This document shows positions 1 to 61,596 of a DNA stretch of 61,596 bases, in pieces; position 1 is the stretch's first letter; the number at the start of each line of letters is the position of its first letter. Source of the DNA: a bacterium (lineage in GTDB: Bacteria; T1Sed10-126); NCBI GenBank assembly GCA_003554945.1, contig PWHN01000110.1, forward strand, positions 1 to 61,596, written 5' to 3'. The notes beneath the pieces were generated by a model. The model saw only the letters and a list, made by a program, of their open reading frames with translations. It had not been told where the DNA came from and searched no databases. The translations under genes were made by a program, and so were the position numbers.

Positions 1-243
1 CTTGCCCCGGCTTGCCGTCGAGCCGAGCCGCCGGTTAGCGTTGAAGTGGGTAATCCTGAAAAGAGTATGAAATCTCAGCTTCGCCGGGCCAACCGCTACG
101 ACGCCCGTTTAACTGTTATCTGTGGTCCGCGGGAGCATGAGGCGGGGGAGATCACTTTAAAATATATGGATTCCGGGGAGCAAGAAACGGTTTCTTATAG
201 TGACATTGAAGGATTCGTAAATATAATCAGAGAAAATTTATAA
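1..243 (+). CDS. hisS: Histidyl-tRNA synthetase, C-terminal fragment (cut by window edge)
   Basis: The reading frame is open from base 1 to the TAA at 241-243 and gives about 80 residues. The stretch with KSMKSQLRRANRYDAR, then VICGPREHEAGEITLKYM, matches the end of the anticodon-binding domain of class II HisRS (family pattern: K..Q...A...GA...VI.G..E...G.v.lK.m..G.q). The GTG at 46 is inside the domain and is not the true start, because the frame continues upstream off the window. It lies 15 bases before aspS; hisS-aspS is a common gene pair. HisRS charges tRNA-His in the cytoplasm. The fragment is short, so the call rests on the motif and on the neighbour. Confidence 0.85.
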   Translation, partial: LAPACRRAEPPVSVEVGNPEKSMKSQLRRANRYDARLTVICGPREHEAGEITLKYMDSGEQETVSYSDIEGFVNIIRENL

Positions 244-258
244 AGAAAGGTGACAAAA

Positions 259-2040
259 ATGACAGAAGAAGCGACATCCTACCGGTCCCACTACTGTGGC
301 CGGGTAAGTGAAGCGGAAGTTAATGAAAAAATTAAAGTTGCGGGCTGGGTTGACTCCCGGCGCGACCACGGCGGAGTTATATTTATTGACCTGAGGGACC
401 GCAGCGGACTGCTACAGGTTGTGGTGGACCGCGACCAGGATCCGGAACTTCACGACCTCTTCGGTGAGTTGAGGCGTGAGTATGTGATCCAGGTTGAGGG
501 GAAACTTCGGCCGCGTTCGGAAGAGACGATTAATCCCAATATTGAGACGGGAACTATTGAGCTGGAAGCGGAGAAAATGGAGCTTTTAAATGAAGCCAAG
601 ACACCACCGTTTCCTCTCGACGAGGCGGAACAGACCAGGGAGGATCTGCGGCTTGAATACCGTTACCTGGAACTGCGTCGCTCACGTTTGCAAAAAAATC
701 TTGCTCTGCGGCACCGGGTTTCTCAAAAAGTGCGTAAATATCTGAGCGAGGCCGGTTTCCAGGAGGTCGAGACACCGATATTGACTCGGTCGACTCCGGA
801 AGGAGCAAGGGACTACGTGGTTCCAAGCCGTGTTAACCCCGGCCGTTTTTACGCCTTACCCCAGTCACCGCAGTTGTTCAAGCAGTTGTTGATGTGTGCG
901 GGGACGGACCGTTATTTTCAGATAGTGAAATGTTTTAGAGACGAGGATTTACGTGCTGACCGCCAGCCGGAATTCACACAGATAGACATTGAAGCTTCGT
1001 TTGTCGAGGAAAAAGACATTTATGAAATTTCCGAAGGGGTTGTGAAGGCAGCAGCGGAGGCAGCCGGGGTTGATTTGCCTGAGCCGCCCTTTCCCCGGAT
1101 GAGCTACGAAGAGGCTATGCGCCGCTTTGGAACCGATAAACCGGACCTCCGTTATGAGCTGGAGCTGGAAGAAGTTAGCGATATTTTTCGCGATACGGAG
1201 CTGGGAGTCTTTAAATCGGTGCTTGACAGCGAAGGAATTATAAAAGCGCTGGTTGTGAAGGGCGGGGAGGAGTGGTCACGCTCCCGTCTCGATGAATATA
1301 CGGAATATGCCCAGTCGCTGGGGGCCAAAGGTCTGGCCTGGATAAAGGTCGGAGCCGGGGGCTGGCAGTCGCCGATCGCCAAGTTCCTGTCCGATGAGGA
1401 AAAAGAGGAACTGGTTGAACAGACCGGGCTGGAAAACGGTGATTTGATCTTCTTCATGGCCGATCAACCAAGCGTGGTTAACGGCGTTCTTTCCGAAATC
1501 CGGCGCCGAGTTGCCCGTGAAGAGGACCTTATCGATGACAGCCACGAGTTGCTCTGGGTGACAAAGTTTCCGCTGCTGGAATACAATCAGCGCCAGGGTC
1601 GTTATGAAGCTATGCACCATCCGTTTACAGCTCCGGCGCCAGAATCGAGCGATAAGCTGCCCGACCAGCCCGAGGAGGCTTATTCCCGGGCTTACGATCT
1701 TGTCTGGAATGGGGTTGAAATTGGTGGTGGAAGTATTCGTAATCACCAGGTGGAGCAGCAGGAGCTTATGTTTGAATCGCTGGGAATAGGGGAGGAAGAG
1801 GCCAGCGAGAAGTTTGGTTTTCTTCTTAAAGCGCTTCAGTATGGAGCGCCACCGCATGGGGGAATTGCTTTTGGATTAGATCGACTGTTGATGCTGCTGT
1901 CCGGCGAGGAGACGATTCGTAACGTTATTCCTTTTCCCAAGACGCAGCGTGCGACCGATCCGCTGACCGGTGCGCCGGCAGAAATTTCAGTGGAGCAGCT
2001 ACAGGAATTACATCTGGAGGTCGATGAGCTGGATGAATAA
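259..2040 (+). CDS. aspS: Aspartyl-tRNA synthetase
   Basis: Class IIb synthetase that attaches aspartate to tRNA-Asp. The 593-residue product has the bacterial layout: OB-fold anticodon-binding domain (about 1-110), class II catalytic core with motif 1 around EVETPILTRSTPEGARDY, motif 2 around FRDEDLRADRQPEFTQ (about residue 225), an inserted GAD-type domain (about 290-420), and motif 3 GIAFGLDRLLMLL (about 540). Length is normal for the family. I chose the ATG at 259 because AGAAAGGTGA sits at proper spacing before it; an in-frame GTG at 250 lies inside that ribosome binding site. The end overlaps the phoH start, so the two are probably translationally coupled. Confidence 0.97.
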   Translation: MTEEATSYRSHYCGRVSEAEVNEKIKVAGWVDSRRDHGGVIFIDLRDRSGLLQVVVDRDQDPELHDLFGELRREYVIQVEGKLRPRSEETINPNIETGTIELEAEKMELLNEAKTPPFPLDEAEQTREDLRLEYRYLELRRSRLQKNLALRHRVSQKVRKYLSEAGFQEVETPILTRSTPEGARDYVVPSRVNPGRFYALPQSPQLFKQLLMCAGTDRYFQIVKCFRDEDLRADRQPEFTQIDIEASFVEEKDIYEISEGVVKAAAEAAGVDLPEPPFPRMSYEEAMRRFGTDKPDLRYELELEEVSDIFRDTELGVFKSVLDSEGIIKALVVKGGEEWSRSRLDEYTEYAQSLGAKGLAWIKVGAGGWQSPIAKFLSDEEKEELVEQTGLENGDLIFFMADQPSVVNGVLSEIRRRVAREEDLIDDSHELLWVTKFPLLEYNQRQGRYEAMHHPFTAPAPESSDKLPDQPEEAYSRAYDLVWNGVEIGGGSIRNHQVEQQELMFESLGIGEEEASEKFGFLLKALQYGAPPHGGIAFGLDRLLMLLSGEETIRNVIPFPKTQRATDPLTGAPAEISVEQLQELHLEVDELDE

Positions 2041-2974
2041 ACAGCTGCAGTTGCGTAACGAGGACGAGGTTCTTGCCGTCTGTGGTTCGCTGGACAGCAA
2101 TATCCAGTTACTTGAAGACAAACTTCCGGTGACCGTGATTCCGCGGGGACAGACTTTGATACTTGAAGGGAAGGAAGAGGGAGTATTAAAGACAGTCAAA
2201 ATTCTTGACGATTACCTTGAGATTTTGCGTGAGAATGGCGAGGCGGCGGAATTTTCTGATTTTCTTGACGCCTGGTTTGAGGACGCCGAGAAATCCTCTC
2301 AGATGGCCCGTGACGTTATTATGAAGACGCGCGACGGTCAGCCCGTTTATCCGCGCACCGTAGCTCAGGAACATTTTGTAGAAGCAATTCGAAACCACTC
2401 CGTAGTTTTTGCGATCGGACCCGCGGGGACCGGTAAGACTTACCTTTCTATGGCGATGGCCCTGACTTACCTGCAGCAGAATAGATTTTCACGTATAGTC
2501 CTTGCCCGTCCGGCAGTAGAGGCGGGAGAAAACCTTGGTTTTTTGCCCGGTGATTTGCAGGAAAAAGTAAATCCTTACCTGCGCCCTCTTTACGACGCAA
2601 TATATAATTTGATGGATTTTGAAACCTGTAATGAGCTGCTTGAAGAGGGGATCATCGAAGTGGTGCCGCTGGCTTTTATGCGTGGCCGAACACTTGCCGA
2701 TTCATTTGTTATCCTTGATGAGGCGCAGAACACGACCAGGGCCCAGATGAAGATGTTTTTGACCCGTCTCGGGGTAAACTCCTGTTCGGTAATTAACGGT
2801 GACATTACCCAGATTGACCTGCCGGAAGCCGTGGAGAGCGGCCTGGTTCACGCCCGTCGTGTTCTGGATGGGGTTAAAGGGGTTAGCTTTGTCGAATTTT
2901 CACGTCGTGACGTTATCAGACACGACATCGTAAAAAATATAATTGACGCTTATGAGAAAGAGGGGAACAGATAA
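2024..2974 (+). CDS. phoH: PhoH family ATPase
   Basis: Cytoplasmic P-loop ATPase of the PhoH/PhoL type, linked in other bacteria to RNA metabolism and often encoded beside ybeY, as here. Walker A is GPAGTGKTYLS (about residue 131) and Walker B is VILDEAQNTT (about 229). An N-terminal KH-like region (about 5-70) precedes them, and the length of 316 residues is typical. The frame runs back to 1970 inside aspS, but GGAGG at 2016-2020 points to ATG 2024 (short spacing) or ATG 2033 (long spacing); either start is possible. The start overlaps the aspS stop and the end overlaps pgpH by one base. Confidence 0.93.
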   Translation: MSWMNKQLQLRNEDEVLAVCGSLDSNIQLLEDKLPVTVIPRGQTLILEGKEEGVLKTVKILDDYLEILRENGEAAEFSDFLDAWFEDAEKSSQMARDVIMKTRDGQPVYPRTVAQEHFVEAIRNHSVVFAIGPAGTGKTYLSMAMALTYLQQNRFSRIVLARPAVEAGENLGFLPGDLQEKVNPYLRPLYDAIYNLMDFETCNELLEEGIIEVVPLAFMRGRTLADSFVILDEAQNTTRAQMKMFLTRLGVNSCSVINGDITQIDLPEAVESGLVHARRVLDGVKGVSFVEFSRRDVIRHDIVKNIIDAYEKEGNR

Positions 2975-5181
2975 TGGCTTCAAAAAAAGAGGAGATCAAG
3001 CGCAAATTGAAGCTGCGGCTGGTTGGAATAATTGTTGTTTGCACAGTGCTTGCTATCGGCGCCCTTTCGCTGCCGGTCCGGGAGTCAATAAATCTGCGCG
3101 ACCTGGAAGTAGGGGAAGCAAGTCCGGAAACTTTTCGTGCTCACCGGGATTACCGGCTTTACAATCCAATCGAATCCGAAAAGGCAGAAGAGAAGCAACT
3201 GGCGGCAATAAAACCAAAGTTTACCTTTAATCGTCGGCATACCCTCGAACAGATCGAGTCAATTTCGCCGAAGGTGGCTGAGCTGCGAGAGACTGTCGCC
3301 GAGGAAAATAAAGAGAGTTATCCGAACACGGAAGCGGAGTGGGATAGGTTCACAGAAGTGGCAGAGCTTGTCGGTGATTACGTGCTTGAGGAAGGAATCA
3401 TTGACGACCGGGCTATTTTTGAGAAATTTGAACATCAGAGGGAAATACAGCTCGCAGTTTTTGCAGAAAATTCAGCCGAAGAGTTGGTATCCAGGGAAAA
3501 CATAGATATTTCAGAAGCCAAAAAACTCTGGCTGGAAATGGCGGAACTGGAGGAACGGCTGGATGAAGTGATTGGGATTCTCTACCCCAATTATCCGCAC
3601 AGTCAGGAAGTGCTTGCGCTTTTGCTGGAAATATTGGAACCGAACGTTTTCTTTTCGCAAACACATTTTGACCGGGAAGTGGCAGCGGCGCTTGAAAGAG
3701 CCGAGCCGGTGTATGACGTGATTGGGGAGAATGAAGTGATATTAACTGCAGGAGAAGAGGTATCATTTGAAAAATATGATCTTCTGCAAAGGATGAGCCG
3801 GGCTGATTTTGGTTTTCATCTCTGGATGATGCTCACCAACTTATTCATCGCCAGTCTTATGGTCTTCCTGTTATATCTTTTCCTGCGTTCCTATGAACCT
3901 GAATTTCTGAAGCAGCCGAAAAAAGTCGGGTTACTGGCACTGCTTATTGTAACAATTGTTCTTGTGGCCAAATTTTTTGAACTCCTGCGTCCGGGTCTGC
4001 CAGTTAATTTTGATTTTTTCTTTCCCTTCGCCGCAGCACCGGTGTTGATCACAATTTTACTTAGTCCACAGCTTGCTTTTTTGGTGGTGCCTTTGCTGGC
4101 GATAATTGTTGTTACCTTTTTGGAACTTTCCATTGAACTGCTGGCTGTTTTTATACTGGGAGGAATTGTCGGAATATTTTTCAGCCGTGATGTGGAGCGT
4201 CGAACTACTTTACTGCGCAACGGTGTAATAATAGGTGCGGTGCAACTGCTGGTAGCGGTATTTTTATACGTTCTTCGGACGGCTGATTACTTTTCAATTG
4301 AGCTGGGCGGGATTGTCCTCTGGTCGCTTCTCAACGGGGTTGTTGCCGTTCCCTTCATTACTATAGGTTCGCTCCCCTTCTGGGAGAGCGGATTTGATAT
4401 TACCACCAATTTCAAACTACACGAACTGGCAGATCTCAACCATCCTTTGTTACGTGAATTTTTTCGCAAGTCTCCCGGTTCTTATCAACACAGCATAATT
4501 TTAAGCAACCTCTGTGAGGAGGTTGCCCGTGAGATTGGAGCTAACCCTCTTCTTACCCGTGTGGGCGCTTATTATCACGACATCGGTAAAGCTGCCAACC
4601 CGGAGTATTTCACCGAAAACCAGGGTGAAGAAAACGCCCACGAAGATTTAAAACCGACACTTTCGGCTTCAATACTAAAATCGCATGTAAAGCTTGGCGA
4701 GGAGAAGGCGCGAGAGGCCGACTTGCCTGAAGTTATTATCGATTTTATTTCCCAGCACCAGGGCACAACACTTATGAAATCATTTTACTACAAGGCTCTT
4801 GAGGCCGGCGAAGACGTTACCGAGGATGAGTTTCGTTATCCCGGCCCCGAACCGCAGTTTAAAGAGGTAGCAATACTTATGCTTGGCGATGCAGTGGAGG
4901 CCGCCGGACGATCGCTTGAGAAACCCAACTCTAAAAAAATTAAGGAATTAGTGGAGACGATTGTTTACGATCGTTTTAAAACGGGACAACTCAACGACTG
5001 TGACCTGACTCTTAAGGATCTGAACGTTATTGTTCAGGTCTTTACTCGCATGCTAACCACCATACATCACCGGCGGGTAAGCTATCCGGATGATGAAGAA
5101 ATAGCTGCAGAGAAGAAAAAAAATAAAGAAGACGAGACTGAGGAGCCAGAAGGGGAGGATAAAGAAGAAGGTGAAAATTGA
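2974..5181 (+). CDS. pgpH: 7TM-HD membrane phosphohydrolase (PgpH/YqfF type)
   Basis: 735-residue membrane protein of the 7TMR-HD family; characterised members (Listeria PgpH) hydrolyse cyclic di-AMP. An N-terminal transmembrane segment (about 13-33) is followed by a long extracytoplasmic helical domain (about 40-270), seven hydrophobic segments (about 275-470) and a cytoplasmic HD domain (about 500-660). The HD domain contains SYQHSIILSNL and YYHDIGK, the metal-binding His and His-Asp pair. The last 30 residues are highly acidic. It starts at ATG 2974 in a one-base overlap with phoH and its end overlaps ybeY by 11 bases. The c-di-AMP activity is inferred from the family. Confidence 0.93.
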   Translation: MASKKEEIKRKLKLRLVGIIVVCTVLAIGALSLPVRESINLRDLEVGEASPETFRAHRDYRLYNPIESEKAEEKQLAAIKPKFTFNRRHTLEQIESISPKVAELRETVAEENKESYPNTEAEWDRFTEVAELVGDYVLEEGIIDDRAIFEKFEHQREIQLAVFAENSAEELVSRENIDISEAKKLWLEMAELEERLDEVIGILYPNYPHSQEVLALLLEILEPNVFFSQTHFDREVAAALERAEPVYDVIGENEVILTAGEEVSFEKYDLLQRMSRADFGFHLWMMLTNLFIASLMVFLLYLFLRSYEPEFLKQPKKVGLLALLIVTIVLVAKFFELLRPGLPVNFDFFFPFAAAPVLITILLSPQLAFLVVPLLAIIVVTFLELSIELLAVFILGGIVGIFFSRDVERRTTLLRNGVIIGAVQLLVAVFLYVLRTADYFSIELGGIVLWSLLNGVVAVPFITIGSLPFWESGFDITTNFKLHELADLNHPLLREFFRKSPGSYQHSIILSNLCEEVAREIGANPLLTRVGAYYHDIGKAANPEYFTENQGEENAHEDLKPTLSASILKSHVKLGEEKAREADLPEVIIDFISQHQGTTLMKSFYYKALEAGEDVTEDEFRYPGPEPQFKEVAILMLGDAVEAAGRSLEKPNSKKIKELVETIVYDRFKTGQLNDCDLTLKDLNVIVQVFTRMLTTIHHRRVSYPDDEEIAAEKKKNKEDETEEPEGEDKEEGEN

Positions 5182-5608
5182 GTTAACCAACCAGAGCGGC
5201 TATATCGTCTGTGAAGAGACGGTTAAGTCGCTGGTGGAGCAGGTGCGAGAAAAAGAGCCGGAAATACCCGAAAATCTTTCTATTGTTTTTGTTGATGCAG
5301 AGGCGATAGCCGAACTTAATCGTAAATACTACCGTCGGGATGGCGAAACTGATGTGCTGGCTTTTGACTATGAAAACAATTTTGCTGAAATTATTCTAAA
5401 TCCGAGCCGGCTTGAAAAACAGGCAAAACGTCTCGGCCATAGTGTCGGATACGAGGCAGGAGCTGTTTTAATTCACGGGCTCCTTCACCTGGCCGGTTAT
5501 GACCATACAGAACCGGGTGGAGAGCCAGAACATTTTCGCCGTCAGCGGGAACTTGGAGAGAAGCTAATTACCGGGGAACTGCTTGAGGCCGGAGAGGAGA
5601 AGCAATGA
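5171..5608 (+). CDS. ybeY: YbeY endoribonuclease
   Basis: Zinc-dependent RNase needed for 16S rRNA 3' end maturation and ribosome quality control. The defining three-histidine motif is present as HGLLHLAGYDH (about residue 100), and the length of 145 residues is normal. The GTG at 5171 is preceded by AAGAAGAAG-type purines inside the end of pgpH. The stop overlaps the next start as ATGA. Position between pgpH and a CorC-type protein matches the conserved phoH-pgpH-ybeY cluster; dgkA, cdd and era, which often follow in Firmicutes, are absent here. Confidence 0.95.
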   Translation: MKIELTNQSGYIVCEETVKSLVEQVREKEPEIPENLSIVFVDAEAIAELNRKYYRRDGETDVLAFDYENNFAEIILNPSRLEKQAKRLGHSVGYEAGAVLIHGLLHLAGYDHTEPGGEPEHFRRQRELGEKLITGELLEAGEEKQ

Positions 5609-6906
5609 ATCTGAACCTGTGGGTGTATCTTCTTGGTCTGGCAATTTTATTAACTATGTCGGCGTTTTTCTCCGGCTCGGAGACAGCGCTCACAGCGCTT
5701 GGAAAACTGCGGACCAAGCGGCTTTTAACTGAGCTGGACTCCGAACAGAGTAACTTTGCGCAGAATTTAGTTTACTGGCTGGAAAACAGCCAGGAAATTT
5801 TAATCAGTATTTTGATCTGGAACAACCTGGTAAATATTGCTGCCTCCTCACTGGCAACCGTGGTGGCCGTGGGAATCTTTCAGGAAGCGTTTGATTTCGC
5901 CGATTCTATGTTGATGGGAAGCGGCGCGGCGGTGGGAGTGATGACCTTTTTAATACTACTATTTGGAGAGATTACTCCCAAGAGTTATGCCGAGTCCAAC
6001 AGTGAACTTTTTGCCCGATATGTTCTCACACCAATAATTTTCAGCACCCGGCTAATTCGGCCTATTATCTGGCTGTTGAGGGGACTTTCCCGATTTAATA
6101 TTCATCTGCTTGGAGGAAAAATGCAAAAACGGCCTGGTAAGATAACCGAAGAGGAGTTAAAAAAGCTGGTTCTTGCCGGTCGTCACGAGGGAACTCTCGA
6201 GGAGACGGAGTTGAAGATGCTGCATAGTGTCTTCGAGTTTGACGAGACAGTTGTGCGGGAGATCATGGTGCCTCGGACAGATGTTTCGGCCCTGGAAGTT
6301 AACAGCAGTTTTAAAAAGGTAATGAAACTGGCCCGCCGGACGGGGCTCAGCCGCATCCCTGTTTACGAAGAAAAACTTGATAATATTGTCGGTATTTTAA
6401 ATATTAAAGATTTCATCACCCGGATGGACGAGTCGGACCGAGATGAATTTGATCTTCGGCAGATAGTGCGTCCCCCCTATTTTGTGCCGGAAAGCAAGCG
6501 GGTTAACAAGTTGCTCTCCAACTTTCGGCGGCACAGGGTTCACATGGCCGTAGTTGTTGATGAATATGGCGGGACCAGCGGAATTGTTACGCTGGAGGAT
6601 GTACTGGAGGAAATTGTCGGTGAAATCGAGGATGAATACGACGATCAGCGCCAGTGGATAGAGGGACTTGAGGAGGGAAGTTACCTGATTGACGCCAGAA
6701 TTGACCTGGATGATCTTGAGGAGAGTCTTGAGCTTGAGCTGCCAACACAGAGGTATGACTCACTTGGTGGAATGATGATAGAAGAAATGGGAAAAATTCC
6801 TGAACCGGGAGAAAAAATTGAATATAACGGCAATGAATATTTTGTGGCTGAAGCCGACGAAAAGAAGGTAAAAAAGGTTAAACTGGTTCTCGTGAACGGG
6901 AGTTGA
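5605..6906 (+). CDS. CNNM/CorC-type transporter-associated protein with CBS domains (hemolysin-like)
   Basis: 433-residue membrane protein with the DUF21/CNNM transmembrane region (about 1-180, including SAFFSGSETALTALGKLR and FGEITPKSYAESN), two CBS domains (about 210-340, with REIMVPRTDV at the start) and a C-terminal CorC_HlyC domain (about 350-430). Relatives (CNNM, CorC, MpfA) are tied to Mg2+ or Co2+ efflux and magnesium homeostasis; the old name hemolysin is misleading. Start ATG overlaps the ybeY stop. Metal specificity cannot be told from sequence. A divergent MgtE-like gene lies about 4 kb downstream. Confidence 0.88.
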   Translation: MNLNLWVYLLGLAILLTMSAFFSGSETALTALGKLRTKRLLTELDSEQSNFAQNLVYWLENSQEILISILIWNNLVNIAASSLATVVAVGIFQEAFDFADSMLMGSGAAVGVMTFLILLFGEITPKSYAESNSELFARYVLTPIIFSTRLIRPIIWLLRGLSRFNIHLLGGKMQKRPGKITEEELKKLVLAGRHEGTLEETELKMLHSVFEFDETVVREIMVPRTDVSALEVNSSFKKVMKLARRTGLSRIPVYEEKLDNIVGILNIKDFITRMDESDRDEFDLRQIVRPPYFVPESKRVNKLLSNFRRHRVHMAVVVDEYGGTSGIVTLEDVLEEIVGEIEDEYDDQRQWIEGLEEGSYLIDARIDLDDLEESLELELPTQRYDSLGGMMIEEMGKIPEPGEKIEYNGNEYFVAEADEKKVKKVKLVLVNGS

Positions 6907-6911
6907 ATTAG

Positions 6912-7661
6912 TTGGGGTATCGTGAAATAGAGGGGATTGTGCTTGGCCGGCGAGAAAGTTTTGATACCGACCAGGAGATTTATTTGCTAACTCGCCGGGA
7001 GGGGAGCATGCAGGTGAGAGCACCTCATGCTCAGGCCAGTCAAAAAACTTATTGCGGCCGTCTTGAACCGCCCAATTTACTGCAGACCCGTCTCTATCGT
7101 TCACGGCGTAATTCTCGCTGGACGCTTTCGCAGCTTGAAATCGTCACTCCATTCGCCAGTTTGATGGAGCATCCTGAATGTCGCCGGCATCTCTGGCCTC
7201 TCTTATCTCTTCACAGGGATATTTTCCCGGAGGGAGAAGCTTCTGGCCCCGGTTATCGACGTCTGATTGAGGGGCTTAAAATAATGCAAAATTCCAGCGT
7301 CGGGCCGCTATTGATTGTTGACAGAATTCTGGTCCAGACGGCTCGACAGGCAGGTGTCGAACCAGATTTTTCACGCTGTTTCTTTTGCGATTCTCAAAGG
7401 TCACGTCTCTGGCGTCTGCGACCGGGGCGGGGTTTGCTCTGTGAACGGTGTTTTGACGGCGCTTCAGCCTCGGATATACAATTTGGTGACGCGGTTCGTG
7501 CTGCTTACGAAAGCTTCAGCAGTTTAGCCTGGGAAGAGGTTAAAAATATACGATTTAACCGGAAAACACTTGTCAATCTGGAGTCTCTTATGTATCGTTT
7601 CTTCCATTATCATCTGGACATTTCATTAGACGCCTACAGGGTCAGTAAAAGTTTGGCCTGA
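6912..7661 (+). CDS. recO: DNA repair protein RecO
   Basis: Recombination mediator of the RecFOR pathway that loads RecA on SSB-coated DNA. The 249-residue product begins GYREIEGIVLGRRE, the RecO OB-fold start, and carries four cysteines in the pattern CFFC...CERC (about residues 155-180), the zinc site seen in Gram-positive-type RecO. The start is a TTG at 6912, with GGGAG about nine bases upstream at the end of the preceding gene. It is the last gene of the run that starts at aspS; repeats follow it. Confidence 0.88.
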   Translation: MGYREIEGIVLGRRESFDTDQEIYLLTRREGSMQVRAPHAQASQKTYCGRLEPPNLLQTRLYRSRRNSRWTLSQLEIVTPFASLMEHPECRRHLWPLLSLHRDIFPEGEASGPGYRRLIEGLKIMQNSSVGPLLIVDRILVQTARQAGVEPDFSRCFFCDSQRSRLWRLRPGRGLLCERCFDGASASDIQFGDAVRAAYESFSSLAWEEVKNIRFNRKTLVNLESLMYRFFHYHLDISLDAYRVSKSLA

Positions 7662-7684
7662 CATGTATGCCAGTTTGAATTTGA

Positions 7685-7846
7685 CGTCATTCCGGACAAG
7701 CGACCGGAGGGAGCGCGATCCGGAATCCATGTTGAAGTTTAGACGGTTATCATTCAAAACCATCCCCCCTTTCTTTTTCCCCCCTTGAAGGGGGGAAAGA
7801 CAAAGGGGGGTGAAAAATGGATTGCGGGTCGGAGCCCGCAATGACG
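7685..7846 (+). repeat. Palindromic repeat cluster (GTCATT-stem element, C/T-rich nested hairpin, GGATT-stem-AATGACG element)
   Basis: Three parts sit side by side. At 7685-7730 CGTCATTCCGGA pairs with TCCGGAATCCA. At 7763-7811 a C/T-rich half pairs with a G/A-rich half around CCTTGAAGG. At 7819-7846 GGATTGCGGG pairs with CCCGCAATGACG. The second and third parts recur together at 12494-12574, 25679-25763 and, with the hairpin inverted, 36038-36113. The rest of the recO-glyQ gap (7847-8012) has no gene or T-box that I can see; it shares AGGGGCGCCAAAC (7887 on) with 26056 on. Confidence 0.85.
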
Positions 7847-8012
7847 ATCGTTGGATCAAGCCCTGGGACGTGGTTCCCACAATTATAGGGGCGCCAAACA
7901 GTTATTATAAAGGTTTAACGTGCCTGTTAAGTGCCGCTGATTTGCGCCGGGAACAGGCGTCAAACAACCACGATTTTACAATCACAGATTAACCTAAATA
8001 GGATGTTTAAGA

Positions 8013-8876
8013 ATGAACTTTAACGAAATTCAATTAGCGCTTGGAGAATACTGGGCCGACCAGGACTGTCTGCTGGCCCAGCCGACTGATATTGAGGTAG
8101 GGGCCGGTACTTTTAATCCCCATACTTTTCTACGTGTGCTTGGCCCCGACCCCTACCGGGTAGCTTACGTGGAACCCTGCCGTCGTCCAGCCGACGGCCG
8201 TTACGGTGAAAACCCGAACCGCCTCGGTTATTACTACCAATACCAGGTTATTCTCAAACCTGCACCGGCTGACGTCCAGGACATTTATCTTGAATCACTT
8301 GTTCATCTTGGTATTGACCCGGATATTCACGATTTCCGGTTTGTAGAGGACAACTGGGAGTCGCCGACACTTGGAGCCTGGGGTCTTGGCTGGGAAGTGT
8401 GGCTTGACGGCATGGAAATAACGCAGTTCACCTATTTTCAGCAGGTGGGCGGAGTTGATCTTGAACCTGTCTCCGTCGAGCTAACTTACGGACTGGAAAG
8501 AATTGCGATGTATCTCCAGGAAGTGGAGAATGTTTTCGACATATCATGGGACGGCAAACATTCTTACGGAGATATTCATCTGGAGTCGGAGAAGGAATAC
8601 TCCCGATATTTCTTTGAGACCGCCGGGCCTGATTTTTTACGTGATGAATTTAAAAAATGGGAGGACGAAGTAGAAACCTGCCTGGAGGCGGGGCTGGTTA
8701 TTCCTGCCTACGACGGTGTTATGAAGCTTTCCCACCTGTTTAACAGCATGGACGCCCGAGGTGTTCTCAGTATCGCCGATCGAACAGCATACGTGGCTCG
8801 TGTGCGCAAGGCAGCCAATCAAGTGGCGGCGCTTTACCTCGACAAGCGTTATCCCGAGGAGGACGACCAGCAATGA
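8013..8876 (+). CDS. glyQ: Glycyl-tRNA synthetase alpha subunit
   Basis: Catalytic class II subunit of the alpha2beta2 bacterial glycyl-tRNA synthetase, which makes glycyl-adenylate and charges tRNA-Gly. The 287-residue product has the family landmarks: an N-terminal [25 protein letters not shown], and [16 protein letters not shown] in the active-site region. The ATG at 8013 has only a weak ribosome binding site (AGGA) upstream. The gene overlaps glyS by four bases (ATGA), which keeps subunits in equal amounts. No T-box leader is visible upstream. Confidence 0.97.
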
Positions 8877-10933
8877 AACAAATACTTGTTGAAATCGGAG
8901 TAGAAGAGATACCGGCCCGCCTGCTCGAACCAGCTCTCGCCGAGTTAGAAGAGAAGTTATCTGACTGGGTTAACGAGGAAAATATTGACCCTGATTATCC
9001 GGGATCGGAGACCGAACTAAAAGTAGAGGGAACACCACGTCGAATTCTGATAGATCTTCGGCTGCCAGACAGGCAGGCGGATAGGGAAGAAGTGTTAAAA
9101 GGTCCCCCGGCTCACATCGCATACGATGACGGTGAGCCCACTGCGGCGCTGGAAGGGTTCTGCCGCCAGAACGATCTAACTCTCGAAGAAGTAAAGGTCG
9201 AAGAGCGAGCTGACGGTGAATATGTCATGGCCGTTAAAACAATTGAAGGCCAACCGGTGGAACAACGTTTTGCTGCTGATTTTCCAGAGATTTTGTTTTC
9301 GCTTGACTGGGGTAAGACGATGCGCTGGGAGCAAAGTGGCACAAGATTTATCAGGCCCTTACGCTGGCTGCTTGCCCTGCTGGACGATGAACTTCTTGAT
9401 TTACAGGTTGGCCCGTTAAAAGCGGCAGCAACTTCGCGCGGCCTTCGATTCAGTGAAGCCGACCAGTTTGAAGTTGAGTCTGCGCAGGACTATTATGAAA
9501 AAATGGCCGAGCAGGGAATTGTTCTGTCTTCACGGGACCGGAAAAACCTTATCCGGGAAGCCGCTCGTGAGCTGGCTGATGAAGTCGGTGGGCGTCCGGT
9601 AATAGAGCCTGATTTGCTGGAAGAAGTGGCCGGTCTTGTTGAAGCACCCGTGCCGTTCCTTGGTAATTTTGAGGATAAATTTCTTGAGCTACCGGTGCCC
9701 GTATTAACTGAAACGATGGTCGCCCACCAGAAATACATCCCTGTGGCGGCGTCTGAAGACGGGGAGCTTCTACCTTATTTTATTGGAGTGCGTAACGGCG
9801 GCGAGAAAGGGCTGGATGTTGTTCGCCGGGGGAACGAAAGGGTTATTCGGGCCCGTCTTGCCGATGCTGTTTTTTTCTATCGCAAAGACCTGGAGGGAGA
9901 TTTTGAAAAGTTCAGGGAAGAGCTGCGAGGGGTTGTCTTCCAGGAAAAGTTGGGAAGTCTCCACGAGAAAACTGAACGGCTGGCGTCGCTTTTCAAACAG
10001 CTTTCTGATTGTAGTGAAAAGTTCCTGCCGGCTGTTCGCCATTGTAAGAACGACCGGGTGACGGAGGTGGTCGGTGAGCTGCCCAAACTGCAAGGGATAA
10101 TGGGTAGAATTTATGCTCGTGAAGCCGGCTGGTCCGCCGAATTAAGCAGGGTAATTGAAGAACATTACCGGCCCGAAAACCCTGAGGATGCAATTCCCGA
10201 TGGAAAACCGGCCTGTTGGCTTAGTCTGCTCGATCGACTCGATACAATGGTCGGGCTGTTTGCGCTTGGTGAGAGGCCGACTGGTTCCAGTGACCCTTAT
10301 GGACTGCGCCGCGATGCACTGGCTGTATTGAAAATAATAATGGGCGCAGAGTTGGAAGTAGACTTGGAAAAAGTTGCTACCGTGGTGGCGGAAGAATATG
10401 AACGTTCGGGGGTTGAGGTTTCCACCGAGGTCCTTTCAGAGTTAAAAGATTTTATACTTGATCGTTTTTATCATTATCTGCGCTCGGAGAAAGATTTTGA
10501 AGAAGAGGAAGTGCGCGCTGTGCTCGAACCCTTTGGGCTGCAACCGGCGACGGCAGTTTGTCGTGCCGGCTGGCTTCGACGGTGGGGAGAAAAACCAGAA
10601 TTTGAAGAGGTTGCGACGACGGCGCGCCGCCTGGTAAATATTACCCCGGAGGAATCTCCAAGCGACCCGGACCCGGAGCTTTTTGAAGCGAAAGAGGAAA
10701 AAGAGCTATGGAGCACGTATCAAGAGCAGAAGAAACCGCTGCAGAGGGCGCTAAAAGAATCCACGCCTTCGCAGATTCTGGAGGCGTTAATTGTCTTGAA
10801 AGAACCGGTTGATCAGTATTTTGAAACAGTGATGGTAAACTGTGACGATACTGCTCAGCGTGAAAATCGTCTCGCAACTCTGGTTCGGGTGCGTGAACTT
10901 TTTGACCGGGTGGCTGATTTTTCTGTTTTTTAA
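8873..10933 (+). CDS. glyS: Glycyl-tRNA synthetase beta subunit
   Basis: The 686-residue beta subunit binds tRNA-Gly. Its start ([19 protein letters not shown]) is the typical GlyS N-terminus. The middle carries [18 protein letters not shown] and an HD-like region, with [17 protein letters not shown] near residue 480, and the C-terminal part is the DALR-type anticodon-binding helical domain. Length matches the family. It starts inside the glyQ stop codon and is followed 12 bases later by the MgtE-like gene, so the three may be co-transcribed. Confidence 0.97.
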
Positions 10934-10945
10934 GGGTGAGGTGTC

Positions 10946-12364
10946 ATGAACTGGAGTATCTCTGAAAGAGCTAATACCATACAAAAACAGCTCCGGGAGT
11001 TTCTTGAACGGGAGAACGAAGAGGGGTTGGAAAATTTGCTTGCTGTTGCGCATCCCGCCGATCTGGCGCTTGTGTTTGAGAACTTCTCTCCCCAGCATGC
11101 CGTCGAGTTGTTGAATTACCTGTCCAAACAAAAAATTGTCGAAGTTTTAAGTCTTATTTCACCTTCGAAAGCGGCCCAGCTTTTACGGTGTCGAGAAAAA
11201 GAGTCGTTAGAAAATATTTTACCCGATATGCCCCCCGACGACGCCGCCGAACTCTTCCGTAATTTAACAAGCGCTGAACAGGAGAATCTGCTGGCCGGGA
11301 TAGAAGACCAGGAGTTTCGCCGCAGTTTTGTTGATCTGGTCTCCTATCCTCACGATGTGGCCGGCGGAGTGATGACGACAAAATTTCTGGCAGTTGAGGA
11401 AACTGAAACAGTATCTGGAACCCTCGATTTAATAGCTGAAGCCGAGGAAGAAGCTGAGTTAATCTACTATGTATACACGCTTGATGAAGATCAGTGTCTG
11501 ACCGGAGTTATCTCCCTGCGCAAGCTTTTGAAGTTGCCGGGGCACAAGCAGCTTCGCGATTTTATTAACACTGACCTGTTCAAAGTCAGAGTGGACGTGC
11601 CGCGGGCAGAGGCGCTGGAGTTGATGGATCGTTACGAACTGCTGTCCCTGCCCGTGGTTGACTATCAGGACCGGCTTCAGGGCGTTATTACCGCTGATGA
11701 TGCGGTTGAGATGTTGGAACAAGAAATGGCTGAATCAATGCTGCGCCGCGAAGGTATTGCGCCACTAGAGGGAGTTGATCGTGAGGAAGAAATGTTGCCT
11801 GAAAATAGTTCTCTCTGGACGACTTTTTCGCTACGCCTGCCCTGGCTTGTTGTTGTCAGCCTGGGCGGCTTACTGGCGGCTGTAGCTCTTGGCCACCTGG
11901 GCGAGGAGCTGCTTGCTCATTCCCGACTGCTCTACTTTTTACCGCTTATCCTGGCCCTCTCAGCCGCTGCAGCCTCCCAGGCCTCCGCACTGGCCGGTCA
12001 GCCTGGTTCATTAAAAAAAATCAGTTCCGGTCCCTTCTTTTCTAATCTACTACGGGAACTCTTTTTTACCGGTCTCGGGGTAGGCGTATTTCTCGCCCTG
12101 CTGGTCGGTGGACTTGTCTGGTGCTGGAAGGTCTATCTGCTTGCTGAACCGCTTGGTGGGGATACGATAATTTTTTCTACAGCTGTTGGCGCAGCCACCG
12201 CCGCTGTTGTATTCAGCGGTGCTCTGCTTGGCTTTTTGCTCGTCCGATTTGTGCGTTTTTTTAACCTGGACCCCGCTTATGCGAATAATCCGCTCCTGAT
12301 CTCTATGCAGTATGTTCTGAGTGTTCTCGTTTATATATGGGTTGTTAGTTTGTTTCCGCTGTGA
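10946..12364 (+). CDS. MgtE-like divalent cation transporter, divergent pore
   Basis: 472 residues with the MgtE order: helical N domain (about 1-130, with HPADLALVFENFSPQHA), a CBS pair (about 130-260) and five transmembrane helices (about 290-472). MgtE proteins are Mg2+ channels gated by the cytosolic domains. The pore region is unusual: the Gly/Asn-rich segment of typical MgtE reads LSAAAASQASALAGQ, and the segment after DPAYANNP reads LLISMQYVLS, where typical MgtE has the pore Asp. Transport of Mg2+ is therefore uncertain. It starts with ATG 10946 after AGGGTGAGGTG. Confidence 0.8.
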   Translation: MNWSISERANTIQKQLREFLERENEEGLENLLAVAHPADLALVFENFSPQHAVELLNYLSKQKIVEVLSLISPSKAAQLLRCREKESLENILPDMPPDDAAELFRNLTSAEQENLLAGIEDQEFRRSFVDLVSYPHDVAGGVMTTKFLAVEETETVSGTLDLIAEAEEEAELIYYVYTLDEDQCLTGVISLRKLLKLPGHKQLRDFINTDLFKVRVDVPRAEALELMDRYELLSLPVVDYQDRLQGVITADDAVEMLEQEMAESMLRREGIAPLEGVDREEEMLPENSSLWTTFSLRLPWLVVVSLGGLLAAVALGHLGEELLAHSRLLYFLPLILALSAAAASQASALAGQPGSLKKISSGPFFSNLLRELFFTGLGVGVFLALLVGGLVWCWKVYLLAEPLGGDTIIFSTAVGAATAAVVFSGALLGFLLVRFVRFFNLDPAYANNPLLISMQYVLSVLVYIWVVSLFPL

Positions 12365-12399
12365 ATGGGGGGATATCGTAAAGTTCGTTTTTAGTTTCC

Positions 12400-12574
12400 A
12401 GTTTATAGTTTAAAGTTAAGACAATAAACCGTGTTGCGAGTTAAAACTTATAACTGAAAACTGGTAACTGAAAACTGATAACTGAAAACTGAACCCCCCT
12501 TTCTTTCCCCCCCTTGAAGGGGGGAAGACAAAGGGGGGTGTAAAGATGGATTGCGGGTCAAACCCGCAATGACG
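12400..12574 (+). repeat. AACTGAAA-type short tandem repeat followed by palindromic repeat module
   Basis: The 325-base gap after the MgtE-like gene is filled by repeats. From about 12400 to 12493 the sequence repeats forms of AACTGAAAACTG; a related stretch is at 32475-32573. It runs straight into the C/T-rich nested hairpin (12494-12540) and the GGATTGCGGG...CCCGCAATGACG hairpin (12548-12574) also seen at 7763-7846. No gene is visible here. 12575-12690 is AT-rich and should contain the promoter of the next gene, but I could not pick one with confidence. Confidence 0.8.
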
Positions 12575-12690
12575 AAATTGTTAGGAACTACCGGAGATAT
12601 CAATTGGATGCTTTGACTATGGCGGTCAGGTGCGATAAAATAGTTTCTTCAAATAAATGTTGGTTTAATCTTTTTACGGGGTGATTTTTG

Positions 12691-13476
12691 ATGAGTATGG
12701 ATAAGTTAACACTTGTTGGGCTGATCTTATCTTTGGCGGTAGCACTTCTTTTACCTGGTGAGGTACTTGAAGCAAGAGATATTGAATTACTTGATATGGC
12801 TCAGGACCAGTTTGATGATTTTGCTCGTGACGTTGGGCTGGCGGTAAGTTACGCTCCCGCCGACCCGGCAAGAACGCGCGGTATTATTGGTTTTGACGTT
12901 GGTGCCGACGTAACTTTTGCTCAACTGGAGAGCGATGATTACATGGACAAAGGTTTTGACGGCTCGGCGCCCGGAACGCTACCACTGCCGCGTCTGCGAG
13001 CCGCCAAAGGGCTACCCTTTGGGATTGACGTCTCTGCCTCTTATTCGGCCGATCCCGGTGGTAATACACAGTTGCTTGGTGCTTCACTTAAATATGGTCT
13101 GACCTTTGGCCCCTTTGGGCGGCCAATGATGCCCGACATGGCCGTAAGAGCCAGCGGCACACAACTGCTGGGTGTTAGCGATCTTGACCTGCTCACTTAC
13201 GGAGTTGACCTTTCAGTCAGCCAGGAAGTCGGTGTGCCGATACCCTTCACACCTTCGATAACCCCTTATGCTGGTGTAGGTATAGTTCAGATCGAGGCCG
13301 ATCCGGATGATATTTCTCTTGACGGGAACGACGATTTAATTGACGATTATTCCTCGTCGGAAATGAAGTATTTTGTTGGTTCGGAGTTTTCATTGCCCCT
13401 GCTGCCCTCAGTGGTTGCCGAGGCGGAGTTCTCCGAAATTGAGCGTTACACTCTGCGCGCCAACATTGGTTTCTAA
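12691..13476 (+). CDS. Secreted protein, probable outer-membrane beta-barrel
   Basis: 261 residues. An N-terminal signal peptide (KLTLVGLILSLAVALLL, ending near residue 30) is followed by alternating amphipathic strands rich in Gly, Asp and aromatic residues (for example GVDLSVSQEVGV and YAGVGIVQIEAD). The last residue is Phe in YTLRANIGF, the usual end signature of proteins inserted by the BAM machinery. I therefore infer an outer-membrane barrel of about 8-12 strands; I do not recognise a specific family. Start ATG 12691 follows GGGGTGA; an in-frame TTG at 12688 is less likely. It has no obvious operon partner. Confidence 0.72.
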   Translation: MSMDKLTLVGLILSLAVALLLPGEVLEARDIELLDMAQDQFDDFARDVGLAVSYAPADPARTRGIIGFDVGADVTFAQLESDDYMDKGFDGSAPGTLPLPRLRAAKGLPFGIDVSASYSADPGGNTQLLGASLKYGLTFGPFGRPMMPDMAVRASGTQLLGVSDLDLLTYGVDLSVSQEVGVPIPFTPSITPYAGVGIVQIEADPDDISLDGNDDLIDDYSSSEMKYFVGSEFSLPLLPSVVAEAEFSEIERYTLRANIGF

Positions 13477-13534
13477 AAGTTAAGCAGAGGTTTTTTAACA
13501 ACCCCGGGGACCGATCAGGTTACAGCTTGAGAAG

Positions 13535-13563
13535 TTGACCTTATCGGGCGGGGTATGTAAGGA
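13535..13563 (+). promoter_or_regulatory. Possible sigma70-type promoter for ppdK
   Basis: TTGACC at 13535-13540 and TAAGGA at 13558-13563 are separated by 17 bases, about 70 bases before the ppdK start. The -35 is good, the -10 is weak, so this is tentative. Confidence 0.3.
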
Positions 13564-13634
13564 TGAAGTGAAGAAATAGAAAGAGAAAACGTTGGAAATT
13601 AACGAGAAATTATTTTTTTCAGGAGGTAGTTAGT

Positions 13635-16460
13635 ATGTCGGAACAGAGTAAAGAGAATCAACTGGTGTTTTTCTTCGGTGGAGGCGATGCCGAAGGTGGA
13701 GCTGACCTGGCACATTTGCTGGGTGGAAAGGGTTCTAACCTGGCGGAAATGAGCAGCATCGGAGTGCCGGTGCCGCCCGGATTCACAATTTCTACAGAAG
13801 TCTGTCGTCAATATTATGAAAACGACCGTGAGTATCCGGAAGGTCTTCACGCCACCGTTCAGGAGTATCTTGGACGCGTGGAAGAATTAATGGGCAAAAA
13901 ATTTGGTGACCCTGAAGATCCACTTCTGTTTAGCATTCGTTCGGGGGCTCCGGTCAGTATGCCGGGAATGATGGACACAGTGCTTAATGTTGGTCTTAAC
14001 GATGAGACGGTCCAGGGACTGATAAAACAGTCTGATGACCCGCGTTTTTCCTACGATAGTTACCGCCGTTTAGTTCAGATGTATGGTGATGTTGTCAAAG
14101 GAATTGACGGCGATAAATACGAAGAACTGATTGATAAAAAGAAAGAAGAGGTAGGTGCTGATCGGGATACAGATCTGACAGCCGACGACTGGAAGGACCT
14201 GGTCGGTCAATTTAAAGATCTTTACAAAGAAGAAACTGGAGAGACCTTTCCCGACGATCCAGAGGAGCAGCTCTGGGGCGGAATTACAGCCGTCTTTGGC
14301 TCCTGGAACAACGAGCGTGCCGTGAAGTGGCGTGAAATTAATGATCTGCCCCATGATGTGGGCACGGCCGTCAACGTTCAGACCATGGTCTACGGTAACA
14401 TGGGCGCCGATTGTGCCACCGGAGTAGCTTTTACTCGTGACCCGGCCAACGGCGCGAAAGAGGCAATTGGGGAATATCTACCTAACGCCCAGGGGGAGGA
14501 CGTCGTTTCCGGTGTTCGGACCCCCCGCCCGTTAAACAGCTACGAGCGTGAAAAGTCAGGTAAGGACCTGCCAACGCTGGAAGAGGAGATGCCAGCGGCA
14601 TACGAAGAGCTGACAGAAGTTTTTGATCTGCTGGAGGAGCATTACCAGGAGATGCAGGACATTGAATTTACGGTTCAGAACAAGACCCTTTACATTCTGC
14701 AGACTCGAACCGGTAAGCGAACCGCTCCGGCGATGGTGAAAATTGCGCATGACCTTGCTGAAGAAGGGATTATTACCCGCAAGAAAGCGCTTGATCGTGT
14801 TGAACCGAAGCGGCTCGATCAGATGCTGCACCCGATGATTGACCCGGAAGCAAAAGAAGAGAACGAAGCTATTGCCACCGGACTTGGGGCCAGCCCCGGA
14901 GCCGCCGTCGGACAGATAGTTTTTGAATCGGACGAAGCCGAGGAGTGGGTTGAAGAAGGCAAGGACGTCCTGCTTGTCCGTCATGAAACTTCTCCTGATG
15001 ATATTGGTGGTATGAACGTCGCCGAAGGTATTTTGACTTCGCGTGGTGGTGGGACTTCCCACGCCGCCGTTGTGGCTCGCGGCATGGGCAAACCCTGTGT
15101 TGCCGGCTGTGGTGCTCTGAACATTGACTACGATAAAAAGCAAGTTGAAGTACACGGCGAAGTTTACGAAGAAGGCGATTGGTTTACTATTGATGGCGCC
15201 TCTGGCGAAGTCTTTGCCGGGCAGCTTGGAATGACCGAGGCAAAACTAACCGGTGAATTTGAAGAGCTGATGAGCTGGGCCGATCAATACCGCGAGCTTG
15301 GTGTCCGCACGAACGCTGACACGCCCAAGGACGCGGAGCTGGCGCGTGAATTCGGTGCTGAGGGTATCGGTCTAACCCGGACCGAGCACATGTTCTTTGA
15401 AGAGGAACGGATTGACAATGTCCGGCAGATGATTCTTGCCGCGCCTGATGTTCAGGACCTTCGCCTGCAGAAAGAAGCTCTTGAAGATGAGCTTGAAACT
15501 GCGCAAGAGAGTCAGATTGAAGAGATTGAGGAGCAGCTTGAAAAGGTTGAAGGGGAGCTCGAAGAGACGCTTCCTCAGTATCAACAGGCCCTCGACGCTC
15601 TACTTCCCGAGCAGCGTTCTGACTTTGAAGGTATTTTTGAAGCAATGGATGGACTGCCTGTTACTGTGCGTCTTCTTGATCCGCCGCTGCACGAATTTTT
15701 ACCGGAGGAAGAGGAAGACCAGAAACGGCTGGCTGATCGATTTGATATTTCACTCGGTGAAGTTCAGCAGCTTCTGAGGAATCTGGAAGAATTCAATCCG
15801 ATGCTCGGACACCGTGGATGTCGGATGGGAATCTCCTATCCGGAGGTCTACGAGATGCAGACACGCGCTATTATGGAGGCCAGTGTTAATGTCGCCTCAA
15901 AAGGTGTAGATGTTCAACCTGAGATCATGATTCCTCTGGTTGGTATCCCCAGGGAACTTGAGATTTTACGTGAACGTGTCGATGCCGTCTGTCAGGAAGT
16001 TCTGCGCGAAGCGGACCAGGTGGTTGACTACAAAATTGGGACCATGCTGGAGCTTCCAAGAGCATGTGTAAGGGCGGCAGAGATCGCCGAACATGCCGAG
16101 TTCTTCTCCTTTGGGACCAACGACCTGACGCAGACGACTTTTGGTATAAGTCGTGATGACGCCGGTAAGTTCCTCGAACACTATCAACACGAGGGTATTA
16201 TAGATAAGGACCCCTTCGCCGCTTTAGACCAGAATGGTGTCGGCGAACTTCTGCGTATGGGTGTTGAACGTGGCCGCCAGACCCGTAAGGCACTAAAAGT
16301 AGGTATATGTGGTGAACACGGTGGTGAGCCCTCGTCAGTTAAATTCTGTGACGAAGCCGGGCTTGACTACGTGAGCTGCAGTCCTTACAGGGTTCCGATT
16401 GCCCGTCTTGCCGCTGCGCAGTCAGCGATTGACGTTCAAGAGGATCTTACTTCCTACTGA
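13635..16460 (+). CDS. ppdK: Pyruvate, phosphate dikinase
   Basis: Interconverts pyruvate and PEP using ATP/AMP and Pi/PPi; in anaerobes it often runs as a glycolytic or gluconeogenic step. Domains in order: ATP-grasp nucleotide-binding part (about 1-350), swivelling phosphohistidine domain with GGTSHAAVVARGMGKPC (His about 476), and PEP/pyruvate-binding TIM barrel (about 540-941) ending in GICGEHGGEPSS (acid-base Cys about 892). At 941 residues it is longer than the usual 875 or so; much of the excess is a Glu-rich helical insert near residues 605-655. An AGGAGG site precedes ATG 13635. No PPDK regulatory kinase gene is adjacent. Confidence 0.96.
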   Translation: MSEQSKENQLVFFFGGGDAEGGADLAHLLGGKGSNLAEMSSIGVPVPPGFTISTEVCRQYYENDREYPEGLHATVQEYLGRVEELMGKKFGDPEDPLLFSIRSGAPVSMPGMMDTVLNVGLNDETVQGLIKQSDDPRFSYDSYRRLVQMYGDVVKGIDGDKYEELIDKKKEEVGADRDTDLTADDWKDLVGQFKDLYKEETGETFPDDPEEQLWGGITAVFGSWNNERAVKWREINDLPHDVGTAVNVQTMVYGNMGADCATGVAFTRDPANGAKEAIGEYLPNAQGEDVVSGVRTPRPLNSYEREKSGKDLPTLEEEMPAAYEELTEVFDLLEEHYQEMQDIEFTVQNKTLYILQTRTGKRTAPAMVKIAHDLAEEGIITRKKALDRVEPKRLDQMLHPMIDPEAKEENEAIATGLGASPGAAVGQIVFESDEAEEWVEEGKDVLLVRHETSPDDIGGMNVAEGILTSRGGGTSHAAVVARGMGKPCVAGCGALNIDYDKKQVEVHGEVYEEGDWFTIDGASGEVFAGQLGMTEAKLTGEFEELMSWADQYRELGVRTNADTPKDAELAREFGAEGIGLTRTEHMFFEEERIDNVRQMILAAPDVQDLRLQKEALEDELETAQESQIEEIEEQLEKVEGELEETLPQYQQALDALLPEQRSDFEGIFEAMDGLPVTVRLLDPPLHEFLPEEEEDQKRLADRFDISLGEVQQLLRNLEEFNPMLGHRGCRMGISYPEVYEMQTRAIMEASVNVASKGVDVQPEIMIPLVGIPRELEILRERVDAVCQEVLREADQVVDYKIGTMLELPRACVRAAEIAEHAEFFSFGTNDLTQTTFGISRDDAGKFLEHYQHEGIIDKDPFAALDQNGVGELLRMGVERGRQTRKALKVGICGEHGGEPSSVKFCDEAGLDYVSCSPYRVPIARLAAAQSAIDVQEDLTSY

Positions 16461-16477
16461 GATTCTGACGCTAATAA

Positions 16478-16520
16478 AATCCTCCTCTTCCCGTCCAGGG
16501 GAGAGGGGGATTTTTTTATT
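16478..16520 (+). terminator. Rho-independent terminator after ppdK
   Basis: AATCCTCCTCTTCCC pairs with GGGGAGAGGGGGATT (about 15 positions, two mismatches) around a short loop and is followed by TTTTTTTATTT. It lies 18 bases after ppdK. On the other strand it is followed by ATTTTATTAG, so it may also stop the converging PBP gene. Confidence 0.85.
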
Positions 16521-16614
16521 TAACTATGCTCTCCCAGGGCTATGGTTCCAGATGTGTCATTTGGGAACTGATTGGCGGTAGAAGACAATTTAACAGGTTT
16601 TGAACGGGGGGGAA

Positions 16615-18735
16615 TCAGTCTAAGACGTAACGGCCGTCAGTGCCGTGTTCAGGACAGGAACGTGTGGGGGCGGTGCCTGAACGGAAGGGAAGTCTGATGG
16701 TATTAGGACAGTGTGGTGTCGCCCGGTATCCGGTTTCGCGGTCAATGTTCACATAGGTTATACCGCCGGGGACGGGAAAGGAAATAGGATCCATATCGCT
16801 GTATATTTTACTTCCAGCCCGTCTCCAGAATTCTCCAGCCACAACCCCACCGGACATATTCTCCCCGAGAGAACGTGCCTGTTGATCATAACCAAACCAG
16901 CTACCTAAAACCAATTGAGGAGTATAGCCGATAAACCAGGCGTCCCGGAAGTTATTAGTAGTGCCCGTTTTTCCAGCGACAGGGCGCTCAAAAGTTCTTC
17001 CAATTCGGCGACCGGTTCCGTGGTCAACAGCACCTTTTAGCATATCCGTTACCAGGTAAGCTGTTTGCGGAGAAATTGCTTCCCGGCGTCTTGTGAAATT
17101 TCTTTCCAAAATATTGTTTTCGCGATCGCGAATTTCACTGACAAAAATAGCGTTAGTTTTGACACCCTGGTTGGCAAATACACTGTATATATTAACCATG
17201 TCTAACAGGGAAGTTCCCCGTTCAAGGCCGCCAAGCGCGATTGCCATATGTTGCTGCAGTGGAGACTGCAGCCCCAGTTTTCGTGCATAGTCTACTACCT
17301 TTTCCGGCCCCAGGTTGTTCATCAAATCGACGGTCGCCAGGTTAAGACTTTCCGCCAGAGCGTCGCGAAGCAAAACCTCACCATAAAAGCGACCTGAGTA
17401 ATTTTTTGGTTCCCAGCGGCCCTGTGGCGTCTCAAAACTGAGGGGCATGTCGTATAGCTTGTCGGTTTGAGTGTAACCGTTGTCAAGAGCAGCGGCATAA
17501 AGAATAGGTTTGAAGGCGGAGCCGGGCTGCCGGTGGCTCTGCAGGGCTCTATTCAATTGATTCTCCGTGTGCCACCGGTGGCCGCCGACCATGCCTTTAA
17601 TATGGCCGGTCTGGGGGTTGCGGGCAATAGCAGCCCCTTCAATTATTGGTGTGTCGGGTTCGGTGGGGATTTCAGTCGCGGTATCAGGTAGATTCCCCCG
17701 GTCAATATTTAATTCAACCAGGTAATCGTGCATTTCTTCCTGTAGTTTTTGCTGGTAATCACGGTGCAGAGTGGTGTGCACCTCAAGTCCTCCGCGGTAG
17801 ACAACATCCGGCCCGTAGTTGGCCAGCAGATACCTTCGAACAGATTCAACAAAATAGGGTGCTTCGTAAATTTCTTCTTCTTTTCGATCTTCTTCGCGGA
17901 AGTGGCGATATTCAAAATCGTCCCAGAATTCCTCAAATTTTTCCGGCAACTTTTCTGTTTCTATAAGGCCGCGCCGAGCCATAAGGTTGAGGACAATCCA
18001 GTGTCGTTCTCGCGCAAGTTCAGGGTTCCTAACGGGAGAATAGCGGGAGGGGGCGCGGGGGAGACCGGCCAGCAAGGCCGCCTCAACCACATCTACTTCA
18101 CGGGCACTTTTTCCAAAATAGACCTGGGAGGCGGTCTCGACGCCGTAAGCCCCGCCGCCAAAATAAATCTTATTGAAGTAGCGCTCCAGTATTTCTCGTT
18201 TGGTGTAGTTTCGCTCAATTTTTAGGGCGAGCAGGGCCTCACGTATTTTACGACGAAAAGTCTGCCGTGGCGTTAGAAACAATACTTTGGAAAGTTGCTG
18301 GGTTATCGTACTGCCGCCCTCAACAATCGACCCGGCCCTGAAGTTTTGATAGGCGGCGCGAGCGATACCATGAAAGTCTACGCCGCTGTGGCGGAAGAAA
18401 CGATTATCTTCTACTGCTATTGCGGCCTGAATTAATTCCTGCGGCAACTCTTCAATTGAGACTATTTCACGCTGTTCCTCGGAGAAAGTAGCCAGCAGCT
18501 CACCCTCGGAACAGTAAATTTTAGTCGGCAGGTTCCACTCGGCGGCCGTATAGTCTTCTAGGGGGGCAAGCGATGGGAGATTATTAGAAAACGAATAAAT
18601 AATCCCAATACCGGTTCCAACAGCGGCACTGAAAAATGTAAAGAAAATCAGCAAACCTATTAGTAAGAGTTTCGCTTTAAGACTCCAGCCTTCGCTTTCA
18701 TCTCGGCTCAGTGCAACTTTTTTGTCATATTTCAT
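16615..18735 (-). CDS. Bifunctional penicillin-binding protein, class A (PBP1A family)
   Basis: Peptidoglycan synthase with glycosyltransferase and transpeptidase activity, anchored in the inner membrane. 706 residues: short cytoplasmic N-terminus, one transmembrane helix (about 22-48), GT51 domain with catalytic Glu in VEDNRFFRHSGVDFHG (about residue 109) and EGGSTITQQLSK, then the transpeptidase domain with SAFK (Ser about 406), SLN, and KTGTTNNFRDAWF near residue 580. The C-terminal tail ends in a Cys-containing stretch (CPNTIR...SCPEHG). Start ATG at 18735. Convergent with ppdK and divergent from the lipoprotein at 19046. Confidence 0.94.
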   Translation of the reverse strand: MKYDKKVALSRDESEGWSLKAKLLLIGLLIFFTFFSAAVGTGIGIIYSFSNNLPSLAPLEDYTAAEWNLPTKIYCSEGELLATFSEEQREIVSIEELPQELIQAAIAVEDNRFFRHSGVDFHGIARAAYQNFRAGSIVEGGSTITQQLSKVLFLTPRQTFRRKIREALLALKIERNYTKREILERYFNKIYFGGGAYGVETASQVYFGKSAREVDVVEAALLAGLPRAPSRYSPVRNPELARERHWIVLNLMARRGLIETEKLPEKFEEFWDDFEYRHFREEDRKEEEIYEAPYFVESVRRYLLANYGPDVVYRGGLEVHTTLHRDYQQKLQEEMHDYLVELNIDRGNLPDTATEIPTEPDTPIIEGAAIARNPQTGHIKGMVGGHRWHTENQLNRALQSHRQPGSAFKPILYAAALDNGYTQTDKLYDMPLSFETPQGRWEPKNYSGRFYGEVLLRDALAESLNLATVDLMNNLGPEKVVDYARKLGLQSPLQQHMAIALGGLERGTSLLDMVNIYSVFANQGVKTNAIFVSEIRDRENNILERNFTRRREAISPQTAYLVTDMLKGAVDHGTGRRIGRTFERPVAGKTGTTNNFRDAWFIGYTPQLVLGSWFGYDQQARSLGENMSGGVVAGEFWRRAGSKIYSDMDPISFPVPGGITYVNIDRETGYRATPHCPNTIRLPFRSGTAPTRSCPEHGTDGRYVLD

Positions 18736-19045
18736 TAATCGACACCTGATTTTGTTAAACAGTTTCTCTAACCCTCTCCCTCCGGGGGAGAGGGAATAGA
18801 TAAAAGGTTCTTAGTAAAATATTCAAGCGGTAGATAATCAAACAAAATTTTACTATAATTTATTTCTTTCGGCTGTGTTCGGATAGGTCAACGGACATGA
18901 GAACATCAACCAGCCGTTCTAATAATAAATGTTGATTACATGGGAGCAAAATCCTGTCAATTTGCTAATATTTATTTTACCATAAAGGCCGGGATAGTAA
19001 TACAGTGAATTAAAAATGACCCAATCTATTGAGGAGGAAGCCAGA
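18736..19045. other. Divergent intergenic region with one palindrome
   Basis: 310 bases between the PBP gene and the lipoprotein gene. It must hold promoters for both directions, but I cannot assign -35 and -10 boxes with confidence. The one clear structure is CCCTCTCCC pairing with GGGAGAGGG at 18772-18794, the same motif found inside larger repeats elsewhere in the window. No small gene is visible. Confidence 0.6.
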
Positions 19046-19354
19046 ATGAAGAGAGCATTAGTTGTAATTGTGTTGCTAATCGGGCTTGGATTTTTGAGTG
19101 GATGTTTGACGGGGTCGCTTCAGGGACAGGTCCTGGATGCGGAAGATCGGCCGGTGGAGGGAGCTATAGTGACGACATCGCCGCCAACACACTCGGTTCG
19201 AACTACTGCCGAGGGGTACTCGATTGAAGATATTCCGACCGGTGAATACCGAATACGGGCAAGAAAGCCCGGTTATGAGGAGGGAAGCACGGATGTCACC
19301 GTGCAATGGAATACTACTGTGGGAGCTGATATTCAAATTGAACGGGAAGAGTAG
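19046..19354 (+). CDS. Small lipoprotein with carboxypeptidase-regulatory-like (CarboxypepD_reg) fold
   Basis: 102 residues. A hydrophobic signal peptide ends in the lipobox LSGC, so Cys20 should be lipidated. The mature part (SLQGQVLDAEDRPVEGAIVTT ... GYSIEDIPTGEYRIRARKPGY) matches the beta-sandwich of carboxypeptidase regulatory domains, common in envelope proteins and thought to aid protein or glycan contacts. I start it at ATG 19046 after GAGGAGGAAG; an in-frame ATG at 19016 would add ten residues before the signal peptide. Its end overlaps the next gene. Function is not known; envelope location is a firm inference. Confidence 0.8.
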   Translation: MKRALVVIVLLIGLGFLSGCLTGSLQGQVLDAEDRPVEGAIVTTSPPTHSVRTTAEGYSIEDIPTGEYRIRARKPGYEEGSTDVTVQWNTTVGADIQIEREE

Positions 19355-20474
19355 GCTATCGATTTTACTCTTATTCTGTTTCCTTGCCGGGCTATTTATA
19401 TTTTCTTTTAGTCCGGCAGTAGTAGCAGCAGATTATACTCTGGAAGTAGGAGAGGAACTGCAACTTGAACTCGAACTCTCCTCGCGCCATGAAGACTGGG
19501 AAGTGGAGGCATATGACGACTCTATTCTGGAGCTGGAAACACAAGAAAAAGCTGTTTCGCCGCGGCGTGTAAAGTTTATGTTTCTGGGGCTGAGCGAGGG
19601 GACAACCGAAGTTAGCCTGGTTAAGCGAATGACAACCCGACTTGTGGACAGAGAAATTGATTCGCGGAGTTACACAGTTGAAGTGATAGCGCCTCTCCCG
19701 GACGAGCCGGAGCCAGAGCCGGATGAAGATCCAGAACCAGAAGAACCGGAGGAAGTGGCGGAAGAATATCACATCAATTTAGATTTTTCCGACTACAATA
19801 TTTCCGATCGGGCAATGGCTGTTTCGGACACCGTTCATCGCGATTGGAGCAATGCACGTAATCTGCGCGAACGTGGTCTATATGAAGCAGCTCGTGAGTT
19901 AATTGAAGAAAAGATTGAAAATTTTAATCCGAATGACGAAAATGAAGATAGTCTGCTAATTTTTTGGCGTGAGAAACTGGCGCTCAATTATATGGCGGAT
20001 GATGAATATGAAAGTGCAATTGGGGTCTGGGAAAATTTAATTGAAGATTATCCCCGGCGAGATGTAGCACGCTGGCTCTACATGATAGCACTGGCCCAAC
20101 GAGCTGAAGGGCTTGATGACGAAGCAGAGATTACTCTTTTGCAAATTCGTCACCGTCATCGCGGAAAAGCCGAGTGGATACCAGCGATGTATGAACTGGG
20201 CGATTTAATGGAGGAGGAGGCCGAATACGAGGAAGCTAGATCGATCTGGGAACAGGCCTTACGGGTGGCCTCACCTCGGTATCAGGCGGACCTGTTTCAG
20301 CGTTTGGCAGAGCTTTACAGCCGCCAGAGAGAAGTTCGAGATTTTCCGCGAGCTGTGGATTACTACCGGCAGGCAGTCGAGTTGCTGGCTGAAGAGGAGC
20401 CGGACAAAGCTGATGAATTAAGAACAAAAGCGCAGTATTTAGTTGAAAATTATATTGATTATGGAGTAGAATAG
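19338..20474 (+). CDS. Secreted protein with chagasin-like N-domain and TPR repeats
   Basis: Probable 378-residue exported protein. After a signal peptide (RLSILLLFCFLAGLF, ending near VVAA) comes a beta-rich domain (about 35-120; GEELQLELELSSRHEDWEVE and GLSEGTTEVSLV) that resembles I42/chagasin-type inhibitor folds. Then follow a Pro/Glu/Asp-rich linker and TPR-like helices (about 180-370; AARELIEEKIENFNP, ESAIGVWENLIEDYP). The frame is open upstream, but the first start that gives a clean signal peptide is TTG 19338, overlapping the lipoprotein stop by 17 bases. A role in envelope assembly with its two neighbours is likely; the exact function is unknown. Confidence 0.72.
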   Translation: MNGKSRLSILLLFCFLAGLFIFSFSPAVVAADYTLEVGEELQLELELSSRHEDWEVEAYDDSILELETQEKAVSPRRVKFMFLGLSEGTTEVSLVKRMTTRLVDREIDSRSYTVEVIAPLPDEPEPEPDEDPEPEEPEEVAEEYHINLDFSDYNISDRAMAVSDTVHRDWSNARNLRERGLYEAARELIEEKIENFNPNDENEDSLLIFWREKLALNYMADDEYESAIGVWENLIEDYPRRDVARWLYMIALAQRAEGLDDEAEITLLQIRHRHRGKAEWIPAMYELGDLMEEEAEYEEARSIWEQALRVASPRYQADLFQRLAELYSRQREVRDFPRAVDYYRQAVELLAEEEPDKADELRTKAQYLVENYIDYGVE

Positions 20475-20527
20475 CGTAGAGTAGAGTAGAGTTACCTTAA
20501 ACACACATTCACTGGGGTGCGAGACCG

Positions 20528-21646
20528 ATGAAGAAACTTGTTATCATTATTTCTATTATGGTTATACCATTAGTTGCAGGGTGTGCGCTTTTCCGGCCGG
20601 ATGTTGATGATCCGGAGCTGGTTAGTGCCTATGAAGCGGCGGAAGAGGCAGTTGCCGACGCTGAATACCACGGGGCTGCAGATTATGCAGCTGAGAAGTT
20701 TGAACGGGCCAAAAACAAGCTGACGGATGTTCGCGACGATCACATGGACGCGCCGTCAATGCAATTGGTCAAACGTTACAGAGAGGTTCAAATCCTGGCT
20801 GCCGATGCTGCTATTGATGCCCTGCTTTATCAACTTGAGGATACTGAAGATAGACTGGCTGAGCTTGAAGAGCGTATTTCTACAAAAGAAGATGAGGTTG
20901 CTGAACTTGAATCGGAACGTGAAACAATTACCGCGGATCTTGAACAGAAAAGCGAGGACAAGGCTCGAGTTGAAAGAGAGAAGGAAGAGTTAGAACGTCG
21001 GGTGGATGAGCTGGTTAATGAGAAAGAGAGTCTGCGCGCTGAAAAAAATGAACTGGAGCAGCGTCTTGACGACCAACAGCGACTGGTCGATCGGCTTGAG
21101 GAAAGTGTTGCCGATATCGAAGAGCGGGCTTCAGATTTACAGGACCGGCTCTCGGAGAAGACGGCCCGTCTGGAGGAATTGGAAGCGGAAAACAAGCGAA
21201 TTGTTGATGAGCTTGAGGAAAAAGTAGAAGAGGTTGAAATTCGTGAGGAAGAGCATGGGGTTGTTGTTAACGTTGGTGAGAAGATTCTCTTCGAGATAGG
21301 TGACTCCAGGTTACTGGAGGAAGGCAAACAGACGCTTGCCACTATTGCTGAGATACTTAACGATTATCCTGATCGTGAGATTCATGTCGGCGGTCATACC
21401 TGTGATCTGCCGATTAAAGAGGCTTATCCCTCAAACTGGGAACTTTCAGCACATCGGGCATTAAATGTGTTAAAATATCTTGCTTATGCTCAGGATGTTG
21501 AACGAGACCGGATAGCAGCGGTCGCTTACGGTCAATTTAGACCTCTGGTTCCCAACGACAGTGACGAAAACAGGCAGTTGAACCGCCGCGTTGAAATTAC
21601 CCTGCTCCCGCCGGAGTTACCAGCGGAAACAAAGGAGCTGGATTAA
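20528..21646 (+). CDS. OmpA-family lipoprotein with long coiled coil
   Basis: 372 residues. The signal peptide ends in LVAGC (Cys19), predicting a lipoprotein. Residues about 30-85 are helical and resemble DUF4398-type N-domains. Residues about 95-240 form a long heptad coiled coil rich in Glu, Arg and Leu. Residues about 245-365 form an OmpA/MotB peptidoglycan-binding domain (NWELSAHRALNVLKYLA, QLNRRVEITLLP; the latter contains the conserved NRRVE). It probably tethers the outer membrane to the peptidoglycan, held away by the coiled coil. Start ATG 20528. A serine-rich antisense frame over the coiled coil is an artefact. Confidence 0.87.
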   Translation: MKKLVIIISIMVIPLVAGCALFRPDVDDPELVSAYEAAEEAVADAEYHGAADYAAEKFERAKNKLTDVRDDHMDAPSMQLVKRYREVQILAADAAIDALLYQLEDTEDRLAELEERISTKEDEVAELESERETITADLEQKSEDKARVEREKEELERRVDELVNEKESLRAEKNELEQRLDDQQRLVDRLEESVADIEERASDLQDRLSEKTARLEELEAENKRIVDELEEKVEEVEIREEEHGVVVNVGEKILFEIGDSRLLEEGKQTLATIAEILNDYPDREIHVGGHTCDLPIKEAYPSNWELSAHRALNVLKYLAYAQDVERDRIAAVAYGQFRPLVPNDSDENRQLNRRVEITLLPPELPAETKELD

Positions 21647-21757
21647 CGAGTATAAGCCTGTCCGCTTGGAGTATATTTAACCGGGCAGGGAAGTAATACA
21701 GAGAGGCTTTTAAAAGAATTTTTGTAACGGGCTATTTAAACAAAGGGTGTATCGATT

Positions 21758-22744
21758 ATGAGTCAGGGAAAGACTAATGTATTGCCACCCAATATTTCAG
21801 GTTCAGAGCCTCCACTTTCTGTTATCTGGGGAACGTTTGAAGGAAAGTCTGAACATATAGCAGGAGCTGTATACCTGGAGATGGAGACTACGCGCGATGA
21901 CTTTCGTACAGTCAATCTGGCGCTTTACGACTCTCCAAACGGTCTTTCAGGTATTACTACCGGGTCGGACCCTCTTGCCTTTCAGCAGCAGGTAAAGGCG
22001 CGCCAGGGTCATCACGGAGACATAACTGCTTCCGGATACAAACTAGCCCAGGATTCTTTTAAAGAGTTTCTTTTTAAGAAAGGAACTCGCAGCGAGATTG
22101 AAAAGGCGCTTAAGGAGCAGGATACTAAAGCATTTGATGAGTTGATTGATCAGATGCTCTCAAATATCATTCGCAAGGGTCGAAAGGATTTTACGTTCGC
22201 CGGTCAAGCTGTCTCCAAAAAGGCGCTCAGCCGTAGCATGGGAAAAAAACCAAAGGAGGAAGGGGTGGATCTGGCCTCAGACAGTGGTCAGAGAAGCGAG
22301 GCTGAAACCGACGTTACCTATCACCGTGTTTCCATAGTCACTATCCCCCTTAAAGGGGTAGATCCTACCGATTTGCTAAACGGTGATGAAATTTACGTTC
22401 GCGCCCTGGGCTCGATTGTGAAGAAGTTCCCGGAAGAGCTGCACTCGGAAAAATATGACGAGGCTACAAAACCGATTGAGGCCCGGGTCGAAGGTGTGGA
22501 ACTTAATCCCAATCTGCCGGCTGATTTTGACGGTCAGGCCGAAGATTACGTGGAAATAAAAATGGAAGTTCCCGGGGGGATTTATGGCCGAGGTTTTGTC
22601 TTTAAAGAGGAGACAGTTCGAGTCAAAAACCGTCAGAATAAAGAAGAATCAGGTATGGATCCATATATGATAGCCGGTCTTTTCTTTGGGATAGGAGCCA
22701 TTTTAACCATCCTTGCAATTGTTGCCTATTACCTGTTTGGCTGA
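21758..22744 (+). CDS. Unrecognised protein with C-terminal membrane anchor
   Basis: 328 residues of no family I recognise. There is no signal peptide. The body is mixed alpha/beta (SVIWGTFEGKSEHIAGAVYL; VTYHRVSIVTIPLKGVDPTDLL) with a charged helical middle, and one hydrophobic segment (about 303-327, YMIAGLFFGIGAILTILAIV) lies at the very end, as in tail-anchored proteins. The bulk should face the cytoplasm. It follows three envelope genes in the same direction and precedes uvrB by 35 bases. The start ATG 21758 has AAAGGGTG upstream. Codon use looks like that of its neighbours. Confidence 0.75.
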   Translation: MSQGKTNVLPPNISGSEPPLSVIWGTFEGKSEHIAGAVYLEMETTRDDFRTVNLALYDSPNGLSGITTGSDPLAFQQQVKARQGHHGDITASGYKLAQDSFKEFLFKKGTRSEIEKALKEQDTKAFDELIDQMLSNIIRKGRKDFTFAGQAVSKKALSRSMGKKPKEEGVDLASDSGQRSEAETDVTYHRVSIVTIPLKGVDPTDLLNGDEIYVRALGSIVKKFPEELHSEKYDEATKPIEARVEGVELNPNLPADFDGQAEDYVEIKMEVPGGIYGRGFVFKEETVRVKNRQNKEESGMDPYMIAGLFFGIGAILTILAIVAYYLFG

Positions 22745-22779
22745 TTGTATTATATTTCAAAGCTCACCTGTGATTTTTC

Positions 22780-24777
22780 ATGAGTCAGGTTGAACCGCAA
22801 CTGATAACCGCCGGAGGGAGAGAAAACATATTCAATCTCTGTAGCGAATACAAACCGCGGGGCGATCAGCCGGCGGCCATTGAAAAGCTGACCGAGGGGA
22901 TTGAGCGCGGTTGTGACGATCAGACGCTGCTTGGTGTGACCGGAAGCGGTAAGACCTTTACGATGGCTTCAGTCATCGATGAGATTCAACGGCCGGCTCT
23001 CGTGCTTTCCCATAACAAGACTCTTGCTGCTCAGCTTTACAACGAGTTCAGCAACTATTTCCCCGAAAATGCAGTCGAATACTTCGTTAGTTTTTACGAC
23101 TACTACCAGCCTGAAGCCTACGTGCCCCAGACAGACACCTACATTGAGAAAGACTCTTCGATTAATGATGAAATTGATCGTCTCCGTCTATCGGCCACTA
23201 CCGCCTTAATGCGTCGCCGCGATGTTATCGTAGTTGCCAGTGTCTCTGCCATTTACGGCCTCGGTTCTCCAGATTCTTATAAACGCCAGATTTTGCCCTT
23301 GAGTCTCAACATGCAAATTTCACGGCGCGATCTTTTTCGTCGTCTGCTAACCCTTCAATATGAGCGTAATGACGTTGATTTCACGCAGGGAACGTTTCGT
23401 TCCCGCGGTGATATTATCGAAATCTTTCCAGCTTACAGAAATAACGCTCTGCGCGTTGATACTTTCGACGATGAAATAGATCAGCTCCAGGAGTTTGATC
23501 CCCTTACCGGCGAAATAATTAACCATCCGGAAGAGGTGGTAATTTACCCGGCCAATCACTTTGTGCTTGACGCTGATGCAAAGGAACAGGCAGTAAGTAG
23601 TATACGGGAGGAACTGGAGGAGTGGGAAAAAGATCTACGCCGACGCGGCAAAGAACTGGCCGCTGAGAGAATAAGAAGTCGCACTGAATACGATTTAGAA
23701 ATGTTGCGGGAAGTAGGCTACGTAAACGGGATTGAGAACTACTCTCGCCACCTTGACGGACGTCAGCCGGGGGACCCCCCATATACTTTACTTGATTATT
23801 TCCCTGACGATTACATCACATTTATAGACGAGTCGCATCAGACAATTCCACAGCTCCGCGCTATGATCGCCGGTGATCGGTCGCGCAAAGATAAGCTCGT
23901 TGAGCACGGTTTTCGTTTGCCGTCGGCCTACGACAACCGGCCGCTTGAATTTCATGAGTTTCGCGAGAAAAGCGGACAGACCGTATTTGTATCGGCGACG
24001 CCGGGTGATTTTGAACGAGAACATAGCTGGCAAATTGTCGAGCAAATTGTTCGACCCACCGGCTTAGTCGACCCGCCGGTAGAAGTCAAACCGACTCGTA
24101 ACCAGGTCGATGACCTGATGGACGAAATTGAGCGGGAGGTGGAGGCCGGTCGCCGCGCTCTGGTTACCACTCTAACCAAGCGGCTGGCCGAAAATCTTTC
24201 TGATTATCTCGTCAAAATGGGCTTTAAGGTCCGCTATCTACATTCAGAAGTTGACACCCTGGAGCGCTCTAAACTACTTCGTGACCTAAGACGCGGTAAG
24301 TTTGATGTCCTGGTGGGTATAAACTTACTCCGTGAAGGACTGGATTTGCCGGAAGTCTCCCTGGTTGCAATTATGGACGCTGACCGGACCGGTTTTTTGC
24401 GTTCGAGGACCACGCTCATTCAGATGATTGGCCGGACGGCTCGGAATACCGAAGGGCGGGTTATCATGTATGCAGATGAAGTAACGCCGGCTATGCAGGA
24501 GGCAATCGAGGAGACCGAGCGACGGCGGGAAAAACAGTTGGAATACAACAGGATTCACGATATTAAACCCAGAACGATTGAAAAAGAGATCAGTGAGAAG
24601 CTGCCGATAGCACCGGACGGTGAGGACAAGGTCGTAAAAATAATAGATGAGTTTGACGAGCGGGAGAAGAAAACAAAAGAGCTTACCCGGGCAATGCAGG
24701 AGGCGGCTGAAAATCTTGAATTTGAGCTGGCTGCCCATTATCGGGATAAAATCGAGGAATTAGAGGAGGAAACTTAA
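22780..24777 (+). CDS. uvrB: UvrABC system protein B
   Basis: DNA helicase-like damage-verification subunit of nucleotide excision repair. 665 residues with Walker A GVTGSGKTFTMAS, the beta-hairpin region YDYYQPEAYVPQTDTYIEKD, helicase motifs including DESHQT and QMIGRTARN, and the C-terminal UVR motif that binds UvrC (EAAENLEFELAAHYRDKIEE). Most UvrB proteins begin directly at a segment equivalent to FNLCSEYKPRGDQP. Here the only standard start, ATG 22780, adds about 17 residues and has a weak ribosome binding site, while GGAGG at 22813-22817 precedes an ATA codon at the family start position. uvrA is not in the window. Confidence 0.96.
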   Translation: MSQVEPQLITAGGRENIFNLCSEYKPRGDQPAAIEKLTEGIERGCDDQTLLGVTGSGKTFTMASVIDEIQRPALVLSHNKTLAAQLYNEFSNYFPENAVEYFVSFYDYYQPEAYVPQTDTYIEKDSSINDEIDRLRLSATTALMRRRDVIVVASVSAIYGLGSPDSYKRQILPLSLNMQISRRDLFRRLLTLQYERNDVDFTQGTFRSRGDIIEIFPAYRNNALRVDTFDDEIDQLQEFDPLTGEIINHPEEVVIYPANHFVLDADAKEQAVSSIREELEEWEKDLRRRGKELAAERIRSRTEYDLEMLREVGYVNGIENYSRHLDGRQPGDPPYTLLDYFPDDYITFIDESHQTIPQLRAMIAGDRSRKDKLVEHGFRLPSAYDNRPLEFHEFREKSGQTVFVSATPGDFEREHSWQIVEQIVRPTGLVDPPVEVKPTRNQVDDLMDEIEREVEAGRRALVTTLTKRLAENLSDYLVKMGFKVRYLHSEVDTLERSKLLRDLRRGKFDVLVGINLLREGLDLPEVSLVAIMDADRTGFLRSRTTLIQMIGRTARNTEGRVIMYADEVTPAMQEAIEETERRREKQLEYNRIHDIKPRTIEKEISEKLPIAPDGEDKVVKIIDEFDEREKKTKELTRAMQEAAENLEFELAAHYRDKIEELEEET

Positions 24778-24778
24778 C

Positions 24779-25651
24779 GTGACTAAAATTTATGATTACC
24801 TGACTGAGTCTTTTCTCCGTGAACATGTTAGATTTAGCCTTCAGGAAGATTTGCCTGAAGGTGACATAACTACTGAAAAAACAGTGCCGTCTGATAAATC
24901 GGGTAAGGGATTGTTTATTGCTCGTGAACCGGGAATATTTTGTGGTCGTCTGGTTGTTGAGGAGGTTTTTCGCCAGATAACCGATTTTATTACCGGCGGA
25001 GAGCCGGTTGATCTGAGCTGGCATGTAGAAGAAGGGGATGAGTTTAAAACAGACGAAGTTATCGGTCAGGCGGTAGGAAGTCTGCGCTATCTTCTTGCCG
25101 CCGAAAGAGTGGCACTCAACTATTTACAGGAGCTTTGTGGTGTTGCGGTGGCGACAAGAAAAATTGTGAAAAAAGTCGATGAATTTGGCACAGAAATTTA
25201 TGATACCCGCAAAACAGTTCCTCATCACCGGCTACTGCAAAAATATGCAGTTGTTATTGGTGGGGGTCACAACCATCGTCTGGATCTTTCGGGAATTATG
25301 GTTAAGGATAACCACAAACAGGCCGCCGGGGGAATAGCTGCCGCTCTTGATTCTCTACGCCCTGAACTGGAGAAGGGCGAAGTGGTAGTTGAGATACATT
25401 CGCCGGATGAGCTAAAAGCAATAAATAATTTTGACATAGACGTCATTATGTTGGATAATGTCTCCGTGTCCTCTCTCGAGGAGTATTGTTCTCTTTTACC
25501 GGAAGGTATTGCAGTTGAGGTCTCCGGCGGCATAGATGAGACTAACGTTGTTGACTACGCCCGGGCTGGAGTGGACCGTATTTCGTGCGGTGCAATAACA
25601 CATTCGTATGATAACCTTGATGTTAGCTTTAAAACGGTAAGCCCGCAGTAA
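24779..25651 (+). CDS. nadC: Nicotinate-nucleotide pyrophosphorylase (carboxylating)
   Basis: Quinolinate phosphoribosyltransferase: makes nicotinate mononucleotide from quinolinate and PRPP in de novo NAD synthesis. 290 residues with the family motifs YDTRKTVPHHRLLQKYAV, GGGHNHRLDLSG and VKDNH, and a C-terminal GGIDETNVVDYARAGVDRIS phosphate-binding turn. The start is GTG 24779, well placed after GAGGAGGAAA at the end of uvrB; uvrB-nadC are probably co-transcribed. nadA and nadB are not nearby. A repeat cluster follows. Confidence 0.95.
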   Translation: MTKIYDYLTESFLREHVRFSLQEDLPEGDITTEKTVPSDKSGKGLFIAREPGIFCGRLVVEEVFRQITDFITGGEPVDLSWHVEEGDEFKTDEVIGQAVGSLRYLLAAERVALNYLQELCGVAVATRKIVKKVDEFGTEIYDTRKTVPHHRLLQKYAVVIGGGHNHRLDLSGIMVKDNHKQAAGGIAAALDSLRPELEKGEVVVEIHSPDELKAINNFDIDVIMLDNVSVSSLEEYCSLLPEGIAVEVSGGIDETNVVDYARAGVDRISCGAITHSYDNLDVSFKTVSPQ

Positions 25652-25678
25652 TGTGGTAGGTTTAATTTATTCCGGCTC

Positions 25679-25763
25679 ATCCCCCCTTTGTCTTTCCTCC
25701 CTTGAAGGGGGAAAAAGAAAGGGGGTGAAGAAAATGGATTGCGGATCGGAGTCCGCAATGACG
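25679..25763 (+). repeat. Palindromic repeat module (C/T nested hairpin plus GGATT-stem-AATGACG)
   Basis: Same two-part module as at 7763-7846 and 12494-12574. The C/T-rich hairpin folds around CCCTTGAAGGGG, and the second hairpin is GGATTGCGGA paired with TCCGCAATGACG. The stem bases vary in a compensatory way (GCGGATC/GTCCGC), while the GGATT and AATGACG ends are constant. Confidence 0.85.
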
Positions 25764-25810
25764 ACCGAGTGGTCAAAATCTGGGACGATATTCGTCTCCG
25801 AAGTAATACT

Positions 25811-26061
25811 GGTGCTTAGTCACAATTGAATTTTTGGTTTGTCATTTGACGTCATTGTCCAACTTGATTGGACAATCCAGTGGCTTTGGTGTTGACGTTG
25901 ACCGTAAAACCGTTTAAATTCAACTTCACTGGATTCCCGCTTCCGTGGGAATGACAAGCAAGGGCGGAGAGCCGCTGGATTCCCGCTTCCGCGGGAATGA
26001 TAACCGAAAAACGGTTAAAAGTGTGGTCACATTTTCGACTGTGACTGAGCAATAGGGGCGC
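25811..26061 (+). repeat. Inverted-repeat-bounded segment with two GGATTCCCGC...GGGAATGA hairpins
   Basis: GGTGCTTAGTCACAATTG near 25811 is roughly inverted near 26040-26056 (GTGACTGAGCAATAGG). Inside are two short hairpins of the form TGGATTCCCGCTTCCGTGGGAATGAC (shown here only as 5' TGGATTCCCGC and 3' GGGAATGA), at about 25929-25953 and 25977-26001. They share the GGATT/AATGA ends of the other modules. This fills most of the nadC-26101 gap; no gene is visible. Confidence 0.65.
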
Positions 26062-26100
26062 CAAACAAGTAAAAAAACTTTTAGATAGAGCTGATGGATA

Positions 26101-26439
26101 ATGGAAAACTCTAGTGAAGTAGTGGCCGAAATAAGTGTAATTCCAGTAGGTACCGGAAATCCGGACATATCAAGTTTTGTCCGCCGTTGTATTCAGATTG
26201 CTCATCTTTCTGAGCTTCGTTTTAATGAAACACCCTTTGGCGCCGTTGTATTTGGTCCGCTGCGCGAAGTAATACTCCTTGCCGAAAAAATGCATAAAGC
26301 GCCCTTCGAGCAGGGAGCAAGCCGTGTTCGAACTACAGTTGTTATTGATGAATATAAGGATGGAGAAGAGGAGCTAACTCTAAGGGAAGCGGCGGAGGCC
26401 CGGGAGCTGTCGCTTGGCGGGGAGTTTTTTCAACCTTGA
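26101..26439 (+). CDS. MTH1187/YkoF-type thiamine-binding-like protein
   Basis: 112-residue protein of the DUF77 (MTH1187) family, small ferredoxin-like cytoplasmic proteins that form tetramers and, in studied members, bind thiamine or related small molecules. Family features: VVAEISVIPVGTGNPDISSFVRRC at the start (split here: strand then IPVGTGNPDIS), ETPFGAVVFGP in the middle, and KMHKAPFEQGASRVRTTVVID, where the G..R....i.ID pattern is conserved. Length is typical. Start ATG 26101. The stop overlaps the next start (TTGA). The ligand is not known here. Confidence 0.85.
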   Translation: MENSSEVVAEISVIPVGTGNPDISSFVRRCIQIAHLSELRFNETPFGAVVFGPLREVILLAEKMHKAPFEQGASRVRTTVVIDEYKDGEEELTLREAAEARELSLGGEFFQP

Positions 26440-26960
26440 ATGAAAACTTATCAGAAAACCAGAGTTTACGTTCTCTATCCGCTGAGGATTTAGAACTGTT
26501 TTGTCGCTTTTTACTTGATCTTGCCGATGACCGTCGAAATTTTCTGATTGATTTTCTTTCTCGCGAGGCACCACAGTTTATTCGCCGCTTTGATGAAAGT
26601 CTTCCTTCCCTGCAGAAAATGACAGAACTGTCCCCCCGTTTTGCGCAAAAACTGCTTCAGGAGACCTCTTTTGATACGCTCGGCTGGGTGCTATATGGAG
26701 CCGACCGGGATGTGGTACAGTTTTGCGGTGAAAATTTAAGTAAACGTGGGAGGCAGATTCTTTATGAGGAAGTGGAGAAGGTTCGAGCGTTGCGCCGGCG
26801 CTGGCGGGAAAATGAGCGAGGAGAGGAAAAATTTAGGGCTAAAAAAAAGGACAAGACTTTAGATTTCAAATTACAGCTTCAGGTAAGTCTGGCGAATACG
26901 GGGGCAAAAAAAGATGAAACCCCCGGAAGCCAGGCGGCTTCCGGGGATAGAAATACTTAG
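26436..26960 (+). CDS. FliG C-terminal-like domain protein
   Basis: 174 residues, mostly helical. Residues about 75-125 (LGWVLYGADRDVVQFCGENLSKRGRQILYEE) resemble the C-terminal torque-generating domain of the flagellar switch protein FliG (pattern: al.ga.......f..nms.R....l.e.), but the N and middle domains of FliG are missing and there are no flagellar genes nearby. It may be an orphan relative with another role. The TTG start overlaps the previous stop. The last 20 or so codons include a perfect 11-bp hairpin (26921-26946) that looks like the terminator of the convergent histone gene. Confidence 0.6.
   Translation: MNENLSENQSLRSLSAEDLELFCRFLLDLADDRRNFLIDFLSREAPQFIRRFDESLPSLQKMTELSPRFAQKLLQETSFDTLGWVLYGADRDVVQFCGENLSKRGRQILYEEVEKVRALRRRWRENERGEEKFRAKKKDKTLDFKLQLQVSLANTGAKKDETPGSQAASGDRNT
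26906..26946 (-). terminator. Probable terminator of the histone gene, inside the end of the opposite gene
   Basis: CCCCGGAAGCC and GGCTTCCGGGG form a perfect 11-bp stem with a 4-base loop (26921-26946). Read on the minus strand it lies 20 bases after the histone stop codon and is followed by GTTTCATC and then a run of seven T. The T run is some bases away from the stem, so efficiency is uncertain. Confidence 0.6.
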
Positions 26961-26966
26961 ATAATT

Positions 26967-27140
26967 TTACAGATCCTCAGGTCTTACGGTCTTGCGACCA
27001 TTGGCCTGAGCCCGTTTGGCAGCCTCGTCCAGCAGAGCGGCCAGCTTGTCGCCGGCAGCGGCCGGAAGATCGCTGTCACAGAGCAACCCCTTATCACTGA
27101 TTAGCTCCTTCACACGACTTTTGTATACTAAGTCGGCCAT
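26967..27140 (-). CDS. Bacterial histone-fold protein (single short histone)
   Basis: A 57-residue gene. Translation gives an N-terminal helix around KSRVKELISDKG (residues 7-18), a long central helix (about 24-47; LPAAAGDKLAALLDEAAKRA) and the end NGRKTVRPEDL (47-57). Archaeal histones end helix 2 and loop 2 in the same way (HAGRKTIKAEDI), and R49 and D56 have the spacing of the Arg-Asp clamp of the histone fold. Known bacterial histones, such as Bdellovibrio Bd0055, are about this size and close with RKTV...DL. It likely binds DNA as a dimer. Net charge is near zero, unusual for DNA binding but in keeping with this acidic proteome. AAAGGAGGGAG lies seven bases before ATG 27140. Confidence 0.85.
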   Translation of the reverse strand: MADLVYKSRVKELISDKGLLCDSDLPAAAGDKLAALLDEAAKRAQANGRKTVRPEDL

Positions 27141-27497
27141 AACACACTCCCTCCTTTCCGCGCTTAAGTTCCACTTACATTAAAAGTTCAATAGTTTAGC
27201 TTTTTACAAACCACTTTTGAAATCAGGTCATATTGTAAAATCGCTTTTCCTGCCCGTCAAAGGGTTTGTTAGGCAGTTACTGCTAATAACCATATAATTA
27301 TCTCTCACTCTTGCCAAGGGTTTTATGGGGTAATTGGCTAATTTTATTCAAATCAATCAACTCTGGCACCTTAATTTGGCGGTTTTAACGGAAAAGTTCC
27401 GGTATATTTCTTAATTTTCACGTCAAACCGGTCGAAAATAAAAAATGGACCTCAAAACTATCAATCTGGACAATTGTTCCATTCAAGGGGGCTAACA
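27141..27497. other. AT-rich intergenic region between divergent genes
   Basis: 357 bases between the histone gene (minus) and the ACT-domain gene (plus). It should carry both promoters. I see no reliable -35/-10 pair, no repeat module and no small gene. The sequence is clearly more AT-rich than the surrounding coding DNA. Confidence 0.5.
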
Positions 27498-27923
27498 ATG
27501 GTAGAGTTAAAGCGACAGCTTTCGGTTTATGTACGTAATCAGCCTGGTGAACTTGCTGATATTTGTACGCTGCTCAAACAGGCAGACATCAAAATCATCG
27601 GTTTTACGGTGGCGGATACTGTTGATCACGCAGTGGTTCGTTTTCTGGTTGACCGTCCGAGCCGGGCGCAAAAAGTTCTGGAAAACGAAGGAATGCTGGT
27701 TGTAGATAACCTTGTTCTAACTGTCCGCCTGGACAAAAATTTAGAAAATATCGGCGAGGTGGCCGAGCGCCTGGCAGAAGCTGGTATAAATATTGGTTAC
27801 GCCTATTATTCCAGTGCTAACGCCGGCGCAAACAGTGGTTCACTTCTGGTTGCAAAAGTTTCTGAACCCCGTCGCGCTCAGGACGTTCTTCTCACCGGTA
27901 AAAAACGTCTCGTCGCTACATAA
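27498..27923 (+). CDS. Tandem ACT-domain protein
   Basis: 141 residues made of two ACT domains (about 1-68 and 70-141). The first opens with KRQLSVYVRNQPGELADICTLLKQADI and the second with GEVAERLAEAGINIGYAYYSS. Stand-alone tandem ACT proteins usually sense amino acids and are often annotated as amino acid-binding proteins; the ligand is unknown. ATG 27498 follows AAGGGGG with good spacing; an in-frame TTG at 27474 would add eight residues. No partner gene adjoins it. Confidence 0.85.
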   Translation: MVELKRQLSVYVRNQPGELADICTLLKQADIKIIGFTVADTVDHAVVRFLVDRPSRAQKVLENEGMLVVDNLVLTVRLDKNLENIGEVAERLAEAGINIGYAYYSSANAGANSGSLLVAKVSEPRRAQDVLLTGKKRLVAT

Positions 27924-27965
27924 CCCAAAATCTCCCAGAACATCTCATCTACCCTTTATCTACTG

Positions 27966-28143
27966 TCCGTCATTTCGGCCAACGAGCCGGAAAACACCAG
28001 CATAAAGCTCAAAGCCAAAAGCCGAAAGCTAATTCAAATTCATTAAGTGCTCATAATCTTGTTTATGTTCTTGAACTTGACCTTGATTTCCTCGAACTTT
28101 CGCCTCTTCGCCGGCTCGCCCCTCCGCCCGGTTGAAGTGGGCG
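27966..28143 (+). repeat. Left copy of a repeat flanking the 28156-31841 gene pair (uninterrupted)
   Basis: The copy begins with GTCATTTCGGCC...GAGCCGGAAAACACCAGC, continues through AAAGCTCAAAGCCAAAAGC, then GAAAGCTAATTCAAATTCAT and CTCATAATCTTGTTTATG, and ends near a hairpin CCGCCC...GGGCGG (about 28122-28143). The right copy at 31924-32340 has the same parts in the same order but is split by an insert. The identity is high enough to be obvious by eye. Confidence 0.75.
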
Positions 28144-28155
28144 GCACTGCCCTGA

Positions 28156-29343
28156 TTAGAGCTTGTTAATCCCCGAGATAGTCTTTAGCGGCGAGAGAAT
28201 CCAGGGGCGCAGGTCAGGGTGCTGAATTTTAAGATAGGCACTTAAAAAGCAGAGCCCGGGGAAGAGGAGTAAGGTCCCAATAACTCCAAAAGAAGCCCAG
28301 AGTAGTGCCAGTCCAAGGATTAAAACCTCCAGCCCAAAGTCCCACTCCTTGCTTGTGCCCGAGCCAATCCAGTTTAGAAAATAAGGTTTTATCAGGTAGT
28401 CGTCGGTTATAAAGTAGAAAAAGAAAATAATTGCGGTAACAGCTCCTCCCACAACACCCTGCCAGATTGTCAGCAATCCGATAGTTAAAATTGTAAGAAT
28501 TATAGTTCCCACCCCGGGAACGACAAGATTACCGAGAAAAAAGGAGAGAATAAGACCAAGAATGATTTTATTCTCAAAATGAGTAATTCCCGCCTGATTC
28601 AACCCGAAGAAAATTCCCGTCATAATTAACCCCAGGATCATGTAATAGATAGAGTTATAGAACAGACACTGCTGAAAGAGACGGCTGTATGAGTTGATGA
28701 TTTTTGATTGCCTGCTATCGTCTTTTTCCACCCAGGCAATTAACTCTTCCAGTGACTCGTAGATAAGTGCGCCTATACCTGTGAAGATTATAAAAGTTAA
28801 AGGAAGGATAAATGTAGAAAAGAAGCGATTCAAACTACCAAAAATTTCCTGTGCATTATCGGCCAGAACCGCATAGGGGTTAGGATTGAAGGCCAGTTCG
28901 TTGAGGAAATTGTAAGCTTCTGGAGCCGCGGTCTGGAATAGGCTGCGAATCCAGCCCTGTACGGCCGGGTTCCGGACCGTTTCAAAAAACAGTGGGGCAA
29001 GCAGCCAGCCGAAGACAAGCAAACAGAAAAGGGCGAATGATTGAATGACACAGGGAACTACGCCCCAGGAACGGAGAGGCAGTATTGTCTCAAAGGTGCG
29101 AAGGAAAAAATTGCGAATACTGTCCGGCAGGATCTTGCGGATAAAGCGTTGAAAAGGTGCTGTCCATCTCTCCCAGAGGTTAACCAGGAAAATGCTATAA
29201 AAAAGCCCCAGCAAGCTTACCGCCAGTATTTCTCGGAACTGGCGGCTAAAAAAGAGGGGGATAAAGAGAATAACAAGGGGAATAATGACAGCCACATCCA
29301 GGAAACGTCTCCCCTGGCTGGCTGAATTATCTTCCGTGGACAT
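28156..29343 (-). CDS. AI-2E/PerM-like membrane permease
   Basis: 395 residues with about eight hydrophobic helices. The C-terminal half (FFLGNLVVPGVGTIILTIL, GVVGGAVTAIIFFFYF, DDYLIKPYFLNW, then SFGVIGTLLLFPGLCF) follows the pattern of the AI-2E exporter family (PerM/UPF0118): n..P..G.......l......g.....a.....y...d....P...G......G..G.....P. The N-terminal half is less typical. Substrate cannot be told; members include exporters and Na+/H+ antiporters. It starts one base inside the stop of the long upstream gene (TAATG), so the two are translationally coupled. Confidence 0.65.
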   Translation of the reverse strand: MSTEDNSASQGRRFLDVAVIIPLVILFIPLFFSRQFREILAVSLLGLFYSIFLVNLWERWTAPFQRFIRKILPDSIRNFFLRTFETILPLRSWGVVPCVIQSFALFCLLVFGWLLAPLFFETVRNPAVQGWIRSLFQTAAPEAYNFLNELAFNPNPYAVLADNAQEIFGSLNRFFSTFILPLTFIIFTGIGALIYESLEELIAWVEKDDSRQSKIINSYSRLFQQCLFYNSIYYMILGLIMTGIFFGLNQAGITHFENKIILGLILSFFLGNLVVPGVGTIILTILTIGLLTIWQGVVGGAVTAIIFFFYFITDDYLIKPYFLNWIGSGTSKEWDFGLEVLILGLALLWASFGVIGTLLLFPGLCFLSAYLKIQHPDLRPWILSPLKTISGINKL

Positions 29344-31841
29344 TAGTTACTCCACTCCTCTAACAGTTGTTCGGACTCTTTTCGTGTCTCGGCCAGCAAA
29401 CCGGCGAGAGGCTCTGCAGTTGTTGTTTCCTCAAGATTTTTGAGAAAATCCTTCCATTGTTCCAGCATATCCTCACCGGTCAGACGTCCGCCCCAGCCGC
29501 GCAGCCACTGGCCACTGGTTTGTTCATGAATTTCTGAGGCTTTTTCTATAATAAGTTCGTGTAATTCTGGTAGCTGCGCCAGTTCCCAACGGTAGTCGTA
29601 GTCGTCAGGAAGTGGGTCAAATTCCTTCGGTGTGGTAAGCTCTTCAAAGCGTCTGTATTGCTCATCTCCCCGCAGCAGTCCCCCGGCCGTGATTTCGGCT
29701 GCTACGAGACGAAGTTCATTAATAGTTTTCCGTAGTTCTAACAAGTTTTTATAACTTTCTCCCTCAAAATGAAGTTCAAGAATATCGGCCGTTGCGAGCT
29801 TGTCCAGGGAACTGTTGAGTGATTGAGCTGCTTCAATTAGACGGTTTTCCTCCAGGTCCGTCTCCTCGGGGTGTGAAACAAAGTGTTTGAAAGAGCGTAG
29901 GTAAACGGCAAGGATATTTTCAAAATCAGTAGTTAATCGTTGCAGAGCTGCATCGCCTATGCGGCTGTCGGGGAGTTGCTGCTGCCACTCCACAAACAGG
30001 CCGACCAGTTCATTCAAACGTTCCGGATTAAAAGTTGTTCGCGTCGCCTGAATATCTTTTACAATTTCCTTGAGTTTTTCCCTGTGATCTTCGATCTGCT
30101 GATCTACACTCTCGCCAAATTTTTGATGAATATTACTTTCTTCACTTCGTATTTCTTCGAGATAGATGGCGGCTATCAATAATTCCTCTGGCCGGTCCGC
30201 CAGTTGATCAGGCAGATCATCAAGGGCCAGTAGCTCCTCCAGTTTAGCGGTCAGCGGCGCAGTTAACTCGCTGAACTGAGGGCTGTCCATTATTGCCAGA
30301 ATATCTTCTTCCAGTTGTTGAAGCCGGCGAGTTTCCAGTGCCAGCCGTGTCTCCTGCACCCAGGTTTCTCCAAAGTTATCGAGGGCGAGCTCAGTTGCAG
30401 TTTCACTGATAGTTTCAATCAGGGATAGGTAAGGCTCGCGAGGTTCATCCTCAGCCGGCTGCCAGTCAACTGAAGTGATGAGGTCACGGTTGGCTTCAAA
30501 AAAACCAGCAACCATTATTCCCCAGCCCTGGTTTTTATCGGCCAATTGATGTTCGTTAAGTTCAATTAATTTTTCCCTCAAACCTTCATAATTTTGCTGA
30601 CCTATTAAAGCTTCAAGTTGTTCTGCAATATAATTGATTTCGCTTAGCAGCTGTTCTTTAGCTTCAAATTTAGAGTGTCCTCCCGGTAGTCGGACAAGCC
30701 CTTCCTGCAGGGCTTCTATGCGCTCGTTCGGTGCCTCAAAATCTGGTTCATATTGATTTCGTAATTTGACTTCATGATAGAGTCTACTCAATTTATCAGA
30801 CAAAGTCTCCCGCAGCTTCTCGGTCGCTTCAATAACCAGTAACTCCTCAGCTTCACTTTTATCAACAATCATGCGTTCTATGTCGGTCAACGCAAGCAGC
30901 TCCTCCTCAAGGGCGCCCGCCAGTGGATCAGCAAAGTCTTTGACTTCCGGCTCAAATTCGTTTAACAGTGAGGCATATAACTCCCTGCTGCCCTCGGCCA
31001 GGCGTTCGCGTGCCACCTGATGAACTTCCGGCAAATTTTCAAAGTTTTCCCACGGGGGGGCTGCCAGAGAGCCGGCTGTTACCTCGTTAAGAGTTGCATA
31101 GGATCTGATCAGCCGTGGGAGAAGCTGGACATATTCGGGGAAGTTACCGGCGTCACTGGAGGTTGGAGCCGGCAATGTTCTAAAATAGCGCTCCACCCGT
31201 GAGGCTGTTAGGGTAACTGATTCTTTAAACGGCTCACTGCAGTCGGTTTGAAATAGGCTCTGACAGTCTAACCTGGGGCTGTAAATTAGTTCGTAATCGT
31301 TGATTGCACGTTGCACTATTTCAGTCGCTTCAAGGTAGGAGCTTAAACCCCGTGTCGGATGGTCGGGGAGGTTTAAAACCCGGACGATTCGATCCCAGTC
31401 CTTAATCAGCTCCTCTCTCACCTGGTGATGGCGCGGAAATAAGCGCTCGACCAGCGCTGAAGTGAGCAGATTCAGATAAGCTTCGCGTACCTCATCAACC
31501 TCAATTTCTTCCAACTCTATCCCAAGATTTCCTACCAGGGATCGGTGCAGATTGAAAATAACGGACTGCAGACGTTCTCGCTCGGTTTCCGATAGCTCCT
31601 CCCGCGCCTGTAGCTGTGTGAAAAAACTGCGTAACTCGTTAATCCGACCCGCCCGGGGAGTCTGTTCGTCGAATTGCAGCACAATGTTCTCGGCTTCTGT
31701 GATTGGATCTCCAAGAAAGTCTCGGAACTGTTCAGCTATCGGCTCGCGATAGAGGTAGAGTAGGGAGGAGAGCAATACAACAGGCAAAATTATTAATAAA
31801 AAATTAACAACTGCCGCCCACAGGCGTCCAAATAATTTCAT
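29343..31841 (-). CDS. Large helical membrane-anchored protein, unrecognised
   Basis: 832 residues. One N-terminal transmembrane helix (about 8-30, AVVNFLLIILPVVLLSSLLY) is followed by some 800 residues that are almost entirely helical, rich in Glu, Leu and Arg, with frequent heptads and few Cys. This suggests a long extracytoplasmic or periplasmic helical bundle or coiled coil. I recognise no family. Start ATG 31841 follows AGGAGG at seven bases, better than the upstream frame start at 31859. Coupled to the AI-2E-like gene, it could form an envelope-spanning accessory to that transporter; this is inference. The pair is bounded by related repeats. Confidence 0.75.
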   Translation of the reverse strand: MKLFGRLWAAVVNFLLIILPVVLLSSLLYLYREPIAEQFRDFLGDPITEAENIVLQFDEQTPRAGRINELRSFFTQLQAREELSETERERLQSVIFNLHRSLVGNLGIELEEIEVDEVREAYLNLLTSALVERLFPRHHQVREELIKDWDRIVRVLNLPDHPTRGLSSYLEATEIVQRAINDYELIYSPRLDCQSLFQTDCSEPFKESVTLTASRVERYFRTLPAPTSSDAGNFPEYVQLLPRLIRSYATLNEVTAGSLAAPPWENFENLPEVHQVARERLAEGSRELYASLLNEFEPEVKDFADPLAGALEEELLALTDIERMIVDKSEAEELLVIEATEKLRETLSDKLSRLYHEVKLRNQYEPDFEAPNERIEALQEGLVRLPGGHSKFEAKEQLLSEINYIAEQLEALIGQQNYEGLREKLIELNEHQLADKNQGWGIMVAGFFEANRDLITSVDWQPAEDEPREPYLSLIETISETATELALDNFGETWVQETRLALETRRLQQLEEDILAIMDSPQFSELTAPLTAKLEELLALDDLPDQLADRPEELLIAAIYLEEIRSEESNIHQKFGESVDQQIEDHREKLKEIVKDIQATRTTFNPERLNELVGLFVEWQQQLPDSRIGDAALQRLTTDFENILAVYLRSFKHFVSHPEETDLEENRLIEAAQSLNSSLDKLATADILELHFEGESYKNLLELRKTINELRLVAAEITAGGLLRGDEQYRRFEELTTPKEFDPLPDDYDYRWELAQLPELHELIIEKASEIHEQTSGQWLRGWGGRLTGEDMLEQWKDFLKNLEETTTAEPLAGLLAETRKESEQLLEEWSN

Positions 31842-31923
31842 TTTTTTCCTCCTAATCATATTTTATCAAGTTTTTTGAAATAGCAATACCATCAGCGATC
31901 GGATCACAGATTCTTTCACCAAA

Positions 31924-32340
31924 CTCGTCATTCCGGCCTCCGAGCCGGAGAACACCAGCTTAAAGCTCAAAGCCAAAAGCTGAAAGCTAACCCGGCCTAT
32001 GCATGAACCTTATGCATAGGCCGCCCAAAGGGCCGCCCATTCGTCAAATGGGCGGGGTTAACCCAGCCGTTTACAGAACAACTGGTAAGTTACTGTCTGT
32101 GTAAATAACTGCAATAGTAATATTTTGTTTAATGCCCAACAAGAAGCCTATAAACGGCTGTCCTTCGGACGGATAATTCACGATAGTTGTGCTGTCGTGA
32201 ATTATCAGGGCTAATTCAAATTCATGAAGAACTCATAATCTTGTTCATGTTCTTGAACTTGACCTCGATTTTCGGTCTTGCGCATCTTCGCCTGCTCGCA
32301 AGCTCGCCTCTTCGAGCACCCCGGCCTCCGAGGCGAAATT
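31924..32340 (+). repeat. Right copy of the flanking repeat, split by an insert
   Basis: 31924-31990 matches 27966-28032 (GTCATTCCGGCC...GAGCCGGAGAACACCAGC, AAAGCTCAAAGCCAAAAGC, GAAAGCTAA). The match resumes at 32215 (TTCAAATTCAT, CTCATAATCTTGTTCATG, TTCTTGAACTTGACC) as in 28033 onward. The two copies lie in the same orientation about 3.95 kb apart. The whole 31842-32662 gap (about 820 bases) is made of repeats and palindromes; I find no gene in it. Confidence 0.75.
31986..32214 (+). mobile_element. 219-bp palindrome-rich insert with 5-bp target duplication
   Basis: Compared with the uninterrupted copy at 28028-28032, the repeat is broken right after GCTAA (31986-31990), and a second GCTAA (32210-32214) sits at the other junction. 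The 219 bases between (31991-32209) are nested palindromes: CGGCCTATGCAT...ATGCATAGGCCG near 31993-32023, CCGCCCATT...AATGGGCGG near 32033-32055, CAGCCGTTTACAG (32064) with CTATAAACGGCTG (32148), and GATAATTCACGATAG (32172) with CTGTCGTGAATTATC (32192). No reading frame of note. It looks like a small non-autonomous element. Confidence 0.65.
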
Positions 32341-32414
32341 GAAAGGGTTTACAAGATTTGAGGTTTTCTTGATTACTTGTACATAGTCCGGTAAAATTAT
32401 TTTCACCATTTTAG

Positions 32415-32459
32415 CCCGGATAATGCACGACAGTTAAGCTGTCGTGAATAGTTCAGGCT
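32415..32459 (+). repeat. Short hairpin element, relative of the insert's right end
   Basis: CCCGGATAAT precedes CACGACAG (32426-32433), a TTAAG loop and CTGTCGTG (32439-32446). The CCCGGATAAT...CACGACAG end is close to the end of the insert at 32172-32206 and to the ends of the element at 45262-45390, so the three appear to be one family. Confidence 0.65.
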
Positions 32460-32474
32460 AACTATAGACTTTAA

Positions 32475-32573
32475 TCAAGTTGCGGGTTGCGAGTTACGGG
32501 TTAAAACCTATAACTGAAAACTAAAAACTGGCAACTGAAAACTAAAAACTGGCAACTGGTAACTAAAAACCGG
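32475..32573 (+). repeat. AACTGAAA/AACTAAAA short tandem repeat
   Basis: After GTTGCGAGTTACGGGTTAAAACC comes a run of AACTGAAAACTAAAAACTGGC units. The same opening (GTTGCGAGTTAAAAC, ATAACTGAAAACT) starts the stretch at about 12430-12493. This lies about 90 bases before cheR. Confidence 0.75.
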
Positions 32574-32662
32574 CTCCCGCAAGGATTTCAATAAAGCCAA
32601 AAAGCAGAAAGCGGGAGAGTTTTCTGAACGGATGAACCACTATTTAAAAAAAGAGGAAGCCA

Positions 32663-33508
32663 ATGGCCGACTTACTTTTTGGTGACGATGTTAGCAATTC
32701 ATCTAAAATAGGTATCGCTGAACGTGACTCTTTACGTCAGTTTAGAGATGACCTTTACAATGAATATGGGATCTACTTTCCCGAAAATAAGTTCTACAAG
32801 TTAAAGGCCAAGGTCGGAAAAAGGCTGCGTAGTTTGAATCTGGATACAATTGAAGAATACGACAAATATCTTCAGGAAAATCCCTCTGAAGTTTCCGATC
32901 TGCTTGACGTAATTAGCACCAACACGACCCGCTTTTATCGTGAGGAGCGACACTGGGAATTTCTGGAAACCAAATTGATAAGAAAGTGGCAGAACCAGTC
33001 CAAGGTGGCCTGCTGGTCGGCGGCCTGTTCTTCCGGGGAAGAGCCTTATACGCTTGCCACTCTGCTGGAAGAGGCGCGTCGCGAGGGGAAGTTTGAGTAT
33101 AATATTTTGGCGACTGATCTTTCGGAAAATGTGCTCCAGAGCGCGGTGAGGGGAGTATATTCCACCAATGCTCTAAGACCACTGCGTGCAGCACATCCGG
33201 AACTGGTTGACCAATGTTTTCAGTCCATGGGCCGTGGCCAAAAGCGGGTGGGGAAACAGCTTCGAGATCGTGTTGTCTTCCGCAAGTTTAATCTTAGTTC
33301 CGACAACTATCCATACTGCAATACTTTCGATCTGGTTTTGATTCGTAACGTTTTAATATACTTTGATGATAAAGTGGTGAAACACGTTATTGATAACCTG
33401 GCGGCTTCTCTTAAGAAAGGCGGGTATTTATTTACCGGCCACTCGGAGACGTTAAATAAAATTGATCACAGGTTAAAGAAGGTAAGACCGTCAATTTTTC
33501 AAAAATAA
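32663..33508 (+). CDS. cheR: CheR-type protein glutamate methyltransferase
   Basis: SAM-dependent methyltransferase that methylates glutamates of chemoreceptors, or a relative acting in another signalling system. 281 residues: helical N-domain (about 20-85, FRDDLYNEYGIYFPENK), then the CheR core with TNTTRFYREERHWEFL, the SAM-binding WSAACSSGEEPYTLA, ATDLSENVL, and the NxxxYF-type motif RNVLIYFDD. Length is normal. AGAGGAAG precedes ATG 32663. No receptor, cheB or other chemotaxis gene is in the window, so its partner is unknown. It converges with the gyrA-like gene 36 bases away. Confidence 0.92.
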   Translation: MADLLFGDDVSNSSKIGIAERDSLRQFRDDLYNEYGIYFPENKFYKLKAKVGKRLRSLNLDTIEEYDKYLQENPSEVSDLLDVISTNTTRFYREERHWEFLETKLIRKWQNQSKVACWSAACSSGEEPYTLATLLEEARREGKFEYNILATDLSENVLQSAVRGVYSTNALRPLRAAHPELVDQCFQSMGRGQKRVGKQLRDRVVFRKFNLSSDNYPYCNTFDLVLIRNVLIYFDDKVVKHVIDNLAASLKKGGYLFTGHSETLNKIDHRLKKVRPSIFQK

Positions 33509-33543
33509 GGATTAAGTCCTTCCAAAATTTTTCCTTTCATCCT

Positions 33544-35916
33544 TCATCCCTCAAAAAGATCGGGTTGTTCCGGACCCGGTTCTTCGCCCAGCCAGTCGTG
33601 GAAGGTTGTGAAGTAGTCGATTGACCGGCGAGCGCCGTGACCGGCAAGCTTCGACCGGCTGTCAAACTCCTGCAGTTCTTCCTTGACTGTTGCGTAAGGA
33701 TTTTCACTTGCCCGGATTTTGGTAATTTTATCGTCGCCGGCAGGGCGAATAAAGTAACGACCCTTTCCACCGCGGTTCTGGATGGGAATTTCGTTAACAT
33801 TAATAGCGGCACAGGTGTTGTCCCCCTGTAAAAGCAAGCAGTCGGACTCTCTGGCTAACAGTCCGCCTGCCAGGGGTTCCCCTTTTTTGGCCGTTACTCC
33901 ACGAGCGTTGCGGCCCATGATTCGGACATCATCTCGATCAAAGCGGATACCACGGCCATTTTCGGCGACCGCTATTGCCGTTGTTTCCGCTCGCCCGTGA
34001 ACGACGCTGACCACTTCGTTGTCTTCTTCCTTAAAATTAATGTATTTTATTCCGCTCGGGCGGATATCCTGAAAGTTGTCGTCGTCAGCGACCGCCAGCC
34101 GTTTTACGTAGCCGTTGCTCGTGAATACAAAAACTTCCTTACAACTGGCGGGAACGACGCCTGCGACTGACTGTATGTTAGAGTTTATCTGTTGTATAGG
34201 AGCACCTCGTTCATCCCGGGCGTCATCGGGTATTTCAGAGGCGCGCAGGCTGTAGACGCTCCCCTGGCGGTCGAAAATTAATAATTCTTCAAGACTTCGC
34301 ACACGAATGAACATTTCCGGAGGAATTTGAAGTTCCTCGACCTTGCGTTGTCCGTGATCTCGGCGGAAGTAGTTGTTGGGATAAACGGAAATTACAACCG
34401 GCTTGTTCTCTCGTAAATCAGATAGGTCGAGTTCAAGTTCTTCGTGCTGGATGGAAGTGCGCCGCTCGTCGCCGTATTTATCTCGTATTTCGCGGTACCA
34501 TTTTTTCAGGACTTCTCCTCGTTCGGTCTCTGAATTGAGCAGTTTTTCATAGTTTTCTATTGCTTCGAGCAGGTCCTCCTTTTCCTGTTCAATCTCAATC
34601 TGTTCAAGCCCGGTAAGGGAACGTATGCGCCGGTTTAGCACGGCTTCCGCCTGGCGTTCACTCATTGAAAATTCGTGTTGAAGGGCTATGGAGGCTTTCG
34701 CTTCCGTATCCGATTGTTTTACAATTTCAATCACACGGTCAATGTCGGCCAGTGCTTTTAACAGCCCCCGGACCACGTGCAGTCGGTCTTCGGCCTGTTC
34801 CTTGCGTTTTTCAGTGTTGCGCACCAGGACTTTATCCATAAAGTCGTTATAATTAGTAAGAATTTGCCGGAGGTTGAGTATTTCGGGGACACCGTTGTTG
34901 AGCACCAGACAGGAGCAGCGTTGTTTCATCTTCAGATTTGTTTTTTCGTAGAGATTATTAAGAATGACCTCCGGATTTTTGCCCAGCTTGCATTCAACTA
35001 CAACCCGCAGCCCCTGCCGGTCGCTCTCGTCTCTTACGGTTGATATGCCGGGGTCATCGTCAGAACGAGCAAGCTCTACAAATTGATCGACAAGCCGGGC
35101 TTTGGTGACATTATAGGGTAGCTCCTCGACTACAATAGCGCCCCGTTCGGGGCTGAGCTGTTCTATGTGGCAGCGCCCAGCAATTACAACGCTGCCTTTT
35201 CCATCCTCGTAGATTTTTTTTAACTCTTCTTTCGAAGCGTAGAGGCAGCCGCCGGTCGGATAGTCGGGGCCTTTGACCAGTTCGCGCAGGGTCGAGAAGT
35301 GGGCCCGTGGATGATCAATCAGGTGAATAGCAGCTTCAAGAACCTCGGTAAGATTGTGCGGCGGGATATCCGTTGACATGCCGACGGCAATTCCGCTGGC
35401 GCCGTTGACCAGTATGTTAGGGAAGGGAACAGGTAAAACTTCAGGTTCTTCCGTGCTGCCGTCAAAATTGTCGCGCCAGGGAACCCCGCTACCTTCCGGT
35501 TTCATGCGGCTGAAAAACTCGCCGGCCAGCTCGGTCAATCGAGCCTCGGTGTAACGCATGGCAGCCGGGGGATCGCCGTCGACTGAACCGAAATTACCCT
35601 GTCCGTCAATCAAGGGATAGCGCAGAGTAAAGTCCTGTCCCATCCGCACAAGTGCATCGTAAACGGCCCGATCACCGTGAGGATGATATTTTCCGAGGAC
35701 TTCCCCGACGGTCCGCGCACTTTTTTTGTGTTGATTCTTAGCAGTTAATTTTTGTGTCCACATGCTGTACAGAATACGTCTTTGAACTGGTTTGAGGCCG
35801 TCCCGGAGGTCAGGAATTGCCCGGTCGGTTATCACACTTAAAGCATATTCCGAGTAGACGTTGGGCAGATACTCCTCAACCGTCTGTTTTCTAACCTTAC
35901 TCTGAGTTGCTGTCAT
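33544..35916 (-). CDS. Type IIA topoisomerase subunit A (GyrA or ParC)
   Basis: 790-residue DNA cleavage subunit. The catalytic tyrosine is Y122 in [10 protein letters not shown], and the breakage core includes [16 protein letters not shown] and [15 protein letters not shown]. Six beta-pinwheel blades follow (about 490-760). A GyrA-box-like motif QNRGGKGR (consensus QRRGGKG) is present near residue 725, hinting at gyrase, but it is imperfect, so topoisomerase IV is possible. Position 83, normally Ser, Thr or Ala, is Arg (GDRAVYD). Start ATG 35916 follows TTAGGTGACAG. It lies downstream of the subunit B gene on the same strand. Confidence 0.93.
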
Positions 35917-36037
35917 TTGTCTGTCACCTAATTATAATAAATTACAATCCTCTCCCACCAGGGGAGAAGGAGTTGTTTTGATTGCGCTATGTTTGCAAAT
36001 ATTGTTGTCTCGCTGCTTGATCCGCAACCCATTTTTT

Positions 36038-36113
36038 CACCCCCCTTTGTCTCCCCCCTTCAAGGGGGTAAAGGAAAGGGGGGATAGATTCCGGTTCAGG
36101 GGCAGGAATGACG
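36038..36113 (+). repeat. Palindromic repeat module, hairpin in opposite orientation
   Basis: The C/T-rich nested hairpin (36038-36083) is the reverse of the one at 7763-7811 (CACCCCCCTTTGTC at the left), followed by GATTCCGG...AATGACG (36086-36113). It lies in the 208-base gap between the two topoisomerase subunit genes and would be transcribed within their mRNA. Confidence 0.75.
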
Positions 36114-36124
36114 TCAATAGGTTT

Positions 36125-37987
36125 CTAAACTTCTATTTTAGTTCCGAGTTCTTGTGCTTTTTCCCGTATCAACTTTTTCCTTGGAGCAACCTTGCGCCCC
36201 ATGCAGGTAGAGACGGTCTCGTCGGCTGATTTTGCTTCCTCGACGCTAATTTGAATTAGACGCCTGGTTTCGCGGTCCATGCTTGTCTTCCAGAGTTCGT
36301 CCGGGTTCATTTCACCCAGACCTTTAAAACGTCGTATTTCGTCACCGTCCGCTTTCTCGGGCATTTCGTAGAGATATTCTACTTCATCCCCGTTTTTTCG
36401 ATAATAGAGGGGTGGATCGGCCATATAAAGACGGCCTTCTTCAATAATTGGACGCAGGTAGCGGTAAAAAAGTGTAAGTAGAAGGCTCTGAATATGAAGG
36501 CCGTCGACGTCGGGGTCAGACATGCAGATGACCCTGCCGTAACGTAAGTCGCGAATATCAAAGTCTTCGCCGATGCCAGTTCCGACCGCAGTGATAATTG
36601 CCCGTATCTCATCGTTTTTGAGAAAAGTATTTGGGCTGGATTTTTCTACATTTTTAATTTTGCCTTTGAGAGGAAGAATTGCCTGGTGTTGCCGGTCGCG
36701 CGCCTGTTTTGCGCTGCCGCCGGCGCTATCCCCCTCAACTATGAAGAGCTCCGCCTCTTCAACGTCGTTGGAAATACAGTTGGCCAGCTTGCTGGACAGA
36801 GCCATACTAACGTCGCGGCTGGCTTCCCGCGCTACGTCTCGAGCCTGGCGTGCCGCCTTGCGCGCTTTTGCGGCGTCGCGTGCCTTACTTACCAGCTTGT
36901 CAGTCTCGTCCGGATGTTCGGAGAGAAAACGATATACTTCGTCGTATGCTAACGAGGAGACAGCATTTCTTACTTCAGGGTTGCCCAGCTTTGCTTTCGT
37001 CTGACCTTCGAATTGTGGTTCGGGAATCTTGACGTTAATTACGGCCAGCAACCCCTCGCGCAGGTCTGACCCCTGGAAGTTGTTACGATCAGAAACTTCC
37101 TTGACCGCTCTGGTTAGAGCCGTGCGGAAGCCCTGGGCGTGTGTGCCCCCGGATTCAGTTTTAATGTTGTTAGCATAACAGAGCAGCTTCTCCGTATGTC
37201 CGTTAGGATCATAGTTGAAGGCCAGCTCAACCTGGACGTTGTCCTGCTCTCGTGTGAAACATAGCGGATCTTCAAATAATTTCTCCCGCTCTTCCAGCAG
37301 GTGATCCAGGTAATCGGGCATGCCGGCCTCAGAATGGAATTCCCGTTGAAAACTCTCCTCACCTCTCAAATCCTTACAGAGAAAAGAAACGCCCGGAAGC
37401 AGAAATGAAAGCTCCCGTAACCGTTCAATTATCTGTGTCCGATCGAGACGAATATCGGGAAAAATATCGCTGTCTGGCTTAAATTTAATTTCTGTTCCAG
37501 TTTTTCGGATCTTTTTGTTTTTCATTTCCACATCGCCGACCGGCACTCCCCGTTCATATTCCTGGCGGGCTATGGTGTTGTCCCTGCGAACCGTAACAAT
37601 ACATCTCTCAGATAGTGCGTTTACCACCGATGCTCCAACCCCGTGTAAACCACCGGAAGTTTTGTAAGCCTTGTCGTCAAATTTTCCTCCAGCGTGCAGT
37701 CGCGTCATTACTACCTGCAGAGTGGATACTCCTTCCGATTCATGTTCGTCGATCGGAATTCCTCGCCCGTGATCTTCAACACTAACCCAACCGTCATCCA
37801 TAATTACCAGTTTGATTCGATCTCCGTATCCTATTCCGGCCTCGTCTACAGCGTTGTCAATCAACTCCCAGACCAGATGATGGATACCATCTGGACCGGT
37901 TGTGCCGATGTACATTGCCGGTCGTTTTCGAACGTGCTCGAGATCTTTCAAAACTTCTATGTTATCGCCGGTATATTCATCGCTCAT
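36125..37987 (-). CDS. Type IIA topoisomerase subunit B (GyrB or ParE)
   Basis: ATPase subunit partnering the gene at 33544-35916. 620 residues: GHKL ATPase domain with VWELIDNAVDEAGIG, DHGRGIPID and GGLHGVGASVVNALS; transducer domain; Toprim domain with EGDSAGGSAKQARDR and SDPDVDGLHIQSLLLT (metal-binding DxD); and the C-terminal GLGEMNPDELW. It lacks the long insert of proteobacterial GyrB. I start it at ATG 37987, placed seven bases after GGAGTG; an in-frame GTG at 37996 overlaps that site. Whether the pair is gyrase or topoisomerase IV cannot be fixed here. Confidence 0.93.
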   Translation of the reverse strand: MSDEYTGDNIEVLKDLEHVRKRPAMYIGTTGPDGIHHLVWELIDNAVDEAGIGYGDRIKLVIMDDGWVSVEDHGRGIPIDEHESEGVSTLQVVMTRLHAGGKFDDKAYKTSGGLHGVGASVVNALSERCIVTVRRDNTIARQEYERGVPVGDVEMKNKKIRKTGTEIKFKPDSDIFPDIRLDRTQIIERLRELSFLLPGVSFLCKDLRGEESFQREFHSEAGMPDYLDHLLEEREKLFEDPLCFTREQDNVQVELAFNYDPNGHTEKLLCYANNIKTESGGTHAQGFRTALTRAVKEVSDRNNFQGSDLREGLLAVINVKIPEPQFEGQTKAKLGNPEVRNAVSSLAYDEVYRFLSEHPDETDKLVSKARDAAKARKAARQARDVAREASRDVSMALSSKLANCISNDVEEAELFIVEGDSAGGSAKQARDRQHQAILPLKGKIKNVEKSSPNTFLKNDEIRAIITAVGTGIGEDFDIRDLRYGRVICMSDPDVDGLHIQSLLLTLFYRYLRPIIEEGRLYMADPPLYYRKNGDEVEYLYEMPEKADGDEIRRFKGLGEMNPDELWKTSMDRETRRLIQISVEEAKSADETVSTCMGRKVAPRKKLIREKAQELGTKIEV

Positions 37988-38201
37988 TTTTATCACTCCA
38001 CATTGTTAGTCGGACCGGTTAGCCCGTATACAGAAGTGTAGTTTCTTGTTATCATCTATGCTCGCAACAGGAGTTAAACGCCTGGACGGTATGAACGGAG
38101 GGACGGGTTCTGGTTTCCCCTGCCATTCCCGCGTCCAGAATTATTTTATCCTATGTACGGATATTAATGAAGTTTCATAAGGGAAGTTTGCTGGATTTTA
38201 G

Positions 38202-38210
38202 TGGTATGAT
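38202..38210 (+). promoter_or_regulatory. Extended -10 promoter element before ilvN
   Basis: TGGTATGAT, an extended -10 (TGn plus TATGAT), lies 28 bases before the ilvN start. No good -35 is seen, as is common for extended -10 promoters. No T-box or leucine-rich leader peptide is visible in the 250-base divergent gap. Confidence 0.5.
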
Positions 38211-38237
38211 ATCCTGATTAGTAAGAGGTGATTTATT

Positions 38238-38726
38238 ATGGCTTCAGAGAAACGTCAGACACTTTCCGTTCTCGTGGAAAACAAAGCTGGAGTGCTATCT
38301 AAAATAGCCGGTCTTTTTAGCGGCCGGGGGTTTAATATCGCTTCTCTTTCTGTTGGAGAAACGGAAGATCCCAAGGTTTCACGTATGACCATCGAGGTTG
38401 AAGCTGATAGGCGCACGCTTGAGCAGGCGGTCAAACAGTTGCGTAAAATTATTGAGACAATCAAGGTTGAAGACTTTGCTGATAGACCTTACGTTAGCTC
38501 ACAACTGCTGCTGGTTAAAGTAGCCGCCACTTCCGAAGATAGAACTGAGATTATGAACGTGGTCGAGGTTTTTAACGGCAAGGTTGTAGATCTTGATCAC
38601 CGCTCAATGACGATTCGGTTCGTTGGAGAAACACAGTTTGTCGACGATGTCCTTGACCTGCTTGAGCCTTATGGCATAAAAGAAGTGGCTCGCACAGGCA
38701 GTGTTGCTCTCGGCCGTCCGTTTTAA
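38238..38726 (+). CDS. ilvN: Acetolactate synthase small (regulatory) subunit
   Basis: Regulatory subunit that gives valine feedback inhibition to acetohydroxyacid synthase, the first common step of branched-chain amino acid synthesis. 162 residues: ACT domain (about 6-80, LSVLVENKAGVLSKIAGLFSGRGFNI) and the C-terminal ALS_ss domain (LLVKVAATSEDRTEIMNVVE). AGAGGTGA precedes ATG 38238. The catalytic partner ilvB, normally just upstream, is absent; the upstream neighbour is the divergent topoisomerase gene. Confidence 0.96.
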   Translation: MASEKRQTLSVLVENKAGVLSKIAGLFSGRGFNIASLSVGETEDPKVSRMTIEVEADRRTLEQAVKQLRKIIETIKVEDFADRPYVSSQLLLVKVAATSEDRTEIMNVVEVFNGKVVDLDHRSMTIRFVGETQFVDDVLDLLEPYGIKEVARTGSVALGRPF

Positions 38727-38782
38727 TTAATCTGAAAGTATTAAAATTTATCTTACAAGAACAAGTTTAAGGAGGAATAGCA

Positions 38783-39793
38783 ATGGCAGAAGTATTTTAC
38801 GACAAAGATGTTGATTTTACCCCTCTGAAAGGGAAAAAAATAGCTATTATTGGATATGGTAGCCAGGGTCACGCCCACGCTTCCAACCTGCGTGACAGCG
38901 GGCTGGATGTAATCGTAGCTGAGCTGGAAGGAACACCCAATTTTGAACAGGCTGAGAAGGACGGGTTTGATCCGGTTAGTGCCTCTGAGGCCAGTGCCCG
39001 GGCGGACGTGATAGCTATGCTGGTCCCGGATGAGGTTCAAAAAACAGTCTACGAATCGGCAGTAGCCGATGAACTGGAACCAGGTAATACACTTGTCTTC
39101 GGTCACGGATTTAACATTCGTTTCTATCAAATAGATCCGCCTGAAGACGTTGACGTGGTCCTGGTTGCTCCTAAAGGTCCGGGTCACGTTGTGCGCCAGA
39201 TGTATGAGGAAGGAATTGGTGCCCCCAATCTTGTTGCCGTTGAGCAGAACCCGAGTGGCAATGCTCTCGAGCGGGCACTTGCTTATTCGAAGGGAATCGG
39301 CGGCACTCTGGCCGGAACAATTAAAACAACTTTTGAAGAGGAAACAGAGACGGATCTGTTCGGTGAACAGGTCATACTCTGTGGTGGACTTACGCACTTG
39401 ATAAAGGCTGCTTTTGAAACACTTGTTGATGCAGGCTATCAGCCAGAAGTTGCCTACTTTGAGTGTCTGCATGAGCTTAAGTTAATTATCGATCTGATCT
39501 ATGAGTCCGGGATTCAGGGTATGCGTTACTCTATAAGCGACACGGCTGAGTATGGTGATCTAACCCGTGGACCGCGTATTGTTGACGACTCAACGCGTGA
39601 GGAGATGGAAGATATCTTGTCCGAAATAAAATCGGGCGAGTTTGCCCGCGAGTGGTTGAACGAGAACCAGACGGGGCGACCTGTTTTTAAATCCCTCCGG
39701 GATAAACATTCCAAACACTCAATTGAGGAAGTTGGCCGTGAAATACGTGGTATGATGGATTGGTTAGAGGATCGTTTTGAAAAAGACGAGTAA
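38783..39793 (+). CDS. ilvC: Ketol-acid reductoisomerase
   Basis: NADPH- and Mg-dependent isomeroreductase making 2,3-dihydroxy-isovalerate or -methylvalerate. 336 residues, the short class I form: Rossmann domain with [17 protein letters not shown], then the knotted helical domain with the metal-binding [12 protein letters not shown] and [29 protein letters not shown] precedes ATG 38783. It follows ilvN by 56 bases. The next genes, psd and pssA, belong to phospholipid synthesis; that interruption is also known in Deltaproteobacteria. Confidence 0.97.
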
Positions 39794-39826
39794 ATTGAAC
39801 GGCATTAATAGAGGACCCGCAGTCAC

Positions 39827-40486
39827 TTGAGAATAAGGCGAGAAGTGATTCCCTGGGCCACCGCCGGTCTGCTGCCGGCATTCTTCTTTTATTTGGCCTG
39901 GCTGCTGAGCGGGAATTTTTTTGCGTTGTTGGGGTTTGTCCTCTTCGCCGTTCTTTCCGTTTTTTTTCTTTACTTTTTTCGTGACCCCGGACGGCAACCG
40001 GCAACTTCTGTATCATCTGATTGGCTTTCGCCTGCGGATGGAATTGTGCGTGCTGTTCATAAAGAAGAGGACGGACGACAGCGGCTGGTTATATTTCTGA
40101 CAATATTTAACGTTCATTTGAACCGTGTTCCGGTTAGTTGTGAAGTTATTTCTACTGAGTATAAGCCGGGGAATTATCTGCCGGCTTTTGCCGAGGATAC
40201 GCATCTTGAAAATGAGCGCAACGTTTTACACTGTAGGAGTAGAGCTGGCGAGGAGTTTGAAATCTGGCAGATAGCAGGTCTGCTGGCGCGGCGTATTCAC
40301 TGCTGGGTTGAATCTGGCGATGAATTAAGGCGCGGCGGTCGATTTGGCATGATTGCACTGGGTTCAAGGACCGATCTCATTTTACCAGAGGAAGCGGATG
40401 TGAAAGCGACGGCCGGTGACATTGTTAGAGCCGGTCAGACAGTAGTTGCTCGCACGCCCGCTGCCGAGGAGGAAAATAATGTTTGA
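39827..40486 (+). CDS. psd: Phosphatidylserine decarboxylase-related protein
   Basis: Converts phosphatidylserine to phosphatidylethanolamine. The 219-residue form is the short type: two N-terminal hydrophobic segments (about 8-45), FFRDPGRQP, FLTIFNVHLNRVPVSCEV, and the self-cleavage site in MIALGSRTDLILP, where the Ser (about residue 179) would become the pyruvoyl cofactor. The start is TTG 39827. Its end overlaps the pssA start by eight bases, and the two enzymes act in sequence, which supports the call. Confidence 0.9.
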   Translation: MRIRREVIPWATAGLLPAFFFYLAWLLSGNFFALLGFVLFAVLSVFFLYFFRDPGRQPATSVSSDWLSPADGIVRAVHKEEDGRQRLVIFLTIFNVHLNRVPVSCEVISTEYKPGNYLPAFAEDTHLENERNVLHCRSRAGEEFEIWQIAGLLARRIHCWVESGDELRRGGRFGMIALGSRTDLILPEEADVKATAGDIVRAGQTVVARTPAAEEENNV

Positions 40487-41240
40487 TCGTCGGCTGCAAA
40501 AAGGTGTTTACTTTATTCCAACGCTTTTGACCATGGGAAACATACTCTGCGGTTTTTTTGCGATTATTGCTTCTTTTAACGAAGACTGGGTTGCGGCTGG
40601 AATCGCAATTGGTATTGCTTTTGTCCTTGACGGATTGGACGGCCGGATTGCTCGTCTGGCTGACGCTGAGTCGGAGTTTGGGCTGCAGCTTGATTCGTTG
40701 GCCGATCTGGTCACTTTTGGTGTCGCGCCTGCCGTGCTGGCTTATACGAACTGGCTGCACAACTACGAGCGGCTGGGTATACTCCTGGCTTTCCTTTACG
40801 TATGTGGGGCTGCCATGCGTTTAGCCCGTTTTAATGCCCACGACGTAAAGGAGGACTCGATGGATTATTTCAACGGCTTTCCAACGCCGGCCGCCGCGGG
40901 TGTGGTAGTCTCAATTTTCTTTATTGAATACAAGCTTTACCTGACCGGAGACATTATGACCGAAGAAGTTTACAGGATATTTGTGCTACTTATTCCGCTG
41001 CTGTTATTGACTCTCTCTTATTTAATGCTTAGCAACATACGTTACCCCACTTTCAAACAGGTCACCTGGTTGGAAGAACATCCGTTCGGGGTACTCTTTG
41101 TTTTGCTCTGTTTTGTATTTGTGGCGGCCCTGTTTCCATTCGCTGTTTTTATTGTCTTTTTTATGTCTTACTTGTTAACCGGTTGCCTTGACGTCTGCCG
41201 AATAGCACAGACGGTGGTCTCAGAAAAAATATTGAGTTGA
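40479..41240 (+). CDS. pssA: CDP-diacylglycerol--serine O-phosphatidyltransferase
   Basis: Membrane enzyme that makes phosphatidylserine from CDP-diacylglycerol and serine, feeding the Psd enzyme upstream. 253 residues with several transmembrane helices and the CDP-alcohol phosphotransferase signature DGLDGRIARLADAESEFGLQ then LDSLADLVTFG, giving all the metal-binding Asp residues. Start ATG 40479 has GAGGA upstream; an in-frame TTG at 40446 inside psd is unlikely. The product implies phosphatidylethanolamine-containing membranes. Confidence 0.93.
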   Translation: MFDRRLQKGVYFIPTLLTMGNILCGFFAIIASFNEDWVAAGIAIGIAFVLDGLDGRIARLADAESEFGLQLDSLADLVTFGVAPAVLAYTNWLHNYERLGILLAFLYVCGAAMRLARFNAHDVKEDSMDYFNGFPTPAAAGVVVSIFFIEYKLYLTGDIMTEEVYRIFVLLIPLLLLTLSYLMLSNIRYPTFKQVTWLEEHPFGVLFVLLCFVFVAALFPFAVFIVFFMSYLLTGCLDVCRIAQTVVSEKILS

Positions 41241-41257
41241 ACCTTACCGGGTCAGTC

Positions 41258-41373
41258 CTTTGCAAAAACTTTTCCCCCTTGAGGGGGGGAATACAAAGGG
41301 GGGTGAATTGGTGATGCAAAACCATTCCCCTCTCCTTAATCCTCTTCCCCGGGGGAGAGGAGACTTTTTGCGG
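41258..41373 (+). repeat. Palindromic element with two C/G-rich hairpins
   Basis: Between pssA and leuA. An imperfect outer inverted repeat (TTTGCAAAAACTT with AGACTTTTTGCGG) encloses a CCCCCTTGAGGGGG-type nested hairpin (41273-41305) and a CCTCTTCCCC/GGGGGAGAGG hairpin (41341-41360). Layout is the same as at 45262-45390 and 58980-59098 although the outer sequence differs. Confidence 0.65.
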
Positions 41374-41444
41374 TGGACTTACCGAAAAAAAGGGATCAGT
41401 TTTATTCGGACGATGAAAGTAAAAAAATATAAGGAGGAATAAAA

Positions 41445-43001
41445 ATGGCTGAAGAAAAAGTCGACCGAGTGAAAATTTTTGACACTACTTTGAGGGACGG
41501 GGAACAGTCGCCGGGAGCGAGTCTGAATCCCTCGGAAAAATTAGAGATTGCCCGGCAGTTGAAAAAGTTGAACGTAGACGTTATTGAGGCCGGCTTTCCT
41601 ATCTCTTCGCAGGGTGACTTTGAGGCGGTGCGGGAGATAGCAAGGCAGGTAAAAGGTCCGACCATAGCCGGTCTGGCTCGTTCGCGCCGCCAGGATATTG
41701 AACGTTGTGCTGAGGCTATCGAACCGGCGGACTCCGGCCGGATACATGTCTTTATAGCAACCAGCGACGTGCACGTCGAACAAAAGTTGGAAAAGACAAA
41801 GCAGGAAGTACTTGAAATGGCTGTCGAGGCGGTTGAAATCGCCCGGCAGTTCTGTGATGACGTCGAGTTCAGTCCTGAGGATGCCGCTCGAACTCGTCCG
41901 GATTTTCTAAAAAAAATCGTTGAAGCGGTAATTGATGCCGGTGCTTCTACAGTTAACATACCCGACACGGTCGGATATGCAGTTCCCGGTGAGTTTGGGA
42001 ACACTATTCGTTCGCTCCGTGAAGAGGTTCCTAACATTGACCGGGCTGTTATTAGTGTTCACTGTCACAACGATCTTGGCCTGGGAGTTGCTAATTCACT
42101 GGCCGCCGTCGAAGCGGGCGCCCGCCAGGTGGAATGTGCCGTTAACGGGATCGGTGAGCGTGCCGGCAATGCAGCTCTGGAAGAGATTGTTATGGCTCTT
42201 AAAACCAGACGCGATTATTTCAACCTTGATGTTGATATTGAAACTACTGAAATTGCCCGAACCAGCCGTCTGGTTAGCTCATTGACCGGCATTTCAATCC
42301 AGCGCAACAAGGCGATTGTTGGCGACAATGCGTTCGCTCACGAGGCCGGTATTCACCAGCACGGGGTGCTGAAAGAACGGCAGACTTACGAGATTATGAG
42401 AGCTGAAGACGTGGGTCTTACTGACAGTCAGCTCGTCCTGGGTAAGCACTCAGGCCGTCATGCTTTTCGCCAGCGTTTGGAAGAGCTGGGCTACGAGCTT
42501 GACAAGGAGGGTTTTAAGCGAGCGTTCAAACGTTTTAAAGAGCTCGGTGACAAGAAAAAAGAAATTTATGATGAGGACCTGGAGGTTATTGTGGAGGAAG
42601 AGGTGGCCCGGATTCCCACTGTTTATGAGCTGGAATACGTGCATATTCTCAGTGGCAATACGGTCTATCCCTCGGCTACTGTTGAGGTGAGCGTAAAAGG
42701 TGAGAAGTTGCGCAACTCCTCCTCCGGTGATGGACCTGTTGACGCGATATATTCGGCGATCGCCAGTTTATTAGACGTCGAGCCTGTGCTGAACGATTAC
42801 TCTATTCGCTCGGTTACCAGAGGCATGGATGCGCTTGGTGAGGTTACCGTTGATTTATCAATTGATGGTTTGTCAGTTCATGGTCGTGCTACAAGCACTG
42901 ATGTGTTGGAGGCAAGCGCACGCGCTTACCTGGATGCCCTCAATAGAGCACGCTATCGCCAGCAGTCCGGCGGTGACCGCGAGGTCATGGACACGGTCTG
43001 A
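41445..43001 (+). CDS. leuA: 2-isopropylmalate synthase
   Basis: First committed step of leucine synthesis: condenses acetyl-CoA with 2-oxoisovalerate. 518 residues: HMGL-like TIM barrel with [16 protein letters not shown] (metal and substrate binding), [18 protein letters not shown] and [15 protein letters not shown]; linker; and C-terminal LeuA dimer/allosteric domain (about 390-510) for leucine feedback. AAGGAGGAATAAAA precedes ATG 41445. leuC and leuD, needed for the next step, are not between leuA and leuB as they often are. Confidence 0.96.
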
Positions 43002-43138
43002 ATTTTTTCGTTGTTCATGGATAGGGGTCCTGTAGGAAACCTCCTCAAATTTTACTTTTACTGTATCGCGCTCCACTACGTCAAACAAATACTGATTATG
43101 TTAGGACTGATTTTTAATTTTTAGGAGAGGTGAACTTG

Positions 43139-44209
43139 ATGGAAAAAGTGATAGTTTTACCGGGAGACGGTATTGGTCCTGAAATAATGGACGAGACCTT
43201 AAGGATACTTGATTGGATACTTGAGCGAGATTCTGATCTGGAAATAGAGACAGAAGAATACGACGTGGGTGGAGCTTCTATAGACAAGTTCGACACGCCC
43301 CTGCGGTCCGAGGTTCTGGAAGCCGCGCTCAAATCGAGCGCCATTTTACTCGGAGCAGTCGGCGGGCCGCGCTGGGATGATTTGCCTGTGAATCATCGGC
43401 CGGAACAGGCACTGCTGAAGCTGCGCAAAGAATGTGGTCTTTATGCGAACTTGCGTCCGGCCCGGGTTTATCCCGCTCTGGTTGACAGTTCGCCTTTGAA
43501 AAATGAGCGCGCTTCTGGCGCTGATCTTTTGATCGTTCGGGAGTTGACTGGCGGTCTTTACTTTTCACTGCCCCGTGGCATTGAAGGTGCCGGAGAAAAC
43601 CGCCGCGGCTATAACACCCTTTCCTACAGTCGGGAAGAGGTAAAGCGGATCACGGAGGTTGCGGTAGATGCAGCACGCCAGCGCTCAGGCCGCCTCACTT
43701 CTGTTGATAAAGCTAATGTGCTCGAGAGTTCAAAATTATGGCGTGAAGTAGTTGTGGACACGGTTCCTTCCGATATAGAGTTAAATCACATGTACGTAGA
43801 CAACGCCGCTATGCAGCTCGTTCTGGAGCCACGTCAGTTTGATGTGATTGTTACCGGGAATATGTTTGGTGATATTCTTTCCGATATTGCCTCACAGATT
43901 TCCGGCTCTATTGGTCTGCTTGCTTCGGCCAGTCTTGGTGACAGTAAGCTGGGCATGTATGAGCCCGTTCACGGCAGTGCGCCTGATATTGCGGGCAGCG
44001 GTAACGCAAATCCGCTCGCCATGATTCTTTCCCTTGCAATGGCTTTTCGTTACAGTTTGGACGCCCCCGATTGGGCAAATAAAATTGAGGCTGCCGTTAA
44101 CCGTGTGATTGAAACGGGCAAACGAACCGCTGATTTAGCTGGCGAGGGCGAGGATTTTCTATCCACCCGCGAAATAGGTGACGCCGTACTCGATGAACTG
44201 GCGGAATAA
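43139..44209 (+). CDS. leuB: 3-isopropylmalate dehydrogenase
   Basis: NAD-dependent oxidative decarboxylase of leucine synthesis. 356 residues: KVIVLPGDGIGPEIMDE at the start, LLGAVGGPRWDDLPVNHRPE (which marks LeuB as distinct from isocitrate dehydrogenase), VDKANVLESSKLWREVV, NMFGDILSDIASQISGSIG and EPVHGSAPDIAGSGNANP. ATG 43139 follows AGGAGAGG at eight bases; the in-frame GTG at 43130 overlaps that site. The 137-base gap after leuA shows no gene. Confidence 0.96.
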   Translation: MEKVIVLPGDGIGPEIMDETLRILDWILERDSDLEIETEEYDVGGASIDKFDTPLRSEVLEAALKSSAILLGAVGGPRWDDLPVNHRPEQALLKLRKECGLYANLRPARVYPALVDSSPLKNERASGADLLIVRELTGGLYFSLPRGIEGAGENRRGYNTLSYSREEVKRITEVAVDAARQRSGRLTSVDKANVLESSKLWREVVVDTVPSDIELNHMYVDNAAMQLVLEPRQFDVIVTGNMFGDILSDIASQISGSIGLLASASLGDSKLGMYEPVHGSAPDIAGSGNANPLAMILSLAMAFRYSLDAPDWANKIEAAVNRVIETGKRTADLAGEGEDFLSTREIGDAVLDELAE

Positions 44210-44243
44210 AATTTAAAATCGATTATTCAAGGAGTGATGTGAT

Positions 44244-45260
44244 ATGTTTAATGTAGCAGTAGCCGGGGCAACCGGTGCCGTAGGTCGTGAAATGCTTAAA
44301 ATCCTGGCTGAAAGAAATTTTCCGCTTGACAATCTGGCCGCGCTGGCCAGCTCTCGCTCAAAAGGGAAAAGACTCCCTTTTGGAGACGACCAGGTTGAAG
44401 TTGAGGTTCTCTCTGAATACGACTTTAGTAACATTGATCTTGCGCTCTTTTCGGCCGGGTCCGGGGTTGTAAGTCAGGAAGCTGACAGAATCCTGGAACA
44501 GGGAACCGTAATAGTGGACAATAGCAGCGCTTTTCGTTATCGGGACGACGTGCCTCTTGTGGTGCCGGAAGTTAATCCGGAAGCCCTCGAGGAGCATTCC
44601 GGTCTCATTTCAAATCCTAACTGTAGCACAATTCAGATGGTTATGGTTCTGGGGCCGGTTTATCAGAAATACGGGATAAAGCGTGTTGTCGTCTCTACTT
44701 ATCAGGCGACCAGCGGTGCCGGCGGAAGTGCCCGGGCAGAGCTGTTTGAAGCGACCAGGGCCTATGTTAACGAACAAACCGAACCCGAGCCGCGCGATTT
44801 TCCCAAACCAATTGCGTTCAACAGCATCCCACTGATTGGTGAGGTGCTGGCCGAGGAAGACGACTACACCAAAGAAGAGATGAAAATGGTCTGGGAAACG
44901 CGCAAAATCCTCTCCGATGATTCAATTGAAGTTTCGCCCACAGCCGTACGCATACCGGTTCTTAACTGTCACGGTGAATCGGTCAACGTTGAAACAGAAA
45001 GGCCCTGTCCGGTGGATGAGCTCCGTCGCGAACTTGCTCAGGTCTCTAACCTGACTGTTATGGACAACCCGGCAGCCAATGAATTTCCAACTATGCGTGA
45101 GGCTGACGGTGTTGACGAAACCTTTGTTGGTAGAATCCGTAACGATTTTAGCGTTGAACACGGCTTTAACTGTTGGATTGTTGCTGATAATCTGCGCAAG
45201 GGAGCGGCGTTGAACACCATTCAGATAGCGGAAGAGTTAATTGACAGAAAATTAATCTGA
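44244..45260 (+). CDS. asd: Aspartate-semialdehyde dehydrogenase
   Basis: NADPH-dependent reduction of aspartyl phosphate, a branch point to lysine, diaminopimelate, threonine and methionine. 338 residues: NADP-binding GATGAVGREMLKILAERNFP at the N-terminus, catalytic Cys in SNPNCSTIQMVM, and SEVSPTAVRIPVLNCHGES-type substrate region with the active-site His (about 245-255). CAAGGAGTGATGTG precedes ATG 44244. It follows leuB by 34 bases, the usual order in Deltaproteobacteria and some other lineages. Confidence 0.96.
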   Translation: MFNVAVAGATGAVGREMLKILAERNFPLDNLAALASSRSKGKRLPFGDDQVEVEVLSEYDFSNIDLALFSAGSGVVSQEADRILEQGTVIVDNSSAFRYRDDVPLVVPEVNPEALEEHSGLISNPNCSTIQMVMVLGPVYQKYGIKRVVVSTYQATSGAGGSARAELFEATRAYVNEQTEPEPRDFPKPIAFNSIPLIGEVLAEEDDYTKEEMKMVWETRKILSDDSIEVSPTAVRIPVLNCHGESVNVETERPCPVDELRRELAQVSNLTVMDNPAANEFPTMREADGVDETFVGRIRNDFSVEHGFNCWIVADNLRKGAALNTIQIAEELIDRKLI

Positions 45261-45261
45261 C

Positions 45262-45390
45262 TCCGATAATTTACGATCGTTGTCGTGAAGTATCTACTCA
45301 CCTTAACTTTCCCCCTTGAAAGGGGGAACTGGTCCTCTCCCCCCAGGGGGAGAGGAGGATAGATGAGTAGTTACGTCGTGAATTACCGGG
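45262..45390 (+). repeat. Inverted-repeat element (TACTCACC / GATGAGTAG type)
   Basis: The left end CCGATAATTTACGA...GTCGTGAAGTATCTACTCACC is inverted at the right end as GATGAGTAGTTACGTCGTGAATTACCGGG (each given here in short pieces: TATCTACTCACC and GATGAGTAGTTAC). Inside are CCCCCTTGAAAGGGGG and CTCTCCCCCCAGGGGGAGAG hairpins. The inner part closely matches 58980-59098; the outer CCCGGTAATTCACGA end matches the hairpins at 32172 and 32415. Confidence 0.75.
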
Positions 45391-45410
45391 ATTGAGCAAG
45401 AGGGTTATCC

Positions 45411-45929
45411 ATGTCCGAGGATGTCTATCGCTTCTGCCCGCTCTGTGGAACTAAACTGGAAAAGCAGGAGCTTGAGCATGAAGATAAGCAGCGCCTTGGT
45501 TGCTCGGAATGTGGTTGGATTCACTATATAAATCCGATTCCTGTTGTTGTCTGTGTCGCTTATAATAGCAGTGGTGAAATCCTCCTGGTCAAGAGAAAAT
45601 TGGAGCCCGCTCGTGGGACCTGGGCGCTCCCCGGTGGTTTTATGGAAGTCGGCGAAACGACGGAAGAGACCGGTGTCCGTGAACTTGAGGAAGAAACCGG
45701 TCTGGAAGCCATACCTGAAGATCTGCTCGGTATTTACAACCAGCATACTGATTTTTATGGCGAACTCTTAATAGTTGCTCATGCGGCTAAAATCTCTTCG
45801 GGTGAGCCAGTACCTGATGGCGTAGAGATAAGTGACGTCCGTTACGTCGACCCGGCTTCACCGCCGGAAGTTCCTTTCCCCAGCCATCTTGACGCTATCG
45901 CTACTTTTAATGAAAATATAACTATTTAG
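45411..45929 (+). CDS. Nudix hydrolase with zinc ribbon
   Basis: 172 residues. The N-terminal zinc ribbon has two Cys pairs (FCPLCG and LGCSECGW). It is followed by a Nudix domain with the box GFMEVGETTEETGVRELEEE (catalytic Glu residues) and TGLE. The architecture resembles NADH pyrophosphatase (NudC) and related ADP-ribose or nucleotide diphosphate hydrolases, but the substrate cannot be fixed. Start ATG 45411 lies in the middle of a weak ribosome binding context. It sits between two palindromic elements with no operon partner. Confidence 0.88.
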   Translation: MSEDVYRFCPLCGTKLEKQELEHEDKQRLGCSECGWIHYINPIPVVVCVAYNSSGEILLVKRKLEPARGTWALPGGFMEVGETTEETGVRELEEETGLEAIPEDLLGIYNQHTDFYGELLIVAHAAKISSGEPVPDGVEISDVRYVDPASPPEVPFPSHLDAIATFNENITI

Positions 45930-45931
45930 TG

Positions 45932-46086
45932 CCTCTCCGAAAAGTCCCCTCTCCCCTGGAGGGAGAGGGCTAGGGTGAGGGGGATAAAACGTCACAACTG
46001 TTGTTCGGCCTCTACGAGGCCTTTTCACCCCCACCTTAATCCTCCCCCCTCAAGGGGGAGGAGATGTTTAACCCTTTTCGGAGAGG
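45932..46086 (+). repeat. 155-bp element with terminal inverted repeats and nested hairpins
   Basis: Perfect 13-bp terminal inverted repeats: CCTCTCCGAAAAG at 45932-45944 and CTTTTCGGAGAGG at 46074-46086. Inside: CCCTCTCCCC...GGGAGAGGG (45948-45969), GGCCTCTACGAGGCC (46007-46021) and CCTCCCCCCTCAAGGGGGAGG (46041-46061, given as its two arms CCTCCCCC and GGGGGAGG). No open frame. It fills the space between the Nudix and kinase genes. Confidence 0.8.
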
Positions 46087-46179
46087 GTCTATTTAGGATG
46101 AGCTTTGCGCTTTACGTTTGTCGTCCTGTGACTGATTATTGGTTAAGTTGCGACATTATTTAATTGAGGGGATAAAGTA

Positions 46180-48714
46180 ATGAAGAAACGCTGGCTGGTC
46201 GTCGGCCTTGCTTTTTTGCTGGGACTTTTTACCTGGGTTTTTGACGCTTTCCTCCTTTCCATATCTTTTCCTGACGAACGGTGGCTTACTTTCCTTTACA
46301 GGGATCTTACACCTGCTGCTCTCTTTTATCGTGCTTTTGTTATTTTACTTTTTGTCGCGTTTGGTGCTTTTGTTTATGCTCTCATGACCCGTGAGGCTAT
46401 AGCCCGAAAAAAATTACGCCGCATGAACCTGGCCTATGATCTCTTGAGCGACTGTAACCAGTATATAGTTAGGGGGCGCGAGAGGGAAAAACTCTGTCTT
46501 GATATTGGTAAAGAAATTGTAAACTCTACCCTCTATGGTTTTGCCTGGATAGAGCTCTTTGAGAAAAAGGAAAAAAATCACCTGATTGGACCTTTTACTG
46601 GCCCGGAAGCTTCTTCTCGTATTGAGAATATTCCTGCTGTCTGGCGGTTGCATCATCCTGACAGTCCTGCTAAAAAAGCTGTTGAATCCCAAGAAAGGGT
46701 TATTTTGACTGAAGAAAAGGTTAACCGGCTGGCACCAGAATTGTCGGAAATCCTACCGCATGAAGATGGAGTATTTTTCTTTTTACCGCTGGCTACTGGA
46801 GAAGAGGTGGCTGGTGTTCTGGCCGTTTACCGGCCTGGGGATGCGGAGGAGGATTTTGACGACCTTCATTTATTGGAAGAGCTGGCCGGTGACCTGGCCT
46901 TTGGTCTATATTCGATTGAGAATCGTGAGTTGCATCGGAAGACTCGTAATCAGCTTGAAGAAAAAGAGCAGAACATGTCGCTCCTCTTGAGTAATTTGCC
47001 CGGCATGGCTTATCGCTGTGGAAATGACCCCGACTGGACTATGGAATTTGTAAGTGAAGCGGTGCGCGATCTTACCGGCTATGAACCGGAAGAGATTGTC
47101 GACAATAAAGAGATTGCTTATGGCGATTTAATTCTACCTGAGGACCGGGAATACGTCTGGGAGAGTATTCAGTCTGCTCTGGCTAAAAAACGCAATTTTG
47201 AAATTGAATACCGCATCCAGACAAAGTCCGGCGAGCAGCGCTGGGTCTGGGAACAGGGGCAGGGGCTGTTTGACGAGCGGGGCGAACTTAAAAATGTACA
47301 GGGATTAATTATCGACATTACTGAGCGCAAAAAGATGGAGTTCGAGTTCCGGGAGAGCGAGGAGCGTTTTCGGGCAGTAATTGAAAACTTACCTTTCGCC
47401 GTTTATCTGCACGACCTGGACGGGAATATTATAATGGTTAACAAGATGAGCTGTGAAGATACGGGTTATAGCGAAGAACAACTGCTTTCCATGAGCGTCT
47501 CCGACCTCGATACGAAGAGGCCGACCCCGGAAGACAGACAAAAGATCTGGATTGAACTTCAGCCCGGGGACTACCGACGTTTTAAGTCCGAACACAGGAA
47601 GGCCGACGGTGACGTTTTTAGTGTTGAAGTGACCGTGACACCGATATATTTAAAAGGTAAAAGAATGCTTTTGGGCATGGTTGAGAATATAGCCGCTCGC
47701 GAGCAAATCGAGCGAGAACGGCGCAAAAGCGAGCAACGCTACCGTAGATTATTTGAAACTTCTCCTTACGGTATTTTGATTGTGGAAGCTGCCAGCGGGC
47801 GACTGCTGGATGTCAATTCATACGGTCTTGAGCTGTTTGGCGAACAAAGAACTGATTTAGTTGGACACGAAGTGAGTGAAATTTCGGTTCTGGATAAAGT
47901 TTTCTCTCAAGTCGGAGGACTGGAGGAACTCCGTCGACGGGGTTATTTAAGAGAAGAGGGGCTTTCTTTTACTAAGAAAGACGGTACTCAGATTTTTCTC
48001 GAGTTGGGTGCCTACTGTTATGAGACTGGGGGAGAAGAGGTTATTCAGTGTAATTTTCGGAACATAACTCGCCGGGAGAAGGCTCAGCGGGAGCTGGAAA
48101 AACTTGTTGATGAAAAAGAAATATTATTGCGAGAGATTCATCACCGGGTGAAAAATAATCTCTTTACCATAGTTAGCCTACTTGAAATGCAGTATACAAA
48201 AGCTGAAGATCCCCTTGTGCGTAAGAGTTTCCAGGAAGCCATTAACCGGGTTCATACGATGGCCCTGATTCACAAGCAAATCTACAGCCAGGAGTCTGAT
48301 CAGCACCTCGATTTTGCCTCTTATCTGCGTTCGCTGGTCAAACAGCTTCTTGCTTCCCAGGTATCTAACGAACAGGAGCTGGACGTAAAATTCAGTCTGG
48401 AATCGCTGCATTTAGATATGGACCGGGCTTTACCATGTGCCCTTGCGGTGAACGAATTAATTACTAATGCCATAGAGCACGGCCTTGAGGATGAGGCTGG
48501 CGGCAGGCTTGCTGTAGAACTTCTCCGCCGTCCGAAAACAGTAGAATTGAATGTGTGTGACAACGGCAATGGCCTGCCTGAAGATTTTGACATTGAACGC
48601 CATTCATCTCTTGGCCTGCGCATGGTCAAAGGCTGGGTCGAGAATCAGCTCCGCGGAGAGCTAAACTACGATAGTAACGGCCATACACGCTTCACTGTTA
48701 AATTTCCACTTTGA
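46180..48714 (+). CDS. Membrane sensor histidine kinase with GAF-like and three PAS domains (HisKA_2 class)
   Basis: 844 residues. Two transmembrane helices (about 5-27 and 47-70) enclose a small periplasmic loop. A GAF-like region (about 85-245) and three PAS domains (about 265-390, 390-515, 515-640) follow; each PAS boundary carries the usual DITERK or similar link. The phosphoacceptor is in LLREIHHRVKNNLFTIVSLL, the HisKA_2 type, and the HATPase has NELITNAIEHG and DNGNGLPEDFD. It probably phosphorylates a regulator encoded elsewhere; none is in the window. Start ATG 46180. Confidence 0.9.
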   Translation: MKKRWLVVGLAFLLGLFTWVFDAFLLSISFPDERWLTFLYRDLTPAALFYRAFVILLFVAFGAFVYALMTREAIARKKLRRMNLAYDLLSDCNQYIVRGREREKLCLDIGKEIVNSTLYGFAWIELFEKKEKNHLIGPFTGPEASSRIENIPAVWRLHHPDSPAKKAVESQERVILTEEKVNRLAPELSEILPHEDGVFFFLPLATGEEVAGVLAVYRPGDAEEDFDDLHLLEELAGDLAFGLYSIENRELHRKTRNQLEEKEQNMSLLLSNLPGMAYRCGNDPDWTMEFVSEAVRDLTGYEPEEIVDNKEIAYGDLILPEDREYVWESIQSALAKKRNFEIEYRIQTKSGEQRWVWEQGQGLFDERGELKNVQGLIIDITERKKMEFEFRESEERFRAVIENLPFAVYLHDLDGNIIMVNKMSCEDTGYSEEQLLSMSVSDLDTKRPTPEDRQKIWIELQPGDYRRFKSEHRKADGDVFSVEVTVTPIYLKGKRMLLGMVENIAAREQIERERRKSEQRYRRLFETSPYGILIVEAASGRLLDVNSYGLELFGEQRTDLVGHEVSEISVLDKVFSQVGGLEELRRRGYLREEGLSFTKKDGTQIFLELGAYCYETGGEEVIQCNFRNITRREKAQRELEKLVDEKEILLREIHHRVKNNLFTIVSLLEMQYTKAEDPLVRKSFQEAINRVHTMALIHKQIYSQESDQHLDFASYLRSLVKQLLASQVSNEQELDVKFSLESLHLDMDRALPCALAVNELITNAIEHGLEDEAGGRLAVELLRRPKTVELNVCDNGNGLPEDFDIERHSSLGLRMVKGWVENQLRGELNYDSNGHTRFTVKFPL

Positions 48715-48788
48715 ACTACAGCTTGTAGCAAACCAGTATCATCCCAACGTCTCCAGCAGGGATTTCAATAGAAGTGAATTTCTGTTTG

Positions 48789-48817
48789 TTGAAGTTTAGT
48801 TTTTTAACAGTTATAAT
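48789..48817 (+). promoter_or_regulatory. Sigma70-type promoter of tRNA-Leu
   Basis: TTGAAG (48789-48794) and TATAAT (48812-48817) are 17 bases apart, and the mature tRNA starts ten bases later, so the 5' leader is only a few bases. A perfect palindrome, ACAGTTAT-A-ATAACTGT (48807-48823), covers the -10 box. Confidence 0.85.
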
Positions 48818-48827
48818 AACTGTCCGT

Positions 48828-48913
48828 GCCCGGGTGGCGGAACTGGCAGACGCGCATGGTTGAGGGCCATGTGGGCTTTTAAACCCGTGCGAGTTCGAAT
48901 CTCGCCCCGGGCA
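48828..48913 (+). tRNA. tRNA-Leu (anticodon GAG)
   Basis: 86 bases fold as a class II tRNA. The acceptor stem is GCCCGGG (48828-48834) with CCCGGGC (48906-48912) and discriminator A. The anticodon arm is CATGG-TTGAGGG-CCATG, giving anticodon GAG, which reads CUC and CUU. The long variable arm (GGGCTTTTAAACCC) is typical of tRNA-Leu, and the T arm is GCGAGTTCGAATCTCGC. The CCA end is not encoded; the next bases are a short T run that may end transcription. Confidence 0.95.
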
Positions 48914-49005
48914 TTTTTACAACCATATAGATAATGGACACGGATAAATGCTGATTTGGCCTATTTTTTCGCTGTGTCCTATCCAGTCTTTCAACGGTGA
49001 CTTAT

Positions 49006-49479
49006 ATGACTTATAAGCGTCTCTCCAGTCGAATTTTATCTGAGCTTCGCAGCGATGGACGTCAGTCTCTGCGTGAACTTGCTGAAAAATTTGGTGTTTC
49101 CGCGACGACTGTCGGTAAACGTCTTGATCAGCTTAAAGAGGAAGGAATCCTCCGGGGAATAAGCGCCGACATTGACTACGAACAGCTTGGCTACCGCTAC
49201 AACGCCATAACCCGTTTTAAAGTTCAGGGCGATCAGATTGAGGAGGCGCTCGAACAGCTAAAAGAACATCCTTATCTGAACAAAATTTATGAAATTACCG
49301 GCGATTACGATATTCTTGCTATTGGCCGTTATCACGATCGAGATCAGATGAATAAGATAATTAAAAAACTGCAGGGTCATCCGGCAATAGTCGCCACAAA
49401 TACCTCAATTGTTTTAAATACCCACCGTGAAAGCGCCCCGCTACCGCTGGAAGGAGCCTCTGATTCGGCTTCGGACTAA
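49006..49479 (+). CDS. Lrp/AsnC family transcriptional regulator
   Basis: 157 residues: N-terminal helix-turn-helix (about 5-50, LSELRSDGRQSLRELAEKFG and VSATTVGKRLDQLKEEGIL) and the RAM/AsnC ligand-binding domain (about 65-140, with YEITGDYDILAIGRYHDRDQ). Such regulators sense amino acids and form octamers. ATG 49006 is preceded by GGTGA; an in-frame GTG at 48997 overlaps it. It is followed 22 bases later by the radical SAM gene, which may be a co-transcribed partner. The final residues are acidic and Ser-rich. Confidence 0.92.
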   Translation: MTYKRLSSRILSELRSDGRQSLRELAEKFGVSATTVGKRLDQLKEEGILRGISADIDYEQLGYRYNAITRFKVQGDQIEEALEQLKEHPYLNKIYEITGDYDILAIGRYHDRDQMNKIIKKLQGHPAIVATNTSIVLNTHRESAPLPLEGASDSASD

Positions 49480-49501
49480 CCTCTTACTGCGGTGATCATT
49501 C

Positions 49502-51097
49502 CTGAAAATTCTTATCCTTGACGCCTACGTTGATGAACCGGGCCTTCTTGGGGTTCCTCCCTATCTGGCTCCCGAACCTCGTAAACTTGTTGGGATATGC
49601 GAAACACGGGGGATAGACTGGTCGTATCGAACGGCGAGTCAGTATAGAGAAGAGGAGCTACCGGCAGCCGATTTAACGGTTATTTACGGCGGAGTTACCG
49701 TACCCGGTAACTACCTGCGCGGCCGTCCGCTCAGTTCAAACGAAGTGGAGCAGATTATTAAAAATAGAAAAGATGTAATAGTCGGCGGACCGCTGGCCAG
49801 GCAGCTCCCTGGATCGTCCGCTCTACAGCGGGTGGAAAAAGATCTTGCCGTCTACTTTAACTCCTATCTTGACGGTCAGCCGGTTGATCGTTACCCTGAG
49901 CCTGGCGAAACTGAAGCCTGGCTTCAAGCTGGAGCATCACTTGTTTCTGCCCACCCCCTGCCTGCCGGACATTTAATGGCGGAAGTGAGCTGTTATCACG
50001 GTTGTGTCCGCTATTTTACCGGTGGCTGTTCCTTTTGCTCGGAACCTCTGTATGGGAAGCCGCAGTTCCGTCGACCCACCGCGGTGGCCGAAGAGGTGAA
50101 AGCGCTTTATCAAGCCGGTTTGCGCCATTTCAGGCTTGGTGGTCAGTCCTGCATTATTAGTTACGGCAGTCAGAACCTGGGGGAGAGTGAGACACCACTG
50201 CCAAACCCGGACGCTTTACGGCAGCTATTTTCTTCCATCTGGGAAAACTGCCCGCAAATCAAGGTTCTCCACGTTGACAATGCTAATCCGGCTGTTATCG
50301 CCGCCCATCCCCGACCGGCCCGCAAGATAGTTAAACTTTTAAAAAAATATACCACTGCCGGCAACACGCTTGCTTTCGGGCTTGAGTCGGCCGACCCCCG
50401 GGTGGTTGAAGCTAACAATTTAAATGCGGCGCCGGACCAGGTTTTTAAGGCAGTTGCGCTGGTAAATGAAATCGGCCGTGAACGGGGTAAAAACGGTCTG
50501 CCGGCTCTGCTTCCCGGGCTGAATTTTTTGGCCGGTCTCCACGCGGAAAACGCTGATACCTACCGGCTTAATTTTGAATTTTTAGAAAAAATTATCAATG
50601 CCGGTTATTGGCTGCGGCGAATTAATATTCGTCAGGTGCTATCCGGGCGGACCAAGTTTAAAATGCGCCATGGCAAAGCGTTTAAAAAATTCAAACGGCG
50701 CGTCCGTGAGCAGATTGATAAGCCGCTTTTGAAAGAGATGTTCCCCCGCAGTTTAGTCTTGAAAGATGTTCTGATGGAAAAACGGGAGGGGAATACTACT
50801 TTTGGTCGTCAGCTTGGCACCTATCCGATTCTGGTTGGAGTTCGTTATCCACTGGAACTGGACCGTTTCTATGACCTCCGGGTCACTGAATACGGTTATC
50901 GCAGCCTTACCGCGGTGGAGGCTGATTTGAAGTTTGAAGAGCTTGGCACCCGCGAACTGCAGGCTATACCCGGAATCGGAAAACGCCGGGCCAGCAAGCT
51001 GTTTGTAAATCAGCCGGCCAGTAGCGCCGCCTTTCGGAAACTAATAAACGACCCCGAAGCCGCTGAATTAGCTCTCCGCTACATTAATTTTGATTAG
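49502..51097 (+). CDS. Radical SAM protein with C-terminal helix-hairpin-helix; probable CTG start
   Basis: 531 residues if read from CTG 49502. Upstream of the first standard start (GTG 49745) the frame is open and clearly coding: KILILDAYVDEPGLLGVPPY is the typical N-terminus of this radical SAM family, a stop codon (49493) lies just before, and GGTGATC is placed six bases before the CTG. The Fe-S cluster motif is GCVRYFTGGCSFC (CX7CX2C; first Cys about 168), followed by FRLGGQSC. The C-terminus has a helix-hairpin-helix (LQAIPGIGKRRASKLF). The reaction is unknown; the family occurs in anaerobes and archaea. Confidence 0.85.
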   Translation: MKILILDAYVDEPGLLGVPPYLAPEPRKLVGICETRGIDWSYRTASQYREEELPAADLTVIYGGVTVPGNYLRGRPLSSNEVEQIIKNRKDVIVGGPLARQLPGSSALQRVEKDLAVYFNSYLDGQPVDRYPEPGETEAWLQAGASLVSAHPLPAGHLMAEVSCYHGCVRYFTGGCSFCSEPLYGKPQFRRPTAVAEEVKALYQAGLRHFRLGGQSCIISYGSQNLGESETPLPNPDALRQLFSSIWENCPQIKVLHVDNANPAVIAAHPRPARKIVKLLKKYTTAGNTLAFGLESADPRVVEANNLNAAPDQVFKAVALVNEIGRERGKNGLPALLPGLNFLAGLHAENADTYRLNFEFLEKIINAGYWLRRINIRQVLSGRTKFKMRHGKAFKKFKRRVREQIDKPLLKEMFPRSLVLKDVLMEKREGNTTFGRQLGTYPILVGVRYPLELDRFYDLRVTEYGYRSLTAVEADLKFEELGTRELQAIPGIGKRRASKLFVNQPASSAAFRKLINDPEAAELALRYINFD

Positions 51098-51242
51098 CCT
51101 TTCAGTTAAATCAGAACTTCTCCGATAAAACTAGAGTTTTATTTCAAAAAAACTGTCTTTTAAAGAAAGAGTGTAGTATACTTCAGTAGAGGAAGGGGAT
51201 TTCAAAGAGGACTTCCGGGAAGTCTTCGGAAAGGACAGGCTC

Positions 51243-52724
51243 ATGAAAACCCGGAAGCAGCCCAGGCAACCTCGAACTCTTGGAGCAGACTTTTCTCACG
51301 AAGAATTCTATCCCAGGGTGGAACTATTAACCGTAGAACTTAAGACTTTATTCCAATTACTTGAGGAAATCTGTGTACCGGCGGTTGTGCTTGATAATAA
51401 CCTGACAATAGTAGCTGCCAACGTTGCGGCCCGTAAAATATTTGGCCAGGAAATGGTTGGCCAAAAATGTTATCGCCTCTACCATAACCGCAATATTGCC
51501 TGCGAGCACTGCCATGTTCTGGAGACGATGCGGGATTCAAAACCTCGTTTTCACTGCACTGAATACGGTTCTATCACTGATTATGAGGAAAAGTATTCCT
51601 GTGGCGCCGCAGCCATATCTACTGACGAGCAGGGGCAGGTGGACAAAGTTCTGCAGGTTTTGCGGCGGGTTGAAAAATCTTCCCTTGAACTTCACCAGCT
51701 TTCCCTTTTTCACCGGCTTATTGATTCAGCCAGCGACGCCCTCTTTATTATTGATGTGGAGTCCGGCCAGTTGGTTGATTTAAACCAGCAGTCCTGCCGG
51801 CTCCTTGGCTGTGGCCGTTCTGAGCTCCTGGGCCGCGGCTGGTGGGATATCTTGAAAATAGACGAAAAGCGGCTGGATTGTTTAAAACGGCTCGGCAATG
51901 GCGGAGAACCGCAGCATTTCAAAACCCGATGTTTTCCCGAGGACGGTGTATCAATTCCTGTTGAAGTAAGCTGGCGCGATGTCAAAAATGGCACTCATGC
52001 CTATCGTGTAGCGCTGGTTAGAGACATCAGTGAACGGGTTAAAACTGAAGCCGATCTTAAAGCTAAAAACGAAGCGCTGGATGGCTTCGCCTCTGCCGTT
52101 GCTCACGACCTGCGCACACCCCTGAGCCGGGTCTTTGCCTTCTGTGACTTTTTAGCCTCTGACTTAGCCAATAAAGACTATGAGAATCTTGAAAAAAGGA
52201 TAGATCCCCTGCGCCAGGTTGCTGGCGAGATGGACGAACTGGTGGTTAGATTGCTGGCTCTGGCCCGGGCTGATTCGAGAAAATCAGATATAGAAGAGCT
52301 TGATTTGACTGAGCTGGTCCATAAAGTGGTTGCCAGGCTAAAAGATGAAATAGAAGCGAAGGGAGCGCTCATTTCAGTTGACGAATTACCGGCTGTGCGA
52401 GGCGACCGGGTGCTTCTTGAGCAGTTGTATCAGAATCTGTTGGAAAACGCTATTCGCCACGGCGGAGAAAAACCAGAAATCAGTGTTGGTTATTCCCAGA
52501 ATGAAGATTGTAACGTCTTCCGGGTTGATGACCGCGGTCCCGGTATTTCACTTAAAAACCGGGAGGCGGTTTTTCAGCCTTTCTGGAACGGTGAGGACGG
52601 CGGCGGTCCGGGCCACGGCATCGGGTTAACAACATCCAGGAAAATTGTGAAACGTCACGCCGGGAAAATTTGGGTTCAGCCCTCAGACGAAGGAGCGCAG
52701 TTTCGCTTCACCCTTAACCTGTAG
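51243..52724 (+). CDS. Cytoplasmic PAS sensor histidine kinase
   Basis: 493 residues and no transmembrane segment. PAS 1 (about 35-140) has a Cys-rich region (GQKCYRLYHNRNIACEHCHV) often seen in PAS domains of anaerobes; PAS 2 (about 150-265) ends in VRDISERVK. The HisKA H-box is AHDLRTPLSR (about residue 287), then HATPase motifs NLLENAIRHGG and VDDRGPGISLKNRE, with GHGIGLTTSRKIV. Start ATG 51243. No regulator gene is near. Its last 49 bases overlap the end of the convergent gene. Confidence 0.9.
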   Translation: MKTRKQPRQPRTLGADFSHEEFYPRVELLTVELKTLFQLLEEICVPAVVLDNNLTIVAANVAARKIFGQEMVGQKCYRLYHNRNIACEHCHVLETMRDSKPRFHCTEYGSITDYEEKYSCGAAAISTDEQGQVDKVLQVLRRVEKSSLELHQLSLFHRLIDSASDALFIIDVESGQLVDLNQQSCRLLGCGRSELLGRGWWDILKIDEKRLDCLKRLGNGGEPQHFKTRCFPEDGVSIPVEVSWRDVKNGTHAYRVALVRDISERVKTEADLKAKNEALDGFASAVAHDLRTPLSRVFAFCDFLASDLANKDYENLEKRIDPLRQVAGEMDELVVRLLALARADSRKSDIEELDLTELVHKVVARLKDEIEAKGALISVDELPAVRGDRVLLEQLYQNLLENAIRHGGEKPEISVGYSQNEDCNVFRVDDRGPGISLKNREAVFQPFWNGEDGGGPGHGIGLTTSRKIVKRHAGKIWVQPSDEGAQFRFTLNL

Positions 52725-53644
52725 CTTAACCAGCCAAACCAGAGCATAGAATGATAGAGAGGAAAGAAGAAAAATAACCGCAGGTCGGCTTTCCCGCGGT
52801 AAGTCTCCCGTAAAGCGATTAGCAGGGAGAGAAATAGGTGCAGCATCATCAGACTCCAGCCGGCCGGGTTCCAGCAGAGCAGCAGCGTCCAGATGACAAG
52901 GAGACGATCCTCCCGCCAGTCACGGACAGTTGGAAATAATCCAAGCCCTGCCATGCGCCCGCGCACTTCCCCTTTTTCCCGGCTTTCCCTGGCAAAAATT
53001 CGCCAGTCCCGGGGCGGTTCATATTTAACTACAGGACCAGAATTTTCCTCCAGCTTCCAACCATTTTTTTTGAGCCGTGCTGCGATCTCCCGGTCGCTTA
53101 ACAAACCTAACAGCAGGTTGGGCTTTCCAAGCTCCTGCAACGCTTTAACCCGGTATAGTGGAGTAACCGGATTGAAAGCTCCGCTAGCTCTGACAGTATC
53201 AGCGCCGAAACGGTGGCTGAGCAGTTGCCAGACATTTTTTTGCTGAGCCGTTGCTCCGGGGATTAGTTCAACTCTACTCCAGACGGCGGCTAAATTCTGC
53301 TGTTGCTCTAACTCGGCCAGCAGCTCTTCCAGGTGATTGGGCGGCCAGCGGTAGTCGGGGTGCCAGCGAATCAGGTAGGAAGTTTCTACCGCCGGAGGAT
53401 TGTTGGTCAGTTCCACGAAATGACAATCAAGCTGCCGGGCGATACTGCTCTGTTCTATTTCCTTCCACAAATAATTTTTTGTTTTACGACCAGAATTGCG
53501 GAAACTATCAGCTTTGAAAATTACTTTTTCCGGTTTTAAACTCTGGGCGGTGAGCTCATTAACTGATTCGATAAAATTTTCATCTGGAGGGCTGTATTCA
53601 ACAACGATGATGATATCTGGAGTTGACTGTTTTCGGTTTTCCAT
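52676..53644 (-). CDS. Glycosyltransferase-like (GT2-type) membrane protein, divergent
   Basis: 322 residues. The N-terminal half has a GT-A-like start (DIIIVVEYSPPDENFIESVNE) and a region with SYLIRWHPDYRWPPNHLEEL and LLSDREIAARLKKNGWKLEE, which match the shape of family 2 glycosyltransferases, but the canonical DxD is not clear. Two hydrophobic helices lie near the C-terminus (about 250-275 and 290-310). It may act on cell-surface sugars. ATG 53644 follows GAGGAAAC. It converges with and overlaps the preceding kinase gene by 49 bases. Confidence 0.6.
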   Translation of the reverse strand: MENRKQSTPDIIIVVEYSPPDENFIESVNELTAQSLKPEKVIFKADSFRNSGRKTKNYLWKEIEQSSIARQLDCHFVELTNNPPAVETSYLIRWHPDYRWPPNHLEELLAELEQQQNLAAVWSRVELIPGATAQQKNVWQLLSHRFGADTVRASGAFNPVTPLYRVKALQELGKPNLLLGLLSDREIAARLKKNGWKLEENSGPVVKYEPPRDWRIFARESREKGEVRGRMAGLGLFPTVRDWREDRLLVIWTLLLCWNPAGWSLMMLHLFLSLLIALRETYRGKADLRLFFFFPLYHSMLWFGWLSYRLRVKRNCAPSSEG

Positions 53645-53830
53645 AGTTTCCTCAATTTGACTCTGTTGAAATCCTTTTTACTATCTATAAACTTAACCTG
53701 GGTAGCTCTTTTTAAACAAAGATTTCATTAGAGCCCTCAATTTAAATTCTTGTGATTATTTAACTTAGTATGATACTATCAAAATCCTGCAGGCTATGAC
53801 ATATAAAAAACAGGTTTGGGAGGTGAGCAA

Positions 53831-54175
53831 ATGTCAGACTGTCTTTTCTGCTCAATTGCCGCGGGTGATATTGAAGCTGACGTAGTATACGAGGACGACA
53901 AAGTGATCGGCTTTCGGGACATTAATCCCCAGGCGCCGGTTCATATACTGGTTATTCCTCGTCAACATCTTGCCAGCTTAAACGAACTGGAATCTGCCGC
54001 TGACGATCTCCCGGCCTCTCTTTTTACGGCTGTCCCGGAGATAGCTCGGGAAGCGGGAGTGGTTGAAAATGGATATCGTGTAGTTGTTAACAACGGAGAT
54101 GATGCCGGTCAGGAAGTTGAACATCTGCACGTACATATTCTTGCCGGTCGAGGCATGGGCTGGCCGCCGGGCTGA
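53831..54175 (+). CDS. HIT family nucleotide-binding protein
   Basis: 114 residues, a histidine-triad hydrolase of the HinT type, usually acting on adenosine 5'-phosphoramidates and related compounds. It opens DCLFCSIAAGDIEADVVYED, and the catalytic triad is HLHVHILAG near residue 100. GGGAGGTGAG precedes ATG 53831; the in-frame TTG at 53816 overlaps that site. Just upstream, TAGTATGATACTA (53768-53780) is a perfect dyad of unknown role. The mpg gene starts eight bases after its stop. Confidence 0.93.
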   Translation: MSDCLFCSIAAGDIEADVVYEDDKVIGFRDINPQAPVHILVIPRQHLASLNELESAADDLPASLFTAVPEIAREAGVVENGYRVVVNNGDDAGQEVEHLHVHILAGRGMGWPPG

Positions 54176-54182
54176 AAAGCTG

Positions 54183-54776
54183 ATGCTCTGTAAGCCCTCT
54201 CTGAACCGCTCAGTTCTCGAGCTGGCTCCGCAGCTTTTAAACTCAATCCTGGTTCGGCGTCTTCCGGACGGCACCTGTCTGCGGGCACGCATAGTCGAGG
54301 TGGAGGCTTATTCTGAAGGTGATCCTGCATCTCATTCCTGTAACGGCATTACTAAGCGTTCCCGGGTGATGTTTGGTCCGTCTGCTCACTGGTATGTTTA
54401 TAAATGTTACGGTATTCACTGGATGCTTAATCTTGTCTGTGGTCGTGAGGGTTCCGGTGAGGCTGCTTTAATCAGGGCGGGAGAACCTTTGGATGGGATC
54501 GAGATAATGCGCCGCCATCGGCAGACGAGTGGTGTTGAGCTTACCAATGGACCGGGAAAGTTGGCGGAAGCATTGAAAATAGACGACACTTTTAACGGCA
54601 AACCGGCGATCGGCGACGTAGAACTAAAACTTGAAAAAGGAGCCGCCGCCGATGAGATTTACGAAAGTCCTCGTGTAGGAATAAGTGTTGGAAAAGATAG
54701 GTTCTGGCGGTTTTTTACGGATAACAAATATGTTTCAAAGGTGGAACAAAATGGATTGCGTCGACGCCGAAATTGA
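54183..54776 (+). CDS. 3-methyladenine DNA glycosylase (AAG/Mpg family)
   Basis: Base-excision repair enzyme removing alkylated purines. 197 residues with ARIVEVEAYSEGDPASHSCN (active-site Glu and Tyr region), TKRSRVMFGPSAHWYVYKCY and the LTNGPGKLAEAL segment, all family hallmarks. The frame extends upstream into the HIT gene to 54084, but ATG 54183 gives a normal N-terminus, with weak purines (GAAAAG) before it. Its end overlaps the Smr gene by 26 bases. HIT, mpg, smr and the FtsA-like gene form one run. Confidence 0.92.
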   Translation: MLCKPSLNRSVLELAPQLLNSILVRRLPDGTCLRARIVEVEAYSEGDPASHSCNGITKRSRVMFGPSAHWYVYKCYGIHWMLNLVCGREGSGEAALIRAGEPLDGIEIMRRHRQTSGVELTNGPGKLAEALKIDDTFNGKPAIGDVELKLEKGAAADEIYESPRVGISVGKDRFWRFFTDNKYVSKVEQNGLRRRRN

Positions 54777-55008
54777 TTTACATTCTTATGCGCCCGGCCA
54801 GGTGCGCTTGAATTTACTGCCGTTTCTGGACCGTGGGTATGCCGAAAACTGGGAGCGTGTTAGAATTATTCACGGTCAGGGTGAAGGGATCATAAAGGGC
54901 CGTGTGCATGAGATTCTTGATGAGATCAGTTACATATCTGAATTTCGAAACGCCCGCCGCGACGAGGGCGGTGCAGGAGCGACCATAGCCATTTACGGGA
55001 GGCACTAA
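54751..55008 (+). CDS. Stand-alone Smr domain protein
   Basis: 85 residues, essentially one Smr (MutS2 C-terminal) domain: EIDLHSYAPGQVRLNLLPFL, then VRIIHGQGEGIIKGRVHEIL with the HGxGxG motif. Smr domains nick branched DNA or cleave RNA; the isolated form is less well understood. Start ATG 54751 follows AGGTGGAAC at good spacing; earlier in-frame starts (54685, 54730) fall in the mpg gene. It overlaps mpg by 26 bases and ends one base before the FtsA-like gene. Confidence 0.85.
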   Translation: MDCVDAEIDLHSYAPGQVRLNLLPFLDRGYAENWERVRIIHGQGEGIIKGRVHEILDEISYISEFRNARRDEGGAGATIAIYGRH

Positions 55009-55009
55009 T

Positions 55010-56782
55010 ATGGACGAGTTGCTGGCACTGGATGTCGGAACAGGGACTGTAATTGGTATTTTAGGCCGAAAGACGGAGGGCAGATTAAAAATTCTCGCCC
55101 GCGAAAGTCTCAGTTATCCTCAGCGTGCTATTGAAGAGGGTCGGGTTGTGGATATGAAAGCAGCGGCTCAAACCGTTCGTCAGGTCGTGCATCGTCTGCA
55201 GGAAGAGTCACGCTCAACCACAAACGTCGCTCACTTTGCTGTCCCGGGGCGAGGGCTTGAAATAGAAGAAGTGGAGGCCGAACTTGAGCTTGAAGAAGCG
55301 CGCGAGATTACAAGTCGTGACATTGAAAAATTATTTACCGGTCGTGAGCAGAAGAAAATCTCCGGGTCAATAATTGACGAGACAGTGCTGGATCGTTTTG
55401 TTGACGGTGAACCCGTCATCAGATTTGAGGGCCAGTATGGCTCCCGTCTGGAGGCGCGCTGGTTAATTATTACCCTCCGTTCGGAGGAAGTAGAAAACAA
55501 GAAAAAAGTTATTGAAGCGAGCGACCTGGTAGCGGGACAACTGGTCCTTGAGCCTAAAGCAGCTGTTAGTGCCGCTTTTCCCGATGATGAGTTTAAACCG
55601 CGCCTCGGTTTAATTGACTTTGGGGCCGGCACTATCGATGCAGCAATAATTGAGGATGGACAGGTGCGTGATTTCTGCACGGCCCTGGGCAGTGGCGACC
55701 GGCTCACCCGGGAACTGGAGAACAGGTTGCTGGTTGATTTTGGTGAAGCTGAGCGTGTCAAACAAAAGTTGTCTTTTGAAGACGAAGTTATCTATAATGA
55801 TATCGCCGGGTCTGAAAAAACAGCCAGTCGCTCCGATCTTGTTAACTGGCTGAATCCTCTGCTGCGTGAAGAGATTGCTCCCTTAAAAAAGTGGTTTGCC
55901 AAACGAAAACCACGTGTGGTGTTTCTGGCCGGCGGGGGTTCGCATTACCCTAATCTTGCTCGATTGGTTGCTCGGACGTTAGATGTCCAGGAACAAAACG
56001 TTGTTAACCGTCCACCTATTTTAAAATCATGGGTTGAAGATCCGAAACAACTGGTTGGGTCTCCTGCTGACTACACGGCTTATGGCATATTGTTAATGGC
56101 CGCCCAGGATCGGGGACGTTACAGCTTAAATTTGACTGTTAACGGTGAGTCGATCAAACGTCTCGCGCCGCCGGGAGAACTTAAGGCAGGCGACCTCGCC
56201 GGGGAAATGGGTTATACTACACGCTCGCCCCATCCGGATTCAGCAATTATGTTTTCTCTTGACGGGGAGTGGATTACGGAAAAAATTGATGCTCGTCTTA
56301 AACCCCTGGTTAAAATAAACGGGGAAGAGGTTAGTTACGAGACTCCACTGCGAAGCGGAGATGAAGTAGAAATACATCCCCCGGATGAGCCTCAACCGAT
56401 ACGGGTTCGTGCAAAAAAATATCTTCCCTCGGAGCAGTTAAAAGTTTTTTGGAGGGACGCGGTCTATGAGTTGCCGCCGCTTCTTGTCTCGGATACTAAC
56501 GACAAACTTGACCCTGAAACTTTGCTTGAAGACGGACGGGAATACGAACGGAAACTTGACTATTCTCGCGGCGAAATTCGGCGTGAACTTGAGCGCCGCG
56601 GCTGTGAACTCCCTGATGACCTGCTCTGGAAGTTTCGTGGTGAATATACTCGCAGGGGTCGTTTTGCAGTTGGTGAGCGTCTTGAACTTGAAGCCGCTGT
56701 CAATCCCTCACTAAAGGGACTTGGCAGTCTCAGCTCTCTTCCCCCTGAACCATCCAAACCGATTAACCAACCGCTGGATTAA
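55010..56782 (+). CDS. FtsA/PilM-like actin-fold ATPase with long C-terminal extension
   Basis: 590 residues. The actin-like core has phosphate-1 LLALDVGTGTVIGILG, phosphate-2 RLGLIDFGAGTIDAAI (about residue 200) and adenosine motif VVFLAGGGSHYPNLARL (about 305). Residues about 370-590 are an extra part with beta-rich repeats (NLTVNGESIKRLAPPGE and VKINGEEVSYETPLRSGDEVEI, which look like two beta-grasp modules). No C-terminal amphipathic anchor of FtsA is obvious. It may recruit an envelope complex rather than act in Z-ring assembly; ftsZ and pil genes are not in the window. Start ATG 55010. Confidence 0.8.
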   Translation: MDELLALDVGTGTVIGILGRKTEGRLKILARESLSYPQRAIEEGRVVDMKAAAQTVRQVVHRLQEESRSTTNVAHFAVPGRGLEIEEVEAELELEEAREITSRDIEKLFTGREQKKISGSIIDETVLDRFVDGEPVIRFEGQYGSRLEARWLIITLRSEEVENKKKVIEASDLVAGQLVLEPKAAVSAAFPDDEFKPRLGLIDFGAGTIDAAIIEDGQVRDFCTALGSGDRLTRELENRLLVDFGEAERVKQKLSFEDEVIYNDIAGSEKTASRSDLVNWLNPLLREEIAPLKKWFAKRKPRVVFLAGGGSHYPNLARLVARTLDVQEQNVVNRPPILKSWVEDPKQLVGSPADYTAYGILLMAAQDRGRYSLNLTVNGESIKRLAPPGELKAGDLAGEMGYTTRSPHPDSAIMFSLDGEWITEKIDARLKPLVKINGEEVSYETPLRSGDEVEIHPPDEPQPIRVRAKKYLPSEQLKVFWRDAVYELPPLLVSDTNDKLDPETLLEDGREYERKLDYSRGEIRRELERRGCELPDDLLWKFRGEYTRRGRFAVGERLELEAAVNPSLKGLGSLSSLPPEPSKPINQPLD

Positions 56783-56875
56783 TTTTTGTTTAACTTCCGG
56801 TTCCTGTTATTTAAACGCCGTGGTCCAGTTTGAATCTGAGGTCAACATGGCACCGGAACCGATAAACAGTTACCA

Positions 56876-56903
56876 TTGTTTATTGATGGTTCTTTGATAT
56901 AAT
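56876..56903 (+). promoter_or_regulatory. Promoter of the rimP-nusA-infB run
   Basis: TTGTTT (56876-56881) and TATAAT (56898-56903) are 16 bases apart, and TGA just before the -10 makes it an extended -10 promoter. It lies 56 bases before rimP. An imperfect inverted repeat (CGGTTCC/GGAACCG) is found upstream at about 56797-56862. Confidence 0.75.
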
Positions 56904-56958
56904 CTTTCATTTCGAGATAAAGGCTTTCTTTCCCTGGCGGGGATGTGGAGGATTCATT

Positions 56959-57456
56959 GTGAATGAGAATATTTCAAATCGCGAACAGAAGCTTTTCGAT
57001 AATTTACGACCGGTTGTTGAACCGTTTGCGGTTGAGCTGATTGACGTAGAAATAAAACCCCACGGTGAGCGGCCGATAATTAGGTTGGTTGTTGATACTG
57101 ACGAAGGAATAGATCTGTCGAAATGTGAAGAGATAAGTGATTATGTCTCTCCTTTGATTGATCTTGAAATACCGGATTTTGGTGTTTCATACGATCTGGA
57201 GATATCGTCGCCGGGTCTTGAACGAACGCTTCGTCGGCCTGAGGAGCTGGACCGGTTCGCCGGTCGCGAAGTGTTTGTTAATTGTTATGCTCCACACGAG
57301 GGAAGCAAGGAGTGGCAGGGAGAGTTGATTGGTTACAGTGCGGACGGAGTATTGCTTGAAGTTGATGATAAAAAGCTGGAGATACCTTATGATATTGTGG
57401 CGAGCGTAAAACTATACTTTGATGCTGATGAAGCCTTGAAAAGGCAGGAGGAATAG
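56959..57456 (+). CDS. rimP: Ribosome maturation factor RimP
   Basis: Needed for maturation of the 30S subunit. 165 residues: N-terminal alpha/beta domain with VEPFAVELIDVEIKP and RPIIRLVVDTDEGIDLSKCEEIS, then YDLEISSPGLERTLRRPEEL, which is the family hallmark, and a C-terminal SH3-like domain. The start is GTG 56959 after GTGGAGGATT. It precedes nusA by six bases in the usual order. Confidence 0.95.
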   Translation: MNENISNREQKLFDNLRPVVEPFAVELIDVEIKPHGERPIIRLVVDTDEGIDLSKCEEISDYVSPLIDLEIPDFGVSYDLEISSPGLERTLRRPEELDRFAGREVFVNCYAPHEGSKEWQGELIGYSADGVLLEVDDKKLEIPYDIVASVKLYFDADEALKRQEE

Positions 57457-57462
57457 AAAATT

Positions 57463-58953
57463 ATGGAAGATACGTTCCTGGAAGCAATCCGGGAGATTCA
57501 GGAAGAGAAAGAGCTTGACGAGCAGGTAGTTATCAAAGCGCTTGAATCTGCTCTGGTAAAAGCTTTTCGACGTGAACACAATATACCTGAAGAATACGGA
57601 ATTGAAATAAATGTTGATCTGGCGGAAAACGAATTGGACGCTCTTGTTGAAAAAGAGGTTGTCCGCAAGCCGTTTAACGAGGCCTGCCAGGTTGACCTTG
57701 AAACTGCCGAAAAATATCACGACAGTGTGAAGTTCGGTGAACGGGTAGATATCCCGCTTGAAACTATGTCCCTGAGTCGTTCCGGACTTCGTATGGTTAA
57801 AGATCTTTTTAATGAAAATATTGCCCGTGGTGAACAGGAACAGCAGTATGAAAAATATCGTGATAGAAACTTGACCCTTGTAAATGGTGTTGTTCAGCGT
57901 TTTCATGAGAAGACCGTCTACGTTCGTCTCGACGATAAAGTGGAAGCTATTTTACCTTATCGCGAGCAGCTTGACGCTGATGATTATCGAGCTGGTAACC
58001 GAATGAAATTTCTTATCGTGAAAGTTAGCCTGACCAGTCGTGGACTTCTTGTGGTTGTCTCGCGAACCCATCCGGCTCTAATTGAAAGGCTTTTCGAGCT
58101 TCATATACCGGAAATTCACGATGGCCTGGTGGAAGTGGAGGACGTCGCTCGCGAGGCCGGTCGCCGCTCCAAGGTGGCCGTTCGGGCGGAAGATCCGACC
58201 CTTGACCCCATCGGTACCTGTGTTGGCCCCCAGGGGTCCCGTATTCAATCAATAGTTAACGAAGCGAGCGGTGAAAAAATTGATATTATTCCGTATGATC
58301 GCGACGTTAGTCAGTTTATTATTAATTCCTTAAGTCCGGCCCAGGTAACGAGGGTGAATTTACTTGAAGATGAAAACGTTGCCCAGGTGGTCGTTCCCAA
58401 AGACCAGCTCTCGCTGGCGATAGGTAAAGGCGGTCAGAATGCTCGATTGACCGCAAAACTCTCTGGCTGGTCTATTGATATCTACAGTGAACAGGAATTT
58501 GCTTCTTTACAAAGCGATGAGGCCCTGGAGGTTGCTGCTTCTATTTTTAAAGATTCTGCTATTGAAGAGGAAGCAGACTTTTTTGAAGAGTTAGAAGGTG
58601 TTGGTTCGGGGCTTGCCAGCAGCATGCAAGAGGCCGGCCTGAACGACCCCGCCGATCTGATTGAAGCAGGTGTTGAAGGGCTGCAGGAGGTAGAAGGTAT
58701 CGGCGCTAAAAAAGCTGAAAAGATATACGAGCAGGCGCGTGAATATGTGCAGTCTGTTGCCACACAGGAACCCTCTGTTGAGGAGAGCGAAGAGGAAACC
58801 GCCGAGCGAATTAAAGAATCGATATTTGGCCCGGATGGTGACGATGAAACTGAAGAAGAAAATATTATAGACGAAGATAATCTGGAAAAAGTTGAGACTG
58901 ATTTGAACGAGGAGGACGTAACAGTCCGTTCCCCCTTCAGAGAAGTGGATTAA
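57463..58953 (+). CDS. nusA: Transcription termination/antitermination factor NusA with C-terminal helix-hairpin-helix and acidic tail
   Basis: RNA polymerase-binding elongation factor. 496 residues: N-domain (about 1-125), S1 domain (about 130-205), two KH domains (about 225-345; PIGTCVGPQGSRIQSIVNE and LSLAIGKGGQNARLTAKLSG). It then has a helix-hairpin-helix-like part (about 390-430, LQEVEGIGAKKAEKIYEQ) and an acidic tail of about 50 residues. Firmicute NusA usually stops after KH2, so the C-terminal part is more like that of Gram-negative forms. GAGGAATAG precedes ATG 57463. Confidence 0.95.
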   Translation: MEDTFLEAIREIQEEKELDEQVVIKALESALVKAFRREHNIPEEYGIEINVDLAENELDALVEKEVVRKPFNEACQVDLETAEKYHDSVKFGERVDIPLETMSLSRSGLRMVKDLFNENIARGEQEQQYEKYRDRNLTLVNGVVQRFHEKTVYVRLDDKVEAILPYREQLDADDYRAGNRMKFLIVKVSLTSRGLLVVVSRTHPALIERLFELHIPEIHDGLVEVEDVAREAGRRSKVAVRAEDPTLDPIGTCVGPQGSRIQSIVNEASGEKIDIIPYDRDVSQFIINSLSPAQVTRVNLLEDENVAQVVVPKDQLSLAIGKGGQNARLTAKLSGWSIDIYSEQEFASLQSDEALEVAASIFKDSAIEEEADFFEELEGVGSGLASSMQEAGLNDPADLIEAGVEGLQEVEGIGAKKAEKIYEQAREYVQSVATQEPSVEESEEETAERIKESIFGPDGDDETEEENIIDEDNLEKVETDLNEEDVTVRSPFREVD

Positions 58954-58979
58954 TGTTTTCACATAAATAAAATTACTGC

Positions 58980-59098
58980 GCATTGTAACTACTCACCTTA
59001 TATTTCCCCCCTTGAGGGGGAAAAAACAAAGGGGGGACTGACCCTTTCCTTGGGCCGTTTTACGGTCCCCCCAGGGGAGAGATGAGTAGTTACTGTGT
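58980..59098 (+). repeat. Inverted-repeat element inside the nusA-infB gap
   Basis: GTAACTACTCACC (58985-58997) and GATGAGTAGTTAC (59081-59093) form a terminal inverted repeat with one mismatch. Inside are a CCCCCCTTGAGGGGG-type hairpin and TCCCCCCAGGGGAGA, as in the element at 45262-45390. It replaces the space where ylxR and ylxQ lie in many bacteria and would be part of the transcript. Confidence 0.8.
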
Positions 59099-59122
59099 AT
59101 TAAATAAGAGGAGAGGTTTATC

Positions 59123-61144
59123 ATGAGGGTTTATGAACTTGCCAATGAATTAGGGATGGAGAACAAAGAGTTGCTAAAACTTCTCGAAGAGGAGTTTGAC
59201 CTGGAAATAGGCAGTCACATGAGTGGCGTTGATGAAGATGTCGCGGATATGGTAAAAGAACTTTTGGAAGAAGAAACGGGCGAAAAGGAAGAAATAGAAG
59301 AAAAAACGTCTGAAGAAAAAAAAGACCCTGTCTCTGAAGAATCCTCGCCGCTCGCAGAGTCGCCGGCCCCGGAGAAAGAAATAATTGAAGTTCGCGGCCA
59401 GATAACTACTGAAGAACTGGCTGAAAAACTGGGAATTCAGCCCAATCAAGCTATAAAAGAGTTAATTCAGCTTGGGGAGATGGCCACTATTAACCAGGTC
59501 CTCAATCCCGAAGCGGTAGAACTTCTGGCAGAAGAACACGGTGCCGAGGTTATATTTGAAGAGGAGGAAGAAGAGGGGGCGACGCTGGCCGAGGGGAGGA
59601 TTCAGCTGGACGAGGACGTGCCGGAGGATGAACTTGAACCGCGCCCCCCGGTTATCACCGTCATGGGTCACGTTGACCATGGCAAGACCCAGCTCCTGGA
59701 TACGATTCGGCAGACGGACGTCGTTGCCGGTGAATCAGGAGGAATTACTCAGGAAATCGGCGCTTCAGAAGTTAAAACTGAAGAGGGCGAGTTTGTTTTT
59801 ATCGATACCCCCGGCCACGAGGCTTTTACAGCGATGCGAGCGCGCGGCGCTCAGGTTACTGACCTGGTTATTCTTGTCGTTGCCGCGGACGACGGGGTTA
59901 TGCCTCAGACCGTTGAATCAATAAATCACGCCCGTTCTGCCGGTGTTCCCATTATCGTCGCTATTAATAAGATGGACCTTCCTGATTCTGACGTTCAGCG
60001 TGTCTACCAGCAACTTTCTGAACAGGAACTTATCCCCGAGGAATGGGGCGGGGACACCATCTGTGTTGAGGTATCTGCTCTTGAAGCCGAAGGTATTGAT
60101 GAACTGCTTGAAATGATCTCTCTTCAGGCAGAAATGATGGACTTGAAAGCCAGCCCGGACCGCTCTACTAAAGGAACCATTATCGAGGCGGAAAAGAAAA
60201 AGGGGATGGGAGTTACAGCTACGGTGATCGTCCAGCAGGGCACCCTGGAAAAAGGAGTGCCGTTCGTTGCCGGAGCGACCTCTGGAAAAGTTAAGGCGCT
60301 TATAAACAGTTATGGTGACCGGGTGGATGAAGTTAAACCCGGTAGACCGGTGGAGGTGCTCGGTTTTGACGACCTGGCTTCTCCGGGCGACTTCTTTGAA
60401 GTTATGGAAGATCTTTCGGAAGCCCGAGAAATTGCCGAACAACGGCAGGATGAGATAAAGGATGCCCAGGTTCAGGACCAGGGCCGTGTTACGCTTGATC
60501 AGCTTCAGGAGTTTATTGATAAGGGCAAAATCCAGAACTTCAATATAGTGGTTAAAGCAGACACCCAGGGTGGTGTTGAGGTTTTACGCGACTCTTTTGA
60601 GAGTATCGAAGCTGACGAAGTTGAAGTAAACGTCATCCACGGTGGGGTCGGCGGAATTAACGAATCGGATGTCAGGCTCGCTACCGCCGCTGAAGGTATG
60701 ATTGTAGGTTTTAATGTTCGGCCCGACAGCCGAGCCCGTCGCCTGGCTAACGAAACGGGAGTTGAAATTAATACCTATAGAGTTATTTACGAGGCAATAG
60801 AAGATATCAAGGATGCTATGGCCGGTATGCTCGAACCGGAGGAGGAAGAAGAGGTTATAGGTGTCGCTGAAGTTAGAGAGGTTTTTTCTATTTCCGGTGT
60901 CGGAACCGTTGCCGGCTGTTACGTCCGGGAAGGCGAGGTTCAACGCAGTGCCGCCTGCCGGCTGGTTCGTGACGGAGCAGTTGTTTTTGACGGTCCCATA
61001 ATTTCGCTGAAACGCTTTAAAGAAGACGTCTCCGACGTGGCCGAAGGTTATGAGTGTGGTATCCGGTTGGAGAAGTTCAATGATATAAAAGAAGGCGACC
61101 TGTTAGAAATTTACCAGGTTCGCGAGGTAACCCCCGAACTTTAG
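59123..61144 (+). CDS. infB: Translation initiation factor IF-2
   Basis: GTPase that places initiator tRNA on the 30S subunit. 673 residues: IF2-N module at the start ([20 protein letters not shown]), acidic linker, second IF2-N-like module (about 90-150), G domain from about residue 175 ([20 protein letters not shown]), and domains II, III and IV. The N-terminal linker is short compared with proteobacterial IF2. GAGGAGAGG precedes ATG 59123. Its stop overlaps the ylxP start. Confidence 0.97.
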
Positions 61145-61431
61145 TGGAAGGCTACCGGTATTACGCTGAAATACAGCTTTACTGTCCTGCCAGTTTTTCA
61201 CTTAAAGATAAACGGCGCCTGATTCACGGACTTATAACCAGGTTCAGACAGCAGTATAACCTTGCCGTCGCTGAAGTGAGTGACCAGGACCACCATCGAT
61301 TGGTAACTCTTTCCCTGGCTTCCGTCAGTTCTTCCATTAATCAGCTGCAGGGGCTTAAAGAACGACTTCTAAATGAATTCGATGATGTTGATGGCGTCCA
61401 AATGCGTGAGTATAATGAAAAAATTTTGTGA
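61144..61431 (+). CDS. ylxP: YlxP/DUF503 family protein
   Basis: 95-residue ferredoxin-like protein commonly encoded between infB and rbfA. It shows the family pattern: CPASFSLKDKRRLIHGLITR (the .SLK.KR..v..l..r stretch) and NLAVAEVSDQDHHRLVTLSL. The role is unknown, presumably linked to ribosome or translation factors by context. The GTG start at 61144 overlaps the infB stop. rbfA, the expected next gene, is not seen within the remaining 165 bases. Confidence 0.9.
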   Translation: MEGYRYYAEIQLYCPASFSLKDKRRLIHGLITRFRQQYNLAVAEVSDQDHHRLVTLSLASVSSSINQLQGLKERLLNEFDDVDGVQMREYNEKIL

Positions 61432-61468
61432 TTGTCAGGAGAACTAAAGTTTAGCGTTTTGCAAGCAA

Positions 61469-61596
61469 GATAGTCCATATCTTATTTTCTCATTCTCATC
61501 CCGCCTCCAGCGGGACTCCGAGGTATGTATTCTTCAAAACAGGCCCCTCCAGGGCCTTGAAGAATACATAAATCCGAAAATAAGACATGACCTATC
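61469..61596 (+). repeat. Nested palindromic element at the right edge
   Basis: Outer inverted repeat: GATAGTCCATATCTTATTTTC (two parts: GATAG and CTTATTTTC at 61469-61489) with GAAAATAAG...CTATC at 61576-61596. Inner perfect 14-bp repeat: TATGTATTCTTCAA (61524-61537) with TTGAAGAATACATA (61557-61570). It also holds CCCGC...GCGGG (about 61500-61514). It occupies the whole 3' end after ylxP; the window stops at its right arm. Confidence 0.75.

Follow-up and report, generated by a model that had tools for sequence, protein, structure and literature searches.

A reading frame of 57 codons and a stop on the minus strand of a bacterial contig (positions 26967-27140) raises the question of whether it encodes a genuine histone and, if so, how that histone would engage DNA. 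The frame lies in the window, by which we mean the whole 61,596-nucleotide stretch analysed here, and its program-made translation is MADLVYKSRVKELISDKGLLCDSDLPAAAGDKLAALLDEAAKRAQANGRKTVRPEDL. The lineage, T1Sed10-126, is the same as Candidatus Busufiota, a phylum described from two genomes of 2.15-2.2 Mb and 46.12-48.13% GC in hypersaline soda-lake sediment (PMC11382960). The window fits this phylum, its GC content of 48.6% (one contig) being slightly over that range, and it probably originates from a soda lake. Literature naming T1Sed10 or Busufiota yielded no histone paper by title, and the supplementary tables of histone surveys may list the protein. Homology, modeling and analogy with solved structures together point, with a probability of about 0.8, to a face-to-face (FtF) alpha3 histone that is predicted to act beside HU as a DNA-wrapping homotetramer.

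Gene signals and genomic setting

The gene, placed in the FtF class on the basis of sequence and predicted structure, is flanked by recognizable expression signals. A Shine-Dalgarno sequence, AAGGAGG, occupies positions 27150-27156 (minus strand), 9 nt before the histone ATG, and GCGAAAGGAGG is found ahead of the histone gene in the sister genome also. A putative sigma-70-like promoter, TTGACG-17-TACAAT (27232-27260, minus strand), was recognized by its consensus match (10/12) and outranks the three other promoter-like sites of this strand between 26800 and 27500. The promoter block CCCTTTGACG recurs upstream in the sister, 220 nt before the ATG compared with 120 nt in the window. Beyond the stop codon, a candidate intrinsic terminator (26919-26948, minus strand) combines a 13-pair stem with a T-rich tail and has a predicted stability of -26.5 kcal/mol (z -5.88); the sister gene is followed directly 3' by a different hairpin-like repeat and a T run, as read by eye. 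The original prediction had claimed a complete 57-residue histone-fold gene with a good ribosome binding site and a likely terminator, and the translation, homologues, predicted structure and these signals agree with it. No mark of high expression is seen in the codon usage: the histone scores below all 42 window ORFs, on a measure in which 25 ribosomal-region ORFs barely differ from the rest.

Genes for UvrB, NadC, a thiamine-binding-type protein, a short FliG_C protein and an ACT protein neighbor the histone gene. The sister genome, which represents another genus (contig PWOD01000193.1, bacterium isolate CSSed10_354m), keeps the order nadC-histone-ACT in identical relative orientation, with uvrB adjoining nadC. 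Both genomes examined for the phylum carry a histone orthologue. The two histones are 88% identical, compared with 48% for NadC, 50% for ACT and 70% for UvrB (a C-terminal piece of 159 columns), which makes the histone the most conserved of the four proteins. The codon differences comprise 20 synonymous and 7 non-synonymous changes, giving a dN of about 0.07, a dS of 0.56-0.93 by three methods and a dN/dS of about 0.1. As judged from this sequence comparison, the gene is under purifying selection.

Several other features of the region were recorded. The short FliG_C protein (26436-26960, plus strand; 174 aa) contains the FliG C-terminal domain only (33.3 bits), and the final codons of its gene pass through the histone terminator hairpin. 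Neither this gene nor the thiamine-binding-type gene is present in the nadC-histone interval of the sister. Two 29-nt direct repeats, spaced 46 nt start to start, lie between nadC and the thiamine-binding-type gene (25929-26003) and are presumably REP-like. At 28156-31859 (minus strand), two adjacent genes of 395 and 838 codons have no Pfam match above cut-off.

Fold, family and relatives

The AlphaFold2 monomer model, built from a 30-row alignment (pLDDT 88.3, pTM 0.59) and replacing a weaker one from 6 rows (pLDDT 71.1), contains two helices (residues 2-15 and 25-46) followed by a three-residue turn at 54-56. FtF histones are described as having an alpha2 that is 4-5 residues shorter than that of nucleosomal histones; helix alpha2 spans 22 residues in this protein, the one measured. 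The helical residues 54-56 give an alpha3 within the three to four residues that characterize FtF histones. A minimal histone fold with a long second helix had been foreseen, and both of these elements are seen in the model; the monomer model shows no strands, however, and its third helix is just one short turn. Sequence and model together confirm one histone fold whose alpha3 is a single turn. The top Foldseek match, and the sole one with an E value under 0.001, is the Leptospira perolatii histone HLp (TM 0.84, rmsd 0.7 Å, E 5.8e-4), followed by HTkC of Thermococcus kodakarensis and HBb of Bdellovibrio bacteriovorus. Z scores from VIA are effectively tied (HLp 7.0, HBb 6.8, HTkC 6.5) and do not separate the classes.

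Curated family models do not reach their cut-offs with this protein. Pfam PF00808 scores 17 bits against a gathering threshold of 21.4, PF09123 (DUF1931) scores 14.3 against 21.8 over profile positions 27-53 of 138, and the NCBIfam histone model scores 14.8 against 50. Searches of the PDB were far more productive, both with the single sequence (HLp 3.2e-8, HTkC 1.6e-4, HBb 0.02-0.03) and with a 30-row profile (HLp 2.1e-19, HTkC 6.4e-17, HBb about 2e-16). The proposed check with histone and DUF1931 profiles consequently fails on curated models alone but succeeds by way of closer relatives, which indicates that curated cut-offs can miss such histones. Two other histone architectures were ruled out. 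A DUF1931 pseudodimer carries two folds per chain, whereas the 57 residues here hold one, and PF09123 stays below its cut-off; a nucleosomal HMf-type histone has an alpha3 of about 10 residues, whereas this chain ends at residue 57, one turn past loop 2. At E values up to 1, nothing matched in the defence and phage family libraries, nor did tblastn of the window histone find a match in plasmid and phage collections.

Of 386 genomes searched with profile A4, 34 contain relatives, as do 27 of the 339 high-quality ones, counts that include the window's own genome, the sister and other members of the profile. The alignment of 57 rows comprises the window histone, 53 loci (L004, L005 and L007-L057) and three PDB stretches, cut to the parts aligned in the single-sequence PDB search; L003 and L006 were omitted because they duplicate L008 and L055. 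The patterns used to gather the relatives contain GRKTVRP and a KRA stretch, so the C-terminal conservation in this alignment is in part a product of how its rows were chosen. Start codons of the relatives were assigned by a crude rule, by which L046 and L050 are probably three residues short, and long alternative starts in the Peribacteria rows were trimmed to MSYVV. Two rows, L056 and L057, are histone relatives encoded on IMG/VR viral contigs, with identities of 38% and 37%. Identical histones occur in two Peribacteria MAGs and in one genome labelled Euryarchaeota (ARS80; L017, L018 and L019), perhaps reflecting a mislabelled or mixed bin. In a tree of the 57 rows (52 different, 58 columns), the sister pair is the sole supported grouping that includes the window histone (100/99), and no support attaches to the forks that would link it with archaea or with other bacteria. 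HLp joins another bacterial row (97/90) rather than the window histone, and HBb joins yet another (88/92).

Residue signature and charge

FtF histones are defined by a predicted tetramer in PMC11390915, which names R41, N45, R47, T49, D54 and K11 of Haloferax volcanii D4GZE0; these correspond to R43, N47, R49, T51, D56 and K11 of the window histone. The RxTxxxxD motif is present as R49-K-T51-VRPE-D56, and Arg49 and Asp56 indeed have the clamp spacing that had been pointed out. For the dimer-dimer contact, the FtF profile has R48 and N52, which appear here as R43 and N47 (codons 43-47, 27000-27014, minus strand; roles from the literature), and the conserved alpha1 lysine, K16 of the profile, appears as K11. 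Codons 49-57 (26970-26996, minus strand) specify the RD clamp, loop-2 K50 and T51, and the C-terminal L57 of the expected tetramer contact, roles that we take from PMC11390915 and PMC12701072. The tetramer residues reported for HLp, namely R49, S52, N53, R55, T61 and F63 (PMC12701072), align without gaps to R43, A46, N47, R49, E55 and L57, the last through a one-residue extension. Asparagine at the N47 place is no strict tetramer marker, since HTkC, a crystal-proven tetramer, has Glu there. Bacterial dimer histones are reported to lack both the tetramer Arg and the Asn (PMC11390915). The original prediction invoked DNA bending or end-on filaments; its histone fold stands, but the residues are those of the FtF class exemplified by HLp and HTkC and not those of the dimer class of HBb, which makes wrapping likelier than either mode.

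HLp wraps about 60 bp of DNA and contacts it through A13, S14, K15, K17, K21, T27, G29, T56 and T57 (PMC12701072). The aligned residues are K7, S8, R9, K11, S15, C21, S23, K50 and T51, of which four are positive and none is negative, and both genomes of the phylum retain K7, R9, K11 and K50 on the face expected to meet DNA. The HLp contact lysine K21 is replaced by Ser15 in the window histone and is Lys15 in the sister, and T27 is replaced by Cys21. Loop 1 carries D22 in the window and sister histones only; the other 55 of the 57 rows have Ser (40) or Ala (15). In HLp, the loop-1 residues M26 and S28 touch T56 and V58 in loop 2 of the partner chain (PMC12701072). D22, which occupies the place of S28, could by analogy pair with K50 of the partner.

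The near-zero charge ascribed to this protein within an acidic proteome is real: 10 Lys/Arg residues balance 10 Asp/Glu residues, and 42 crude window ORFs of at least 100 aa have a median pI of 4.88. It is nonetheless less singular than first supposed. Five haloarchaeal plasmid FtF histones, fetched from 47 matching plasmid records, carry net charges of -6 to -8, and the three HU homologues of the window genome carry 0, -2 and +4 (HU start codons chosen by eye). Thus, a neutral charge fits the acidic proteome and is in itself no argument against DNA binding. Among 48 unique relatives, the sister included, the median net charge is +3 (range 0 to +8), with 13 of the 48 at +1 or less, so that the window histone sits between most of its bacterial relatives and the acidic haloarchaeal FtF histones. 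This charge series would allow salt adaptation of histone-DNA wrapping to be tested. HU is encoded in three copies in the window genome and two in the sister, together with one detected histone per genome. Since HU is also available, DNA packing need not fall mainly to the histone; HU alongside histones has already been reported for Bdellovibrio (PMC12701072).

Candidate roles and comparison with known histones

By analogy with HLp and HTkC, two dimers would join into the torus-shaped ring of an FtF tetramer, held together by R43, N47, R49 and the C-terminal end. A positive rim formed by K7, R9, K11, loop 1 and loop-2 K50 and T51 might then take up about 60 bp of wrapped DNA, largely irrespective of sequence. 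In the cell, the protein would be one nucleoid-associated protein beside HU, with acidic residues off the DNA face possibly tuning it to a salty cytoplasm. A more specific and still tentative proposal, which we hold to be doubtful, is that, in a halophilic candidate phylum, this tail-less, neutral FtF histone serves as a major chromatin protein next to three HU paralogues. Its remodeled loop 1, in which D22 would lie opposite the partner's K50 (HLp has S28 close to T56 at this place), would make dimer and DNA contacts salt-dependent.

Other readings can be set against the wrapping tetramer. The protein might have the histone fold yet no general role in DNA packing, acting instead as a low-abundance architectural or regulatory factor. 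The net charge of 0, the Ser at the HLp K21 contact place, the acidic D22 in loop 1, the presence of HU and the absence of a codon bias for expression are all compatible with such a role, but we consider it unlikely. The haloarchaeal plasmid FtF histones are far more acidic, and the chromosomal FtF histones of H. volcanii and Halobacterium salinarum are reported to be among the 2% most highly expressed genes in three transcriptome datasets out of four (PMC11390915). Moreover, both genomes retain the four basic residues of the presumed DNA-binding face, and the promoter-like site and Shine-Dalgarno sequence are good. A histone like HBb, bending DNA as a dimer or coating it end-on, would have the same fold (VIA Z 6.8 compared with 7.0 for HLp) and the truncated alpha3 common to both classes. 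Such a dimer is less probable still, as R43 and N47 are present here where HBb has Ser and Asp, and the single-sequence match to HBb is far weaker than that to HLp.

The presence of Diapherotrites archaea (up to 54% identity) beside Peregrinibacteria (up to 57%) among the best relatives outside the phylum could suggest archaeal contamination, but we give contamination or a chance open frame next to no credence. The gene sits within a 61.6-kb contig that carries uvrB, nadC, cheR and gyrA- and gyrB-type genes, and the separate-genus sister with its nadC-histone-ACT order, together with purifying selection, speaks against both origins. The PDB homologue at 3.2e-8 and the 88% identical orthologue of a second genus, with the same flanking nadC and ACT genes, likewise mark the histone as more than chance.

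The window histone is an otherwise normal member of the recently described FtF family, and it places that family in a little-known, probably hypersaline soda-lake phylum, where it is a short bacterial histone under strong conservation, encoded beside HU. It resembles HLp (PDB 9QT0-9QT2), a bacterial FtF histone, in its fold and in the R/N/R/T/D signature, with a gapless alignment across 53 residues. It differs in lacking an N-terminal tail, in having CDSD rather than TSGD in loop 1, and in carrying Ser15 for K21 and K50 for T56. Furthermore, its genome encodes HU, whereas two Leptospira species are reported to be without HU or Dps (PMC12701072). The archaeal FtF histone HTkC (PDB 9F2C) is likewise tail-less and has the FtF fold (TM 0.79, 36% identity), but with Glu in place of N47. 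HBb (PDB 8CMP/8FVX), a bacterial dimer, has a short alpha3 and the RD clamp in common with the window histone (PMC11390915, PMC10627809), but not the tetramer Arg and Asn. The five plasmid-borne haloarchaeal FtF histones, at 55 aa, are also tail-less, come from a salty habitat and carry the R-N-R-T-D signature, yet they are strongly acidic where the window histone is neutral and have two fewer residues between alpha1 and loop 1.

Follow-up and report, generated by a model that had tools for sequence, protein, structure and literature searches.

A dispersed family of short palindromic elements flanked by YTAR duplications in the bacterium T1Sed10-126: a probable MITE family

Within the 61,596-nt stretch of DNA analysed here (the window; contig C34 of a genome in 121 contigs, 2.2 Mb in size and 93.5% complete), one repeat is present in two states, raising the question of what separates them and how the difference arose. 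At 27966-28143 the repeat runs unbroken through ...AAAGCTAATTCAAATTC..., while a second copy at 31926-32299 is interrupted by a non-coding insert with a strong fold and reads ...AAAGCTAA[CCCGG...CAGGG]CTAATTCAAATTC..., breaking off after AAAGCTAA and resuming at CTAATTCAAATTC. An earlier note on this DNA had regarded the two as an uninterrupted and an interrupted copy of the same sequence; aligning both confirmed this, and 29 further empty copies were found. From the evidence below, we consider the insert to be a member of a MITE family mobilised in trans by a DDE transposase that would target YTAR sites and generate a 4-bp duplication, a reading based on sequence to which we assign a probability of roughly 0.88.

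Structure and boundaries of the insert

The earlier description of the insert as gene-less and palindromic was upheld. No open reading frame of at least 80 aa was found within it, and its predicted RNA fold (-98.5 kcal/mol, against -59 for shuffled sequences; z = -10.0) and DNA fold (z = -8.8 against shuffled sequence) are both exceptionally stable. Placing its ends was less straightforward, since the GCTAA shared by the two junctions permits two parses: a body of 219 bp with a duplication of 5 bp, or one of 220 bp with 4 bp duplicated. The right ends of other copies in the genome have GG or GGG as their last bases, with YTAR following immediately, and the base preceding the left YTAR varies among copies (T, C, A, T, A and T in C37, C100, C105, C14:10421, C63 and C117:74444, respectively). 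Because of this variation the duplication is read as 4 bp and the G as the last base of the element; a 5-bp duplication was rejected, as other intact copies lack the extra G, the match at this locus being a coincidence. The earlier note's insertion footprint thus stands as a target duplication, of the 4-bp CTAA in place of 5 bp. Likewise, its left end at 31991 is retained whereas the right end moves from 32209 to 32210, giving a 220-bp element between two CTAA copies, and of the GCTAA that it had placed outside the insert only CTAA derives from the target (Table 1).

Table 1. Coordinates of the element, its parts and the surrounding repeat in the window.
Feature	Position	Strand	Basis or comparison
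Outer repeat, uninterrupted (empty site)	27966..28143	+	sequence reading; alignment of copies
Outer repeat, left part	31926..31990	+	91% identity to 27968-28032
Left target site duplication CTAA	31987..31990	.	sequence reading and comparison with other copies
Probable MITE, 220 bp	31991..32210	+	ends placed with reference to 11 further intact copies
Left terminal repeat CCCGGCCTATGCATGA	31991..32006	+	end profile
Left terminal hairpin	31993..32023	+	sequence reading, folding and stem-pair comparison
Internal hairpin CCGCCCATT/AATGGGCGG	32033..32055	+	folding and stem-pair comparison
Core between inverted repeats CAGCCGTTTA (32064-32073) and TAAACGGCTG (32151-32160)	32064..32160	+	sequence reading; RNA fold
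Right terminal hairpin	32172..32206	+	folding; compensated changes among copies
Right terminal repeat, reading inward CCCTGATAATTCACGA	32195..32210	-	end profile
Right target site duplication CTAA	32211..32214	.	sequence reading and comparison with other copies
Outer repeat, right part	32211..32299	+	87% identity to 28028-28119

Copies, targets and ends across the genome

Searching the genome with a 229-bp query returned 46 matches, and the inclusion of two related variants as queries raised this to about 57 distinct places occupied by the element or its relatives, falling into at least three families; this count is a lower bound, as copies were gathered by search and by stretches. The copies are dispersed, mostly intergenic and coding-free. 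Reading of their flanks identified 12 intact elements at 10 independent sites, with bodies of 133-248 bp, and in all 12 the same YTAR tetranucleotide is present on the left and right, so that the duplication which the earlier note proposed to look for at other copies is indeed found at these, at 4 rather than 5 bp. On the strand as assembled, the ten sites comprise TTAG (five), CTAA (three), TTAA (one) and CTAG (one); given this mix of four variants, agreement between left and right at every site has an exact permutation p of 2e-4, the matched sites having been selected for both ends being intact. CTAA is also found at both sides of the C117:81925 copy. Imperfect duplications occur at degenerate copies, including C95:63394 (CTAA/CCAA), C32 (TTAA/TTTA) and C106, as expected for older insertions.

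The origin of the tetranucleotide is indicated by five copies in which the same right hairpin sequence is followed by CTAA, TTAA, TTAG, TTAG and CTAG, respectively; the left ends in that family vary in the same way, a pattern that insertion with a 4-bp stagger would give. As identical right hairpins adjoin all four variants, YTAR is derived from the target and is not carried by the element. This bears on two alternatives. A Tc1/mariner- or IS630-type MITE, duplicating only the 2-bp TA and carrying the outer Y and R as part of itself, would account for the TA core common to all targets, but the Y and R at both sides change with the target among near-identical copies; a TA-only duplication was rejected on the basis of the four matched YTAR variants, and we regard such an origin as very remote. 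In a REPIN- or IS200/IS605-like system, an HUH (Y1) enzyme would recognise single-stranded hairpins, and YTAR would be a cleavage tag without duplication. The strong DNA fold is in keeping with this, as is the presence at each end of a hairpin whose foot bears a tetranucleotide, an arrangement shared with GTAG-tagged REPs (PMC3733652). Unlike the fixed GTAG tag of REPINs, which involves no target duplication and falls outside the YTAR pattern, the tetranucleotide of the present element is direct, occurs in four forms adjoining one and the same right hairpin, and is always identical on left and right, making a REPIN-like origin improbable.

To characterise the termini, we built an ungapped profile from 18 ends, both left and right and drawn from all families, which were aligned from YTAR inward. 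This profile is informative for 16 bp and drops afterwards, defining a degenerate 16-bp terminal repeat, CCYGRNYWATKCAYGA, common to both ends; an initial view that the left and right hairpins share nothing beyond CCCGG proved wrong in its light. Left and right repeats agree at 10 of 16 positions in the window copy and at 14 of 16 in C63, falling to 5 of 16 in the C95:6154 copy when compared without gaps. Each end then continues as its own inverted copy to form a terminal hairpin.

The stability of these folds raises the further possibility of a structured RNA element, acting as a terminator, mRNA stabiliser or small RNA, that is maintained for the sake of its fold and has spread only as a secondary effect. 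Besides the RNA fold itself (z near -10), the proximity of copies to gene ends would fit this explanation, as would seven stem pairs with compensated changes among nine family-1 copies, which offer weak evidence of selection on the fold. Yet the total covariation term is nearly zero, Rfam yielded no match above threshold (only sub-threshold chance matches), and the exact duplications of the target, together with the empty sites, can only be explained by insertion. We consider this explanation highly improbable as an account of the copies; any host role for the fold would come in addition to insertion.

Several observations concern the placement and remnants of the element. The YTAR motif contains a stop codon on both strands, and the C111:18159-18325 copy (L018:1404-1570) lies exactly on the TTAG at which two convergent genes end, encoding a PLP-dependent enzyme and a zincin-like peptidase, the duplication leaving each gene its stop. 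The C95:6154 and C63:26799 copies touch a stop codon on one side. A mosaic copy, C40:1-137 (L036), combines a family-3 interior with a family-2-like right end, which suggests recombination between families at a shared hairpin. Solitary single hairpins related to one element end, flanked by near-matching YTAR, were also identified at C117:79542-79584, C108:5029-5076 and 32406-32452 of the window; these might represent what deletions left behind, or else mobile units of minimal size.

Empty sites and spread of the composite repeat

The outer repeat, too, is dispersed: it has a modular make-up, lies between genes and gave at least 54 matches when the genome was searched. Alignment across the insertion point showed 30 copies (the left one of the window and 29 elsewhere) to be empty, and as the sequence runs on unbroken in every one of them, presence of the insert is the derived condition. 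Three outer repeats are filled, namely the window copy, C14:32084 and C14:40022, so that the insertion is probably not private to the window. All three carry the element at the same outer-repeat position, differ from one another by 2-3%, and have in common two private substitutions that are absent from six other family-1 copies. Sharing of both the site and the private mutations suggests that there was probably a single insertion into the outer repeat, after which the composite spread as a unit or was propagated by conversion; independent hits on a hot spot at this position are less likely. Occupation of one site in three copies would also be accommodated were the filled state ancestral, the 30 empty repeats having lost the element by deletion between direct CTAA copies. 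However, with 30 empty copies against three filled ones that form a close group, and with the same element flanked elsewhere by other sequence and other YTAR variants, this scenario is barely credible.

Candidate helper and relationship to known elements

Bacterial MITEs are defined as short, gene-less and dispersed sequences with terminal repeats, a target duplication and a stable fold (PMC10969869, PMC3733652). The present family is short and non-coding, with terminal inverted repeats, a 4-bp duplication, and dispersed copies with empty sites. It resembles RUP, Correia/NEMIS, ERIC, bcr1 and QMITE2 (PMC10969869, PMC3733652) in being non-coding and within the 70-300 bp range, in its terminal inverted repeats, duplication, intergenic location and strong fold, and in its presumed dependence on a helper in trans. 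Unlike in those MITEs, each end here forms a hairpin of its own, in which the terminal repeat is followed by an inverted copy of itself, the duplication is a 4-bp YTAR, no parent IS was found, and there is no sequence match outside the genome: searches of 58 other genomes, GTDB contigs (by pattern), viral contigs and plasmids, from which records of the genome itself may be left out, did not recover the element. As far as the searched collections show, the family appears to be new, although of an ordinary and well-known kind.

That the insert would need a helper in trans, as the earlier note proposed, agrees with its lack of a gene; the helper itself we infer, none having been found among five transposase families. 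Models PF01609, PF13546, PF13586, PF13359 and PF13701 detected only one clear DDE transposase in the genome, on C115. Its 388-aa product is IS4/IS701-like, single-copy and below family cut-offs, and it initially looked promising owing to a weak IS701_3 match, an adjoining family-1 MITE copy (L004), and the exactly 4-bp target duplications of the IS701 family (PMC2266710). It belongs to a complete, single-copy, IS4-like insertion sequence of 1607 bp (L052:1577-3199), with terminal repeats CACAACTTTCTAACG / CAGAACTTTCTAACG, ends CA[CG]AACTTTCTAACG and an 8-bp duplication, TTTTTTGC; with these unrelated ends and this duplication of its own, it was rejected as helper or parent. A homologue in a sister genus (one genome of the same family compared) has similar ends and a 7-bp duplication, and one sister-genus contig (L161) carries a pair of diverged homologues, oppositely oriented; a scan of genome contigs with the C115 transposase found no relative. 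The 4-bp duplication is shared with IS701, but the published IS701 ends, ---YACT-Y (PMC2266710), differ from those of the element, and no IS701 transposase (DDE_5, PF13546) was found in the genome. A YTAR target duplication is characteristic of the IS5 group of the IS5 family (PMC10359306), a likeness to the 4-bp YTAR duplication here that concerns the target. Unlike what would be anticipated of an IS5-derived MITE, none of the Pfam models tried (PF01609, PF13586, PF13359) identified an IS5-like gene in the assembled genome. By this analogy, a DDE transposase with IS5-like YTAR specificity is the most likely candidate helper, and we file the family as a MITE of unassigned parent, with IS5-likeness as a lead.

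No autonomous partner with the same ends was found in the assembly, which is 93.5% complete and has contigs broken at identical copies. Among the approximately 57 places, 31 lie within 300 bp of contig ends, where 3% would be expected, and the frequency with which contigs stop inside elements exceeds by a factor of about 16 what the elements' share of the sequence predicts. The presence of nearly identical copies at contig ends points to recent activity and, since such young copies broke the assembly, the bin may well lack an autonomous copy.

Under the MITE reading, a DDE transposase supplied in trans would bind the terminal repeats, cut the element out or copy it, and join it to a YTAR site by a 4-nt staggered cut, fill-in of which would yield the 4-bp duplication. 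What is primarily recognised would not be the hairpins, which would represent the terminal repeat copied in inverted form onto itself, and the window copy would have spread jointly with the outer repeat around it. We think it unlikely, by comparison, that a transposase of a still unidentified type acts on self-palindromic hairpin ends in this isolated lineage, requiring secondary structure beyond the 16-bp repeat, with a YTAR target that permits landing on stop codons harmlessly.

Together, these findings describe a high-copy MITE radiation, with exact ends, empty sites and a rule for the target, in a lineage of which hardly any relatives have been sequenced. Its apparent recent activity implies a helper specific for YTAR, either present today or present in the past, and if it is true that this enzyme needs the hairpins, that would be unusual for a DDE system.
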